A DNA stretch of 64,000 nucleotides from the NCBI GenBank assembly GCA_946186455.1, contig CAMHNK010000001.1, positions 1 through 64,000 on the forward strand. Reading direction: 5' to 3'. The DNA is from an uncultured Candidatus Saccharibacteria bacterium. Its GTDB lineage: Bacteria > Patescibacteriota > Saccharimonadia > Saccharimonadales > Saccharimonadaceae. The notes below the pieces were generated by a model. The model had not been told where the DNA came from, searched no databases, and saw only the letters and a program-made list of their open reading frames with translations. Below, one piece after another: positions 1 to 64,000 of this stretch; position 1 is the first letter of the stretch, and each line of letters begins with the position of its first letter. The position numbers and the translations under genes were made by a program.

Positions 1-886
1 AGCCTGTAACGGTCGTATTTTGTGGAGCATTACTATTAAAGGCAATTTGATAAGTGACTGGTGCCCAAATAGCATAGAGCGTGATAACAGTACCATCATT
101 TAAGTCTAGTAGCATTGTGTCACCCGGTTGATAGGTAGCAACTGACGCATTCTGATCCTTGCTCCAACCAAGGAAGACGTAACCAATCATAGTTGGAACC
201 TCACTGGCAATTGTAGTGTCAGTAGCTGAGAGATCCTCAGTTACCGGTGAAGTAGGCATATTTGAAACACTGCCTTCCGTATTTGGCTCATAGTAGATAG
301 CATAGCCTACTGGGTTGGCAGTAATCGCTAATTCATAGGTCCTCGCGTATTCACCGTATGGCACATCGATACCAACGTAAGCGCCAAACGAAAGATAATA
401 GGTATTTGTGCCGCCAGTTACTGAATGAATCAAACCTTGCCCGCCAGCAGTCAAAGCACTATCAGAAATCGGCAAATAGTTGGTGCCATCCAAACTATAA
501 CCATAGGCAGTGGAACCGAAGCTCGCCAGTGGTATGCCTGTCGTATTGCCACTTGGCAAAGTAACAGTCGGGATGGAAGCATTCTCACTACCGACATAGT
601 TCAGGCTCGTATCACCTGACGTTTTTATCGTTATGTTGTATCCTGTAAGATTTGTGGTGGAGGCTGTGATTGTTTCTGTTACTGAGTTTGTCATTCCTTG
701 GTCGACACTGAAAGCGAGACTGCCTCCCGAGGAGATAGATATTGATAGCGAGTCTTCTGCAAACACCTTGATCGGATTAAGAATTGTAGCGCAGAGAGCA
801 AAAACCGCTGGTGAAAACCAGATTATTTTCTTCGAAAAACTTGCATTTTTCGAATGCCAAAAATTTGCTAATTTTTGAATTAACAT
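1..886 (-). CDS. Secreted/surface protein with InlB B-repeat (Listeria-Bacteroides repeat), C-terminus truncated by window edge
   Basis: Open minus-strand frame from ATG at 886 to the window edge (absent from the ORF track because it runs off). Reads MLIQKLANFWHSKNASFSKKIIWFSPAVFALCATILNPIKVFAEDS (signal peptide) ... VPTMIGYVFLGWSKDQNASVATYQPGDTMLLDLNDGTVITLYAIWAPVTYQIAFNSN (InlB B-repeat-like). Confidence 0.85.
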   Translation of the reverse strand, partial: MLIQKLANFWHSKNASFSKKIIWFSPAVFALCATILNPIKVFAEDSLSISISSGGSLAFSVDQGMTNSVTETITASTTNLTGYNITIKTSGDTSLNYVGSENASIPTVTLPSGNTTGIPLASFGSTAYGYSLDGTNYLPISDSALTAGGQGLIHSVTGGTNTYYLSFGAYVGIDVPYGEYARTYELAITANPVGYAIYYEPNTEGSVSNMPTSPVTEDLSATDTTIASEVPTMIGYVFLGWSKDQNASVATYQPGDTMLLDLNDGTVITLYAIWAPVTYQIAFNSNAPQNTTVTG

Positions 887-1111
887 AATCCTTTGTTTTA
901 TTTGCCTCCACACTAACGTGACCTTGCCTCGCTTTACAAAAATCACATTACTGCTTATATTTAATGATACATGATTTTTAACATAAATGTAATAGTTTTT
1001 ATTTATGTTTTTAATGTTCTTATACTTTATTTTTTCAGATGAAAGTGGTATAATCACACGCGGCGTGGCGGGTTAGATACCGCCATGTACTTTTACAAGG
1101 AGGTAGAGTAT

Positions 1112-3268
1112 ATGGTCTACTCATTGACGTTGGTAATAGTCTGTATTACGTTCATCCTGATCTGGCGAAACTTCATTGACCTTCGCAATCATAACGAGGG
1201 CACGGAAGAGATGCAAGAGCTGGCTGGCATAATTCGGGCTGGAGCCAAAACCTTTCTGAAACGAGAATACCGAATCATTGCGCCGACCGTTTTAATCGTC
1301 GCCTTGATGTATTCACTGTTTCGTGAAGTAGGTTCCGGAATTACTTTTATTTTCGGTGCCTTACTTAGCATGACCGCAGTGGAAATCGGTATGCGTGGCG
1401 GAACATATGCCAATGTGCGGACAACAAATGCAGCACGAGTAACCGGCGCGATGAGCAGAACGATGCGTATCGCGCTTCTTGGTGGGAGCCTAAGTGGTTA
1501 TTCGGTTCCGGCATTTGGATTGCTTGGCTTTTTAATCGTATGGCTAGTTTCCGGTGGTGCTCATTCGGACATCGTTGGATACGGCCTTTTAATTAAGAGT
1601 CCTTGCAATGCCGTCACTATGAGACTGACGACCTATTCGCTAGGCTGCTCAGTCGTAGCAATGTTTAACCGCGTTGCCGGTGGCAACTACACAAAAGCTG
1701 CCGACATTTCTGCGGACATAGTTGGCAAGAATGTCCACAACATGCCTGAAGACGATTCCAGAATGCCCAACTCACTCGCCGATTTTATTGGCGATTGCGT
1801 CAACGACATCGCTGGAAACATCTCCGACCTTCTGGAAAGTTTCGTTGCGACACCTACTGCATGCATCCTGATTGCGATGCAGGTGTTCAAAAACAACCCG
1901 GAAGCACTCACCGCGGCCTGTATGTTGCCATTCATTCTGGCAGCAGGAGGGCTACTTAGTAGTATCATTGGCGTTAATCACATCATCGTCAAGAATAAGA
2001 AGCAAACTGCTTATGTTCAAGTCGATGGCAAGATGGTACCACACGAATACTCGCGTGAAACGAACGATCCTGGCGAAGAACTCAACCGAGCGACATACCT
2101 TTCGGCAATTGTCGTAATCGCGGTGGCTCTTTATGGCGCACATGCAATTTTTGGAAAAGTCTCCGGCTTGGAGAACGTTTTTAAGATTGGATGGGTCTCG
2201 CCATGGGTAGCGGCCGTACTTGGTATGGTTAGCTCGGTAGCCGTAGGCAAGATTACTGAATACTACACTAGTATGAAGTACAAGCCGGTCAAACGGCTAG
2301 CTCAAATGGCAACCGAAGGTGAGGCCTTTGTGGTAACCTATGGTGATGCAATCGGAGCCCGTTCAGTGCTCCTGCCGGTACTTGTGATTGGTATTTCTAT
2401 CATCTTGTCCGGCATCCTTTGCGGAACCTATGGTATCGCAATCGCAGCGCTCGGCATGCTGAGCTTCGTTGGTACGACAGTTTCGATTGATGCTTTTGGT
2501 CCGATTGCAGACAATGCAGGCGGAATTGCCGAGAGCTGTCATCTTGAAGAAAGCGTTCGTAAAATCACTGACGAGCTTGACGCAGTCGGCAACACCACCG
2601 CAGCTATCGGTAAAGGTAATGCGATTGGTTCAGCAGCTTTTGCAACTGTTGCGCTCATCATGTCCTACATCGGTAGTTACCCCGCATCAGACTATAGCAA
2701 CCCCATGGTTATCATCAGCGTAATTGTTGGTGGCATTATCGGCGGAGCATTAATTGAATTCTTCATTTCAATCCTGACCGAAAACACCATCAACTCAGCA
2801 AAACTGATGGCTGACGAAGGAGAGCGTCAGCTGAAGATTCCTGGAATCATTGAGGGAACGAAAAAACCTGACTATGAAAAGGTAATCAAAATGGCAGCCG
2901 ATGAAGCCTTGCGCTGCATGCTCCTGCCATCCATCCTGGCACTTGTTTCGCCTATCGTCTTTGGGTTCCCGTTTGGACCCGAAATCGTGCTCGGTCTCCT
3001 GGGCGGTAGCACCATTGTAGCAATTAGCCGTGCCATCTTTAACGGCAACTCTGGCGGCGCCTTCGACAACGCAAAGAAGTTGATCGAAACTGGCGGTCTG
3101 CCGGGCCACCCGAAAGGCTCTGCGGCGCATAAAGCTGCAGTAGTCGGTGATACCGTTGGCGATACACGTAAGGACGTTGTGGGCGTGGCGCTTGATATCT
3201 TTATTAAGACCATGTCGACCGTCGCAAATACTCTGGCACCGGTTTTCTATACCTACCGGTTGTTCTAA
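1112..3268 (+). CDS. hppA: Membrane-bound ion-translocating pyrophosphatase
   Basis: Motifs GGNYTKAADISADIVGK, PEDDSR, DxxxDxxxDxAG, GPIADNAGGIAE, GNTTAAIGKG, AVVGDTVGDTRKD; SD aaggagg before ATG 1112 (track start 1085 is upstream). Confidence 0.93.
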   Translation: MVYSLTLVIVCITFILIWRNFIDLRNHNEGTEEMQELAGIIRAGAKTFLKREYRIIAPTVLIVALMYSLFREVGSGITFIFGALLSMTAVEIGMRGGTYANVRTTNAARVTGAMSRTMRIALLGGSLSGYSVPAFGLLGFLIVWLVSGGAHSDIVGYGLLIKSPCNAVTMRLTTYSLGCSVVAMFNRVAGGNYTKAADISADIVGKNVHNMPEDDSRMPNSLADFIGDCVNDIAGNISDLLESFVATPTACILIAMQVFKNNPEALTAACMLPFILAAGGLLSSIIGVNHIIVKNKKQTAYVQVDGKMVPHEYSRETNDPGEELNRATYLSAIVVIAVALYGAHAIFGKVSGLENVFKIGWVSPWVAAVLGMVSSVAVGKITEYYTSMKYKPVKRLAQMATEGEAFVVTYGDAIGARSVLLPVLVIGISIILSGILCGTYGIAIAALGMLSFVGTTVSIDAFGPIADNAGGIAESCHLEESVRKITDELDAVGNTTAAIGKGNAIGSAAFATVALIMSYIGSYPASDYSNPMVIISVIVGGIIGGALIEFFISILTENTINSAKLMADEGERQLKIPGIIEGTKKPDYEKVIKMAADEALRCMLLPSILALVSPIVFGFPFGPEIVLGLLGGSTIVAISRAIFNGNSGGAFDNAKKLIETGGLPGHPKGSAAHKAAVVGDTVGDTRKDVVGVALDIFIKTMSTVANTLAPVFYTYRLF

Positions 3269-3274
3269 CTCCTT

Positions 3275-3301
3275 GCCCCTGGCTAATGCTGGGGGCTTTT
3301 T
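3275..3301 (+). terminator. Rho-independent terminator after hppA
   Basis: GCCCC...GGGGGC hairpin followed by ctttttat. Confidence 0.7.
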
Positions 3302-3321
3302 ATATGTGCTATAATGGTTTT

Positions 3322-4281
3322 ATGGCAAAGAAAAAGCTCTTCACGATCGATGAATTAAGAAATCTTTCTGCAGAGGAAGTCATCGATAAAATGCAACACG
3401 AAAACTATTCGCTTCTTAATACTTTAGGTGCGGAGAAGCTCCGCAAAGAAATGGTGCCGGTTGGCAAAGCCTGCAATGCTGCAATTAATTATTTCTTTAG
3501 CACCACCGGCCCTAAAAAAGATCCAGTGAAACACGCTCAAGCTGCGAGAAGAAAATTAGTCAAAATCCTTTCAAAATTAACTCCTGGTTCATACGAAGGA
3601 ATGCCGCATGACCAGAAAAATGGTTTAGTAGTTGGTTTTAATCACCCATCACTCGGCGAGATTGCCCGTATATTATTAATGAAAGTAGATATTATGGGCG
3701 AAAAGCCAATGTATTTCCCGGTGAATTTGCCGTGGTACGAGGCACTCGCACCGAATTATGACCGGATCAAGAAACTTGGAATTATCATCACGCCGACGAT
3801 CACTCCGGCGACGTGGGGTAAAATTGGTCTTAAGGAAGGCACCGAATTATATGAACACGCCAATCGTTTAAAACACGACTTTCGCGATGTTTATACCAAG
3901 ATTTCGCATGATGGTGTCAAAAATGGTGGCGTAATTTTCGTAGCGCCATCCGCCACGCGCCAAGCGACCGTATTTAAGACTAAGGCTGTCTATGATAAAA
4001 AAGAAGATATTATCCCAACCATGTCCGTTCTAGCTTTGAAGCTTTATCAGGATAAAGATATTAAATGCGATTTTCTACCTATGGCAGTCTTGCCGCCAGA
4101 AAACTATAAGCGCGGGCTAAATTTCCGAAAAAAATATAAATTGATTCCGGGCGAAATGATGACCGCCGACGAAATCAAGAAGAAGTATTTCAAGACTAAA
4201 AATCCGAAGCGACTCGAGGGGTTTGATTACGATTTTCACATGTGCATTGCCAAGAAACTCCCGAAAAAGTTTTGGTATTAA
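3322..4281 (+). CDS. Conserved hypothetical, possibly acyltransferase-like
   Basis: Start ATGGCAAAG 6 nt after TATAAT; motifs GFNHPSLGE and VIFVAPSATRQATVF weakly resemble PlsC-type motifs. Confidence 0.5.
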   Translation: MAKKKLFTIDELRNLSAEEVIDKMQHENYSLLNTLGAEKLRKEMVPVGKACNAAINYFFSTTGPKKDPVKHAQAARRKLVKILSKLTPGSYEGMPHDQKNGLVVGFNHPSLGEIARILLMKVDIMGEKPMYFPVNLPWYEALAPNYDRIKKLGIIITPTITPATWGKIGLKEGTELYEHANRLKHDFRDVYTKISHDGVKNGGVIFVAPSATRQATVFKTKAVYDKKEDIIPTMSVLALKLYQDKDIKCDFLPMAVLPPENYKRGLNFRKKYKLIPGEMMTADEIKKKYFKTKNPKRLEGFDYDFHMCIAKKLPKKFWY

Positions 4282-4311
4282 ACATTCGTTCGTGCTATAA
4301 TCATAAGCATA

Positions 4312-6054
4312 ATGCAAGACGAACCGTATTTTTATCATCCGCTCGAAAATATCGAGGATATTGATGATTTTGAGACCGCCGTTAATAGAACGCATTTGAC
4401 GAAGAGCTTATCGCCGGAACGTCCATACACTTATTGGACACTCGAGATTTACGATCAAGAAAATGGCATTCGTGGTGGCGGTGGCTTGGGTGTGCTTGCA
4501 GCTGATACTAGGCGTATTGCCGAACAAATGGGTGTACCATTTGCCTTAATCACGCCATTTTATCCAAGTGAAGGCCATCAAAAAATGGATGGCAATCGTG
4601 TAATTGACGAGCATCATCCGGTTGACTATCGTAATTTTGGTTTTAAATATATTGATTCAGTCAACATTAAATGTTGCGGCACGCTCTGTCATCTTGATGT
4701 AGTCGAGAAATGTTTCCGTTCGTCTCGAATTATTTGTATTACGGAGCCGAACTTTGGCGAGCTCTATTCTGGCATGAGTGGTTCAGATCATCGTTTATAT
4801 CAGGAAGTTTCATTGGGATTTGGTGGATATGCTGCCCTTAAATTACTTGGGCTCAAACCGGCCATTATGCAGTTAAATGAAGTAGCCACTTTCTTTGCGG
4901 CGCTCGCCCGCCTCGACGAGCTCGCTTCAAATGGTATGGATTTTTACGAAGCGGTCGTTTACACCAGAAAACATACTTTATATACGAATCATACACTTGT
5001 GCAAGCTGCCGAGGCTGAGTTTGGCATTGAGCAATTTGAACGTTTTGTTTATCCAAATCTCAAATCGCCGGCTGTCCGGAAGTGGATTAATGACAAATTT
5101 GTAAACGGCAAGATGAAATTATCGTCGGTCGCAATTGAGATTGCAGAACTAAGAAGTGGCGTTTCAAAACTTCACGCGAGAGTTGCTAACTATCATGATA
5201 TTGCCGGCAATAAAGTGAAGTTCAAAGCCATCACGAATGGTATCGATATGAATAAATGGGTGATGCCAGAAATCATGAAGTTTTATCACGAAAATAATAT
5301 TGTTGATAGCATTAATTATCCGACCGAAAAGTTCATTGGGAACCTCAGCGCAATTACTGCCGATAAAATTCGTGAGCTAAAGCGCCGTGGCCGCATAGTT
5401 CTAAATGAAACTTTGGCTAATCGTCCGGATCAGAATGGTAAGATTTTACATTTTGACGATGATGAATTCATCTTTGATTTTAAGCGTCGCTTTGTCGACT
5501 ATAAGCGTCCGGAACTACCGTTTAAGAATCTTTCGAGACTGAAGCAAATTCTAGAAAGTGCCAACGCACATTATATTCTAGCCGGCCGCATTCATACTGG
5601 CGACGACACCATGGCAGGGAAACTCTATAAGCTCCTCGACGAGATTAAAAAAGATGAATTCCTAAGTTCGCATGTCCATTACATTGCCGATTATGACGAA
5701 AAACTCGCCTACGGGCTGTCTTGTGGTTCGAATACGGCGATTAATGTGCCAATTGTGGGGCTTGAAGCCTGTGGCACCTCCTGGATGAAGGATATCGCTA
5801 ACTTGAATCTTCTAATTTCCACCCATGATGGTGGCGTAGCGGATGCATCCTATGATAATTATTTATCAGTCCGTGGTGCGTCTGAAAATGATGAGCTTGA
5901 AGAGCTCTATCGTCGCATGGAAGAAGCTGTGAACGCATGGCAAAATGACTTCGATCTCGAATTCTTAATGCAAAAACAACTTTCTGCTTACATCCCGGTG
6001 ATTTCTGGCTCTAGAATGATGCGCGATTATCTTGACTATTTATTCCCGGCGTAG
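4312..6054 (+). CDS. Alpha-glucan/glycogen phosphorylase-like protein (GT35-like)
   Basis: YWTLEIYDQENGIRGGGGLGVLAADTRR and VGLEACGTSWMKDIANLNLLISTHDGGVAD match phosphorylase glycine-rich and PLP-lysine regions. Confidence 0.75.
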   Translation: MQDEPYFYHPLENIEDIDDFETAVNRTHLTKSLSPERPYTYWTLEIYDQENGIRGGGGLGVLAADTRRIAEQMGVPFALITPFYPSEGHQKMDGNRVIDEHHPVDYRNFGFKYIDSVNIKCCGTLCHLDVVEKCFRSSRIICITEPNFGELYSGMSGSDHRLYQEVSLGFGGYAALKLLGLKPAIMQLNEVATFFAALARLDELASNGMDFYEAVVYTRKHTLYTNHTLVQAAEAEFGIEQFERFVYPNLKSPAVRKWINDKFVNGKMKLSSVAIEIAELRSGVSKLHARVANYHDIAGNKVKFKAITNGIDMNKWVMPEIMKFYHENNIVDSINYPTEKFIGNLSAITADKIRELKRRGRIVLNETLANRPDQNGKILHFDDDEFIFDFKRRFVDYKRPELPFKNLSRLKQILESANAHYILAGRIHTGDDTMAGKLYKLLDEIKKDEFLSSHVHYIADYDEKLAYGLSCGSNTAINVPIVGLEACGTSWMKDIANLNLLISTHDGGVADASYDNYLSVRGASENDELEELYRRMEEAVNAWQNDFDLEFLMQKQLSAYIPVISGSRMMRDYLDYLFPA

Positions 6055-6067
6055 TATACTATTGACA

Positions 6068-6089
6068 AGTCTGGTATCAGACTTTTTTT
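6068..6089 (+). terminator. Rho-independent terminator between the phosphorylase-like gene and secE
   Basis: AGTCTG gtat CAGACT followed by TTTTTT. Confidence 0.75.
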
Positions 6090-6105
6090 AATAACAAGGA
6101 GTAAA

Positions 6106-6513
6106 ATGGCTAAACCTAAAATAACCCGTATCAAGGCTGGCGAAGCTTCCAAGGAAACCAAGGAAGAGGAGCAAACGCCTATTACTCGGAAAAAAGTTGT
6201 CATCAAAGACAAAAAGCTTGAGAAAACCAATCGAAAAGAAGATAAAAAAGCCGCTAAAGCAGCGAAGAAAGAAGCAAAGAGATTAGCCAAAGAAAACGGC
6301 GAAAAGAAACCTTTTATTCTATTTCGTCCGTTTGTCGCACTTTTCCGTTACATTCGCGATTCCTGGCGTGAAATCCGCCAAGTTCGCTGGCCAAATCGTA
6401 AGGCCACCTGGAAAATGGTGCTTGCTGTGCTCGTTTACACAGCAATCTTTGTCGTAGTTATCATGCTACTTGATATGTTCTTTACATGGCTATTTAGTAT
6501 TATTTTAGGATAA
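6106..6513 (+). CDS. secE: Preprotein translocase subunit SecE with Lys-rich N-terminal extension
   Basis: FRYIRDSWREIRQVRWPNRKATWKMVLAVLVYTAIFVVVIMLLDMFF; directly upstream of nusG. Confidence 0.9.
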   Translation: MAKPKITRIKAGEASKETKEEEQTPITRKKVVIKDKKLEKTNRKEDKKAAKAAKKEAKRLAKENGEKKPFILFRPFVALFRYIRDSWREIRQVRWPNRKATWKMVLAVLVYTAIFVVVIMLLDMFFTWLFSIILG

Positions 6514-6529
6514 AAGAAAGGAATTATAG

Positions 6530-7078
6530 ATGGCTGTAAACCGTTATGATGCAACTCGTTCGTGGTATGCAATTTCTACATACAGCGGTTACGAGGACAA
6601 GGTAGCTGATAGTATTAACCAGCGTACCAACACTGTCGAAATGGCAGATAAAATTTTCGAAGCAATTGTACCAAAGGAAAAGCAAATCGAAATTAAGAAT
6701 GGCAAGCGTAAAGTCGTAGATCGCAAGATTCTTCAAGGTTACGTACTCGTCGATATGAAGCTTTCGGATGAAACTTGGTACATCATCCGTAACACTCCGG
6801 GTGTGACCGGTTTTATTGGTACTGGTACCCAACCAACCCCAGTTTCTGAAAAGGAAATCGCCAAAATCAAGAAGCGTATGGGTGTTGAAGATCCAAAGTT
6901 CTCTGTAAAATACGAAATTGGCGAAGTCGTTTCCATTACCGATGGACCATTCAAGGGCTTCGATGGCACCGTTTCTGAAATTGATGCTGCAAAAGGTAAA
7001 CTCAAAGTTATGGTATCAATGTTTGGACGAGAAACTCCAGTCGAACTTGATGCGCTTCAAGTAAAGCAATTAAACTAG
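6530..7078 (+). CDS. nusG: Transcription termination/antitermination factor NusG
   Basis: WYAISTYSGYEDKVADSI, GYVLVDMKLSDETWYIIRNTPGVTGFIG, KOW region GPFKGFDGTVSEID. Confidence 0.96.
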   Translation: MAVNRYDATRSWYAISTYSGYEDKVADSINQRTNTVEMADKIFEAIVPKEKQIEIKNGKRKVVDRKILQGYVLVDMKLSDETWYIIRNTPGVTGFIGTGTQPTPVSEKEIAKIKKRMGVEDPKFSVKYEIGEVVSITDGPFKGFDGTVSEIDAAKGKLKVMVSMFGRETPVELDALQVKQLN

Positions 7079-7086
7079 TAGAAACA

Positions 7087-7195
7087 AAAATACTCTCTTA
7101 GAGGAGCTTTCGCGACCAACGGGGAGCGAGTGAGCGAAGATTCACCCGGAACGACGGGCTGAATCGAGCGTCTCCGAAAAGAGAGTATTTTATTT
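7087..7195 (+). terminator. Terminator with large structured insert in its loop (nusG terminator; copy C of cassette family)
   Basis: Perfect 13-bp stem AAAATACTCTCTT(7087-7099)/AAGAGAGTATTTT(7179-7191) then T-rich; 79-nt loop contains GATTCACCCG-GAACGA-CGGGcTGAATC hairpin. Confidence 0.8.
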
Positions 7196-7284
7196 TCTCT
7201 TGCATTTTATTTGTTTTCTTGATATAATAATCGTTGTTACGTAAATGCTTCTAAATTATTAATTTTAATGGGAATTTTAATTCG

Positions 7285-7713
7285 ATGGCAGAAAAGAAAG
7301 TTATCGGTAATTTGAAACTTAGAATCCCTGGTGGTCGTGCAACTGCAGGTCCTCCGGTTGGTTCTACGCTTGGTCAATGGGGTCTTAACATGATGGATTT
7401 CATCAACCCATTCAACGAAAAGACCAAGGAATTCATGGGTAAGAACGTAATTGTTCACATCCGTGTCTTCGAAGATCGCACCTTTGATTGGAAGTGTCTC
7501 GGTCAACCAGTAGATGATCTCATTCGCGAAGCAATCAAGATTGAGAAAGGCTCTGGTAAACCAAACGTTGAGAAGGTCGGCAAAATCAGCCGCGCTCAGC
7601 TCGAAGAGATTGCTAAAGCCAAGATGGAACAACTCAATGCAGTTGACCTCGATGGCGCAGTCAAAATCGTAGCCGGCACTGCTCGCTCAATGGGCGTAGA
7701 AGTTACTGACTAG
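7285..7713 (+). CDS. rplK: 50S ribosomal protein L11
   Basis: LKLRIPGGRATAGPPVGSTLGQWGLNMMDFINPFN ... AGTARSMGVEV. Confidence 0.96.
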   Translation: MAEKKVIGNLKLRIPGGRATAGPPVGSTLGQWGLNMMDFINPFNEKTKEFMGKNVIVHIRVFEDRTFDWKCLGQPVDDLIREAIKIEKGSGKPNVEKVGKISRAQLEEIAKAKMEQLNAVDLDGAVKIVAGTARSMGVEVTD

Positions 7714-7720
7714 TGTTTAA

Positions 7721-7748
7721 AAACAGGTCCGAAAGGGCCTGTTTTTTG
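7721..7748 (+). terminator. Terminator after rplK
   Basis: AACAGGTCC gaaa GGGCCTGTT TTTTG. Confidence 0.85.
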
Positions 7749-7826
7749 TTCCCGATTTGACCATTCATATTAATAATGTTATAATCTAACTGGGTTATTC
7801 CGCGAGATTTTAGTTAGGAGGCTAAA

Positions 7827-8297
7827 ATGGTACTTTTAAACGCAGGTCGAGATTCATTAATTGATGAAGCACTAACGCTCTGGTCAACTTATGCAGAAAT
7901 TTACAGAACGACCATCTATCGTTATTTGTTTCTGATAGATTGGAAGGCAGAACTGCAAAAACATGACAAGAAAATTCGTGTTGGAAGAATTCCAAAATAC
8001 GTTTTGGATGACTTCCCGGACTTGCCGCTCTTTCAGTTCGTTGATAGAGACACGACAAGAATTTGGCTAGAAAAAATGTCTGCTTCGGAAATCCGGTACA
8101 TAATTAACAGAACCAAATTTGAACTGGATTTTAACCACGCATACAGGACCGTTTCTTCCCGAATCATCGAACTCTCTTATGAAATGGCACACTTCGGTGA
8201 AAAAAGCCATCCATTTGGGGTGATTGATACTGAATTTAGGAATTCTGGTCCATTTTCAAACGGAAAACGTTCGCGACACACGAGTCAATTGCAATAA
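7827..8297 (+). CDS. Hypothetical protein
   Basis: 156-aa ORF with SD (ttaggaggctaaa) and its own TATAAT box upstream; flanked by terminators. Confidence 0.65.
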   Translation: MVLLNAGRDSLIDEALTLWSTYAEIYRTTIYRYLFLIDWKAELQKHDKKIRVGRIPKYVLDDFPDLPLFQFVDRDTTRIWLEKMSASEIRYIINRTKFELDFNHAYRTVSSRIIELSYEMAHFGEKSHPFGVIDTEFRNSGPFSNGKRSRHTSQLQ

Positions 8298-8307
8298 CCC
8301 AACCTTT

Positions 8308-8331
8308 GGGGGCACTATTTGCCCCCTTTTC
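8308..8331 (+). terminator. Terminator after the hypothetical at 7827
   Basis: GGGGGC actattt GCCCCC tttt. Confidence 0.8.
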
Positions 8332-8425
8332 TATTGCATTTTTATCTAAAATTTATTATAATATAAGAACATAATTTAATTTGATGGGAGGGGAAATCCC
8401 CGTTAAGACCACAGAAAGGAAATTC

Positions 8426-9331
8426 ATGGCTGAAGAAGAAGCCAAAAAACTTGATGCAGTCGAAGCTCCAGAAGCTCCAGAAACTGCCGAACCAGAAACT
8501 TTTGCAAAGTCTGGTAAGAAATCAAAAAAGCATATTGAAGAGGTGAAGGCTGAGGAAGAGCGCCAAGCTCGCAAGGCTGAGCGTGCCGCTAAGGAAAGCG
8601 AAGAGAAGCCAAAAGGCGCTAAGCCAGTCACTCGTCCACGCATTGAGCGCCGTGGCAAGAAATACCAAGAAGCTTACAAATTGGTTGAAAAGGGCAAGAT
8701 TTACAGCCTCAAAGATGCTATCGCACTTGCTATTAAAACTAACCCAACCAAATTTGATGCCTCCGTTGAAGCTCATGTCCGCCTTGGCGTTGATCCACGC
8801 CAGGCCGATCAAAACATTCGTGCCACCTTGGTGCTTCCAAATGGTAATGGTAAGACTGTGCGTGTCGCCGTCTTTGCTCCGCTTGATGTTTGCAAAGCCG
8901 CTAAAGCAGCCGGTGCCGATGTGGCTCTTGATGAAGATTTCTTGAAGCAACTCGACAAGGGCGAAATCAACTTTGATATCTTAATTTCAACTCCACAATA
9001 CATGCCAAAGCTTGGTAAGTATGCTCGTTTACTTGGCCCTAAGGGTTTGATGCCAAATCCAAAGGCTGGTACTGTTACAATGGACGTTGAAAAAGCCGTC
9101 AAAGAGTCTAAGGCCGGCAAGGTTGAGTATCGTGTTGATAAGCAGTCGATTGTACACATTGGCCTTGGTAAGGTTTCATTTGGCGAAGCTAAACTCCTTG
9201 AGAACGCTAACGCCTTCTTTGATAGCCTTAAGTCGCAGAAGCCAGCTTCGCTTAAGGGCACCTATGTAAAGTCAGTCTTTGTGACGACGACCATGGGTCC
9301 TTCAATCTCAGTTGAAAACCTTTACAACTAA
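8426..9331 (+). CDS. rplA: 50S ribosomal protein L1 with charged N-terminal extension
   Basis: KYQEAYKLVEKGKIYSLKDAIALAIKTN, GPKGLMPNPKAGTVT, IGKVSF-like C-terminus; SD agaaagg before ATG 8426. Confidence 0.95.
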   Translation: MAEEEAKKLDAVEAPEAPETAEPETFAKSGKKSKKHIEEVKAEEERQARKAERAAKESEEKPKGAKPVTRPRIERRGKKYQEAYKLVEKGKIYSLKDAIALAIKTNPTKFDASVEAHVRLGVDPRQADQNIRATLVLPNGNGKTVRVAVFAPLDVCKAAKAAGADVALDEDFLKQLDKGEINFDILISTPQYMPKLGKYARLLGPKGLMPNPKAGTVTMDVEKAVKESKAGKVEYRVDKQSIVHIGLGKVSFGEAKLLENANAFFDSLKSQKPASLKGTYVKSVFVTTTMGPSISVENLYN

Positions 9332-9341
9332 TTGAACTTGA

Positions 9342-9368
9342 AATAGCCCCAATCCGGGGCTATTTTTT
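9342..9368 (+). terminator. Terminator after rplA
   Basis: AATAGCCCC aatcc GGGGCTATT TTTTG. Confidence 0.85.
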
Positions 9369-9393
9369 GTGTTTATGCTATAATGAAATTATT

Positions 9394-9954
9394 ATGAATT
9401 TCAATCTTATCAATGTACAAATACCAGAGATAATCGTGATGGCCCTTTTTGGTGTCATCTTGCTCCTTTTTGGATACCGAGTGAAGCAGGTTGCGTTCTT
9501 CGTGATTTGGTTCCTCATCGGTTACACTTTAATGCAAAACTTTATGCCGACGCTCATGAAATGGGTGCCACAAATGGATACAGAGCTCTTCCATATTCTG
9601 ATGCCGATTGCTGGCGGTTTACTACTCGCGATGATGGGTCTTTCGATTGAAAAACTCTGCGTGGGTGGTCTCGTATTTGGCCTTACTATGATTATTACAA
9701 TGAAATACTTTGGCAACGATGTGCCGACACTTTGCGTGGGCGCAATTATCGGTGTAATCCTCGCCGCAGCGGCGGTCAACATGATGAAACCAGCGATTAT
9801 TATTACCACAGCACTTGCTGGTGCTTACTGTCTAACTGTGGCCTTACTGACCTGGCAAAAGGGCATTGATCCAACCATTTTCTACTTCCCGATTTTGATT
9901 GGCTTAACGGCCGTCGGCGCAGTGTTCCAATCGAATTCGACAAAACACTTGTAA
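9394..9954 (+). CDS. Hypothetical multi-pass membrane protein
   Basis: Hydrophobic segments throughout; ATG 9 nt after TGCTATAAT. Confidence 0.65.
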   Translation: MNFNLINVQIPEIIVMALFGVILLLFGYRVKQVAFFVIWFLIGYTLMQNFMPTLMKWVPQMDTELFHILMPIAGGLLLAMMGLSIEKLCVGGLVFGLTMIITMKYFGNDVPTLCVGAIIGVILAAAAVNMMKPAIIITTALAGAYCLTVALLTWQKGIDPTIFYFPILIGLTAVGAVFQSNSTKHL

Positions 9955-9977
9955 ATAAACTCCTCTTGTGGTATAAT
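9950..9977 (+). promoter_or_regulatory. Sigma70-type promoter of rplJ-rplL
   Basis: TTGTAA - 17 nt - TATAAT. Confidence 0.7.
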
Positions 9978-9980
9978 GTT

Positions 9981-10090
9981 TGAAGTTACCAAAGACAGTG
10001 GCGGTGTTTTTCACTTAATCATGCCACCGAGGACAATTCTTCAATTTATTTGGTGACGCTATTTAACAATTAGCTAGCTTTTATATTATA
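9981..10090 (+). ncRNA. Ribosomal protein L10 leader (autoregulatory RNA)
   Basis: gttaccaaagacagtggcggtg...cttaatcatgccaccgaggacaattc matches the L10-leader consensus (ACCxAAGACAG...CTTAATCxTxCCGAGGA), immediately upstream of rplJ. Confidence 0.88.
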
Positions 10091-10110
10091 AATAACCAAA
10101 GGAACTTTTT

Positions 10111-10611
10111 ATGGCAATTTCAAGAGATAAAAAGAACACGTTGGTTGCAGATCTCACTGAACTTTTGAACGATTCAAAGATGGTCGTCTACGCTAAATAC
10201 GAAGGCTTGACCGTAGCTGAACTTCAAGAGCTCCGCAAACTCGCACGTGAATCTGGCGTTAAAATTAAGGTCGTGAAAAACCGTCTTGTGAAAGTTGCAA
10301 TGAAAGAAATTGCAGCCTACAAGAACACGGATGTTTCCGCTCTTACAGGCCAGCTTCTTTACGCTGTGGGTAGCGACGAAGATTTCGATGCAGCAAAGGT
10401 CCTTGCGAAGTTCGCAAAGACTCACGCTAAAATGGAACTCGTTGGTGGTTTCAATGCTGAGGGTACCACCCTCTCCACTGAAGAGGTCAAAACGCTCGGC
10501 TCACTCCCGACCAAGAACGAACTTATTGCGCAAGTGGTGGATACTCTACTCTCTGGCGTCAATGGCATCGTTTCCGGTCTCGCGGAACACGCAGAGAAGG
10601 CAACCGCTTAA
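10111..10611 (+). CDS. rplJ: 50S ribosomal protein L10
   Basis: L10 features: MVVYAKYEGLTVAELQELRKLARESGVKIKVVKNRLVKVA. Confidence 0.95.
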   Translation: MAISRDKKNTLVADLTELLNDSKMVVYAKYEGLTVAELQELRKLARESGVKIKVVKNRLVKVAMKEIAAYKNTDVSALTGQLLYAVGSDEDFDAAKVLAKFAKTHAKMELVGGFNAEGTTLSTEEVKTLGSLPTKNELIAQVVDTLLSGVNGIVSGLAEHAEKATA

Positions 10612-10648
10612 TATACATTGGGTTTACCCATTACTGAAAGGATAATAT

Positions 10649-11020
10649 ATGGCAACTGATATCAAGAAGTTGGCTGAAGAACTCGTCAATATGACCGTTC
10701 TCGAAGTTAACGAACTTAAAACTTTACTCAAAGATGAATATGGCATTGAGCCTGCTGCAGCTGTTGTAGCTGTTGCTGGTGGCGATGCTGCTGCCGCTGA
10801 CGAAGGCAAGTCTGAATACGATGTCGTTCTTAAGGACGCTGGCGCTCAGAAGATTGCTGTCATCAAGGCTGTGAAGGAAGCTACCGGACTTGGTCTTGGC
10901 GAAGCTAAGGCTATCGTTGATGGTGCTCCTGCTACCGTTAAGGAAAAGGTCGCTAAGGCTGATGCTGAAGCGATGAAGAAAGCCCTTGAAGAGGCTGGTG
11001 CGACTGTCGAGCTCGCCTAA
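10649..11020 (+). CDS. rplL: 50S ribosomal protein L7/L12
   Basis: [68 protein letters not shown]. Confidence 0.97.
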
Positions 11021-11055
11021 ATCTTCGATGCTAGCTAATTGTATACTTTAACAAA

Positions 11056-11167
11056 AACCGGATACAGCACTTTAAGGGCATTTCGGAGCGCGGCAGCGCG
11101 AGATTTAGCGCCGTCCGCCCGTGGCGACGGGCCGGACGGACGCGGCCCGAAAAGTGCTGTTCCGGTT
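11056..11167 (+). terminator. rplL terminator with GC-rich cassette in its loop (copy A)
   Basis: CCGGA-ta-CAGCACTTT ... AAAGTGCTG-t-TCCGG then TTTTTT; loop carries the 73-bp cassette 11076-11148. Confidence 0.85.
11076..11148 (+). repeat. GC-rich palindromic cassette, copy A
   Basis: gggcatttcggagcgcggcagcgcgagatttagcgccgtccgcccgtggcgacgggccggacggacgcggccc; 70/73 identical to 60225-60297. Confidence 0.92.
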
Positions 11168-11191
11168 TTTTGATATGTTATAATTACTAGC

Positions 11192-12355
11192 ATGGAAGAT
11201 TTTGACTATTTAGGTGATGGAGAGGTATACCTCGATGGCGCATGCCAGAGTTTGCGTCCGCGTCCAGTAATTGACGCAATTAACAACTATTATTCTGAGC
11301 ATAATTCGTGTGGTGAGCGCGTGAAATACAAGTGGGGAAGAGTGACCGATGAAAAAGTTGAAGCCACCCGCGAGAAGGTTCTGAAATTCTTAAAACTCAA
11401 ATCCAAGAAGTATACCGTTTCATTTACTTTGAACACGACCTACGGCATTAATTTGATTTTGAACCAAATCAAGGCTGATAAATTTAACAAGATCATGACG
11501 AGCGATATTGAACACAACTCGCCGTTTCTGGCTTCGCTCGCGTTCTCGGAACGCACTGGTTTGCCACGCGAAGTGATGGTACGAAATGATGATGGTTCGA
11601 TCGATCTAAAGAAATATGATTTTAAGAAAGCAATTGTCGTCGTTAATTGTGCATCAAACTTTGATGGTCGTAAATTACTAAACATTAATGAACTCGAAAA
11701 AGCCGTCCACAAAGCCGGTGGCATTTTAATTATCGATGCCGCTCAGGCCATGGCACACTCGGCTGACATTGTGCGCGGTGTGGAAGTGGATGCGATTTGT
11801 TTCTCGGCGCACAAACTCTATGCCCCATCACTAGGCGTGATTGTTTGGAAGGATGAACTAGATGATGTACTGGATGTTCGTTTCATTGGTGGTGGTATGG
11901 TGGATGATGTCGATAAAGAAAAGTATGTTTTGTCGGCCAATAATAAAGAGCACCGCTATACGCGTTTCGAATCTGGGCTCCAGGCTTGGGGCGAGATTGT
12001 CGGTCTCGGTGCTGCACTTGATTGGCTGGAAAAACTCCCGAAAAAGGACTGGCAAAACCTCGAGAAGAATACGAAAGAATTATTTGATTTCCTAAATAGT
12101 TCAAAGAAAGTTCATCTTATTAATAAAGAGCCAAATCCAACCATGTCATTCTACATTGAAGGACTCGATTCACATCTAGTAGGTGAAGCGTTGTCGCGCG
12201 AGAACATCATGGCAAGGACCGGCTATTTCTGCGTGCATTATTATCTTGATCACGTAAAGGGTTTCCCGCCACTCATTCGTTTTTCACTCGGGCTGCATAA
12301 TCGTCCGGAAGACATTGAGAAAATCAAGAAAGTTCTCGGAAAAGTCATTAATTAA
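11192..12355 (+). CDS. SufS-like cysteine desulfurase/class V aminotransferase
   Basis: VYLDGACQSLRP, IDAAQAMAHS, CFSAHKLYAPS (PLP Lys), RTGYFCVHYY (catalytic Cys region). Confidence 0.85.
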   Translation: MEDFDYLGDGEVYLDGACQSLRPRPVIDAINNYYSEHNSCGERVKYKWGRVTDEKVEATREKVLKFLKLKSKKYTVSFTLNTTYGINLILNQIKADKFNKIMTSDIEHNSPFLASLAFSERTGLPREVMVRNDDGSIDLKKYDFKKAIVVVNCASNFDGRKLLNINELEKAVHKAGGILIIDAAQAMAHSADIVRGVEVDAICFSAHKLYAPSLGVIVWKDELDDVLDVRFIGGGMVDDVDKEKYVLSANNKEHRYTRFESGLQAWGEIVGLGAALDWLEKLPKKDWQNLEKNTKELFDFLNSSKKVHLINKEPNPTMSFYIEGLDSHLVGEALSRENIMARTGYFCVHYYLDHVKGFPPLIRFSLGLHNRPEDIEKIKKVLGKVIN

Positions 12356-12382
12356 TCTCTTTGTGCTACAATAATATATATT

Positions 12383-13432
12383 ATGGTGTGTATTGCTGCA
12401 TTTATCATTTTGGCACTAATCGGAATTTTTGTTGCCATCATTTCTATTTTCAAACCAAAAGTAGGCAAGGCCTATCTCAAGGCGATGAAAAAAGCTTGGG
12501 GATGTCTTTGGAAAAAAGTTCGCTTGCAGAAATGCGAAACTGGCTTTAAAGACGATGTAAAGAATACATTGCTTAGTCGCGTGATGCTTAAACATCCAGG
12601 TTGGGTCAGGCCACTTTCGATTGTGATTGAATTCTTGTCAATTGTAATTGTCGTGGTGGCAGTATGGGCGCTCCTTACGGCAATCAAGTCGCTCCTCGCG
12701 CTTTGGGCGCTAGGTAGTTGTAATGTGACGAAGCCTTCGGCTTGTACCATGGGCGCCGAAATGTGTTCGATTGACGAAGATGAACCGAAGAATGTCTTTG
12801 AAGCAACCGGCCGTTGGTTTACGGAATGGGGCGAGATCTTTGAGGCGATTCCGGATAAATTTAGGACATACAATATTGACGATTATGGATTCGCATACAT
12901 TATGGTTGGCGACGAAGACGAGAATAAAAAGACGGCGGTAGACATTTTCGATCCAGGTTGCTTGGTTTGCATGACGTCATACAAAAACCAGAAGGCAGCC
13001 GGATTCTTTGAAAATAATAATGTCAGACTCGTACCGTTTGCGATTCAGGGCGCGGATGATTCGTATAAGTTCAAGAATTCCGAGATAGTTGTTAGATATA
13101 TGTATGCTGCTAATAAAATCAAATCTGAATATGCCATTGCAATTATCGACAAGATTTATACTGGCAAGAACCATGATAATTACTCATACCAAGATCTAAT
13201 CAATGATGACTATAGCAAAGAGGACACCGTGAAACATTTAGAAACGTGGTTAAGGAACGCTGGCGCGACCGAGAATGAGATTGAAGGAATTCGTGGTAAT
13301 GCAAAGTCCCAGGAGGTCACCGATATCATGGCGAGAAATCGTCAAATTGTCGAAAATGAATTAAGAGTCAAGGGTATTCCGACCATGCTTTATGACGGTC
13401 AGAAACATACTGGGCTTTGGAAAGCGGAATAA
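12383..13432 (+). CDS. Membrane-anchored thioredoxin-fold protein
   Basis: N-terminal TM segments; FDPGCLVCMTSYKNQ (CxxC) and KGIPTMLYDGQ (cis-Pro loop). Confidence 0.65.
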   Translation: MVCIAAFIILALIGIFVAIISIFKPKVGKAYLKAMKKAWGCLWKKVRLQKCETGFKDDVKNTLLSRVMLKHPGWVRPLSIVIEFLSIVIVVVAVWALLTAIKSLLALWALGSCNVTKPSACTMGAEMCSIDEDEPKNVFEATGRWFTEWGEIFEAIPDKFRTYNIDDYGFAYIMVGDEDENKKTAVDIFDPGCLVCMTSYKNQKAAGFFENNNVRLVPFAIQGADDSYKFKNSEIVVRYMYAANKIKSEYAIAIIDKIYTGKNHDNYSYQDLINDDYSKEDTVKHLETWLRNAGATENEIEGIRGNAKSQEVTDIMARNRQIVENELRVKGIPTMLYDGQKHTGLWKAE

Positions 13433-13575
13433 CGCTTACGCTTTATTGTAAAATTTACAACATTTTTGCATTGACCGCTGTTAAATTGGTGGAAAACTTT
13501 TGAAGAAAAATCTTGACTTTACGGTCACCTAGATATAATATAATATTAATACTATATTTAGACAGGATGCGAGGT

Positions 13576-14094
13576 ATGTCTGAAATTCCAGAAAAACAAA
13601 TAAAGAGACTCCGTAGCCTCATCAATGAGGCCGAGACAAATTTATCAGCTGCAAAAGAGCTTTTAGTTTCCATACTAGGAGATGGCGATTCAATTACAGC
13701 TCCACGTGAGACGGTAGTTTCGGGCCCAGAAGGCAAAATTATTGAAGGTATCTTTGATGGTCAAATTATGATTGGCCCGGATGGCAAGAACTATCCAGTG
13801 CCAGCCAACTATGCTTCTAAGTCGAAGCTCGTTGAAGGTGACATCATGAAGCTCACCATTACTGAAGATGGTAAATTCCTTTACAAGCAGATTGGCCCAG
13901 TTGAACGTAAGACCGTAATTGGTACTCTTACTCATCATGATGATAAGTATTATGTAGAGGTTGCGGGTAAAGAATATCAGATTCTTTATGCTTCCGTGAC
14001 ATATTTCCATTTGCGTGATGGTTCACAAGTTTCCGTAACGATTCCAGCTGATAATAGCGAAGCAACCTGGGCGGCAGTTGAGGCTGCGCTCTAG
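13576..14094 (+). CDS. Conserved hypothetical protein
   Basis: 172-aa ORF from MSEIPEKQIKRL, preceded by gcgaggt; immediately upstream of dnaX. Confidence 0.6.
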   Translation: MSEIPEKQIKRLRSLINEAETNLSAAKELLVSILGDGDSITAPRETVVSGPEGKIIEGIFDGQIMIGPDGKNYPVPANYASKSKLVEGDIMKLTITEDGKFLYKQIGPVERKTVIGTLTHHDDKYYVEVAGKEYQILYASVTYFHLRDGSQVSVTIPADNSEATWAAVEAAL

Positions 14095-14102
14095 GTTTAT
14101 GC

Positions 14103-15497
14103 ATGGCGAAAGCATTATATAGAAAATACAGACCAAAATCTCTTTCTGAAGTTGTCGGACAGGAGCAGGTCACTCGTGTACTAGAAAATTCCTTAAAGCA
14201 AGGGAAGATTTCGCATGCGTATTTATTTATTGGCCCACGTGGCACCGGGAAGACCTCAGTGGCACGCATTTTTGCGCACGAAGTGAATGGTTTTAAATAC
14301 GAGCTCGAAGACGATTATGTCGACATTATTGAAATTGATGGTGCTTCAAACCGTGGTATCGACAATATTAGGGAACTGCGCGAGAAAGTTGCCATTGCGC
14401 CGACTTCTGGCAAATACAAGATCTATATCATTGACGAAGTTCACATGTTGACGAAAGAGGCCTTCAATGCACTTCTAAAGACCTTGGAAGAGCCGCCAGA
14501 ACACGTGATATTCATTATGGCGACGACTGACGCTTATAAAGTGCCCGTCACAATTACATCAAGAGCACAGACTTATACTTTTTATCTCGCCGATGAAAAG
14601 ACGATGTTTGATTATCTAAAATCCGTTTGCGAGAAGGAAAAGATTAAAATTGACGATGACGCCTTAAAAATCGTCGTGAAGCGCGGTGGTGGTTCGTTCC
14701 GTGATTCATTGTCGCTGCTCGATCAAATTTCAACTTTGTCGGACGATAAGATTACGAGAGAACTCGTAGTTTCAGCGATGGGTCTCCCTGAAGATGAAAA
14801 GATTAAAGAACTGCTAGGTAGCTATGTTTCAGGTGATCTCGAGCAAATTACGAGTGCGTTAAAAACTGTTTTAAGTAGTGGCGTAAAGCCAGAAACTTTG
14901 GCTAGTGAAATGATTTCACTCATCATTGATGCACCGAGGCCGGAGCTTTTACCGCTCCTTGCAAAACTGCCAGAAATCAAGGCGCCATTTGCGGAAGCTA
15001 AACTGCTCGTTGCGATGACACAGACTCTAGCAACCACCGTGACAGCAAGCCGCACTACCGTGTCGAGTGTACAGTCTGTCAAAGTCGAGAAGAAGCCAGA
15101 GCCAGAGAAACCAGCCGTGGTCACGAAGGCCGTTGAGAAGACTATTGAAAAGACTAGTGTAGAAGAAAGTGTTTCGGTTAGCACTAATACTGATTTTGAT
15201 TGGGGTAAATTCGTCGAAACGGTGACCAGGCTAAATGATGGTGTTTCTAAACAACTAAAGGACGCCGATTACGATGTAGCTGGTGGCGTGCTAAATATCT
15301 ATCCGAAGAATAAAATGGAGGTGAGGCTCCTCGCTCGCGACAACAATCGTCAGGTTCTGGCTCAAGCTTGCAACATGAGGGTTGTCATTCACGAAATCGG
15401 CGATAATCCGCACAAAAGTCAAGACTTACTACTTTCAAAGATGTCCGCTATAATGGGGGGAGAGGTAAAAAACGATGGAGGAGGTAACCCATTCTAA
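14103..15497 (+). CDS. dnaX: DNA polymerase III subunit gamma/tau
   Basis: YRKYRPKSLSEVVGQEQVTRVLENSL, GPRGTGKTSVARIFA, IIDEVHMLTKEAFNALLKTLEEPPEHVIFIMATT. Confidence 0.95.
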   Translation: MAKALYRKYRPKSLSEVVGQEQVTRVLENSLKQGKISHAYLFIGPRGTGKTSVARIFAHEVNGFKYELEDDYVDIIEIDGASNRGIDNIRELREKVAIAPTSGKYKIYIIDEVHMLTKEAFNALLKTLEEPPEHVIFIMATTDAYKVPVTITSRAQTYTFYLADEKTMFDYLKSVCEKEKIKIDDDALKIVVKRGGGSFRDSLSLLDQISTLSDDKITRELVVSAMGLPEDEKIKELLGSYVSGDLEQITSALKTVLSSGVKPETLASEMISLIIDAPRPELLPLLAKLPEIKAPFAEAKLLVAMTQTLATTVTASRTTVSSVQSVKVEKKPEPEKPAVVTKAVEKTIEKTSVEESVSVSTNTDFDWGKFVETVTRLNDGVSKQLKDADYDVAGGVLNIYPKNKMEVRLLARDNNRQVLAQACNMRVVIHEIGDNPHKSQDLLLSKMSAIMGGEVKNDGGGNPF

Positions 15498-16833
15498 ATC
15501 AGGTGGTCGCGTGCCACCGCAAGACGTCGAAACCGAGCGTTCTTTACTCGGTGCGATTATGATTTCGGACGGCGTAATGGTAAACGTCTCTACCATTTTG
15601 AAACCGGAAGACTTTTATGATAAAAGACACCAAATCATTTATGGTGCGATGTTGAATCTTTGGGATGCGCACAAACCAATTGATCTTGTGACTATCACGA
15701 ACGAATTAAAGACCCAGAAAAAACTGAATGATGTTGGGAAGGCGACTTATCTTGCTGAACTCTCCAACTTGGTCACAACGGGCGCCAATGCTAAAGCGTA
15801 CGCCGAGATTGTGGAACGGGCTGCGATGCGTCGCAAACTGATTGCTGCTGGTACGGATATTGTTGAGAAAGCTTATGAAGAAGATGCGAATGTCAACGAA
15901 CTAGTTGGCGAAGCTGAGAAGGAATTATTCAAAGTCTCCGACAAAGTCATTAAGTCTGATTATAAAACGATGGATGCACTCACGGCAGAAGCATTTGAAC
16001 GTATTGAAGCATTGTATAAGAATAAAGGATCACTTCGTGGCCTCAAGACCGGCTTTAGTGAACTCGACAAAAAGACCGCTGGTTTTCAGAAAGGAGATCT
16101 TATCATTATTGGTGCCCGCCCGGCCATGGGTAAAACGACTTTTGCACAAAACCTAGCCTTTAACTTTGCTTCAATCGGTAAGGGTGTTCTGTTCTTCTCA
16201 ATGGAGATGGCTTCCAGCGAGATTGTTGATCGTATGGTCTCAAGTATTTCTGGCGTCGATAACTGGAAAGTGAGAACTGGTAATCTGACTAACGACGAAA
16301 TCAATCAGGTTGACGATGCGCTTGCCGATCTTTCTGATATGCCACTTTACATTGACGATACGAGCTCAATGGACGTGATGGAAGTAAGAAACAAGGCCCG
16401 TCGCGCGATGCATGATAACGAGATTAGTGCGGTCGTGATTGATTATTTGCAGCTCATTCAGGGCTCAGCGCGCTATGCCGGTCAGCGTGTGCAGGAAGTT
16501 ACCGAAATCTCCCGTAATCTCAAGATTATGGCGCGTGAACTTGACATTCCAGTGATCGCTTTGGCACAGCTTTCTCGTAACGTGACTGGGCGTGATAACC
16601 CAAGACCAATTCTCTCCGATATTCGTGAATCGGGTTCGATTGAGCAGGACGCTGACCTTGTGATGTTCCTTCACCGTGACGATTATTATCATCAGAATGA
16701 AAAAGACTATGAGGACACCAATATCACCGAGCTGATTCTTGCGAAGCACCGCCACGGCGCGATTGGCACCATTGAACTCTACTTCAAACCAGAACTCTTA
16801 CGCTTTATTTCGCTTGATAAAACACACGAATAA
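15475..16833 (+). CDS. dnaB: Replicative DNA helicase DnaB
   Basis: PPQDVETERSLLGAIM, GARPAMGKTTFAQN, VVIDYLQLI, LAQLSRNV, DIRESGSIEQDADLVMFLHRDDYY. Confidence 0.97.
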   Translation: MEEVTHSKSGGRVPPQDVETERSLLGAIMISDGVMVNVSTILKPEDFYDKRHQIIYGAMLNLWDAHKPIDLVTITNELKTQKKLNDVGKATYLAELSNLVTTGANAKAYAEIVERAAMRRKLIAAGTDIVEKAYEEDANVNELVGEAEKELFKVSDKVIKSDYKTMDALTAEAFERIEALYKNKGSLRGLKTGFSELDKKTAGFQKGDLIIIGARPAMGKTTFAQNLAFNFASIGKGVLFFSMEMASSEIVDRMVSSISGVDNWKVRTGNLTNDEINQVDDALADLSDMPLYIDDTSSMDVMEVRNKARRAMHDNEISAVVIDYLQLIQGSARYAGQRVQEVTEISRNLKIMARELDIPVIALAQLSRNVTGRDNPRPILSDIRESGSIEQDADLVMFLHRDDYYHQNEKDYEDTNITELILAKHRHGAIGTIELYFKPELLRFISLDKTHE

Positions 16834-16848
16834 AGTTATAATAATTAT

Positions 16849-18285
16849 GTGAAGAAAATCATAATTTCTAAACTTTTTTTGTATAGATATCGGTTTGTGG
16901 TTGGTTATATTTTGCTAGGAGCAGCCTTCATTTTTCTGCTGTTCTTACTGCCTTTGTTCGCGCAAACTGGGCTATCCGCAGCCGAAATGAATTCGGCGAC
17001 TTCATCTTATGAACTTAATTGGGACTCACCAACTACTGGCGATTTAGTCGACGTTCCGTATCGTGCGCTTCAGAAAGTTTCCATTATGTTATTCGGTTTA
17101 ACACCATACGCGATAAAGCTACCGAGTATTTTAGTCGGTCTAATCCTTGGTTTGCTACTTATTCTTCTGCTCAACCGTTGGTTTAAGAGCAATGTGTCGC
17201 TTCTCGCATCTTGTCTCGTCGTTTTATCGACGCCATTCTTGTTCCTAGCGGGGAATGGTACACCACTCATTATGATTGTATTCTGGCCAACGCTCTTACT
17301 CTGGCTTGGATCAAAAATCCAGGGCGAGAAAAGACCGAAACCGATGTATTCATTATTATTTGCGGTAGCAATGCTACTCTCAATTTTCACACCATACATG
17401 CTCTACTTTGCTGCCTTTTGTATAATCTTTGTATTCTTGCAACCACATCTGCGTTTCGTGATTAAGAGCTTGCCAAGATTACCGCTTTCAATCGTGTCAG
17501 CACTAATCATCGCTGGCATGGCAACACTGATTATTAATATCATACATCAGCCAGAAGTATTACCTGAACTCTTAACGGCTAAAGATTTTTCATTCTCGCA
17601 TTTCTTCCACAACATTGCGATGGGGGTCACGCCAGTCTTCCTGTGGGATGGTTCACTCGAGAGCGTCTTTATGACTCCGCTAGTTGGGCTCCCGACTTTA
17701 GCACTCGCATTGGTCGGCTTATTCTCGACTACTAAGGGCTTCTTTGCGTCGAGGAACATGATTGCTTCGCTATTATTCCTATTTACTATCCTAATCACTG
17801 GCTTTAATCCGGATGCCGTAATCTTCTTGATTCTACCGCTTGCCATTCTGATTGCGCATGGCTTAAAGTATTTACTCGAAAAATGGTATGGGCTCTTCCC
17901 AGAAAACCCGTACGCTCGGATTGCCGCAATTGTCCCGCTCGCTATTTTGTTTACTGCGATTATCCTACCAAGTTTATTACAGTACGTGTATGGCTATCGT
18001 TACAACCCAAATGTAGTGGGTCAATTCTCACAGGAACTCTCGATCATTAGAAAGAACTTAAAAGACGAGACCTTGCTCGTCGACCCAGATAATTATATAT
18101 TCTATAAGATTCTCGAGGATTCTACTGATATTATTGTTGATTGTGACTACGATGAAATGCCAGCGAGACTGGCTTCTATGAATGCGTCGATTGAAGATGA
18201 GAATTACACGCTGGAGCGCATTATTACGTCCCCTATGCGCGAGAATTCTGATATAATATATCTATATACGGTAAAAGGAGAATAA
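16849..18285 (+). CDS. Polytopic membrane protein, glycosyltransferase-like (ArnT/PMT family-like)
   Basis: GTG start 6 nt after TATAAT; large N-terminal loop with SYELNWDSPTTGDLVDVPYRALQKV followed by many TM segments, GT-C style. Confidence 0.55.
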   Translation: MKKIIISKLFLYRYRFVVGYILLGAAFIFLLFLLPLFAQTGLSAAEMNSATSSYELNWDSPTTGDLVDVPYRALQKVSIMLFGLTPYAIKLPSILVGLILGLLLILLLNRWFKSNVSLLASCLVVLSTPFLFLAGNGTPLIMIVFWPTLLLWLGSKIQGEKRPKPMYSLLFAVAMLLSIFTPYMLYFAAFCIIFVFLQPHLRFVIKSLPRLPLSIVSALIIAGMATLIINIIHQPEVLPELLTAKDFSFSHFFHNIAMGVTPVFLWDGSLESVFMTPLVGLPTLALALVGLFSTTKGFFASRNMIASLLFLFTILITGFNPDAVIFLILPLAILIAHGLKYLLEKWYGLFPENPYARIAAIVPLAILFTAIILPSLLQYVYGYRYNPNVVGQFSQELSIIRKNLKDETLLVDPDNYIFYKILEDSTDIIVDCDYDEMPARLASMNASIEDENYTLERIITSPMRENSDIIYLYTVKGE

Positions 18286-18286
18286 T

Positions 18287-18583
18287 ATGGGTCAGACTAT
18301 GGACCAGATGAAGCTCTTGAATCAGCTTCGCAAAGCACAAAAAGAACTTAAGAATGAAATCGTTGAAGTCGAAGCCGGTGATGGCGCAGTCGTAATTCAG
18401 ATTAATGGTGAACTAAAAGTCAAAAAAGTCAAAATCGATCCAGAGAAAGTCGATCTCGATGATATTCATGAACTTGAGCGTTGGATTGAGAACTGTATGC
18501 GCGATGGCTTTGCGAAAGCTCAGGAAATTGCAACCGAAAAAATGAAACCTTTGATGGGTGGCCTCGGCAACCTCGGAATGTAG
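18287..18583 (+). CDS. YbaB/EbfC family nucleoid-associated protein
   Basis: LLNQLRKAQKELKNEIVEVEAGDGAVVIQINGELKVKKVKIDPE; located immediately upstream of recR. Confidence 0.88.
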   Translation: MGQTMDQMKLLNQLRKAQKELKNEIVEVEAGDGAVVIQINGELKVKKVKIDPEKVDLDDIHELERWIENCMRDGFAKAQEIATEKMKPLMGGLGNLGM

Positions 18584-18584
18584 A

Positions 18585-19190
18585 ATGCTCCCGAAGGCGC
18601 TCATCGATACGATTAATGCGCTTGGAATGCTCCCAGGCGTGGGTCCAAGAACGGCGGAAAGATATGCCTATTATCTTTTTAAATCTAATTCAAAAATCTC
18701 GGAACAAATTGCCGATGCACTTTCAAATTTGCATGACAAGGTTAAATCCTGTCCGGTGACTTTCGCTTTAATTGATGCGGACGAAGAACTATCACCACTC
18801 TACACTGATCCTAAGCGTGATAAAAAGACCGTACTCGTTGTAGAAGAGCCACTGGATATTTTTGCGATTGAAGCGACGCATGGTTACCACGGCACTTATC
18901 ACGTGCTAGGTGGTGCTGTCTCGCCAATTGATGGCATTACGCCAGACCAGCTCCATATTAAGGAGCTCACCGAGCGCGTCAAGAAGGATAAAGTTGAAGA
19001 AGTGATTATTGCGACTAACCCTTCCGTAGAGGGTGAATCAACGGCGCTTTTGCTTGAAAAAGTTTTACATGAAGTGGAGCCAAAACTAAAACTTACTCGT
19101 CTCGCACGAGGCTTACCGCTTGGCGTCGATATCTCCTATGCCGACCAAGTGACGATTAGTGCGGCCTTAGAGCACCGCACTGATCTTTAA
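18585..19190 (+). CDS. recR: Recombination mediator RecR, zinc finger degenerate
   Basis: GMLPGVGPRTAERYAYYLF, TOPRIM LVVEEPLDIFAIEATHGYHGTYHVLGGAVSPIDGITPDQL; only one Cys in the usual C4 region. Confidence 0.92.
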   Translation: MLPKALIDTINALGMLPGVGPRTAERYAYYLFKSNSKISEQIADALSNLHDKVKSCPVTFALIDADEELSPLYTDPKRDKKTVLVVEEPLDIFAIEATHGYHGTYHVLGGAVSPIDGITPDQLHIKELTERVKKDKVEEVIIATNPSVEGESTALLLEKVLHEVEPKLKLTRLARGLPLGVDISYADQVTISAALEHRTDL

Positions 19191-20917
19191 TACTTTTCTA
19201 GTGCCTTGAAATCAACTTTGGCGAGTTTGGTCTTTGGTAACTCTGGCAGGAAACGAATCTCGCGTGGTATCTCGTATTTAGCGAGATACTTTTTGTAGAT
19301 GTTGGCTAAATCTTTTTTGATGGCGCGCTCGGAAGCTTTATCTTTTGCCACGATAAAGACGACGACTTTCTCGCCACGAAGTTTGTCTTCACGACCAACT
19401 ACGGCACAGGCAGAAACTAGATTGCATTTCAAGGTGACATCTTCGATATTGGCCGGATAGATATTGTAGCCGTTTGAAATAATCATACGCTTTAAGCGCG
19501 AACGGAAGTGAATCACGCCACGCTCATCGGCGTAGCCAATATCGCCAGTGCGGAGATATTTCTTGCCGCCAACCATAATAAAGGCTTCTTCAGTTTCTTT
19601 TGGCTTGTTTAAGTATTCCTTCATAACGGCGAGGCCACGAACCAGGATTTCGCCGTCATTTCCGAGTTTGGCTTCTTTCTTGGTTTTTAGATCCATAATA
19701 ACCACTTCGTTATCTGGCAACGGATAACCAATCACGTCTGGTTCTTCCGCGACACTCCTTGGTGAGAAGATGAAGCCGCCGGAAGCTTCGGTAAGACCAT
19801 AGCCATTTTCAATAATAGCTTTCGAACCATGAGCTTTCAAGAAATCATTAATCTTTTCCTTGCTCGTCATACTAATCATGTCGCCACCAGACACGACGAA
19901 ACGGACGTTCTTTAATTCATTTTTCTTGAATTTAATCTTAGTGAGATATTCAAAGACGGTTGGAACGCCGACTAGGATATTGATTTTATATTTTGTGATG
20001 TATTTTTTAAGCTTCTTGGCATTGAACTGTGGAATCAAAACGACGCGGGAACCGAAATAAAGTGGCATGTGAAGACAACAACCAAGACCAAAGGCGTGGA
20101 AGTTTGGCAGGAAAGATAGATAAGCGTTCTCGGCCTTTAGTAACTCTGGCACTAAGTATTTAGCGCCAAGCGTCTGCGCGTTGAAGTTGAGGTTTGTAAG
20201 AATAGCGCCCTTTGGTTTACCAGTAGAACCGCCGGAGTAGAGAATCACGGCTGGGTCTTTGCTATTCACACGAGCGTGTGGATTGCCGATAAATTTGTCG
20301 GCACGATTTAGGAATTTGTCCCAAGTAATAATCTTCTGGTCGGTCTTAATATGGTTTTTGCGGCCTTTTGTGAGTTTATAAATCACGCGAACAGCAAGGT
20401 CCATTGAACGGGTGGCCGAAACTACGACGACTTGTTCGAGATTGGTGTTCTTGATAATCGCTTCGACTTTCGGATAAGTGATGTCGATACAAAGCATGAT
20501 TCTAGAACCAGCATCATTTACATATTCTTCGATTTCTTTTTCGGAAGAGAGCGGATGTACCATGTTCGCGACGGCACCGATTTCGTTAATCGCATAGAAC
20601 ATATAAACCGCTTCTGGGGTATTTGGCATACAAACGGTAATGCGATCGCCTTTTTTAGCGCCAGCTTCCTTAAGAGCAGCGGCGACTTTATTAATCTTTT
20701 TGATTAATTCTTTGTAAGTGATTTTGATATCGAAATAATCGAGTGCGACATTGTGTGGCCATTTACAAGAAGCCTCGTAAACTGCGTCGTACATACCGCC
20801 GTCAAAATATTCAATATCTTTTGGTAATTTTTCGATATAGCCATACTTGGCACGTTCGAGCTTCATATCGAGGGTGCGAAGAGCATGCTTTATCTTACTA
20901 TAGACATATTCGAGCAT
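19187..20917 (-). CDS. AMP-dependent synthetase/acyl-CoA ligase
   Basis: AVILYSGGSTGKPKGAILTNLNF, ENGYGLTEASGG, LRTGDIGYADERG, LKRMIISNGYNIYPANIE. Confidence 0.92.
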   Translation of the reverse strand: MLEYVYSKIKHALRTLDMKLERAKYGYIEKLPKDIEYFDGGMYDAVYEASCKWPHNVALDYFDIKITYKELIKKINKVAAALKEAGAKKGDRITVCMPNTPEAVYMFYAINEIGAVANMVHPLSSEKEIEEYVNDAGSRIMLCIDITYPKVEAIIKNTNLEQVVVVSATRSMDLAVRVIYKLTKGRKNHIKTDQKIITWDKFLNRADKFIGNPHARVNSKDPAVILYSGGSTGKPKGAILTNLNFNAQTLGAKYLVPELLKAENAYLSFLPNFHAFGLGCCLHMPLYFGSRVVLIPQFNAKKLKKYITKYKINILVGVPTVFEYLTKIKFKKNELKNVRFVVSGGDMISMTSKEKINDFLKAHGSKAIIENGYGLTEASGGFIFSPRSVAEEPDVIGYPLPDNEVVIMDLKTKKEAKLGNDGEILVRGLAVMKEYLNKPKETEEAFIMVGGKKYLRTGDIGYADERGVIHFRSRLKRMIISNGYNIYPANIEDVTLKCNLVSACAVVGREDKLRGEKVVVFIVAKDKASERAIKKDLANIYKKYLAKYEIPREIRFLPELPKTKLAKVDFKALEKY

Positions 20918-20967
20918 AATATATATTTTACCATTTTTTAGTGGTATTTGGTGTATAATGTGGATAT

Positions 20968-21651
20968 ATGGACAAGAATTTCAGGGTGAGGGTAATCTGT
21001 GGGCTGGGGATGTTCATTGTTGCACTCGTAGCATTATATACTTTTGATAGTATCCCATTTAAAATCATCTATGGTTTATTCGCGCTGATTTCAGCGATTG
21101 AATTAATCTCATTCTTCTGGCGCAAAATCAGTTTCTGGCACGTGCTACTCGCGATTATTGAAATAGTTTTCTTAGTTTGCTCTTCAATTTGGGTCGCCAA
21201 AGTCGATCGTTATCATTTCTGGTATATTATTCTCGGCGTTTGCGGCTACGACATTTTCGCTTATCTACTTGGTAAAGCCTTTGGTGGCAAGATTTTTAAG
21301 AAATCTCGTCCGTTCCCACACATTTCGAAGAACAAGACCTGGGAGGGAACTTTTCTTGGGCTTTTGATGTCGTTTCTCATGTGTCTTACAATGATGCTGA
21401 TTCGCGGCACCTTTGAGTTTGATTGGATTTATCTGCTCTGTGGCCCGCTCGCACTCGTCGGCGATCTTTACGAAAGCTTCTTAAAGCGTCGCTTTAAGGT
21501 TAAAGATTCAAACGAAATCCTGATTAAGAACAAAGTCTTTGAAAAGATCGAAATGGTGATTGGTGGCACAGAAGGTCACGGCGGCTATCTGGACCGCATT
21601 GATTCAACGGCATTTACGACGACTATTTTATTATTGATTTCCATCCTTTAA
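20968..21651 (+). CDS. cdsA: Phosphatidate cytidylyltransferase
   Basis: FPHISKNKTWEGTFLG, LVGDLYESFLKRRFKVKDSNEI, GGTEGHGGYLDRIDS. Confidence 0.88.
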   Translation: MDKNFRVRVICGLGMFIVALVALYTFDSIPFKIIYGLFALISAIELISFFWRKISFWHVLLAIIEIVFLVCSSIWVAKVDRYHFWYIILGVCGYDIFAYLLGKAFGGKIFKKSRPFPHISKNKTWEGTFLGLLMSFLMCLTMMLIRGTFEFDWIYLLCGPLALVGDLYESFLKRRFKVKDSNEILIKNKVFEKIEMVIGGTEGHGGYLDRIDSTAFTTTILLLISIL

Positions 21652-22183
21652 CGAGATATTCCAAGCCGGAAATCACCGTAAGAACCAGGACGATAATTAG
21701 CAATGCGAAATTGATATTGGCAAATATTTCTGAGCCAATAATTTTGTTTAGCAGAATGAGTGACAGCGTAATCATTTGCACCATGGTTTTGGCTTTGCCG
21801 GTTTTTGATGCAGCGAGGGTAATATCTTTTTTGGCTTCCATCATACGAACGCCATCCACCATGAAATCGCGCACGATAATAATTGCAAAGAGCCAAATTG
21901 GTACGAGATTTTGATAGGTGAGGGCAAGGAAAGTGAGATTAACTAGCATTTTGTCGGCTAGGGGATCGAGAAAGGCGCCGAGGTCCGTCACTTGTTTGTT
22001 TTTGCGGGCAAGGTAGCCGTCGACAAAATCAGTCACCGATGCCACGATGAAGAATGCGAGTGTCAGAATCTTGGCCGGAAGATTATCAAAAAAGATTAGA
22101 ACAAAAAGCGGGATTACCAGAATCACCCTGATTAGAGTCAGGATGGTTGGGAGATTAATAATATTAGTCTTCTTTTTGGTCAT
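21623..22183 (-). CDS. pgsA: CDP-diacylglycerol--glycerol-3-phosphate 3-phosphatidyltransferase
   Basis: NLPTILTLIRVILVIPLF and SVTDFVDGYLARKNKQVTDLGAFLDPLADKM (CDP-alcohol phosphatidyltransferase signature). Confidence 0.9.
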   Translation of the reverse strand: MTKKKTNIINLPTILTLIRVILVIPLFVLIFFDNLPAKILTLAFFIVASVTDFVDGYLARKNKQVTDLGAFLDPLADKMLVNLTFLALTYQNLVPIWLFAIIIVRDFMVDGVRMMEAKKDITLAASKTGKAKTMVQMITLSLILLNKIIGSEIFANINFALLIIVLVLTVISGLEYLVKGWKSIIK

Positions 22184-22616
22184 TTGGAGTAAGATTTCTT
22201 CTATGATCAACTTTCCAGGCGCGGATTTTAGCAAATCTCGCCGCTAGAACATCAGTCGAGTATTTGTCGCCAAGCATCACGGTCTCTTCGGTTGTAAAAT
22301 GATATTCATCCATCGCTTCGGTGAGCTTAGTGCTAAATGGTTTGTGGGCCCACCAAACACATGGCACACCAATCGGTTTGCAGAATTTTTGCATCATCTT
22401 CTTGCGACCATTATTTGAGATAATTACAACTTTAACGCCAGCTTTATGGCAGCCTTCAATCCATTTGACTAATTCTTCGGCTGGCTCTTTCTCGGAATGA
22501 AGTCTCAGAGTGTTATCGAGATCACAAAGTAAAAGCTTCACGCCCTCATTCACGAGGATATCTGGCGTTACGTCTTCGAATTTTTCAAACTTTTTGTCTG
22601 CTTTTATCGAGTTCAT
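22164..22616 (-). CDS. YqeG-family HAD phosphatase (likely phosphatidylglycerophosphatase)
   Basis: LLLCDLDNTLRLH, VVIISNNGRKK, PCVWWAHKPFSTKL, VMLGDKYSTDVLAA; overlaps pgsA. Confidence 0.85.
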   Translation of the reverse strand: MNSIKADKKFEKFEDVTPDILVNEGVKLLLCDLDNTLRLHSEKEPAEELVKWIEGCHKAGVKVVIISNNGRKKMMQKFCKPIGVPCVWWAHKPFSTKLTEAMDEYHFTTEETVMLGDKYSTDVLAARFAKIRAWKVDHRRNLTPNDQKED

Positions 22617-22662
22617 GCAATAATTTTAGCACAAAAAACCGATATGTTATAATATATATTGT

Positions 22663-23652
22663 ATGTATCAGAGATTTACGGATTTTATTAAAGATAAAAA
22701 CCATATTTGTATTATTCAAGCCGAAAACCCGGATGGCGACTCGCTCGGCTCGGCTTTTGCGCTCGATTATTTACTGACCGGCAAAGAGGTGACTCTGTAC
22801 TGCCCGGTGGATATTCCAAAGTATTTACACTATTTTGCGGATTGGTCGAGAGTGACCAATGAATTTGATTACCGTGCCGATGGTTATATTATTGTTGATA
22901 CGGCCGCCGAAGTTTTGCTTTCGAAGTTGCTCGATGATTCGGCGATTAAAAACCGTTTGTATTCAGCGCCAGTACTTGTGATTGATCATCATGAAACGGA
23001 AGATGATTTAAACTTCCCGCACGAAAGCATCATTGAAGTCCGCCCAGCTTGCGCGGAACTTATTTACGAGATTGCTGTCGATCAGAAAATGGAACTTGGG
23101 ATTGAGGCCACCGAAGCGATTTTCCAAGGGATTCTGTCGGATACTCTAGGACTTACTAGCACTTCCGTGACGGCGAGGACTTTCGAGATTGCATCTGAAC
23201 TCACGAAACTCGGTGCGGTGGTGTCAGACCTCGAAGAGCGTCGCCGTGAATTCATGAAGAAATCACCGCGCATCCTTGATTACAAAGCCGATCTGATTAA
23301 GCGCATTGATTACTCGCTCGACGGGGAACTCGCAACCGTCCATATTCCATGGGACGATATCCGCGAATATTCTGACGAATACAACCCGAATGTATTAATT
23401 CTTGAAGAGCTCCGTTTAGTGGAAGGCGTGAAGGTAGCCGTCGCGATTAAGACTTATCCAGACGGCAAGGTCACGGGCAAGATTCGCTGTGGTGTTGGCA
23501 GCGGTATCGCCGAGAAAATCGCTGGCTACTTTGGTGGCGGCGGTCATCCATATGCGGCTGGATTTAGAACCTATGATACGAATTACGAAGAAGTTTTGGC
23601 TGATTTAGTAAACATCATCCCAGGACTGCTCGCGGAGGCCGAGAATGAGTAA
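22663..23652 (+). CDS. DHH family phosphoesterase, NrnA-like
   Basis: NPDGDSLGSAFAL, VIDHHETED, GGGGHPYAAGF. Confidence 0.88.
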   Translation: MYQRFTDFIKDKNHICIIQAENPDGDSLGSAFALDYLLTGKEVTLYCPVDIPKYLHYFADWSRVTNEFDYRADGYIIVDTAAEVLLSKLLDDSAIKNRLYSAPVLVIDHHETEDDLNFPHESIIEVRPACAELIYEIAVDQKMELGIEATEAIFQGILSDTLGLTSTSVTARTFEIASELTKLGAVVSDLEERRREFMKKSPRILDYKADLIKRIDYSLDGELATVHIPWDDIREYSDEYNPNVLILEELRLVEGVKVAVAIKTYPDGKVTGKIRCGVGSGIAEKIAGYFGGGGHPYAAGFRTYDTNYEEVLADLVNIIPGLLAEAENE

Positions 23653-24373
23653 ACTAGAGTTACACAAAGCCTATGATTTTTCATCTTCCGATCATCCGGC
23701 TTTTACGGCAGTATTTATCCATGGGATTGCCGCAAACTGGCAATCTTACGAGCACGCGCTGGCATTTTTTAAGAAAGATGAAAAGATTAACGCGAGACTC
23801 GTGGCTTTTGATTTGCTCGGGGCTGGCGATTCTCTTAAATCCGATCGGCTAGAATACACTTACGACGAACAACTCGAAGCAATCAAGAATTCCATTAAGG
23901 CCGCTAAAATCAGGACACCGTTTGTCTTGGTCGGGCATTCAATGGGAACTTTTATTTCTGCGCGTTTCGCTTCGAAGAATCCTGACATGGTGAAGCGACT
24001 GATTCTGGTTTCGCCACCGGTTTACACGAAGGAAGATTTAGCCAATCCAGCCTTTGCCGCCGCGATAAAAGTTTTTGAAGATGCGGTGAGCGTCAAAGAC
24101 AAAACTATCGTGAATGAAAAATCTTTCCAAAACTCAATGAAAAACATCGTGATGGATCCAAAAAACTATGACGTACTGGTTGGTCTTGATCTTCCAATCG
24201 ATATGATTATAGGCGATCTTGATAAATTCATCGCTTCTTACAATTTACCGAGGATTAAGCACGTGAATCATAATATTAAGATTCATCACACGCCAAGTCA
24301 TCACGGTGTTTCACACGAGAAGTATTATATAATGGCAAAACTGCTGGAGGAGGAGACCAATGAAGCTTTATAA
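23645..24373 (+). CDS. Alpha/beta hydrolase
   Basis: FIHGIAANWQSYEHAL, VGHSMGTFISARFA, HTPSHHGV. Confidence 0.85.
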   Translation: MSKLELHKAYDFSSSDHPAFTAVFIHGIAANWQSYEHALAFFKKDEKINARLVAFDLLGAGDSLKSDRLEYTYDEQLEAIKNSIKAAKIRTPFVLVGHSMGTFISARFASKNPDMVKRLILVSPPVYTKEDLANPAFAAAIKVFEDAVSVKDKTIVNEKSFQNSMKNIVMDPKNYDVLVGLDLPIDMIIGDLDKFIASYNLPRIKHVNHNIKIHHTPSHHGVSHEKYYIMAKLLEEETNEAL

Positions 24374-25703
24374 TACCGCGTCAAAAGAAATCGAGGAATT
24401 CAAGCCGATCGAAGAAGTGGTGAGGATTTATACTTGTGGTCCAACCGTTTATAATTTCCAGCACATCGGTAACTATGCTTCTTATATTTATTGGGATTTA
24501 CTCGTCCGCACTCTCAAGGCCAACGGCTACCAAGTGAAGCGCGTTCTTAACCTCACAGATGTTGGACATCTTACTTCCGATGGCGATGAAGGCGAAGATA
24601 AACTCGAAAAAGGTGCTGCCCGCGAAGGGAAGAGCGTTTACGAAATCGCCGATATGTATTCAAATGACTTCTTAAAGAATTTCCGCAATCTACATTTAAC
24701 CGAGCCGGATGTAATTGCGAAGGCCACTGATTACATCGATGCCGATATGAAGGCAGTTGACAAAATGACAGAAAATGGTTTTACTTATGAAACCGAAGAT
24801 GGAATTTATTTCGATACTAGTAAGTTTGATGGCTATGCTGATTTCGCGAGACTAGATCTAAAAGGCCTCCAGGCCGGTGCGAGAGTTGGCTTTAATGACG
24901 AGAAACGGAACGTCTCAGATTTTGCCGTTTGGAAGTTTATCAAACCCGGCGAGAAACACGCCATGCGTTGGGATTATCTTGGTCGTCCAGGTTATCCGGG
25001 TTGGCACCTTGAGTGTTCTACGATTATCCACGAAGAACTTGGTGAACCGATTGACATCCATACTGGCGGCATCGATCATATCCCAATCCACCATACCAAC
25101 GAAATTGCGCAGTCATTTGCGCTTTCTGGCAAGCCGCTTGCCAATGTTTGGCTCCACGCCAATTTCATTACGATTGACGGTGAAAAGATTTCAAAGTCGC
25201 TCGGGAATGTTTATCTTTTAACTGACCTTGACGGGCGTGGTTTTAAGCCACTCGATTACAAGATGTGGGTGCTCCAGGGTCACTATCAGGGAACTCGTAA
25301 TTTTACTTTTGAGAGCCTAGAAGCCGCAAAACAAAGAAGACTGAACTGGCGGAATCGCATCGCGCTTTGCTATCAAAAAGACGTAAAAAGCGACGATGGA
25401 ATATACGAAAAAGTATTGAATGCCGTGAATGAGAATCTAAACTCCGCCGAAGCCTTTGCGATTATTGATTCAGCGACGATTGGTCTAGATGATTGGAAGA
25501 AAATCGATGAACTATTTGGATTAGACCTAATTGAAGGTACCAAAAATATTGATGACGACACGCAGGAACTAATCAAGAAGCGCGACGAGGCTCGTGCGAA
25601 TAAAGACTGGGCAACTTCGGATGAGATGCGCGACGAGCTCGCGAAGAAAAATATTGCCGTCAAGGATACCCCAGACGGCAGCATTTGGCAATACTTAGCT
25701 TAA
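24360..25703 (+). CDS. cysS: Cysteinyl-tRNA synthetase
   Basis: IYTCGPTVYNFQHIGNY, GWHLECSTI, GGIDHIPIHHTNEIAQS, DGEKISKSLGN. Confidence 0.95.
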   Translation: MKLYNTASKEIEEFKPIEEVVRIYTCGPTVYNFQHIGNYASYIYWDLLVRTLKANGYQVKRVLNLTDVGHLTSDGDEGEDKLEKGAAREGKSVYEIADMYSNDFLKNFRNLHLTEPDVIAKATDYIDADMKAVDKMTENGFTYETEDGIYFDTSKFDGYADFARLDLKGLQAGARVGFNDEKRNVSDFAVWKFIKPGEKHAMRWDYLGRPGYPGWHLECSTIIHEELGEPIDIHTGGIDHIPIHHTNEIAQSFALSGKPLANVWLHANFITIDGEKISKSLGNVYLLTDLDGRGFKPLDYKMWVLQGHYQGTRNFTFESLEAAKQRRLNWRNRIALCYQKDVKSDDGIYEKVLNAVNENLNSAEAFAIIDSATIGLDDWKKIDELFGLDLIEGTKNIDDDTQELIKKRDEARANKDWATSDEMRDELAKKNIAVKDTPDGSIWQYLA

Positions 25704-25704
25704 A

Positions 25705-25980
25705 TTATTTCTCACGGAGGAAATCACGTACTTCGTGATAGTAGTAAGCCGTACCAATCATGAATGATACGATGAAAACGCCAAGTGCAGAATAAAAAGC
25801 AATGTACGAAGACGTTTCTGGTTTAATAAATAACACGATCATGAAACCAAACATCGCAAGAAATGACAAAATTGGAATAAAATAGGCGACGAAGAATGCC
25901 GTGCGTCCGTATAAAGTTTTATGGAAATCATTAAAGGCTTTACGCATGCCTTGAATATCAAGTTTATAAATACTGCTCAT
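25705..25980 (-). CDS. Small hypothetical membrane protein
   Basis: 91 aa with two predicted TM helices; minus-strand, adjacent to tgt. Confidence 0.55.
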   Translation of the reverse strand: MSSIYKLDIQGMRKAFNDFHKTLYGRTAFFVAYFIPILSFLAMFGFMIVLFIKPETSSYIAFYSALGVFIVSFMIGTAYYYHEVRDFLREK

Positions 25981-26003
25981 GCCTTGATTATAGCATAAGC
26001 GAA

Positions 26004-28177
<2,174 letters not shown>

Positions 28178-28179
28178 TT

Positions 28180-28746
28180 TTATATTATACCATCTTTTTT
28201 ATCTTTTTCAATCTGCTTGCGGTAGCGATCTTCTTCGGAAAAGATACAGCCACAGTACTTTTGCATGTATAGTCCAAGCTCGCGGGCTTTAGTTTGGCCT
28301 TCGCGGAAACCGACTCGAAAATCACGATAGAGAAATTCGATACCAAGTTCCTCGGCAATTCTTTCGCAAACGATTTTTAGTTCTTCATGTTTTTGGTATG
28401 GCGAAACAAGGAGCGTAGTGGTAAATGCATCAAAGCCATGAGCCTTAGCATACTCAGCGGTTTTTAAAATTCGCTTCGGGTAACAATAATTTACGCAACG
28501 ATTCTTGATATCCGATACGACATTTTGACAAAACTCATCGAGGCCATACTCCTCGATAAAAACTGCTTCAACATTAATAGATTTGGTGTATTCTTTCAAA
28601 CAGTCACGACGGGTTTTATATTCAATATATGGATGAATATTTGGGTTGTACCAAAAAACTGTCGGCTCAATATTTTCCGAGCGCAGGGAATCAATACAAT
28701 ATACGCTGCAAGGGGCGCAGCACGTATGCATTAATACTTTTTTCAT
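28180..28746 (-). CDS. queH: Epoxyqueuosine reductase QueH
   Basis: MHTCCAPCSVYCIDSL, YNPNIHPYIEYKTRRD, TTTLLVSPYQKHEEL, QKYCGCIFSEEDRY. Confidence 0.9.
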   Translation of the reverse strand: MKKVLMHTCCAPCSVYCIDSLRSENIEPTVFWYNPNIHPYIEYKTRRDCLKEYTKSINVEAVFIEEYGLDEFCQNVVSDIKNRCVNYCYPKRILKTAEYAKAHGFDAFTTTLLVSPYQKHEELKIVCERIAEELGIEFLYRDFRVGFREGQTKARELGLYMQKYCGCIFSEEDRYRKQIEKDKKDGII

Positions 28747-28793
28747 TAACATTATTATAACATTTATGGTACAATTATTCTATAAGGAGGTCT

Positions 28794-29903
28794 ATGTCCA
28801 AAGTAGTAGAAACAGATATTAGGACGTTTATTAAATTTTGGCTCGTACCACTTGGTATTATTGGTGTGATTTTCTTTTTGTACAAAGCGCTCACCGGTTT
28901 AATCATCATTGGTATTTCAATTTTCTTGGCGCTAGCCTTAAAGCCACTCGTTCGTAAGGTCAACGATTTCTTTAACCGACACTTTGGCACTGAAAAGAAG
29001 CACCGCAACATTTCGGCCGTTTTTGCCTATCTCATTGTGATTTTAATTATCGGTGCGATTATCGGCATCGTAGGTCCGGTCGTCATTAATGAGACCTCGC
29101 ACTTCTTTGAACAACTACCAAAGACCTTTGAAAACGCCTTTGGTGGCTGGGAGGGAATTAATAACTTTGGCCGATCAATCGGCATTGAGAATCTCCAGAT
29201 GGAAATTACAAATACGATGTCAAATATCTCAAATGGCATTATGGGCGCGATTGGTTCGAATTTCGTCGCCAGCATTAGTGGCGTGGCAGATATCGCCATG
29301 AAGACGATGCTCGTACTTGTGCTCACGCTCCTATTCTTACTGGAGGGCCCGAGCCTCATGAATGTACTCTGGAATAGCTTGAGTGATGGTAGCGAAAACA
29401 AGAAACCAGTCAACGCCGCGAAGCGCGTGGTGGCGCGCATGGCCGACGTAGTTTCAACTTATGTTTCACACCAAATGATTGTCGCGATGATTGATGGTCT
29501 AGCCTGCGGCATTCTCGTGTTCCTACTTTCACTATTTACGGATGTATCGCCTAGTATCGCCATCCCAATGGGTATGATTTCAATGATTTTCTACATGATC
29601 CCAATGTTCGGGCAGATTATTGGCGCAATTCTAGTGACGCTGGTGTTGTTCTGTTCTAGCCCACTTGCGGCGGTTATCTTCGTGATAGTCTACATTATCT
29701 ACGCACAAGTTGAAAACAATTTCATTGCACCGAAGATTCAGGGCAGTGCATTAAACCTCCCGGCCGTGGTTATCCTCTGTGCCATCACGATTGGTATGTA
29801 CATGTTCGGACTCCTCGGCGCCATCATCGCCATCCCAATTGCCGGTTGTATTAAAGTCTTGGTCGAAGAATATCCAAATATCAGAGTCGCAGCAAGAGGT
29901 TAA
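28794..29903 (+). CDS. AI-2E (PerM) family transporter
   Basis: Polytopic protein; late region PMGMISMIFYMIPMFGQIIGAILVTLV...VYIIYAQVENNFIAPKIQGSALNLPAVVIL typical of the family. Confidence 0.85.
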   Translation: MSKVVETDIRTFIKFWLVPLGIIGVIFFLYKALTGLIIIGISIFLALALKPLVRKVNDFFNRHFGTEKKHRNISAVFAYLIVILIIGAIIGIVGPVVINETSHFFEQLPKTFENAFGGWEGINNFGRSIGIENLQMEITNTMSNISNGIMGAIGSNFVASISGVADIAMKTMLVLVLTLLFLLEGPSLMNVLWNSLSDGSENKKPVNAAKRVVARMADVVSTYVSHQMIVAMIDGLACGILVFLLSLFTDVSPSIAIPMGMISMIFYMIPMFGQIIGAILVTLVLFCSSPLAAVIFVIVYIIYAQVENNFIAPKIQGSALNLPAVVILCAITIGMYMFGLLGAIIAIPIAGCIKVLVEEYPNIRVAARG

Positions 29904-31028
29904 ATGAGTAACGAAGAGACTAAAGCGCCTGAGGCGCAGGATGAGGTGGCACCTAAAAATGCTTTTAAAAAGCTAAAGAAACCTGCACTCACGCTCGCAT
30001 TTATCGCTATTAATATCGCAGTGATCGCCATTACGGCATTCTCGGAATTTGGTAATTCGGAAAATGCGGCGCAACTTTCGGAAGTTCAAATCAACTGGTG
30101 GTTCTTACTACCGGCCGCTGCTTGTTTCATTGTGGCAATTACGCTCGAGATTCATAAATATATTATTATGATGCGTGAAGCCGCTAAGGTTAATACAAAG
30201 AAACAGACGAAGAAGGTTTGGCGCGTGGCGAGAAGGACGGTATTACTTGGTAAGTATTACGATAGCGTGACGCCGGCTGCGATTGGCGGGCAACCGTTCC
30301 AGATTTGGTACATGCACAAAAACGCCGGTATCGGCAAAGGTATGGCTACGACAATTCCAATCATCGGTATGATTTCAAACCAAATTGGTTTTATCATCGT
30401 GGCATCGGTAGCATTTCTGTTTGGTAGCTTATCGATTAATAACGCTGTACTGATGGCGACGGCCTGCTTCGGTTTACTATTCTATGCGTTCTGGCCAATT
30501 GCAATTCTGATTGCGACGTTCTTACCAAATACAACTGCCGAATTAATCAATTTAATTGTGAGATTCCTCGCGAAGGTCCATATCGTGAAGGACAAGGAAA
30601 AAGCAATTAAAAAAGTCAGCGATGGCGTGAACGAATATGCGAAATGTGTGAAGCAAATTCTAAAGACGAGAGGATTGTTCCTACGTGAAATTTTACTTTC
30701 GGTCTGTTTCCATTTATTAATCTCGATGATCCCGTTCTTTGTGCTCACTGCCTTTGGTGGCGCCGTGGACTTCTTGCCATGTCTCGTCACGACAATTGCC
30801 GTCACGAGCGCTGTATATTTTGTGCCAACACCAGGTAACGCTGGCGCGGCGGAAGGTACTTTCTTTGTGGTCTTCTCGGCACTTTCTTCAGGCTACATTT
30901 TCTGGGCCATGTTAACTTGGCGCTTCTTCTCATATTACATCTACATTATTATTGGTGCGATTATTTACGTAAGAATGCATTTTGAAAAGAAGAAAAATAA
31001 GACCCATGAAGAAAAACTCGATACTTAG
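29904..31028 (+). CDS. Lysylphosphatidylglycerol synthase TM-region/UPF0104-like flippase family protein
   Basis: YDSVTPAAIGGQPFQIWYMHKNAGIGKGMATT and FVPTPGNAGAAEGTFFVVFSAL. Confidence 0.8.
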   Translation: MSNEETKAPEAQDEVAPKNAFKKLKKPALTLAFIAINIAVIAITAFSEFGNSENAAQLSEVQINWWFLLPAAACFIVAITLEIHKYIIMMREAAKVNTKKQTKKVWRVARRTVLLGKYYDSVTPAAIGGQPFQIWYMHKNAGIGKGMATTIPIIGMISNQIGFIIVASVAFLFGSLSINNAVLMATACFGLLFYAFWPIAILIATFLPNTTAELINLIVRFLAKVHIVKDKEKAIKKVSDGVNEYAKCVKQILKTRGLFLREILLSVCFHLLISMIPFFVLTAFGGAVDFLPCLVTTIAVTSAVYFVPTPGNAGAAEGTFFVVFSALSSGYIFWAMLTWRFFSYYIYIIIGAIIYVRMHFEKKKNKTHEEKLDT

Positions 31029-31896
31029 TTCGCTCCCGATTTTAATTGCATTTGTTTTTGTGGGGGTGTTCGCTTGGCTGATTGCGAGTGTGTTTCTTGG
31101 TAATAAAGCGGGTGACGTCCAGCCAGAGTCGGAAAGCTCAGAAGAAGAAACCGAAGAACCAATTGCGAAGGATGAGGAACCAGAAGAAGCCAAGCCAACT
31201 GGCCCGGTTTATTCGCCAATGACAAATGTGGCGTCTTCTAACTGTACAATTAAATATGGGAATTTGATGTTAATTAATCCGAATTTCCACGTCGAGCAAG
31301 AATATATTACGAACCGAAAAGTCGAGCTCATCAGCTTGTCTTACAACTACGGCATTGAAGAAGGGAATCCGTATAATGGTGACAATTTGATGGATGCGAC
31401 GGCCGCGGCGCACATGTATGAAATGGTGAATGCATATAAGGCCGAGTATCCTGGGCACGTGATTGAAACGCGTTCTTGTTACCGGGTGCGGGGGACGACT
31501 TGCGGAAGGCTATGTCTCCCGACTGGGCAAACCGACCACCACACTGGCCTAACTTGTGATTTGATTGATCCGGCTTACGGCACTTCGCTCGATACGAGTT
31601 TATATAATCAGCACGTCGAGTGGCAGTGGCTTAAAGCTAATTCGTATAAATATGGCTTCATCGATCGCTTCCCGTTGGCATGGGCGGGTGGTTCGATGAG
31701 CGAACCAATGAATGTTAATGCCGATGGTTCGACTGGTTTATACGAAACTTGGCACTATCGTTACGTGGGTGTCGAGGCGGCAACCGAAATTGCGACCGGC
31801 AAATACAACAATGGCCAGTATGATTCTTTGGAACATTATTTGAAGGCAACTGGACTTGTGACGGATCTCGTGAAGGCTACTTGTAAAACAGATTAA
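31006..31896 (+). CDS. D-alanyl-D-alanine carboxypeptidase, VanY-like (M15), membrane anchored
   Basis: N-terminal TM; RSCYRVRGTTCG...TDHHTGLTCDLID...KYGFIDRFP...YETWHYRYVG. Confidence 0.85.
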   Translation: MKKNSILSSLPILIAFVFVGVFAWLIASVFLGNKAGDVQPESESSEEETEEPIAKDEEPEEAKPTGPVYSPMTNVASSNCTIKYGNLMLINPNFHVEQEYITNRKVELISLSYNYGIEEGNPYNGDNLMDATAAAHMYEMVNAYKAEYPGHVIETRSCYRVRGTTCGRLCLPTGQTDHHTGLTCDLIDPAYGTSLDTSLYNQHVEWQWLKANSYKYGFIDRFPLAWAGGSMSEPMNVNADGSTGLYETWHYRYVGVEAATEIATGKYNNGQYDSLEHYLKATGLVTDLVKATCKTD

Positions 31897-31921
31897 ATTT
31901 ATGCTAAAATAGAAGTATTAT

Positions 31922-33697
31922 ATGTTAAAGCTTTTTCGTTATCTTAAGCCATATTGGTGGCAAATTCTGATTCTTCTCGCCGCCACGAGTCTTCAGGTTT
32001 ATACAACCTTAAGGCTTCCGGCACTCATGGCCGACATCATTAATGATGGTATCGTGAAAGAAGACACCGGCATGATTTGGATGGTCGGTGGTAAAATGAT
32101 TCTTTTTGCTGTGGTTTCGGCACTTGGCTCATTAATCTCTTCTTATTATTCGTCAGTGATTGGCGCCGGTTTTTCAAAGGCATTAAGAGCAGAATTATTT
32201 AAAAAGGTCCTAAGTTACAGTATGACCGACATGAAGACTTTTAGCACCGCTTCACTAATCACCCGTACCACAAACGACGTGACCCAGGTTCGTCAGACCT
32301 TTACAATGATTCTTTCAATGATGCTCAGAGCGCCACTTTTTGCCGTAATCTCATTTATTATGGCAATTGAGACCGCTCCCGACATGAGCTGGATTATCGC
32401 CGTTGGCCTCGTTGCGATTATTTGTTCAATTATTCTCATCATGTCACTCGTGATTCCAAAGTTTAGAATCTTCCAAAAATTGCTTGATCGCACCACGCTT
32501 CTTACGCGCGAGAATCTGACCGGCCTTCGTGTGATTCGCGCTTTTAACAACCAAAAAGTTGAGAAGCGTAAATTCATGAAGACAAATGAGGAGCTAACTA
32601 AACTACTCATTTACGTAGATCGGATTCTGGAACTCCAAAATCCATTTATTAATATTATCTTCAATGGTACAACTTTGCTTTGTGCTTGGATTGGTATTTC
32701 TTTGCTTTCAAAGGATATTGCTTATCTCGGTAACATGATTGCGTTTGCGCAATATGTCGGACATGTGATGATGGCATTTCTCATGCTTTCAATTCTATTT
32801 GTCATGATTCCACGTGCTAATGTTTCGGCTGAACGTATTAACGAAGTTCTCAAATTAAATACAAAAATCCATTGGAAAAAAGAAACTACCGGCACGCCAA
32901 ACAAAGTTCCTTCCGTCGAATTTAAGAATGTTGATTTTATGTATCCGGATGCAGAAGAAAAAGTTTTGTCTGGCGTTTCGTTCGTAGCAAATGCCGGTGA
33001 AACGACCGCCTTTGTCGGCTCGACCGGCTCGGGTAAATCCACGCTCATTAATTTGGTGCCGAGATTTTACGAGGCAACCGCTGGCGATGTTATTGTAAAT
33101 GGTATTTCAGTTAAAGATTACGAAAAAGACGATTTGATGACCAGAATTGGTTTCGTACCACAAAAAGGGATTCTGTTCTCCGGCACCGTTAAGTCTAATA
33201 TTAAATTTGGTGCACCACATGCGACTGATGCGGAAGTAAGACACGCAGCCGAAGTTGCTCAGGCTGATGGCTTTATTTCGCGTTTGCCAGAAAAATACAA
33301 TGCCCATATTTCACAGGGCGGTACCAATGTTTCTGGTGGTCAAAAACAACGTTTATCAATCGCTCGGGCTATTTGCAAAAAACCGCAGATTTTCGTCTTT
33401 GATGATTCGTTTTCGGCACTTGATATGAAAACCGATGCAAAACTTCGCGAAGCACTTAAACCGGAGACTCGGGGCGCGGTCGTTTTGATTGTGGCTCAGC
33501 GTATCAGCACTATTAAAGATGCTGACCAAATTGTAGTCTTAGACGGCGGAAAAGTCGTAGGGAAGGGCGAACACTTTACACTTCTAAACACTTGTCCGAT
33601 TTATCAAGATATCGTAAAATCACAACTTTCAGATGATGAATTTAAGAATGAGATGAAACTCGCGAAAAGTAGGAAGGTGGAGGCCGTAAATGGATAA
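31922..33697 (+). CDS. ABC transporter ATP-binding/permease (half 1, degenerate Walker B)
   Basis: GSTGSGKSTLINL, NVSGGQKQRLSIARA, IFVFDDSFSALD; N-terminal ABC TM domain. Confidence 0.93.
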   Translation: MLKLFRYLKPYWWQILILLAATSLQVYTTLRLPALMADIINDGIVKEDTGMIWMVGGKMILFAVVSALGSLISSYYSSVIGAGFSKALRAELFKKVLSYSMTDMKTFSTASLITRTTNDVTQVRQTFTMILSMMLRAPLFAVISFIMAIETAPDMSWIIAVGLVAIICSIILIMSLVIPKFRIFQKLLDRTTLLTRENLTGLRVIRAFNNQKVEKRKFMKTNEELTKLLIYVDRILELQNPFINIIFNGTTLLCAWIGISLLSKDIAYLGNMIAFAQYVGHVMMAFLMLSILFVMIPRANVSAERINEVLKLNTKIHWKKETTGTPNKVPSVEFKNVDFMYPDAEEKVLSGVSFVANAGETTAFVGSTGSGKSTLINLVPRFYEATAGDVIVNGISVKDYEKDDLMTRIGFVPQKGILFSGTVKSNIKFGAPHATDAEVRHAAEVAQADGFISRLPEKYNAHISQGGTNVSGGQKQRLSIARAICKKPQIFVFDDSFSALDMKTDAKLREALKPETRGAVVLIVAQRISTIKDADQIVVLDGGKVVGKGEHFTLLNTCPIYQDIVKSQLSDDEFKNEMKLAKSRKVEAVNG

Positions 33698-35471
33698 TAA
33701 TTCTTTTACCCTTGGTGTCGGAAAAGCTAAAAATGCGAAGCTCACATTTAAACAATTCTATGCTTCAATAAAAAAATACCGTTTTTCAATTTTAGTTTCA
33801 ATTATCCTTGCCGTCGCTTCAGCGGTAACCGGTTTGTTTACGCCAAAGATTCTTGGCGACATGACCACAATTGCCTTTAATACTTACCCGAATATTGACT
33901 TTATCACGATTGGCCAGAAGGCCATCGTCGTTATTGTTTTGTTCTTAATCTCGGCAGCTCTAAATTACGCGCAGGCCTTTATTCTTGGTGTCGTTTCGGC
34001 TAGATATACACGCGACATGCGCGAGATGATTATCGATAAAATCTCGAAACTACCAATTTCATATTTTGACCGACATAAATTTGGCGATACTTTATCTCGT
34101 ATGACTAATGATATCGATGTACTCACGACTTCGATGTCACAGGAAATCGCAGATATTTCTCTAAGTATTACTACACTTGTTGGCGTGATGATTATCATGT
34201 TAATCATTTCCGTGCCACTATCGCTGATTTCGTTCATTATTGTGCCACTTTCCGTGGTAGTAGTTGGAAAGATTGCCAAATTCGCCCACAAGTATTTCCG
34301 CGAACGTCAAGCCATGCTTGGCATCCTAAACAGCAAAATTGAAGAGGATTATGCCGGACAAAGCATCATCAAATCGAACTCGTATGAGCCAATTGCGCTC
34401 GAAGATTTTGATGATACTAATGAAAAACTTGCAAAAGCCTCACTTCGCTCGCAATTCTATTCATCGCTCTCCATGCCGGTTACACATATTTTCACAAATC
34501 TAAGCTATGTAGCAGTCTGTATTGCTGGTGGCGTACTTGTGATTGAGCGTGCAATCTCAATTGGTGATATCCAAGCGTTCGTCCAATATGTCAGCCGATT
34601 CAATCGACCGATTACTGAAATCGCTTCATCGACTTCCACAATCCAGGCTCTACTTGCCGCTTCGGAACGCATCTTTGAATTCCTAAACGAGCCAGAAGAA
34701 GAACCGGACATTTCGCCGGCGCAGAAAATCGAAAAGATTAAAGGCGAAGTGGAATTCCATGATATTAATTTCAGCTATCTAAAGGATACGCCAGTCATCA
34801 AAGGATTCTCCGTGAAGGTAGAACCAGGTATGAAAGTGGCCATTGTCGGTCCAACCGGCGCCGGTAAGACTACAATTATTAATCTCTTAATGCGTTTTTA
34901 CGAACCGGATTCGGGATATATTTCGATTGACGGTGTGCCAACCAGAGAAATGGAACGTGCGGATGTGCGTGGACTATTTGGCATGGTGCTTCAAGATACC
35001 TGGCTATTTTCGGGTACAGTCGAAGAAAACCTCCGCTATGGTCGTCAGGATGCAACACTCGAAGAAATAAAGGCCGCCGCGAAGGCTTCTAATATTCACC
35101 ACGTGATTGAATCTTTGCCAAAAGGTTACAAGACGATGATTTCGGAAGATTCTGATAATATTTCGGCTGGCGAAAAACAGCTTATCACGATTGCGCGCGC
35201 GATGGTCGCTAACCCGCCGATGATGATTCTTGATGAGGCGACTTCAAATGTGGATACGCGTACTGAGCAATTAATCCAGGATTCATTCGAAAAACTAACC
35301 AAAGGTCGCACTTCATTCGTAATTGCACATCGCTTATCGACGATTAGAAATTCAGATTTAATCCTCGTAATGCGCGATGGTAATATTGTTGAACATGGCA
35401 ACCACGAAGAGCTATTGAAACAAAATGGTTTCTACGCCGAGTTATACAACTCACAATTTGCTGACAATTAA
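33690..35471 (+). CDS. ABC transporter ATP-binding/permease (half 2)
   Basis: GPTGAGKTTIINL, NISAGEKQLITIARA, MMILDEATSNVD; overlaps half 1 by 8 bp. Confidence 0.93.
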   Translation: MDNNSFTLGVGKAKNAKLTFKQFYASIKKYRFSILVSIILAVASAVTGLFTPKILGDMTTIAFNTYPNIDFITIGQKAIVVIVLFLISAALNYAQAFILGVVSARYTRDMREMIIDKISKLPISYFDRHKFGDTLSRMTNDIDVLTTSMSQEIADISLSITTLVGVMIIMLIISVPLSLISFIIVPLSVVVVGKIAKFAHKYFRERQAMLGILNSKIEEDYAGQSIIKSNSYEPIALEDFDDTNEKLAKASLRSQFYSSLSMPVTHIFTNLSYVAVCIAGGVLVIERAISIGDIQAFVQYVSRFNRPITEIASSTSTIQALLAASERIFEFLNEPEEEPDISPAQKIEKIKGEVEFHDINFSYLKDTPVIKGFSVKVEPGMKVAIVGPTGAGKTTIINLLMRFYEPDSGYISIDGVPTREMERADVRGLFGMVLQDTWLFSGTVEENLRYGRQDATLEEIKAAAKASNIHHVIESLPKGYKTMISEDSDNISAGEKQLITIARAMVANPPMMILDEATSNVDTRTEQLIQDSFEKLTKGRTSFVIAHRLSTIRNSDLILVMRDGNIVEHGNHEELLKQNGFYAELYNSQFADN

Positions 35472-36056
35472 ATCAAAGACTTCTTCGATAGTTCCGGAAG
35501 CATCAATAATCGGAATATCTAAGTTTTTAGCAATCTGCAAATATCCGGCATTTACTTTCTGTTGAAACTCATCCGGTTTTGCCTCAAAGGTTTCTGTAGC
35601 TTTGCCGCGACTCCCTTGACGCTCTAGACGGACTTTGTCAGATACTTTCAAGATAAAACCGCGGTCTGGATTACAGTAATGATCCGGCATCATTTCTTTA
35701 GTTACTCGGATAATTTTGCTTCTTGAAACGCCCTCGCCGTAGCCTTGGTAGGCGAGCGTAGACCACCAATTGCGTGCGGAAATTACAATCCCGCCACGCT
35801 TTAGGGTTGGTTCCGCAATTTTGCGCCAGAGTTCGGAACGGGCGGCGGTGAAAAGTGCTAGGTTCGTGATCGGCTCAAGCTTCCATTCTTTACCTTTAAT
35901 CACGATGATATCGTGGATTTCGTGAGCTTGAGGCAAATCGCCGTCCGGTTCATCCATTACCACGACTTCTTTGCCTTGTTTCTCAAAATAGTCTTTTAAA
36001 AGTCTGGCCTGGGTCGATTTACCAGTACCATCTTGTCCTTCAATGACGATATACAT
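35451..36056 (-). CDS. tmk: Thymidylate kinase
   Basis: YIVIEGQDGTGKSTQARLLKDYFEKQG (P-loop), DRGFILKVSDKVRLERQGSRGK. Confidence 0.85.
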   Translation of the reverse strand: MYIVIEGQDGTGKSTQARLLKDYFEKQGKEVVVMDEPDGDLPQAHEIHDIIVIKGKEWKLEPITNLALFTAARSELWRKIAEPTLKRGGIVISARNWWSTLAYQGYGEGVSRSKIIRVTKEMMPDHYCNPDRGFILKVSDKVRLERQGSRGKATETFEAKPDEFQQKVNAGYLQIAKNLDIPIIDASGTIEEVFDLIVSKL

Positions 36057-36646
36057 TATTTTTCTCCTTCTAGATATTTTTGATAGCAGGCTGGGCAGAT
36101 AGCGCGGTATTCAACTTTAGTTTTACCGTCATCTATTAAAACGTCTGGGCCATCGACGACAAACTTACCGTTTAAAAATCTCGCATTACAAGTCGCTTTA
36201 CGCCCACATTCACAAATCGTTTTAATCTCTTCAATATTATGAGCAATTTGGAGAAGCCTGGTTGCGCCTTCAAACCCACCATCGGTCAGGCGAAAGTTCA
36301 GTCTAAGCCCGTAGGCCATCACTGGAATGTCGAGTTTATTCACGATCATCATTAGCTCGTCGGCTTGAGCCTTCGTTAAAAACTGGGCTTCGTCAACTAA
36401 TACACAGTGGACGTTTTGGTATTTTTTTAAAATCTCTTCATAAATATTGGTTTTTTTATCGAAACAAAAATCGGTCTCTCTTTCTGGGCCAATCCGAGTG
36501 AGTAGCTTCGTACCGTTTTTAGTATCGGTCTTTGGTTTAATCACGCAGACTTTATGTCCACGTTCTTCGTAATTAAATGCGACTTGGAGAAGTTGCATGG
36601 TTTTGCCGCACCCCATTGCTCCGTATCTGAAATATAATTTCGCCAT
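36056..36646 (-). CDS. tdk: Thymidine kinase
   Basis: LYFRYGAMGCGKTMQLLQVAFNYEERG, VLVDEAQFLTKAQ, CECGRKATCNARF, VEYRAICPACYQK. Confidence 0.93.
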   Translation of the reverse strand: MAKLYFRYGAMGCGKTMQLLQVAFNYEERGHKVCVIKPKTDTKNGTKLLTRIGPERETDFCFDKKTNIYEEILKKYQNVHCVLVDEAQFLTKAQADELMMIVNKLDIPVMAYGLRLNFRLTDGGFEGATRLLQIAHNIEEIKTICECGRKATCNARFLNGKFVVDGPDVLIDDGKTKVEYRAICPACYQKYLEGEK

Positions 36647-36660
36647 GCTATAATTATAAC

Positions 36661-37308
36661 ATGCATGAGAGTTGGAAATCTTTTCTAGATAGCGAGTTCA
36701 ATAAACCATATTTCAAAGAACTCTCGAAGTTTTTACACGATGAATACGAACACAAAACGATTTATCCAAAAAAGAGCCTGGTCTTTTCGGCATTTACAAC
36801 TGATTTGAATGAAGTTAAAGTTGTAATATTGGGACAGGATCCATATCACACACCGGGTGCTGCGGAGGGACTGGCTTTTTCGGTGCCTTCAACTCAGCCA
36901 ATTCCACCGTCACTCATTAATATATATAAGGAAATCGATGCGGATATCGGACATCATAATAACACTTCCGGAAGTCTTCGGAATTGGCAGAAACAAGGCG
37001 TATTGTTATTAAACACGGTTCTAACCGTAGAAGCTCACAAGGCCGGTTCACACCGAGGCAAAGGTTGGGAAACTTTTACGACTGAAGTGATTAAATATCT
37101 AAACGAAACCCGTCCACATTTAGTTTTTATTCTGTGGGGCAGAGATGCCAGGAATAAAAAAACGCTGATTGATAGCTCGAAACATTTGATTTTAGAGTCA
37201 CCCCATCCATCGCCACTTTCGGCTTACGCTGGGTTCTTTGGTAATCATCATTTTTCAAAAACCAATGAATTTCTCGAAAAGAACGGCCTAAAGCCAATTG
37301 AGTGGTAG
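36661..37308 (+). CDS. ung: Uracil-DNA glycosylase
   Basis: VVILGQDPYHTPGAAEGLAFSVP, LLLNTVLTVEAHKAGSHRGKGWE, ESPHPSPLSAYAGFFGNHHFS. Confidence 0.96.
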   Translation: MHESWKSFLDSEFNKPYFKELSKFLHDEYEHKTIYPKKSLVFSAFTTDLNEVKVVILGQDPYHTPGAAEGLAFSVPSTQPIPPSLINIYKEIDADIGHHNNTSGSLRNWQKQGVLLLNTVLTVEAHKAGSHRGKGWETFTTEVIKYLNETRPHLVFILWGRDARNKKTLIDSSKHLILESPHPSPLSAYAGFFGNHHFSKTNEFLEKNGLKPIEW

Positions 37309-37367
37309 TTTTTAATTCGTCTTTAAGGTTCATTTTTTATACTTAAAATGTAAAAAAAGGAAAAAAT

Positions 37368-37679
37368 ATGGACGAAGAAATTATTAGTAAAAGTACTAAA
37401 AATAATTCCGAAACAACCGATAGACCGGAACTACCGGACGACTTAGAAACAGTCGATGGCGGCGAAAACGTAGATACAATGAGACAGGGCAGAGAATTTC
37501 CAGGTGAAAGAATGGCGTCTGTGGCTCAACCCCAAGCCGATCCGATGGCACCACTCATCTACTTTTCGGCCGGTGCCGGCAGTGCTCTACTTGCCTTTTT
37601 AGTATTTTATCTTTGCTTAAGATTTTTGCCAAAAAGAGGCTGTGACTGTCATCAAGAAAAACTAACAAAAAAAGGATGA
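37368..37679 (+). CDS. Small single-TM hypothetical protein
   Basis: 103 aa with acidic N-terminus and TM segment PLIYFSAGAGSALLAFLVFYLCLRFL; SD aaaagg upstream. Confidence 0.5.
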   Translation: MDEEIISKSTKNNSETTDRPELPDDLETVDGGENVDTMRQGREFPGERMASVAQPQADPMAPLIYFSAGAGSALLAFLVFYLCLRFLPKRGCDCHQEKLTKKG

Positions 37680-38228
37680 TTAAAGCCAAGCCGCTAATCT
37701 TTTATATTCAGCTGAATCTTTCGGATAAGAATCTAGAATGTCTTCGACATAAGTTTTGCCGTTCGAAAGGTTCAGCGTTTTTACATGCGGCATTGAGGCG
37801 AGCATGCGAACGACCGCTTCATCAGTTTCAACATTAGTCATAGAATGCTTTGGGTCGGTTGAATGTGAGTGGACGCGCAGCTCATTATAAACAAAGCGCG
37901 TGATGCCAGCCTGCAAACAGTACTTAAGGCAGTTTTCGCAAGTCGCGACACGATTATATATAGTGCAGCCGTGCAAGTCTTGCTTAGCAAAGAGAACTGC
38001 GTTCATTTCGGAATGAATTGCAAAATAATATTTCATTGGGCGTTCGCTCAAGGTCATTTTTGATTCATCAGCACCCTGAATCATACCATTGTAACCAAGT
38101 GAAACCACACGCTTATTCTGATCAACTATACAACAGCCCATTTTTGAAGACGGGTCTTTGCTTTTAAGCGCAACCGTCTCGGCAATTTTCATGAAATATT
38201 CATCCCACTCGCGTTGTTTTTTATCCAT
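37680..38228 (-). CDS. dCMP deaminase family protein
   Basis: IHSEMNAVLFAKQDLHGCTIYNRVATCENCLKYCLQAGITRFVY (zinc-dependent deaminase motifs). Confidence 0.88.
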   Translation of the reverse strand: MDKKQREWDEYFMKIAETVALKSKDPSSKMGCCIVDQNKRVVSLGYNGMIQGADESKMTLSERPMKYYFAIHSEMNAVLFAKQDLHGCTIYNRVATCENCLKYCLQAGITRFVYNELRVHSHSTDPKHSMTNVETDEAVVRMLASMPHVKTLNLSNGKTYVEDILDSYPKDSAEYKRLAAWL

Positions 38229-38331
38229 TTTTCCTCCAATTTATCTCTATTATACCATAGTTTAACAGGTGGGGGGTTGCAAGATTTTGGTGCTCGTGAT
38301 TTGATTCTCCAAAATAAATAGTGGAGGTAAA

Positions 38332-40005
38332 ATGAAAAGATTATTGTGGTACATGAGTGCCGTAATTTTAGGCATATATATTATATATGGTGGGGAAACA
38401 CGGGCACAAACGAGTTGTAAGGACTTAAGAATTGTCTTTGCGCGTGGGTCTGGTGCACCGCGTGAGAATAATGCGGATTACCAGGCGTTTAAGAATTCGA
38501 TTGAGAATCTAATTAGCGACTCCGGCATTAGCTATGAGTTTATCGATTTAGACTATCCGGCGATTGGCGTAGGTTTTGATAATTTGAACGTGGTGATTGG
38601 TGCCGTGGTTAGTGGAGGTGAAGGGAACGAGTTTGGAGAAAGCGTAAAGGCGGGGGCGACTAATCTCGCACGGATGGTAAATGACGAATGCGCGGATACA
38701 AAATATGTACTTGGTGGGTATTCACAGGGGGCGATGGTAATAATCAAAGCATTGAAGGAAATTCGACCGGAGAAGATTATTTATGCAGCGACCTTTGGCG
38801 ATCCAAAAATCTATTTGCCGGAGGGCGAGGGAATAATGCCAGCCGCTTGCCGAGGCGAGAACCTGTCGCCCTACCGCATGTATGTACCGGACTGCATGGC
38901 ATATAAAGGGTTGCTCGGGGCTTACATTCCGTATGTGACGGATGAATACTTAAGCAAAGTGGGGACTTGGTGTAACAAACGAGATATCTTTTGCAGTTCT
39001 AGGTTTAGTATTAGCGATCACGTGAGTTATGAGAGTACTGGGCTCTATGAAGATGCGACGAAAGTAATATATCTAAAAATTGCCGATGCGTTCGGGATTG
39101 ATAAGCGCGTAGTGTCGCCACACGATACGGTGTTTTTAATCGATGCAACGTGGTCGATGGAAACGATGATTGACGCGTACAAGTCTGAGGCTTTGCGTCT
39201 TGCAAAAGAAACGCTGGATAGTGATGGCAGAGTGGCATTATTCGCCTACCATGATTTAGATGATTTTGCGGATTCCTTGGTGCAGTATTGTGATTTTGAA
39301 AGTTGTGATTCAATTGAAACTTTTGAAAGTAAAATGAATGAGATTGTAACGGAATATGGCGGCGATTTACCGGAGTCGCTTTTATCTGCGTCGTTTCATT
39401 TAATGAAGAGTCTAAACTGGAAGCTTGGCTCGACGAAATCTTTGGTAGTTCTGACGGACGCTGGCTATCATTCGCCAGATCGGGATGGCACAACTTTTGA
39501 TGCTGTTGTAAAACTCAGCAAGGAGATTGATCCGGTGAACTTTTACGTGATTACGAATGAAGAGATAGCTGATGAATATGTGGATTTGACTAGTGCAACT
39601 GGCGGAAGAGTGGAAACGGATTTTGGCAAGCTAAATCTGCTCACAGATTATATTATGGAAAGAAGCGACGCCTTGCCACGAGTCGAGGAAATACCGGAGG
39701 AAGTGCCGGCGCTCGAAATCCTGTTCCAATCTTACTATGCAGATACCGCAACGATTAGATATGCGACTGACGGGCAAAAGGTAATTGTGATTATCAATGG
39801 ACAAATTATTGGAACAACGAACGAAAAAGAAATAACGATTACCGACCTAGATCGAAGAATTGAAAATGAGATTATGTTAGTGCCGATTAATAATGACGCG
39901 CGGGGCGAGGCAAGTGTGATTACGGTTGCGTCCGATGGACTCGGCGGGGCAAAAAACGACCTGCCGGTCGTGATTCCAAAAGCCCCTAATACGGGAGGGC
40001 ACTAG
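38332..40005 (+). CDS. Secreted cutinase-like serine esterase fused to a VWA domain
   Basis: Signal peptide MKRLLWYMSAVILGIYIIYGGETRAQ; cutinase CKDLRIVFARGSGAP, GGYSQGAMV, CNKRDIFC, SDHVSYE; VWA-type TVFLIDATWSMETMIDAYKSEA...SLVVLTDAGYHSPD; ends PKAPNTGGH. Confidence 0.85.
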   Translation: MKRLLWYMSAVILGIYIIYGGETRAQTSCKDLRIVFARGSGAPRENNADYQAFKNSIENLISDSGISYEFIDLDYPAIGVGFDNLNVVIGAVVSGGEGNEFGESVKAGATNLARMVNDECADTKYVLGGYSQGAMVIIKALKEIRPEKIIYAATFGDPKIYLPEGEGIMPAACRGENLSPYRMYVPDCMAYKGLLGAYIPYVTDEYLSKVGTWCNKRDIFCSSRFSISDHVSYESTGLYEDATKVIYLKIADAFGIDKRVVSPHDTVFLIDATWSMETMIDAYKSEALRLAKETLDSDGRVALFAYHDLDDFADSLVQYCDFESCDSIETFESKMNEIVTEYGGDLPESLLSASFHLMKSLNWKLGSTKSLVVLTDAGYHSPDRDGTTFDAVVKLSKEIDPVNFYVITNEEIADEYVDLTSATGGRVETDFGKLNLLTDYIMERSDALPRVEEIPEEVPALEILFQSYYADTATIRYATDGQKVIVIINGQIIGTTNEKEITITDLDRRIENEIMLVPINNDARGEASVITVASDGLGGAKNDLPVVIPKAPNTGGH

Positions 40006-40202
40006 TTTGAGCTCAGGTGGTAATGGTCGCCATATTCGCATTTATAGACACTTAAATGTCCTTCAATGTGGTGGTCATATTCAGCCACGCGGGCCGCCAT
40101 TTCAGCTTCTTCGCGAGTTTTGTAGCAAATTTTATGAGTATCGCCAACCCAGCACCTTTCGGGCTCGTAGATTCCAGTTCTGATTTGCTTACGATTTGTC
40201 AT
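40002..40202 (-). CDS. Small hypothetical protein
   Basis: 66-aa minus-strand ORF CWVGDTHKICYKTREEAEMAARVAEYDHHIEGHLSVYKCEYGDHYHLSSN, plausible Cys/His metal-binding module. Confidence 0.5.
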   Translation of the reverse strand: MTNRKQIRTGIYEPERCWVGDTHKICYKTREEAEMAARVAEYDHHIEGHLSVYKCEYGDHYHLSSN

Positions 40203-40271
40203 GCCAGATTATTATATCATATTTTAGACCATATATTGAATAATTAGTCAATAAGTGTTATAATAACGCCT

Positions 40272-42089
40272 ATGACTTTAAATAAAGATTTAATTCGTAA
40301 TGTGGCGATTATCGCGCACGTTGATCACGGTAAAACTACCCTTGTTGACGGGCTTCTTAAGCAGTCCCATACTTTTCGTGACAACCAAGCTGAAATGAAC
40401 CAGACGCTCATCATGGATTCAATGGATCAGGAACACGAGCGTGGCATTACAATTACTGCGAAGCAAACCTGCGTTTACTACAACGGCTACAAGATTAACA
40501 TCATTGATACACCGGGTCACGCGGATTTTTCTGGTGAAGTTGAACGTACACTCAATATGGCAGATGGCGTGCTTTTAATCGTGGACGCCCAAGAGGGCCC
40601 AATGCCACAAACTAAATTTGTGCTCCAAAAAGCACTCGATCTGAAACTCCGCCCAGTCGTAATTATTAATAAGATTGATAAGCCAGCCGCTCGTATCGAA
40701 GAAGTGAAAGATGAAATTGAAAGCTTGTTCCTGGAGCTCGCAACCGATGAATCACAGCTTAATTATCCGATTTATTATGCGATCGCGCGCGAAGGTAAAG
40801 CCGGCAAGACGACTGAGCTTGATGACAATCTCAATGTGATTTTTGAAGCCATCATTAATGATATTCCAGCACCAAGCGTGGATGAAAATGCCGAGGGTGC
40901 ACAGCTCCTCGTAGCTGCCCTCGCTGCCGATAATTACCTTGGCAAGTACTGTATCGGTAAAATCTTCCGTGGCAAATTGAAAAAGGGCCAGACCGTGAAG
41001 ATTCTGCGTGGCGATGTGGTAAAAAACGCCAAGATTGAGAATTTGTTTATTTATAAGGGTCTTGGTAAAGAAGAAGTACCAGAAGCCATTGCTGGTGACA
41101 TCGTAGCGCTGACTGGCGTTTCGGAGGCTAACATTGGTGATACGATTGCAACTGGCGATAAGCCAGAAGCACTCCCAACAATTGAACTTGAGCCACCAAC
41201 GCTTTCGATCTACATTGGCCCAAACACTTCGCCACTCAAAGGTCGCGAAGGTGAGTTTACGACTTCTCGTCAAATCGCCGAGAGGTTAGAGCGTGAACTA
41301 GAAACTAACATCGCGCTTAAAATTGAGCCAGATGGTCTTGGCTACAAAGTGTCTGGTCGTGGCGAGCTTCATCTTTCAGTCTTAATTGAAACAATGCGTC
41401 GTGAAGGTTATGAGCTTGAAGCTGGTCGTCCAGAAGTGGTTTACCGCGAGATTGACGGCAAGAAGTGCGAGCCGATTGAGAGTTTGACTGTAGAAGTTTC
41501 GCCAGAATTTGTCGGTGCCGTTTCGCAAGAACTTGGTATTCGTAAAGCCGAACTTAAATCTCAGGAACTCACTTCGACTGGTGCCACGAGATTCGTTTAC
41601 GAAATCTCGACCGCCGCATTAATTGGTCTTCGCAACAATCTACTTACTGCTACTAAGGGCACCGTGATTATGTCGAGCATTCCGTGCGGCTATCGTCCGA
41701 TTGAAGGGAAATATAAGCCAGAACGTAATGGCGCGTTGGTTGCCTTTGAGGATGGTGTTTCAACTTCTTATGCGCTAGACGCCGCTCAGGCCCGTGGTAT
41801 CCTCTACATTCCACCACAAGTACCGGTTTATCAAGGTATGATTGTCGGGCTTTCGAATAAAAAGGACGATATCGATATCAATATCTGCAAAGAAAAGCAA
41901 CTTACCAACATGCGTACACATGCTTCGGATGGTGCAATTCAACTTACTCCATACACACAGCTATCGCTTGAGCAATGTCTCGATTTCTTATTGGATGATG
42001 AACTGCTTGAAGTTACGCCAAAATCTTTGAGGCTCCGCAAGCGTCAACTTGATCCAATCAAGCGCAAACGCGAAAACCGGACTTACTAA
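40272..42089 (+). CDS. typA: GTP-binding protein TypA/BipA
   Basis: NVAIIAHVDHGKTTLVDGLLKQSHTF, DSMDQEHERGITITAK, IDTPGHADFSGEVERTL, full-length elongation-factor-like C-terminus. Confidence 0.96.
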   Translation: MTLNKDLIRNVAIIAHVDHGKTTLVDGLLKQSHTFRDNQAEMNQTLIMDSMDQEHERGITITAKQTCVYYNGYKINIIDTPGHADFSGEVERTLNMADGVLLIVDAQEGPMPQTKFVLQKALDLKLRPVVIINKIDKPAARIEEVKDEIESLFLELATDESQLNYPIYYAIAREGKAGKTTELDDNLNVIFEAIINDIPAPSVDENAEGAQLLVAALAADNYLGKYCIGKIFRGKLKKGQTVKILRGDVVKNAKIENLFIYKGLGKEEVPEAIAGDIVALTGVSEANIGDTIATGDKPEALPTIELEPPTLSIYIGPNTSPLKGREGEFTTSRQIAERLERELETNIALKIEPDGLGYKVSGRGELHLSVLIETMRREGYELEAGRPEVVYREIDGKKCEPIESLTVEVSPEFVGAVSQELGIRKAELKSQELTSTGATRFVYEISTAALIGLRNNLLTATKGTVIMSSIPCGYRPIEGKYKPERNGALVAFEDGVSTSYALDAAQARGILYIPPQVPVYQGMIVGLSNKKDDIDINICKEKQLTNMRTHASDGAIQLTPYTQLSLEQCLDFLLDDELLEVTPKSLRLRKRQLDPIKRKRENRTY

Positions 42090-42108
42090 AATCTGATATA
42101 ATCAATTT

Positions 42109-42870
42109 ATGTCTTATCTCATCGATTCACATTGTCATTTGCATGATCGCCAGTTTTTTGAAGCCGAGCAAGCGGAAGAGATGGTGAAAAATGCTTTCAA
42201 GAATAATGTTAAGAAGATTGTTTGTATTGGGACGGATCCGGACGATTCGCTAGTAGCGCGTGAATTTGCAAAAGCACACGAAAATGTCTTCTGGACTTAT
42301 GGGATTCACCCAGAAGAGACCAATGGTGGCAAGAAGGTACATTTTGATGGTTCCGTGATTGAAAAAGAAAATGAGAAACTGGTCGCGATTGGCGAAGTGG
42401 GACTTGATTACCATTCCGAAGACTGTGATCGTGACGCGCAGATTAAACTGTTTAATGAGATGTTGCAACTCGCGAAGGATAATGATTTACCTCTATCCTT
42501 CCATGTCCGTAATGCGTTTGAAGATTTCTTTGCGGTCGTGAAGAATTTCCCGGAAGTTCGTGGTGTAGTGCATTCATTTACCGATAGCAAGAAGACTTTG
42601 AGAAAAATTTTAGAAGAAACGGACTTTTACGTGGGCGTGAATGGTCTCGCGACTTATTCAACTTTGCCAACGCCGCCACTCGAGAGAATCGTCCTCGAAA
42701 CCGATGCACCTTTCTTGACTCCGATACCGTTTCGTGGTATAATAAACGAACCAGCGTATATCCACGATATCGCAGAATGGCTAACTAAAAAACTAGAAAT
42801 AGATTTCGAGACTGTCAAGAAGGAGACTACTAAAAATGCAGAGCAACTCTTCCGTCTTTCAAATTCCTGA
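42109..42870 (+). CDS. TatD family deoxyribonuclease
   Basis: IDSHCHLHD, AIGEVGLDYH, SFHVRNA, VVHSFTDS, ETDAPFLTP. Confidence 0.92.
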   Translation: MSYLIDSHCHLHDRQFFEAEQAEEMVKNAFKNNVKKIVCIGTDPDDSLVAREFAKAHENVFWTYGIHPEETNGGKKVHFDGSVIEKENEKLVAIGEVGLDYHSEDCDRDAQIKLFNEMLQLAKDNDLPLSFHVRNAFEDFFAVVKNFPEVRGVVHSFTDSKKTLRKILEETDFYVGVNGLATYSTLPTPPLERIVLETDAPFLTPIPFRGIINEPAYIHDIAEWLTKKLEIDFETVKKETTKNAEQLFRLSNS

Positions 42871-42985
42871 GCTCGCTAAGCGTGAAGCTACAGTTTTTGG
42901 CGAAGCAAAAGAAGCCTTGGAAATCTATCAAGAACTGAACCAGATTTCTGAGGAGATTGAACAATGTCGCTTGCGCAATTCTTAG
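42836..42985 (+). CDS. Small ORF (49 aa), translationally nested between tatD and the next gene
   Basis: ATG 42836 to TAG 42985: MQSNSSVFQIPELAKREATVFGEAKEALEIYQELNQISEEIEQCRLRNS; overlaps both neighbours; fills the only gap. Not in supplied ORF track. Confidence 0.5.
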   Translation: MQSNSSVFQIPELAKREATVFGEAKEALEIYQELNQISEEIEQCRLRNS

Positions 42986-43443
42986 ATGGCACGATTCTCG
43001 ATCCGAAGAATATCGAATCGAAGATTTATCTTCCAAAGGGTATTACTAAACCATTTAGCAAGGTGAATTTTTATGGTAACGCCAAGCAGGGAAATGCTGT
43101 GAAGAAAATCGACCCTTACGACATTCGCCAATCCAGCACGATGACTTATGCCGATTTGATTAACGCCGAATCAGCGCTCGGTCGCACGATTTTTGGACCG
43201 ATTCCAGAAGGTCATCAGCGTGAATTTTGTCTTTCAAAAAAGAATATTTGGGTATGGTATGATGGTTGGTTCGACGAAAAAGGCGAGCCGCAAGGTGTCA
43301 CGATTCGCTACGAAGTGAGACCGGATGGCGTGTTCAAATTCTACAATGGCAAGTATATTAAGTTAAAAGGCACGGAACTCAACAACTTCTGCGAGGCAGT
43401 GCGCACTTATCATAAGCTAGTCAAGACTCATCTTTACTTTTAA
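42964..43443 (+). CDS. Conserved hypothetical protein
   Basis: 159-aa ORF, overlaps the upstream small ORF; no family recognised. Confidence 0.65.
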   Translation: MSLAQFLDGTILDPKNIESKIYLPKGITKPFSKVNFYGNAKQGNAVKKIDPYDIRQSSTMTYADLINAESALGRTIFGPIPEGHQREFCLSKKNIWVWYDGWFDEKGEPQGVTIRYEVRPDGVFKFYNGKYIKLKGTELNNFCEAVRTYHKLVKTHLYF

Positions 43444-43461
43444 GAGTTTAGTTGTTAAAAT

Positions 43462-44115
43462 GTGCTTATGGATACTGATATAAGCACGGGACCAAGAAAG
43501 GTAGCAACACCGAAGAAACCGGTTAATCCGAAAGCTCCGGTTAATCCTAAGGCTCCGGTCGATCCGAAAAAACCGGAAGAGGAAAAGAAACTGGACGACA
43601 ATGCTCCGATTGAAGAACTTCCAGATTCTAAGGTTGACCCAAATAATGTCGTAGTGGTTGAACCAAGAGTTAAGCCTCCCGTGATTGAAGAACCGAAAAA
43701 AGAGCCGATGGACCCGAAGTTGAAACGTGCGATTTTCGTGTTTGGCATTGGTATCTTTACCTTGGCCGTTGGTGCATTTTTCCTATTTAAGACTCTGACA
43801 AAGAAACCGACTGAGCCGGATGGTAAATATCTTGTAAGTGTCGGGACCTGGGCGCGTGAAGATGAGCCAACCGTAATTTGGACTTTCGAAGAAGGTAAAG
43901 GTAAACTCACGACTAATCGTCATTACAATGACTACGATTTTATCTGGTCAATTGAGGATAAGAAACTCAATATCGAGACATCTTGGCTCTATACTTTGAA
44001 CGACTCGTTTGATTATGTTTTGAATCAGAAAAAGAATACTCTCACTTTGACAAAAGACGGCATTGATTATGTTTTTGTGCCGGCTAGCGATGCGGAAGAA
44101 ACTGAAACTAATTGA
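43462..44115 (+). CDS. Hypothetical single-TM protein with Pro/Lys-rich N-terminal repeats
   Basis: PKKPVNPKAPVNPKAPVDPKKPEEEKK, TM RAIFVFGIGIFTLAVGAFFLF, soluble C-terminal domain. Confidence 0.65.
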   Translation: MLMDTDISTGPRKVATPKKPVNPKAPVNPKAPVDPKKPEEEKKLDDNAPIEELPDSKVDPNNVVVVEPRVKPPVIEEPKKEPMDPKLKRAIFVFGIGIFTLAVGAFFLFKTLTKKPTEPDGKYLVSVGTWAREDEPTVIWTFEEGKGKLTTNRHYNDYDFIWSIEDKKLNIETSWLYTLNDSFDYVLNQKKNTLTLTKDGIDYVFVPASDAEETETN

Positions 44116-45574
44116 TATCGATTTCTGTACCAGACGTGGCGTTGATGCCAAGATTTGATAGCACGACCATTTCGTCGTCGGTAATCATGTGCGTGGCGTG
44201 AAGTTCAGCACCGCTTAATTTGTCGAGATTCTCAAGAACTTTTTTCACGACTGGATTAGTGGTGGAGCAAATCGAGAGAGCAATCAAAACCTCACCGATT
44301 TTCAAATAACTTTCTTTGAAATTCGAGGTCTTGTTTTTGATTTCAAGGATTGGTTCGAGCACGGCTGGAGCAATTAAATCGACTTCGTCTGGAATCTTAC
44401 TGATAGTTTTAAGCGCATTAATAAAAGTACTCGAAACCGGTGAAAGAATACCGGTTTTACGACCAACGACAATCTTTTTGGTGCCGATAGAAATCGCGGC
44501 AGCCGGAAGATTGCCGGATTTTTGACGCTTTTCTTCGGCCGCCGAGGTGACGAGACGATCTTTTTCAGAGATGCCGAGTTCGTTCATTAAGAGTTTGATG
44601 CGCTCCGGGACTTCTGGACCAACTAAGCCTTTCTTCAAGTCGGTGAGGGCGCGATAATAACGACGCACAATCTCGTCTTTGGCAGCTTTTTGGACAGCTT
44701 TGTCATCCGTAATACATTCACCAATTACGTTGACGCCCATGTCGGTCGGGGAGTAATAAATAGTTTTACCAGTAATGCGATTCAAAATCTCCTTTAAGAC
44801 AGGGAAAGTCTCGAGATCACGATTATAATTCACCGCCATAGTGCCATATTTCTCGAGATGGAAATGGTCGATCATGTTTTTGTCGTTCAGGTCGGCAGTA
44901 GCGGCTTCGTAAGCGATATTTACAGGATGTTTAAGCGGCAAAGCCCAGACTGGGAAAGTCTCAAATTTAGCATAGCCAGCGTTCACGCCTCGCTTATATT
45001 CGTGATAAAGCTGCGAAAGGGAAGTGGCGAGTTTGCCAGAGCATGGTCCCGGAGCCGAAACAACTACGAGTGGACGGGTAGTTTCGATATATGGGTTGGC
45101 GCCATAGCCTTCGTCCGACACAATCGTATCGACATCGGTCGGATAGCCTTTGGTAAAGGTATGGAAATAGGTTTTAACTTTGTAGTCTTTTAGCTTTTCG
45201 GCAAAATCCTTAGCTTTTTTCTGGCCTTCAAACAGTGTAATCACGACGGAACTGACAAAAATACCACGTGAGCGCAAGAACTCAATTAAACGCAAAACTT
45301 CCGTCTCGTAAGAAATTAAATGGTCGGCGCGGATTTTGGATTTCTCAATTGCATTAGCATTGATACATAAAATGACCTCAGCGTCGTCCTTAAATTCTTG
45401 TAGGAGTCGGATCTTGAGGTCTGGGAGAAAGCCGGGGAGAGTGCGTGCGGCGTGCTGATCGTCGATGAGTTTACCGCCGAATTCGAGATAGAGTTTATCA
45501 AACATGGCGATACGTTGTTTGATTTTTTTCTTTTGAATTTTCAGATATTTATCAGCATCAAAGCACTTTTTCAC
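44108..45574 (-). CDS. DUF1846 domain-containing protein
   Basis: FDADKYLKIQKKKIKQRIAMFDKLYLEFGGKLIDDQHAARTLPGFLPDLKIRLLQEFKDDAEVILCINA; GTG start at 45574 after SD aaaggaggt. Confidence 0.85.
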   Translation of the reverse strand: MKKCFDADKYLKIQKKKIKQRIAMFDKLYLEFGGKLIDDQHAARTLPGFLPDLKIRLLQEFKDDAEVILCINANAIEKSKIRADHLISYETEVLRLIEFLRSRGIFVSSVVITLFEGQKKAKDFAEKLKDYKVKTYFHTFTKGYPTDVDTIVSDEGYGANPYIETTRPLVVVSAPGPCSGKLATSLSQLYHEYKRGVNAGYAKFETFPVWALPLKHPVNIAYEAATADLNDKNMIDHFHLEKYGTMAVNYNRDLETFPVLKEILNRITGKTIYYSPTDMGVNVIGECITDDKAVQKAAKDEIVRRYYRALTDLKKGLVGPEVPERIKLLMNELGISEKDRLVTSAAEEKRQKSGNLPAAAISIGTKKIVVGRKTGILSPVSSTFINALKTISKIPDEVDLIAPAVLEPILEIKNKTSNFKESYLKIGEVLIALSICSTTNPVVKKVLENLDKLSGAELHATHMITDDEMVVLSNLGINATSGTEIDIN

Positions 45575-45623
45575 GTTTACCTCCTTTAACCATTTAATTA
45601 TAGCACAGGATTTTTGTGGAAAT

Positions 45624-45649
45624 GAAAAACCCACCTACTAAGAGGTGGG
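45624..45649 (-). terminator. Terminator for the minus-strand gene at 45685-46347
   Basis: CCCACCT actaag AGGTGGG; on the minus strand followed by TTTTTC. Confidence 0.75.
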
Positions 45650-45684
45650 CGCTGGGGAAAGGTAGGGGGATAGAAGAAATGGGA

Positions 45685-46347
45685 TCAGGTTGATGTTTCG
45701 CCATCGGGTTCTCCATGGTCGCCGAAGAGGCCGTCAAGGAGCTGCCCGACGATTTCGCCGACATTAGCGATTTCGATTTTGGGCGCCGGCAAGCGCAGAG
45801 TGCTCGCCATATAGGCAAACAGGAGTGTGAGCGGCATCATCTGATGCGTGTAGACGAACCGGACGAGTGGCGGAGTAAACGTGATGTTCAGTTTCTCCAG
45901 TTTGTCACTCACCAGGTAGTCGCAAAGACTTAAGAATTCATTTTCATTCATCATTGCGATACGGCCGGCGAGCTCATCGTTCGGCTCGTTTTTCTCCAGA
46001 ATGGCCAAAATTTCTTTTGACACATACGGTTCATCCTCTCTTTCCTCGCGGTGCAAATAGATATTTAGCACCTGGAGAAACAGAAAAGCATTGACATCCA
46101 TTGACAGGTTGTCGATAAGAAGGGCGGCCGTTTCCTGCGAGAGCATGCTGCGACCGGCGAAAACCGATGCGAGGTTTAAAAGTGACGAAGAAACCTTCCA
46201 GCCCTCAATGGTCAGCTGGCGCGGTTCAAAAGTCCGCTTCAAATCAAAACCTTCAATCATCGCCTTCAAAGCCTCAATGTCATTACCCATGACGGCTGCG
46301 ACGATTTCCTCCCCGGTAAATCCAACGTAAGTGTCGCCAATTTTCAT
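45685..46347 (-). CDS. Hypothetical protein
   Basis: 220-aa ORF from MKIGDTYVGFTGEEIVAAV with SD ggttagaac region upstream and terminator downstream. Confidence 0.6.
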   Translation of the reverse strand: MKIGDTYVGFTGEEIVAAVMGNDIEALKAMIEGFDLKRTFEPRQLTIEGWKVSSSLLNLASVFAGRSMLSQETAALLIDNLSMDVNAFLFLQVLNIYLHREEREDEPYVSKEILAILEKNEPNDELAGRIAMMNENEFLSLCDYLVSDKLEKLNITFTPPLVRFVYTHQMMPLTLLFAYMASTLRLPAPKIEIANVGEIVGQLLDGLFGDHGEPDGETST

Positions 46348-46494
46348 TGTTCTAACCTCCAATACCGAAATGTACGGGCCAAAAAAAGAAAGCTTTTGAC
46401 CTCATACTTTAATTATACCACACATTTTATAAATTGTCAATTATTTAGCGGTAGCGGTTTTGACTTTATAGGGAAATTTTGTTATAATATGTGC

Positions 46495-47628
46495 ATGATT
46501 TATTTGGACCATGCAGCGGCGACGCCGGTACCTAAGAAGGTGTTAGAGGCGATGAAGCCATATTTTTTGAATGACTTTTTTAACCCGTCTTCTGCCTATT
46601 TGCCAGCCAAAAAGGTCGCTTCTGAATACGAAGAGGCGAAGGGTAAAATCGCGCACGCAATTGGCGCCAAAGCAAACGATCTCATTATGACGGCTGGGGC
46701 GACTGAAGCGAATAATCTCGCATTTACGGCTGTGTCGCCAGATGGGGAAGTGCTCTATCTGAAGACTGAACACGATTCTGTGAGAAATCCAGCTAGGCGT
46801 TTCGCCTACCAGGAGATTGGGGTAGATAAAAACGGCCGAATCTTGATGGATGATTTAAAAGCGAAGATTAGTGACAAAACGGAACTAATCTCGGTGGCGC
46901 TCGCCAATAACGAGCTTGGTACGATTCAACCACTTGCCGAAGTTGCAGCACTAATTCGCGAGGTGCGTTTTGACCGTTTGTCACGCGGAGTGAAGACGCC
47001 GCTTTATCTTCATTCGGATGCGTCACAGGCAATGAATCTGCTTGATATTAATGTCGCAAGGCTCGGCGTAGATCTTTTAACTTTAAATGCTGCCAAGGTC
47101 TATGGACCGAAGGGCGTAGGCGCGCTGTATGTTTCGCATGATGTGAGGCTCATGCCTTTAACGCTAGGCGGTGGACAAGAAAATGGGCTGCGCTCAGGTA
47201 CGCAGAATGTGCCAGGCGTGATTGGCTTTGCCGAAGCGCTCGTGAATGCGAAAGAGCATTTAAACGGTAATCGCAAGAAATATGCGGAGTTTAGGAAGAT
47301 TTTGCTCGAGGGCATTAAGGATTACGAATTGATTAATAAAAAGTACTCGCTCGACAATTTTGTGGTGCTTTGCTTTGATGGACTGGATGCCGAAAGGCTG
47401 ATTTATCTACTGGAAGATCGTGAGGTTTATGTCTCGACCGGTGCAGCCTGTGCGGCGTCGAAGGGTGTACGCTCGCACGTACTGACGGCGATTGGGCTTA
47501 GTGATTCCGAGATTGCAGGATCGCTAAGGCTCACGCTTGGCGAGACAAATACTAAAGAACAAATTCTTGAGGCAGTAAAGATTATTAACGAAGTAGTCGC
47601 GGGGGAGAAAGCGAGAATTCATGCCTAA
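46495..47628 (+). CDS. Cysteine desulfurase, NifS/IscS family
   Basis: MIYLDHAAATPVPKKVLEAMKPYFL, ATEANNLAF, HSDASQAMNL, LTLNAAKVYGPKGVGALYV, STGAACAASKG; ATG 6 nt after TGTTATAAT; overlaps mnmA. Confidence 0.93.
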   Translation: MIYLDHAAATPVPKKVLEAMKPYFLNDFFNPSSAYLPAKKVASEYEEAKGKIAHAIGAKANDLIMTAGATEANNLAFTAVSPDGEVLYLKTEHDSVRNPARRFAYQEIGVDKNGRILMDDLKAKISDKTELISVALANNELGTIQPLAEVAALIREVRFDRLSRGVKTPLYLHSDASQAMNLLDINVARLGVDLLTLNAAKVYGPKGVGALYVSHDVRLMPLTLGGGQENGLRSGTQNVPGVIGFAEALVNAKEHLNGNRKKYAEFRKILLEGIKDYELINKKYSLDNFVVLCFDGLDAERLIYLLEDREVYVSTGAACAASKGVRSHVLTAIGLSDSEIAGSLRLTLGETNTKEQILEAVKIINEVVAGEKARIHA

Positions 47629-48664
47629 AGTATTTGTCGGGATGAGCGGTGGCGTGGATTCAAGCGTCGCGGCGATGTTACTAGTCGAGCAAGGTTACGA
47701 TGTGACCGGGGTCTATATGAAGAACTGGTCGAAGGATTTACCAGGGATGAAATGCCCGTGGGCCGAAGACCTCGCCGACGCGAAGCGCGTAGCGGTGAAG
47801 CTTGGGATTGATTTTGAAGTCTGGGATTTTGAGAAAGAATATCATGAAAAAGTGGTGGAGTATATGCTCAAGGAATTTAAGAAGGGCAATACGCCAAATC
47901 CGGACGTGATGTGCAATCAAGAGATTAAGTTTAAGTTGTTCTTTGAAAAAGCGATGGAAAAGGGTGCTGACTTTATCGCCACTGGGCACTACGCAAGGAT
48001 TTTTTCGCCAGAGTCCCATCTTGCGCGAGCTGTTGACGAAAATAAGGATCAAACTTATTTTCTTTACCGCATTTCCGAAGAGGCGATTGCTCATACTTTG
48101 TTTCCGATTGGTGAGATGTTAAAGCCGGATGTTAAAAAACTCGCAAAAGAACATGGCCTTCACAATGCCTACAAAAAAGAATCGATGGGCGTGTGTTTTG
48201 TGGGTGAAGTCGGGATGAAGGATTTTCTCAAGGAATACATCGACATCGAGCCGGGTGAAATTCGTGAAGTTGAAACCGAAAAGAAGCTCGGCGTACACGA
48301 GGGCGCAGTTTTTTACACGATTGGTCAGCGCCATGGCCTCTATCTCTCTGGTACGGCTGGTGAAGTGAATGATGGTTTACCGTATTACGTGGTCGCAAAA
48401 GATCTCGAGAAAAACATCGTTTACGTTTCGAAGAATCTAAATGACAGTCACATTTGGACGAAGGAGTTAAAGCTGAAAGATGTTTTGATGCGGGGCGAGG
48501 CAAAGGATGTACTCGTGAGACTCCGCCATCGTGCACCACTTGTTAAGGCCACTTTCGACAAAGATACGCTCCATTTTGAGAACGAGATTAAGCGCCCGGC
48601 GGCCGGACAATCCGCTGTAATTTATGACGGCGAAATCTGTCTTGGTGGTGGTATTATCGCCTAA
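47621..48664 (+). CDS. mnmA: tRNA 2-thiouridine(34) synthase MnmA
   Basis: VFVGMSGGVDSSVAAMLL, NPDVMCNQEIKF, ATGHYAR, KESMGVCFVGE, YTIGQRHGL. Confidence 0.96.
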   Translation: MPKVFVGMSGGVDSSVAAMLLVEQGYDVTGVYMKNWSKDLPGMKCPWAEDLADAKRVAVKLGIDFEVWDFEKEYHEKVVEYMLKEFKKGNTPNPDVMCNQEIKFKLFFEKAMEKGADFIATGHYARIFSPESHLARAVDENKDQTYFLYRISEEAIAHTLFPIGEMLKPDVKKLAKEHGLHNAYKKESMGVCFVGEVGMKDFLKEYIDIEPGEIREVETEKKLGVHEGAVFYTIGQRHGLYLSGTAGEVNDGLPYYVVAKDLEKNIVYVSKNLNDSHIWTKELKLKDVLMRGEAKDVLVRLRHRAPLVKATFDKDTLHFENEIKRPAAGQSAVIYDGEICLGGGIIA

Positions 48665-48667
48665 CAA

Positions 48668-48697
48668 AAAAGCCCAGCAAAAAACTGGGCGTTTTTT
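48668..48697. terminator. Bidirectional terminator between mnmA and the minus-strand small membrane protein
   Basis: aaaaaaGCCCAG caaaaaa CTGGGCgtttttt. Confidence 0.8.
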
Positions 48698-48709
48698 ATC
48701 AAAACGGAA

Positions 48710-48904
48710 TTAGGCTGCCATCAATAATAAGTTAGCGAACAAAAGCGTAGCAGCGAGGAAGCTCATACCGATGACAAAAACCATGTTGGACTTTTGGTTC
48801 TTGTTGTATTTCTCATAGCGCATGTATTGCTTGCTACCAGATTTCCTTGCGACAGTCTGTTTCTTTGCGGTCTTGGTCGCAGATTTCTTTTTTGCTTGAG
48901 CCAT
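48710..48904 (-). CDS. Small basic membrane protein
   Basis: 64 aa MAQAKKKSATKTAKKQTVARKSGSK... TM NMVFVIGMSFLAATLLFANLLLM. Confidence 0.6.
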   Translation of the reverse strand: MAQAKKKSATKTAKKQTVARKSGSKQYMRYEKYNKNQKSNMVFVIGMSFLAATLLFANLLLMAA

Positions 48905-48994
48905 GTTTATTCCTTTTTTATTTAGTAATATTCTTATGATTATTTTATCACACTTTTTTGAAAATACAAGTAAAAATCTGATATAATTATCCCT

Positions 48995-50875
48995 ATGAAT
49001 GCGAATGAAATTAGACAAAGATTTTTGGATTTTCAAGTTAAAAAAGGCCACAAGGTAATTCAGCCAGCACCACTCGTCCTAGAGAATGATCCGACGACGC
49101 TTTTTACCGGTTCTGGCATGCAACCACTCCTACCGTTCTTACTTGGTGAGCCGCATCCTGATGGTAAGAGATTAACCGATTCGCAACCATCGATGAGATT
49201 GCAGGATATCGAGGACGTAGGCGATCCACGCCATACGACCGTGTTTGAGATGCTAGGCAACTGGTCGCTCGGTGATTATTTTAAAGAAGAACAGATTCGC
49301 AATTTCTTTGAGTTTTTGACGAAAGAAGTCGGGCTCGATCCGAACAAAATCTATGTCACTTGTTTCATTGGCAACGAAAAATATGGTATTCCAAAGGATA
49401 CCGAAGCGGCCGAAATTTGGCAAAAGGTCTTTAAGGAGGTGGGGATTGATGCAAAGATTGCCGAGATTGGCTCCGCTAAGACTGGCGACGAGCGTGGTAT
49501 CAAGCCGGGCGAAAGAATCTTCTTCTACGACGACCATGAAAACTGGTGGAGTAGAGGTGGTGGTTGCGAAACTACGCCAATCGGCGACCCATGTGGCCCA
49601 GATTCTGAGGTATTCTATGATTTTGGCGAAGATAAGCAAGACGAAGAGAAATATGGCCTTGCTCATCCGGCTTCGGATGGTGCCAGGTTTATGGAAATCG
49701 GTAACCAGGTCTTTATGCAATACCGCCGACTCGAAGATGGTTCGTTTAAGGAACTCGAGAAGAAGAATGTCGACTTTGGTGGTGGACTCGAGCGCATCGC
49801 GGCCGCTGCGATTGGTAGTTTTGATGTGTTTAAGATTTCACTCATGAAGCCGATTATCGACAAACTCGAAGAGATTTCGGGCAAGAAATATGATAATAAT
49901 ACTGATGAAATGCGCGTAATTGCGGATCACATCCGTGGTGCGTATCTCTTGGCTGCGCAAGGCTTAGTACCTTCGAATAAGACGCAGGGCTACGCTATGA
50001 GGAGATTGGTGCGCCGAGCGATTCTCCGGGCTCTAGATCTCGGCATCTCGCAAAACTTCCTCTCTGAGATTATTCCGATTGTCGCGGAAAACTATAAAGA
50101 TTTACCCGATTCAATTCTGACCCACCGCGAAGTGGCGCTTGATGTACTACTTAAGGAAGAGAAAGCTTTCCGCCAGACTTTGAACAAAGGTCTCAAAGAA
50201 CTTGGCAAAATGACGAGAAATTCGAAGATTCTAGACGGACGCGATTTATTCAAACTGCAGGATACCTATGGCTTTCCACTCGAGCTTTCAATTGAAGAGT
50301 GTTACCGCGAGGGAATTGAGCTTTCAAAAAAGCATCGCGAAGAATTTGACGAAGCATTAAAAGAACAACGCGAACGCTCACAAACGGCATCAAAAGGTAT
50401 GTTTAAAGGTGGCCTCGAAGACCATGGTGAACAAACCGTGAAATATCACACGGCTTGCCACTTATTACTCGCAGCGCTACAAGATTTAGTTGATAAGAGT
50501 ATCTGCCAGAAGGGCTCCAACATTACCGCCGAACGCGTACGCTTCGACTTTAACCTTGATCATAAGATGACCGAAGAAGAGTTAAAGAAGGTCGAAGACC
50601 AAGTGAACGAATGGATTAAAGCGGATCTTCCGGTGGTGTTTGATGAATATGAAAAAGCCTACGCGCGTGATACCTTGAAGGCACATGGCCAATTCTGGGA
50701 TAAGTATCCGGATATACTTAAAGTCTATACGATTGGTGATTTTGACAATCCGATTTCCCGCGAGGTTTGCGGTGGTCCACACGTAGAACACACTGGCGTA
50801 TTAGGACACTTCAAGATTGTTAAAGAAGAATCTTCGTCCGCCGGCGTAAGACGTATCAAGGCTGTGCTTGAATAA
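48995..50875 (+). CDS. alaS: Alanyl-tRNA synthetase, short form lacking C-Ala domain
   Basis: RQRFLDFQVKKGHKVI, LFTGSGMQPL, RHTTVFEMLGNWSLGDYFKEE, editing motifs HTACH and CGGPH; ends shortly after editing domain at 626 aa. Confidence 0.95.
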   Translation: MNANEIRQRFLDFQVKKGHKVIQPAPLVLENDPTTLFTGSGMQPLLPFLLGEPHPDGKRLTDSQPSMRLQDIEDVGDPRHTTVFEMLGNWSLGDYFKEEQIRNFFEFLTKEVGLDPNKIYVTCFIGNEKYGIPKDTEAAEIWQKVFKEVGIDAKIAEIGSAKTGDERGIKPGERIFFYDDHENWWSRGGGCETTPIGDPCGPDSEVFYDFGEDKQDEEKYGLAHPASDGARFMEIGNQVFMQYRRLEDGSFKELEKKNVDFGGGLERIAAAAIGSFDVFKISLMKPIIDKLEEISGKKYDNNTDEMRVIADHIRGAYLLAAQGLVPSNKTQGYAMRRLVRRAILRALDLGISQNFLSEIIPIVAENYKDLPDSILTHREVALDVLLKEEKAFRQTLNKGLKELGKMTRNSKILDGRDLFKLQDTYGFPLELSIEECYREGIELSKKHREEFDEALKEQRERSQTASKGMFKGGLEDHGEQTVKYHTACHLLLAALQDLVDKSICQKGSNITAERVRFDFNLDHKMTEEELKKVEDQVNEWIKADLPVVFDEYEKAYARDTLKAHGQFWDKYPDILKVYTIGDFDNPISREVCGGPHVEHTGVLGHFKIVKEESSSAGVRRIKAVLE

Positions 50876-50876
50876 A

Positions 50877-50903
50877 AAAGTCCCCCTTTAAGGGGGATTT
50901 TTT
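50877..50903 (+). terminator. Terminator after alaS (may be bidirectional)
   Basis: tCCCCCTT taAGGGGGA tttttt. Confidence 0.75.
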
Positions 50904-52122
50904 AGTTCTGTAAGAGTTTTGCGAGCTTCGCTTTTAGTTTGTTTTCTGGTGGAGCGCCAGCTAAAGTATCGGTGCCAACACGAAGCAGACCTAGAGCTGT
51001 CGCAAAGGAATGATCAAGCTCAAAATCTTTCGTAATGAAATTTGGAAGTTCGGCGATGTCGATGAGATGAATGACTGGGCGGCGCGAGAACGGTAGATTC
51101 TCGAACCAGTCGGAGGTTGCCAAGGTTTCTTGAATCGTGGAGAGGCTAGCACCACCACCACAAAGCATCACATTGCGTGGCAAACTGCCAAAGCTTTCAA
51201 ACTCTTCGAGTGCAACTTCAACGCCGGTCAGCCAGACGGAAATGTTTTTTGAAATCGCAGTTTCAATTTTGGCTTTTTCGCGGTCGTCTAACTCGCCAGT
51301 GTCAAATTGCAGCTTCTTTTCTTCTGCCGTATCAAAATCACAACCTAAGGCTTCCGCAATTTGATGTGTAAAGCTCCGGCCACCAATCGAGAACATCTTG
51401 GTGCCTTCGACACCACCATCATCAACGACGGCAATATCGGTCGTACCACCACCAATATCCATCACGATACCAGAGAAAGAGGAGTCCGGATCATCACCAA
51501 GACAGGCGCGACAAACTGCAAACGGCTCCACCGCCACGGCGAGTAAATCGAGATTGAGTTCGGCGCAGACTTTTTCAATTGCAGCCACGTGGATGAGTGG
51601 CGCAAAAGCAGTGTAAATTAAAATGGCAACGTCGGAACCCTTAAAACCAACCGGGTTCATCACTTTGTAGCCATCAATCGTAAGGGAAACAATCGCAGAA
51701 TTAATTAAACGAACTTCGATATTATCATTGCCGGTTTCGAGAGCAACCATTTTCTTCGCGACTTCGCCGGATTTAAGCTGAACTTTTTTAATAATGTCGT
51801 TCATCTCGGCTTCGCTAATCGGCTTGTTTGGATTCTTACGCGTATAGTGGACGGTGGTGGTGTTGCCTTTGACGAGTTCACCGGCGATGCCAACTACAAC
51901 TTGGTCGGCCCGCTCACCAACTTTATCTTCCACCTGAATGAGCGCCTGCTCACAGGTAGATATGACGGCTGGGATATCAGCAATAGCACCGGCATGCATG
52001 TTGCCGTCTTTTTGTTTGGCTTTGCCAATACCAATGATTTCGAGATTGCCTTTTTTACCAGGCTTTGCCATGACGGCTTTTACAAACTCAGTACCAATAT
52101 CTAACCCTAAGATTGTACTCAT
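50902..52122 (-). CDS. FtsA/PilM-like actin-fold ATPase
   Basis: ILGLDIGTEFVKAVMAK, GIVMDIGGGTTDIAVV, FSIGGRSFTHQIAEALGCDFDTAEEKK, LCGGGASL. Confidence 0.82.
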   Translation of the reverse strand: MSTILGLDIGTEFVKAVMAKPGKKGNLEIIGIGKAKQKDGNMHAGAIADIPAVISTCEQALIQVEDKVGERADQVVVGIAGELVKGNTTTVHYTRKNPNKPISEAEMNDIIKKVQLKSGEVAKKMVALETGNDNIEVRLINSAIVSLTIDGYKVMNPVGFKGSDVAILIYTAFAPLIHVAAIEKVCAELNLDLLAVAVEPFAVCRACLGDDPDSSFSGIVMDIGGGTTDIAVVDDGGVEGTKMFSIGGRSFTHQIAEALGCDFDTAEEKKLQFDTGELDDREKAKIETAISKNISVWLTGVEVALEEFESFGSLPRNVMLCGGGASLSTIQETLATSDWFENLPFSRRPVIHLIDIAELPNFITKDFELDHSFATALGLLRVGTDTLAGAPPENKLKAKLAKLLQN

Positions 52123-52150
52123 GGTTTCATTATATCATATATTCTAAGGC

Positions 52151-52861
52151 CTATCGCTTAAACTTTTGGATTGTGGCCGGTGAGATTTCAGTGGTAGTGC
52201 CGGACTTTAAGTCATCTAGTTCGAACGGGCCAAATTTAGTGCGGTGAAGATTGATGACGCGGTATCCGACAGCAATGAAAGTACGACGAATTTGGCGGTT
52301 ACGGCCTTCGCTTAAGATAACGGTGAAGTGTTTGCGGTCGTCAAATTTATCATCGCGGATAACGGCGAATTTCGATTTGCCATCCTCAAGATCAATACCA
52401 AAATCGGAAATCATTTGCTGATGGAGTGGCTCTAAATCGCGGTCGAGTTCGACTTCGTAAATCTTTTCTTTATGAAACTTTGGATGCGTCATAGAAAACG
52501 CAAAATCACCATCATTGGTAAGTAAAATTAAACCGGAAGAATCCTTGTCAAGACGGCCAACGGTTTTGAGTTTGCGATATTTTTCTGGCAATAACTCATA
52601 TAAAGTCGGGACATCGCCTTGCGCGCGACGTGAGCAAACATAACCTTTCGGCTTATTCATCGCGAGATACAAGAAATCGTTTTCAAATTGAACTATATTA
52701 TTATTATAGCATACTTTATCATTTTTGTCAATACGAGCACCGAGGACGGCTGGGTGATTGTTTACGGAAACTTGACCGGAAGCAATCAAATCATCGGCCT
52801 CACGACGGGAAACGCCGAGGCGTTCGGCTAAAAATTTATTGAGTCGAATCTTATTGTCCAT
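52151..52861 (-). CDS. Pseudouridine synthase, RluB/RsuA-like
   Basis: S4 domain IRLNKFLAERLGVSRREADDLIASGQVSVN; GRLDKDSSGLILLTNDGDF; EGRNRQIRRTFIAVGYRVINLHRTKFGPF. Confidence 0.92.
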   Translation of the reverse strand: MDNKIRLNKFLAERLGVSRREADDLIASGQVSVNNHPAVLGARIDKNDKVCYNNNIVQFENDFLYLAMNKPKGYVCSRRAQGDVPTLYELLPEKYRKLKTVGRLDKDSSGLILLTNDGDFAFSMTHPKFHKEKIYEVELDRDLEPLHQQMISDFGIDLEDGKSKFAVIRDDKFDDRKHFTVILSEGRNRQIRRTFIAVGYRVINLHRTKFGPFELDDLKSGTTTEISPATIQKFKR

Positions 52862-53435
52862 TTGGAGCGGCCGGTTGTGGTGCTGGGGCTGGGGCTGGCT
52901 GTGGGGCAGGGGCTGGAGCTGCCGGTGCAGCCGGTGCCGGTGCAGGAGCAGGAGCTGCTGGTGCCGGCTGTGGAGCTGGTGCAGGTGCAGCAGGAGCAGC
53001 AGGTGCAGCGGCTGGAGCAGGAGCAGCGGCTGGAGCAGGCGCAGCGGCTGGAGTAGGAGCAGCTACTTGCTTGTCACCAAGCACTTCGTGAATCGTATTA
53101 ACAACATCTTCAATACCAACTTGTGATTTAACGAGGTAGCGATCGGCGCCGAGACGCTCGCCGCGTTGACGCTGATCATCGGAGGAGAGAGCAGTCATCA
53201 TCACGACTTTAATACCGGCAGTTTCTGGTGTCGAACGCAAAATATCAAGCATATCAAACCCGGAGATTTTTGGCATCATCACATCAGAAAGAATGAGATT
53301 TGGCTTTTCACGAACGGCCATTGCTAAGGCCTCTTCGCCATCACCCGCAGAAACGACTTCATAGCCTTCTGCTGTTATACGAATACTGTAAATCTCACGA
53401 AGCGCAGCATCGTCTTCTACTACCATTACTTTCAT
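52851..53435 (-). CDS. Response regulator receiver protein with Pro/Ala-rich tail
   Basis: MKVMVVEDDAALREIYSIRI...LILSDVMMPKISGFDML...VVMMTALSS...KSQVG, then ~65-aa P/A-rich tail. Confidence 0.9.
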   Translation of the reverse strand: MKVMVVEDDAALREIYSIRITAEGYEVVSAGDGEEALAMAVREKPNLILSDVMMPKISGFDMLDILRSTPETAGIKVVMMTALSSDDQRQRGERLGADRYLVKSQVGIEDVVNTIHEVLGDKQVAAPTPAAAPAPAAAPAPAAAPAAPAAPAPAPQPAPAAPAPAPAPAAPAAPAPAPQPAPAPAPQPAAPNGQ

Positions 53436-54637
53436 TGTGGTTGTACTCCTCCGTTGTTGGTATTATTAATTGCTATCATACGTTTTTCGTACTCTTCGCC
53501 GGTAATGCGTGGAAGAGAGACGTAAAAAGTTGATCCTTCGCCAAAGGCCGATTCGGCCCAAACGCGGCCACCCATGGCCTCAACACGTTGTTTTACTAAA
53601 TACAATCCGAGACCAGTACCGCCAATGGTGCGGGTATCGGAATTGTCAGCACGATAAAACTTTTGGAAAATGTGTTGCAAATCATCAGACGAAATACCGA
53701 TGCCGGTATCGGTCACGTTGATTAATACGCGATCACCATCACCAAGCACGTTTACATAAATCGAACCGCCGGCTGGGGTGTATTTGATCGCATTATCAAT
53801 CAAGTTGTCCATGATTTCGTGTAAGAAATTCACGTCGACGTAGCCGTAAACGACTTGGTCGAGACGGCGGTCGAGACCGCCCACGGCATTTTGCTTATTG
53901 GCGCCAAATTGGAAATTTAGTTTGGCATTTTTCGCCGCAACGAGATAACCATCGGAAATTTGCTTGACGGTGCCAACCATTTCGACCGGACGAAAAACCG
54001 GGCGAAGATGACCATCGTCAAGTTTAGTCACATCAAGTAAATCTTTAAACAAATGGCCAAGGTGCTGAGAGGCCGCGTGGGCAGCAGCTAAGTAGCCACG
54101 AGCGCGCTCGTCAATTGAAGCGGTTTGCGGATTTAAGGCCAGCGACAAATAACCTTCAATTGAAGCAACTGGCGTACGCATTTCGTGCGAGGCGGTTGAG
54201 ATAAATTCGGCCTGTTCGCCTTCTTCGGCAAGTTCTTTTGTAATGTCCCTAAAAGTAATAATGCGATTACCGCCATCAGCCACAACTACGGAAACGGCAA
54301 TCGGAATACGTTTACCGGATTTTGTACCAATGAGGCAGGCGGCAAAACGATCAAGCGATTGGCCAGTCTTCATGGCAATGATGAGTTTATTCTCATTTTC
54401 GGGAAGCTCGCGACCTTCTTTAGTCTCGAGTTTAATTAAAAGTCCATAATCAAGCCCAGTGGCGTTTTCGGCGGTGGCACATTCAGTCATGGCAACGGCA
54501 GCCGGGTTAATAAATTGCACGGCACCATTTTTGTTCGTGATAATAACACCATCATGAATCGTCATGAGGGCCATTTCAGCAAGCACCGTCTTATCGGCAC
54601 CTGAGTCTGTCTGATTTTTCTTACTAAAAAGACTCAT
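53432..54637 (-). CDS. PAS domain sensor histidine kinase
   Basis: EFISTASHEMRTPVASIEGYL (H box), NLIDNAIKYTPAGGSIYV (N box), DTGIGISSDDLQHIFQKFYRAD, GGTGLGLYLVKQRVEAMGG. Confidence 0.94.
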   Translation of the reverse strand: MSLFSKKNQTDSGADKTVLAEMALMTIHDGVIITNKNGAVQFINPAAVAMTECATAENATGLDYGLLIKLETKEGRELPENENKLIIAMKTGQSLDRFAACLIGTKSGKRIPIAVSVVVADGGNRIITFRDITKELAEEGEQAEFISTASHEMRTPVASIEGYLSLALNPQTASIDERARGYLAAAHAASQHLGHLFKDLLDVTKLDDGHLRPVFRPVEMVGTVKQISDGYLVAAKNAKLNFQFGANKQNAVGGLDRRLDQVVYGYVDVNFLHEIMDNLIDNAIKYTPAGGSIYVNVLGDGDRVLINVTDTGIGISSDDLQHIFQKFYRADNSDTRTIGGTGLGLYLVKQRVEAMGGRVWAESAFGEGSTFYVSLPRITGEEYEKRMIAINNTNNGGVQPQ

Positions 54638-54687
54638 CCTAAATTTATTTTACCACAAGCTAAATAAAATGTGATAAAATTAATTAC

Positions 54688-56406
54688 ATGAATAAAGACG
54701 TCGTTTATATCGAACCCGAGGACGATATTACTGATATCATCAGTAAGATCGAGAATTCGAAACAGAAAATTGTCGCCCTTGTTCCGCCAAAGAAAGCTGG
54801 AATCTTACGCAGTATTGTCAACATTAAATTGATTGCGAAGGCCGGAGCGAATGCTAAGAAAACCGTAGTGCTCGTGACGGTTGATCCTTCAATCGTGAAA
54901 CTTGCTGCCGCCTCGAAGCTTCCAGTCACGAAAGATTTACAAACTCCACCGACTGTACCACACGATAAGCCAGAAATTGAAGAAACGGCGACCGAAAAAG
55001 TCGAGGACGAGGAAGAAGAGAAAGAAGACGAAAAAGACGACAAGAAGATGGAGGAAGCGGAGGCCGAAGCTGAGGCTGAGGAAGAAGCTAAGGACGACGA
55101 AAAGTCCGACGAAAAAGGCAAGAAAAAAGCCAAAAAAGAAAAGAAGGATAAGAAAGAAAAGAAGCTTCCGGACAACCCGGTACTTGCTTGGATTGTTTCA
55201 CATAAAGGCCTTGTAACGGGGCTTTCAATTGGTTTTGTAGTGCTCATTTTATTCCTAATTTGGGCGCTGGTGTTTGCTCCGGCTGTGACAATTACAGTTG
55301 GCCGCCGCACTACGACAAATAATTTCTCTGAGAATGTCACTTTTACTGAAAAACTAGCCGAAGAAAATGCGAGTGAAGGTAAATTCTTCCTCGAACAGAA
55401 AAAGAACGAAAACAAGATTAAACGCGATGTTGAAGCGACCGGCAAGAAGAATGTCGGCGAATATGCCAAGGGTGATGTAGTAGTTTATGCCTACTTCAAA
55501 CAGTCTGGTACGATTGCAATCAATGCCGGCTCGACTTTCACGCTTTCGAATTTCTCATTTACTTCGACCGAAGAACGCAGTCTCAGTTGGTCTGGTAAGA
55601 GTGTTGATGAATGTTTGAACGCTGGTCAGCCAACCATTATTACGTCGGGTTGTTTGGTTTCTGGCAGAGTACCAGTCAAGGCTGTCGCACCAGGTTCAAG
55701 TTATAATATCGCTGCCTCAAGCACTGGTTGGTCCACAACCGCCCCGGTAGGCGCTTATACGGATAACGCCATGGCTGGTGGTACTGACAAGACTATCACT
55801 GTCGTAACGCAGGCCGATGTCGACAAAGTAGTTGCGACGATTAAGACTGGCGACAAGGCCGTGTCAAAGAATAATTTGATTGAATCAATTAAGGAGGCTT
55901 CGAGCGACGAGAATACGATCTTTATTATTGAAAGTAGCTACAAGCAAAGCGTAAGCGATCCGGAAGTGTCGCCAAAGGTTGGTGAGGAAGTGAAGGATGG
56001 CACTAAGCCATCGCTCACCGTCACGATTACGGATTCGATTTACGTAATTGATGAAACGAAGGTGCGTGAATTTATTACCGAAAAAGCCAAGCTCGCTAAT
56101 AATTATAAGATTTACCAAATTGGCGATTCAAACAAAGAATATAACGGTCTATTTATCGAGAACTTCATCAAAGACCAGGATAAATACACCGGCAAATTAA
56201 AGACGACCTATATTTCGGGTCCGTCGGTCACGGAAAATGATATTATCGAAATTGTAAAAGGTAAGGGTATCGGTACCGCTACTCATGATCTCCAGAGTGT
56301 CGATGGAGTTGAAAGGATTAATATCCAGGGTTCTTATCCATGGGTATCCTCGGTGCCAAATGATCCGGAGAAAATCACAGTAAACTTTGAAAAATTAGAG
56401 CAGTAG
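54688..56406 (+). CDS. Baseplate J-like/conserved CPR membrane protein
   Basis: N-terminal DVVYIEPEDDITDIISKIENSKQKIVALVPPKKAGILRSIVNIKLIAKAG; charged low-complexity linker; TM; extracytoplasmic C-terminal half. Confidence 0.65.
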   Translation: MNKDVVYIEPEDDITDIISKIENSKQKIVALVPPKKAGILRSIVNIKLIAKAGANAKKTVVLVTVDPSIVKLAAASKLPVTKDLQTPPTVPHDKPEIEETATEKVEDEEEEKEDEKDDKKMEEAEAEAEAEEEAKDDEKSDEKGKKKAKKEKKDKKEKKLPDNPVLAWIVSHKGLVTGLSIGFVVLILFLIWALVFAPAVTITVGRRTTTNNFSENVTFTEKLAEENASEGKFFLEQKKNENKIKRDVEATGKKNVGEYAKGDVVVYAYFKQSGTIAINAGSTFTLSNFSFTSTEERSLSWSGKSVDECLNAGQPTIITSGCLVSGRVPVKAVAPGSSYNIAASSTGWSTTAPVGAYTDNAMAGGTDKTITVVTQADVDKVVATIKTGDKAVSKNNLIESIKEASSDENTIFIIESSYKQSVSDPEVSPKVGEEVKDGTKPSLTVTITDSIYVIDETKVREFITEKAKLANNYKIYQIGDSNKEYNGLFIENFIKDQDKYTGKLKTTYISGPSVTENDIIEIVKGKGIGTATHDLQSVDGVERINIQGSYPWVSSVPNDPEKITVNFEKLEQ

Positions 56407-58118
56407 ATGAGAGTTATTGGGTTAGATGTAGGTGAGAAGCGAATTGGTGTCGCCAAAGCAGACACTAATATTCGCATTGCTACGCCGGTCGGGTTCTTCA
56501 ATGTTGATGGCACCGAATGGGCGATGATTGATCGCATCGCCAAGATGAATAATACGAATTTCTTCGTGCTGGGGCTCCCACGTAGCAATGAGGGAAATGA
56601 GACTAAACAATCTATGTTTGTGCGTCAGTTCGCGAAGAAACTAACCGAGAAAATTCCGAATGCGAAAGTGCGCTTCCAAGATGAGTCACTAACTTCCGTT
56701 CAGGCCGAAGAACGTCTCAAAATGCGCAAGAAAGCCTACGAAAAGGGCGATATCGATGCGGAAGCAGCGACGATTATTTTACAAGATTTCGTTGAGCATT
56801 ATAAAGAAGAGCCGGCTCAGCCAGCACCAGTTGTTGAGACTGCACCGCTGATTCCGGGCATGAAAGTGGCCGGGAGCGCGAAGACCGCAGCGCCGACACC
56901 TACTCCGGCAGAGACTCCAAAACCAGTCGCCAAAGTGGCACCAAAAGTTACACCAAAGCCAGCACCAAAGGCTCCGGTAGTGGATAATGGTGATGTACTG
57001 GAGAGTCTAGCCAAGCAACTCGCGGAACCGACTGAAAAGAAGAATATCGTAGCAACCGCCGCCGGTAAAGTTAAGGATGAAGCCGTCAAGATCAAAGATG
57101 GCGCTGAGAAATTAGCCGTCGAAACCAAGGCTGCTGCCAAGCGTGAAGGCGACAAAGTCGCTTTGAACGCCAAGAAAGCCGAACATCACGTTAAAAAATT
57201 CTCAAAGAAATTTTTTATTATTTCACCGATCGTATTAGTACTGATTATCGCAGGAATCTGTGGCGGGCTCTATATTAAGAAACGTCTCGACGATCGCGCA
57301 GCTTATGAAGAATGGGTCAGACAAGAGGAAGCTAAAAAAGCGGCCGAGTTTTGTTTTACTGTGAAGCCGGGCGAAAATATCTTTGACGTCAAGAAAAACT
57401 TTAGGAAGGTAAAATTAGTCGGTGAAGGTGTGAACGGCGAAAAACTCTGTGGTGAGAATCTAGAGAATTCCGTATCAGTCGAATATACGGAAGGACAGAT
57501 TGCCGAAGCTTTTTCAGCTGATTATGAAAAATCCTTTATTCCGAAAGGCGCATCACTCGAAGGATTCCTGTTCCCAGAGACTCTACGTTGTGCTGCGGAT
57601 GGAGATAACCCAGTCAAAACCTGCGTTAAGCGTTTTCTTGATGAGACTGAAAAATATATTGTAGAGAACAATCTCGAGACAGCCTATGCTGCTAGAGGGC
57701 TCAGTTTGTTCCAAGGTTACATACTAGCCTCGGTTGTCCAAAAAGAGTCACCATCGCAAGAAATGCCGACCGTAGCACAGGTGTTTTTGACTAGACTTAG
57801 CTATGGTATTCCACTAGGAAGCGATGTGACCGTGAAATATGCACTTGATGTGGCTGATCCAGAGAGAAAGATCTATCGCGACAACCAATCTGCGCTTTTG
57901 ATTGACTCCTGCTACAACACGAGAAAAGTCGCTGGACTTCCGTGCGGACCAATCTCGATGCCAGGAAAAGATGCATTGAAGGCGATCGCAAATCCATCAG
58001 ATACGTCTTATCTGTATTTCTTGACAGGAGACGATGGTTTGATGTATTATAGTTATACAGAGTATGAGCATAATCAGAATGTTTACCTACATTGCCAAGT
58101 ACTCTGTAACGCATCACT

Positions 58119-58122
<4 letters not shown>
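56407..58122 (+). CDS. RuvX (YqgF) - MltG fusion: Holliday-junction resolvase-like domain + TM + endolytic transglycosylase
   Basis: RuvX: MRVIGLDVGEKRIGVAKAD, VRFQDESLTSVQAEERL, DIDAEAATIILQDFVEHY. TM: FFIISPIVLVLIIAGICGGLYI. MltG: [98 protein letters not shown]. Confidence 0.92.
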
Positions 58123-60580
<2,458 letters not shown>

Positions 60581-60590
60581 AAAATAGCCC

Positions 60591-60619
60591 TTGACAAAAT
60601 CACGCTTATGCTTTATTAT
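60591..60619 (+). promoter_or_regulatory. Sigma70-type promoter of orphan RNA
   Basis: TTGACA (60591-60596), 17-nt spacer, TATTAT (60614-60619). Confidence 0.75.
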
Positions 60620-60625
60620 GGAGAT

Positions 60626-60785
60626 AAGCTGGTACGCTTCACAGGGGTTCCACTGACAAATAGTGGAGTGTGGAGACTTACTAAAACAAACAGCGGATTA
60701 AAACAAACCAATGTGCCCCCAAGGGTGGGCGCGCATCAGCGTGGAGACGACTTAGGTCGTCTCCTTTGTTTCGCCCTTGTTTTTA
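60626..60785 (+). ncRNA. Candidate structured small RNA or long leader, with intrinsic terminator
   Basis: P1 GCTGGTACGC(60628-60637)/GCGCATCAGC(60731-60740); P2 CTTCACA-ggggt-TCCACT/AGTGGA-g-TGTGGAG; P3 GCCC/GGGC; terminator stem GGAGACGAC-ttag-GTCGTCTCC (60743-60764) then T-rich. No supporting coding signal. Confidence 0.6.
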
Positions 60786-60866
60786 CTTGATTTTTTTGTA
60801 AAAGTATGCTAAAATATACAAAGTCCAAGAGGCTAAAATAAAATCTTATATAAAGGGGGACTTTTT

Positions 60867-61355
60867 ATGCAGAAACCTCTCGGGAAGAACTTTATGAAAG
60901 ATCATGGCAAAGAATTGGAAGTGTTCTTACGGAAAGGTATTAACTCGGAGTTCACCGTTCGCGCGGTTGAACGGCCGGACGGCCGGCTGTTCCAGTCTTT
61001 CAAAGATGGAGACTGGGAATACGAGAATGCTTGGCTCATCGGCGAGCCGTCGAGTGGCGAAACCGTCATTCGCTATAAGGGTTCGCCCTGCTGGTCGATG
61101 TCTTATCGGAGCGAAATGATGGCTTACGCCGACAAGCTCGAGGTTTATGCGTGCTTAAGAGAGGCTCTGAAAAAGCCGAACAGTGATGGCTACTTCCGTG
61201 GCCCCACCGAGTTCCACACGCGCAAGAACTATTCCTACTACAACGTCCAGCACGGTCCGCTCACTAAATTCAATGGCTATGAGTACATCAAGGATATCGA
61301 TGGCGATGTGGTCTTTCGTATCCACTACAATGGCGGCGTTATTGGCGTTTACTGA
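60867..61355 (+). CDS. DUF5680-like hypothetical protein
   Basis: 162 aa; EVFLRKG...FQSFKDGDWEYENAWLIGEPSSGETVIRYKGSPCWSMSYRSEM resembles DUF5680 proteins. Confidence 0.55.
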   Translation: MQKPLGKNFMKDHGKELEVFLRKGINSEFTVRAVERPDGRLFQSFKDGDWEYENAWLIGEPSSGETVIRYKGSPCWSMSYRSEMMAYADKLEVYACLREALKKPNSDGYFRGPTEFHTRKNYSYYNVQHGPLTKFNGYEYIKDIDGDVVFRIHYNGGVIGVY

Positions 61356-61366
61356 TAACCAGCCCA

Positions 61367-61391
61367 CCACCGCTACTAGCGGTGGTTTTTC
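61367..61391 (+). terminator. Terminator after the DUF5680-like gene
   Basis: CCACCGCT act AGCGGTGG ttttt. Confidence 0.85.
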
Positions 61392-61412
61392 TTTTATGTT
61401 ATAATATGTTTT

Positions 61413-62081
61413 ATGATTAAGTTTACGATTATTACATTGTTTCAGGAAGCTCTGGAACCGTATCTCAAGACTTCAATGATGTGGAAGGCGGTAGATAAGG
61501 GGTATGCAGAGTTTAATTTTGTAAACTTACGCGAATTTGGACTCGGCCCGCACCGTTCTGTAGATGATACGCCTTATGGCGGTGGCGACGGGATGTTGAT
61601 GCGTTGCGAGCCAGTATTTAATGCGATTGAGTCGGTGAAGGCAAAAGATCCATCCGCGAAGGTAATTGTGCCGACACCAGCCGGGGAAGTCTGGGATCAG
61701 AAAAAGGCCGCCGAATTTGCGGCTTCTGGCACCGGCAGGGATGCTCATTACATTATTTTTTGCCCGCATTACGAAGGGTACGACGAGCGTATTCTCTCAA
61801 TTATTGATTATAAATTCTCACTCGGTAAATACGTACTGACGGGCGGGGAATTACCAGCACTCATTATGATTGATTCAATTGTGCGCCTAATCCCGGGAGT
61901 TCTAGGTGGTGAGCAGTCAGCCGAAATTGAGTCATTTTCGGATGGTGATAATATCGAATATCCGCAGTATACTAAACCTTATGATTTTCGTGGCATGACC
62001 GTGCCGGACATTCTGCTCTCGGGTAACCATGGCGAAATCGCCAAATGGCGTGCCGAGCATTCGAAAAAAGCTGATTATTAG
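61413..62081 (+). CDS. trmD: tRNA (guanine37-N1)-methyltransferase
   Basis: GPHRSVDDTPYGGGDGMLMRCEPV, IIFCPHYEGYDERI, YVLTGGELPALIMIDSIVRLIPGVLG. Confidence 0.95.
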   Translation: MIKFTIITLFQEALEPYLKTSMMWKAVDKGYAEFNFVNLREFGLGPHRSVDDTPYGGGDGMLMRCEPVFNAIESVKAKDPSAKVIVPTPAGEVWDQKKAAEFAASGTGRDAHYIIFCPHYEGYDERILSIIDYKFSLGKYVLTGGELPALIMIDSIVRLIPGVLGGEQSAEIESFSDGDNIEYPQYTKPYDFRGMTVPDILLSGNHGEIAKWRAEHSKKADY

Positions 62082-62090
62082 GAAGGAAAA

Positions 62091-62115
62091 AAGCCGAGGG
62101 AAACTCGGCTTTTAA
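62091..62115. terminator. Bidirectional terminator between trmD and the minus-strand gene
   Basis: AAGCCGAG ggaaa CTCGGCTT ttaa. Confidence 0.8.
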
Positions 62116-62630
62116 ACTGCTTCGTGCGGCATCATGCCCAGGAAATTGAGCTCTTCAATGGTCCATTTGAGTTCATCGTAGGTGCAGTTGTTTTTAGCTT
62201 CAAATTGCCAATTTTTCCAGCCATTTAGAAGTGTCGCAACCACTTTGAGATTATTATATCTGCCCTTGATAAACATGCGGATTTCGCAACCCGCGCCCGG
62301 ATAGATGCATTCACCCCGAGAGAGATGTTCCACGATTTCTTGAGCGGCCTTATAGAAAAAGGCCATTTCTTCGGATTTCTCACAGGGGCGGCAACTTTCC
62401 AGACCAAAGAACATCAGGTTCTGATCCATGACGTGCTCGCCGTCGTAACCACTGCAGTGCTTTTCACAGTCTACCATATAGCGGAAGACCATGTGTGGTT
62501 CGAATTTCTCGTGATTCTTGTTATGGGTCTGAAGTAATTCGAGTAAGCTCCTGGTGGCAAGATCCAAGAATTTCATCTCCTCAACGGGTGTTTTTGAAAC
62601 AGTTTTTGAAGGTTCGGCTGTCTTTTTCAT
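62112..62630 (-). CDS. Hypothetical protein
   Basis: 172-aa minus-strand ORF with several Cys/His (DCEKHCSGYDGEH...ESCRPCEKSEE); terminator at its 3' end. Confidence 0.6.
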   Translation of the reverse strand: MKKTAEPSKTVSKTPVEEMKFLDLATRSLLELLQTHNKNHEKFEPHMVFRYMVDCEKHCSGYDGEHVMDQNLMFFGLESCRPCEKSEEMAFFYKAAQEIVEHLSRGECIYPGAGCEIRMFIKGRYNNLKVVATLLNGWKNWQFEAKNNCTYDELKWTIEELNFLGMMPHEAV

Positions 62631-62717
62631 TATTGTGTCCCCCTATAAAATAATTAACAGCTATGTTTTATTATACCACACTTATGCTAAAATGTCAATC
62701 TGAGGTATAATAGGAGT

Positions 62718-64000
62718 ATGCTACTGACCGATTCAGTCGAGAGTTTGAAGGGAATTGGGCCAAAAACGGCGGAAGTCCTGAAAAAAGCCGGGATTAAGAC
62801 CGTCCGGGATTTCTTTTATAATCTGCCTCGCGATTATGAGAATTTCGCTGCACCAACCAGTATTTCAGCGATGCGGCCAGGGAAGGTGGTGATTCGGGGG
62901 AAGATTGATTCTTTGTCAAATCGGCCATCACGAAGAAGACACTTATCAATTACAGAGGGGGTGGTTAGCGACGGCTCTGGTTCAGTGCGGGTGGTTTGGT
63001 TTAATCAGAGTTACCGGATGCGCCAGTTCGATCCGGAAAAAGAGTACTATTTTTCGGGGGTTTACGAACTAAAAAACAACCGTTATCAGATCACTTCGCC
63101 GTCGGCGATTTTAGCCTCGGATGTCGATGTCGGCTCGGAGCTCGCACCGATTTATGTGGCACATGGGTCGGTGAAATCAAATGATTTTAAACGACTGATG
63201 AATAATTCCAGGGAAAGATTTAGCGAGATCCCAGATTTGCTACCAACCGTGGTCGCCGGAACACGTAAAGAAGCCTTATATAAGGTACATTTTCCGGAAA
63301 GTGTGGCAGAAGCGACGAGCGGGCGAAATTATTTGGCTTATGAGGAGCTATTTGAGCTGATTTTAGCAGCGAGACTAAACCGCGAAGAGAACGAAAAACT
63401 CCGTGCTACACCAATACCATTTAATGTCACTAGGGTTCGGGATTTTGTGAGTAAGTTACCCTTTAAATTGACCAATGCACAACGTAAATCCGCGTGGGAA
63501 ATCTTCCAGGATATGGAAAAGGATACGCCAATGAATCGGTTGCTCCAGGGTGATGTGGGCTCGGGCAAAACGATGGTGGCGGCGATGGCGGCGTTCGAGG
63601 CCGTGTCAGGTGGTAGCCAGGTAGCACTACTTGCGCCAACGGCGATTCTGGCAACCCAGCACTACGAAGGACTTAAGGATTTGCTGAAACAATTTGGCAT
63701 TAAAACTATGCTTCTAATTGGCGCAACTAAAGAGAAAGATACTCTCAAGAAGAATATCATAGACGGTGAAATTGATTTCGTAATAGGTACACACGCACTT
63801 CTTACTGATGACACGGAATTTAAGAACTTGGGGCTTGTGATTATCGATGAGCAACATCGGTTTGGCGTGGAGCAAAGGCAGAAATTGATGCTAAAATCCC
63901 CGGATGGGCTCGCACCACATCTTCTGGCAATGACGGCGACACCGATTCCGCGGTCGCTTCAACTCACCGTGTTTGGCGATCTTGATGTTTCGATTTTGAA
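62718..64000 (+). CDS. recG: ATP-dependent DNA helicase RecG (C-terminus beyond window)
   Basis: Open frame from ATG 62718 to the edge: SLKGIGPKTAEVLKKAGIKTVRDFFYNLPRDYE, LLQGDVGSGKTMVAAMAA, LAPTAILATQHYE, GTHALL, IIDEQHRFGVEQR, MTATPIPRSL. Not in the supplied ORF track. Confidence 0.95.
   Translation, partial: MLLTDSVESLKGIGPKTAEVLKKAGIKTVRDFFYNLPRDYENFAAPTSISAMRPGKVVIRGKIDSLSNRPSRRRHLSITEGVVSDGSGSVRVVWFNQSYRMRQFDPEKEYYFSGVYELKNNRYQITSPSAILASDVDVGSELAPIYVAHGSVKSNDFKRLMNNSRERFSEIPDLLPTVVAGTRKEALYKVHFPESVAEATSGRNYLAYEELFELILAARLNREENEKLRATPIPFNVTRVRDFVSKLPFKLTNAQRKSAWEIFQDMEKDTPMNRLLQGDVGSGKTMVAAMAAFEAVSGGSQVALLAPTAILATQHYEGLKDLLKQFGIKTMLLIGATKEKDTLKKNIIDGEIDFVIGTHALLTDDTEFKNLGLVIIDEQHRFGVEQRQKLMLKSPDGLAPHLLAMTATPIPRSLQLTVFGDLDVSIL

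Follow-up and report, generated by a model that had tools for sequence, protein, structure and literature searches.

The Cutinase/CE5 family (PF01083), which includes the fungal cutinases and the mycobacterial Culp proteins, owes its name to the hydrolysis of cutin, although its enzymes also hydrolyse triacylglycerols and phospholipids (PMC3699616). Fusions of a cutinase to a VWA domain are carried on Rhodococcus plasmids from soil, sediment and sewage, whose products, annotated as 'cutinase family protein' (e.g. WP_268656063.1), are arranged in the order cutinase, VWA and PKD-like domain. Epibiotic Saccharibacteria do not synthesise fatty acids, and little is known of the means by which they penetrate other bacteria and draw nutrients from them. 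Judging from a title cited in PMC12592800, mutations in the mycolate pathway of Gordonia amarae render it resistant to Mycosynbacter amalyticus, a Saccharibacterial parasite. Our search of the literature found no report tying Saccharibacteria to cutinases in the sense considered here.

The current study concerns a cutinase-VWA gene in the window (the entire 64,000-nucleotide stretch of DNA that was analysed), where an ORF of 557 aa with an ATG start was confirmed at positions 38332-40005 on the forward strand (Table 1). Named relatives identify the organism as a Saccharibacterium of a genus which, from the titles under which these relatives are recorded, derives from the ruminant digestive tract (rumen, omasum and intestine); the source genome comprises 706,831 bp and is 83% complete. 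In most relatives a GGAG-type site is likewise present ahead of the chosen ATG. Given a pairwise dN/dS of about 0.09 and a matching protein in 71 of 76 same-genus genomes, the ORF is not a chance occurrence, and the gene is under purifying selection. When compared to the homologue L033, the region encoding the signal peptide and the cutinase part (window:38332-39117) exhibits a dS of 0.26, as against 1.28 for the VWA part, and this low value suggests recombination within the gene. Downstream of the stop codon, a short frame on the reverse strand (window:40006-40200) ends in CEYGDHYHLSSN, and similar DNA is located 3' of the gene in many relatives.

Table 1. Features of the cutinase-VWA gene and its product, in window coordinates.
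Feature	Position	Strand	Basis
Shine-Dalgarno sequence GGAGG	38323..38327	+	sequence
Signal peptide-like N-terminus, residues 1-27 (MKRLLWYMSAVILGIYIIYGGETRAQT)	38332..38412	+	basic n-region, hydrophobic core; helix 2-19 predicted
Cutinase domain, residues 28-244	38413..39063	+	Pfam PF01083 E=5e-20; fold search
Catalytic Ser131 in GYSQG	38722..38724	+	invariant among same-genus proteins
Catalytic Asp218, flanked by C214 and C221	38983..38985	+	invariant among same-genus proteins
Catalytic His230 in SDH	39019..39021	+	invariant among same-genus proteins
VWA domain, residues 267-409; MIDAS D271-x-T273-x-S275 + D376	39130..39558	+	Pfam VWA_4, integrin-type fold
C-terminal beta-rich module, residues 461-532	39712..39927	+	strands predicted, pLDDT about 80
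Tail PKAPNTGGH, sortase-like xPxTG motif, no TM helix after	39976..40002	+	tail conservation in genus

The first-pass annotation had described the product as an exported protein in which a cutinase-family esterase with a Ser-Asp-His set is joined to a VWA-like domain, and this description was upheld by profile and structure searches; neither a missing triad nor a missing export signal, the two grounds for refutation named in that annotation, was observed. Both domains score above their curated Pfam cut-offs, the Cutinase profile at 72.6 bits (cut-off 25.9) and VWA_4 (PF25106) at 31.8 bits (E=1.3e-7; cut-off 27). The three catalytic residues are unchanged in 20 same-genus proteins and the triad is retained in all cutinase-bearing Saccharibacterial members of the family that were checked; two further sequences, L170 and L173, are without GYSQG and cannot be clearly classed as cutinases. 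Sequence searches of the PDB matched cutinases and one CE5 esterase only, while a fold search employing a model of the cutinase domain (pTM 0.70, pLDDT 62.4) ranked solved cutinases first (1xzd, 1oxm and others), with an E-value of about 1e-8 (7.5e-9), TM-scores of 0.5-0.6 and about 16-21% identity. The cutinase domain is thus predicted to adopt an alpha/beta-hydrolase fold. Both this model and the full-length one (pLDDT 67.5) are of moderate confidence only, with values below 50 in the lid and in the Asp and His loops, and for this reason the triad assignment rests mainly on conservation.

Concerning the VWA part, the fold search with the full-length model returned integrin beta I-type domains at 10-17% identity, and the residues of the MIDAS metal site are present in the window protein (DATWS and TDAG). 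In the homologues L045 and L147-L150 and in several sister genera, however, the MIDAS is degenerate or lost while the enzyme is retained, indicating that the hydrolase represents the constant core of these proteins and the VWA domain an accessory; a role of the VWA domain as the essential adhesin is accordingly not supported. In several sister genera and in the actinobacterial relatives the VWA domain is followed by a PKD domain, in a position comparable to that of the beta-rich module of the window protein.

The protein is predicted to be exported by means of its signal peptide-like N-terminus, as judged from composition (a basic n-region, a hydrophobic core and no second TM) rather than by a trained predictor. 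Such a segment is found in every relative, in some cases with a long basic extension. At the opposite end, the proteins of most sister genera terminate in a TM helix, a full LPSTG-TM-basic signal being present in one copy from g11 (L146), whereas the window's genus has no such helix and in the window protein neither a TM helix nor a basic tail follows the xPxTG motif, so that the tethering suggested by the first-pass annotation is not supported here. Instead, the LPxTG-like pentapeptide APNTG is present and the protein terminates two residues past the motif. An xPxTG-type tail lies near the C-terminus of all 43 distinct proteins of the genus (no more than five residues from the end in 39 of these). 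The proteins end in xPKAPNTG and a few further residues, P549, P552 and G555 being invariant and the preceding linker unalignable, while looser versions, for example APDCG and APNSG, are seen in divergent members. The tail resembles a recognition motif for sortase that has been freed from its TM. Two other explanations of the tail were considered and rejected: approximately 50 loci revealed no consistent hydrophobic frame 3' of the stop codon that might represent a frame-shifted TM anchor, and within the source genome APNTG occurs at a terminus only in the cutinase-VWA protein, which does not support a genome-wide secretion tag.

The source genome encodes three sortases and six other proteins with PxTG, TM and basic tail, the TM anchor being present in its other exported PxTG proteins. 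These six candidate sortase substrates (L092:1357-1809 +, L096:10139-11041 +, L099:10219-13521 +, L103:9000-10262 -, L122:1268-5107 - and L130:7623-8453 -) include two of more than 1000 aa, in a genome of 0.7 Mb. A separate set of large exported proteins (L106:494-6409 +, L121:447-4442 +, L132:3338-4780 + and L135:4148-5587 -) shares the ending (I/V)RC(I/V/F)xxx, possibly representing a common C-terminal domain.

A cutinase was detected in 100 of 105 sampled genomes of the genus, and in most genomes the gene is single-copy. A class-wide sample yielded 145 carriers among 396 genomes and 20 among 152 genera, related genes extending to further families and orders of this class, while above-cut-off matches in a phylum-wide draw came exclusively from the window's class. 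Since most genera and about 5% of the genus genomes are without the gene, the Saccharibacterial lifestyle does not in general depend on it. In named loci the order uracil-DNA glycosylase (UDG), dCMP deaminase, cutinase-VWA, TypA and TatD is mostly kept, some of the loci showing insertions and inversions. Once the closest few genus-mates are set aside, the cutinase-VWA protein is about 49-58% identical as compared to about 72-92% for UDG, the deaminase and TypA, a faster divergence than that of the neighbouring genes and one that is expected for a surface or host-facing protein. The locus is thus fixed, vertically inherited and fast-evolving, and is no recent arrival.

Fourteen cutinase genes of g11, a sister genus within the family, (L052-L065, e.g. 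L053:1614-3167 +) contain one to three in-frame TGA codons, many of them at columns occupied by Trp in relatives, and 11 of the 14 share a single TGA column (E-TGA-[KR]-x-F) at which other members often have Trp. TAA or TAG interruptions were not found in the cutinase-homologous part of these frames, nearly all of which otherwise extend to the C-terminal TM, L062 being broken by a run of Ns. A genome-wide TGA=Trp code was rejected for the g11 genomes tested: of 20 genomes, 19 carry RF2 at scores above cut-off, the remaining one (G248) being 73% complete, an intact SPF motif is present in all four RF2 copies from g11 that were read, the tRNA-Trp of G094 has a CCA anticodon without a Hirsh-type change, and Trp codons favour TGG by 67:0 and 89:1 in conserved genes and by 55:0 and 35:0 in other g11-aligned genes. 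Selenocysteine was likewise discarded for G094, whose top tRNA-Sec match is a tRNA-Ser(tga) gene; the equivalent top matches in other genomes score alike. The codons may reflect either UGA read-through confined to this gene or silencing of the gene. Elsewhere in G094 (L187; C1:134355-134557), a normal tRNA-Lys is adjoined by a tandem pair of identical tRNA-Lys-like sequences, which bear an extra hairpin and score below the Rfam cut-off for tRNA.

The fusion is not unique to Saccharibacteria, since among actinobacterial relatives the Rhodococcus plasmid proteins also have it; these match the window protein at only about 23% identity and form a separate clade. A closer copy is located on a plasmid of Arthrobacter sp. 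zg-Y1110 (L152:3815-6310 +), where an ORF of 831 aa, of which the C-terminal part alone is annotated (WP_231711996.1, 'PKD domain-containing protein'), displays the signal, cutinase, VWA and PKD arrangement of the Saccharibacterial proteins. Its product is 47% identical to the Saccharibacterial protein L144 and 32% identical to the window protein, and in the tree it is positioned inside the Saccharibacterial clade (100/100), a single actinobacterial clade being disfavoured (AU p=0.022); the GC content of the gene is 60.9% compared to 64-66% in its flanks. These data fit a transfer from Saccharibacteria, or their unsampled kin, to Arthrobacter, the direction of which is tentative as actinobacterial sampling consisted of plasmids only. 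The recent acquisition from Actinobacteria that had been envisaged is, in contrast, unsupported by the trees, as the closest actinobacterial copy found is nested inside Saccharibacteria and the family is old and largely vertical by genus within the Saccharimonadaceae. Similarity to a Gordonia phage lysin B (LysB) was weak (tblastn, 30.5% over 54% of the query), as was that to mycobacterial cutinases, both being distant and long-branched in the tree, and a scan of viral contigs revealed no relative.

With regard to function, the exported cutinase-VWA enzyme is conserved and probably active, and we consider its most probable role, at a probability of roughly 0.55, to be that of an extracellular lipid esterase by which neighbouring or host cells are damaged or fed upon. 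Ketoacyl synthases were absent from all 25 source and related genomes examined and present in all 14 control genomes, while a glycerophosphate-type acyltransferase is encoded by the source genome and several relatives. The maintenance of this acyltransferase despite the missing ketoacyl synthases indicates that fatty acids from outside can be used, and for a cell that depends on obtaining them and has an exported cutinase, their release from neighbours is plausible. In such a mechanism the protein would leave the cell through Sec and act outside as a cutinase-family serine esterase, most likely on the ester-linked lipids of a neighbour or host (acylglycerols, phospholipids or envelope glycolipids); their cleavage would damage the envelope of that cell and/or liberate fatty acids, which the Saccharibacterium is unable to synthesise. 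The VWA and beta modules might position the enzyme on a partner, either the surface of the host or one of the bacterium's own proteins, through metal-dependent binding; in the window's genus the enzyme would not be anchored in the membrane but secreted or attached to the wall, and the conserved xPKAPNTG tail may serve as a sorting or docking tag. Of the host-directed role originally suggested, the lipid esterase acting on a neighbour or host is retained, being in keeping with the missing ketoacyl synthases and with a gene that evolves fast, while the tether and the essential VWA adhesin are not.

The habitat of the genus weakens a host-envelope reading to some extent, as dietary plant cutin offers an alternative substrate in the ruminant gut. 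An enzyme that degrades plant cutin or lipids of feed or bile, and thereby feeds the cell directly with no bacterial host as target, would suit both the rumen, omasum and intestinal origin of the named carriers and the activity for which the family is named; we nevertheless regard it as unlikely, since related genes are not confined to the family and order of the genus within the class and are also carried by Rhodococcus plasmids from soil, sediment and sewage, and since rapid divergence is more usual in host-facing proteins. A self-directed enzyme, remodelling lipids or lipoproteins within the envelope of the Saccharibacterium itself, could account for the membrane anchor of most sister genera and for a conserved gene that is mostly single-copy, and yet most genera of the class manage without it, the anchor has been lost in the window's genus, and the location of the VWA and PKD modules outside the cell suggests that the target lies outward, all of which renders this role very unlikely. 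Least probable of all is a LysB- or Culp-like mycolyl-ester hydrolase specific to mycolate-bearing hosts, for while the weak similarities to LysB and mycobacterial cutinases and the mycolate pathway implicated, by the title mentioned above, for one Saccharibacterial parasite point in that direction, these relatives are distant and long-branched, the literature found documents no mycolate-bearing hosts for ruminant-gut Saccharibacteria, and Arthrobacter, which carries the gene, is not known to have mycolates.

The neighbour- or host-directed lipid esterase may also be embedded in a more elaborate scenario, in which a dedicated exported cutinase would open and digest host lipids, the TM-less xPxTG tail left by anchor loss in the ruminant-gut genus would constitute a new mode of sorting or release, UGA read-through would gate expression in g11, and the gene would have been passed to an actinobacterial plasmid; that all of these hold jointly is distinctly unlikely. 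The cutinase-VWA protein nonetheless presents, in one genus-wide exported enzyme that is mostly single-copy and has an intact triad, a target that can be directly cloned and assayed, while two additional testable questions are posed by the exchange of the gene with a plasmid of an actinobacterium and by the loss of the anchor with retention of the xPxTG tail.

In comparison to known systems, the window protein shares with Cutinase/CE5 members the GYSQG nucleophile, the Asp in a disulfide-flanked loop, the His and the RGSG oxyanion region, and differs from them in its fusion to a VWA domain and a beta module; its cutinase domain is about 40 residues longer than solved cutinases and has an insert ahead of the Asp loop. 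The Arthrobacter plasmid protein terminates in a sortase signal (LASTG, TM and RRRR) that the window protein does not have, and the LPxTG-type sortase substrates of the source genome, with which it has the xPxTG motif in common, possess the TM helix and basic tail that it lacks. It therefore represents a known architecture in a new version, anchorless and with an xPxTG tail, and a good candidate for attack on, or feeding from, the lipids of other cells.
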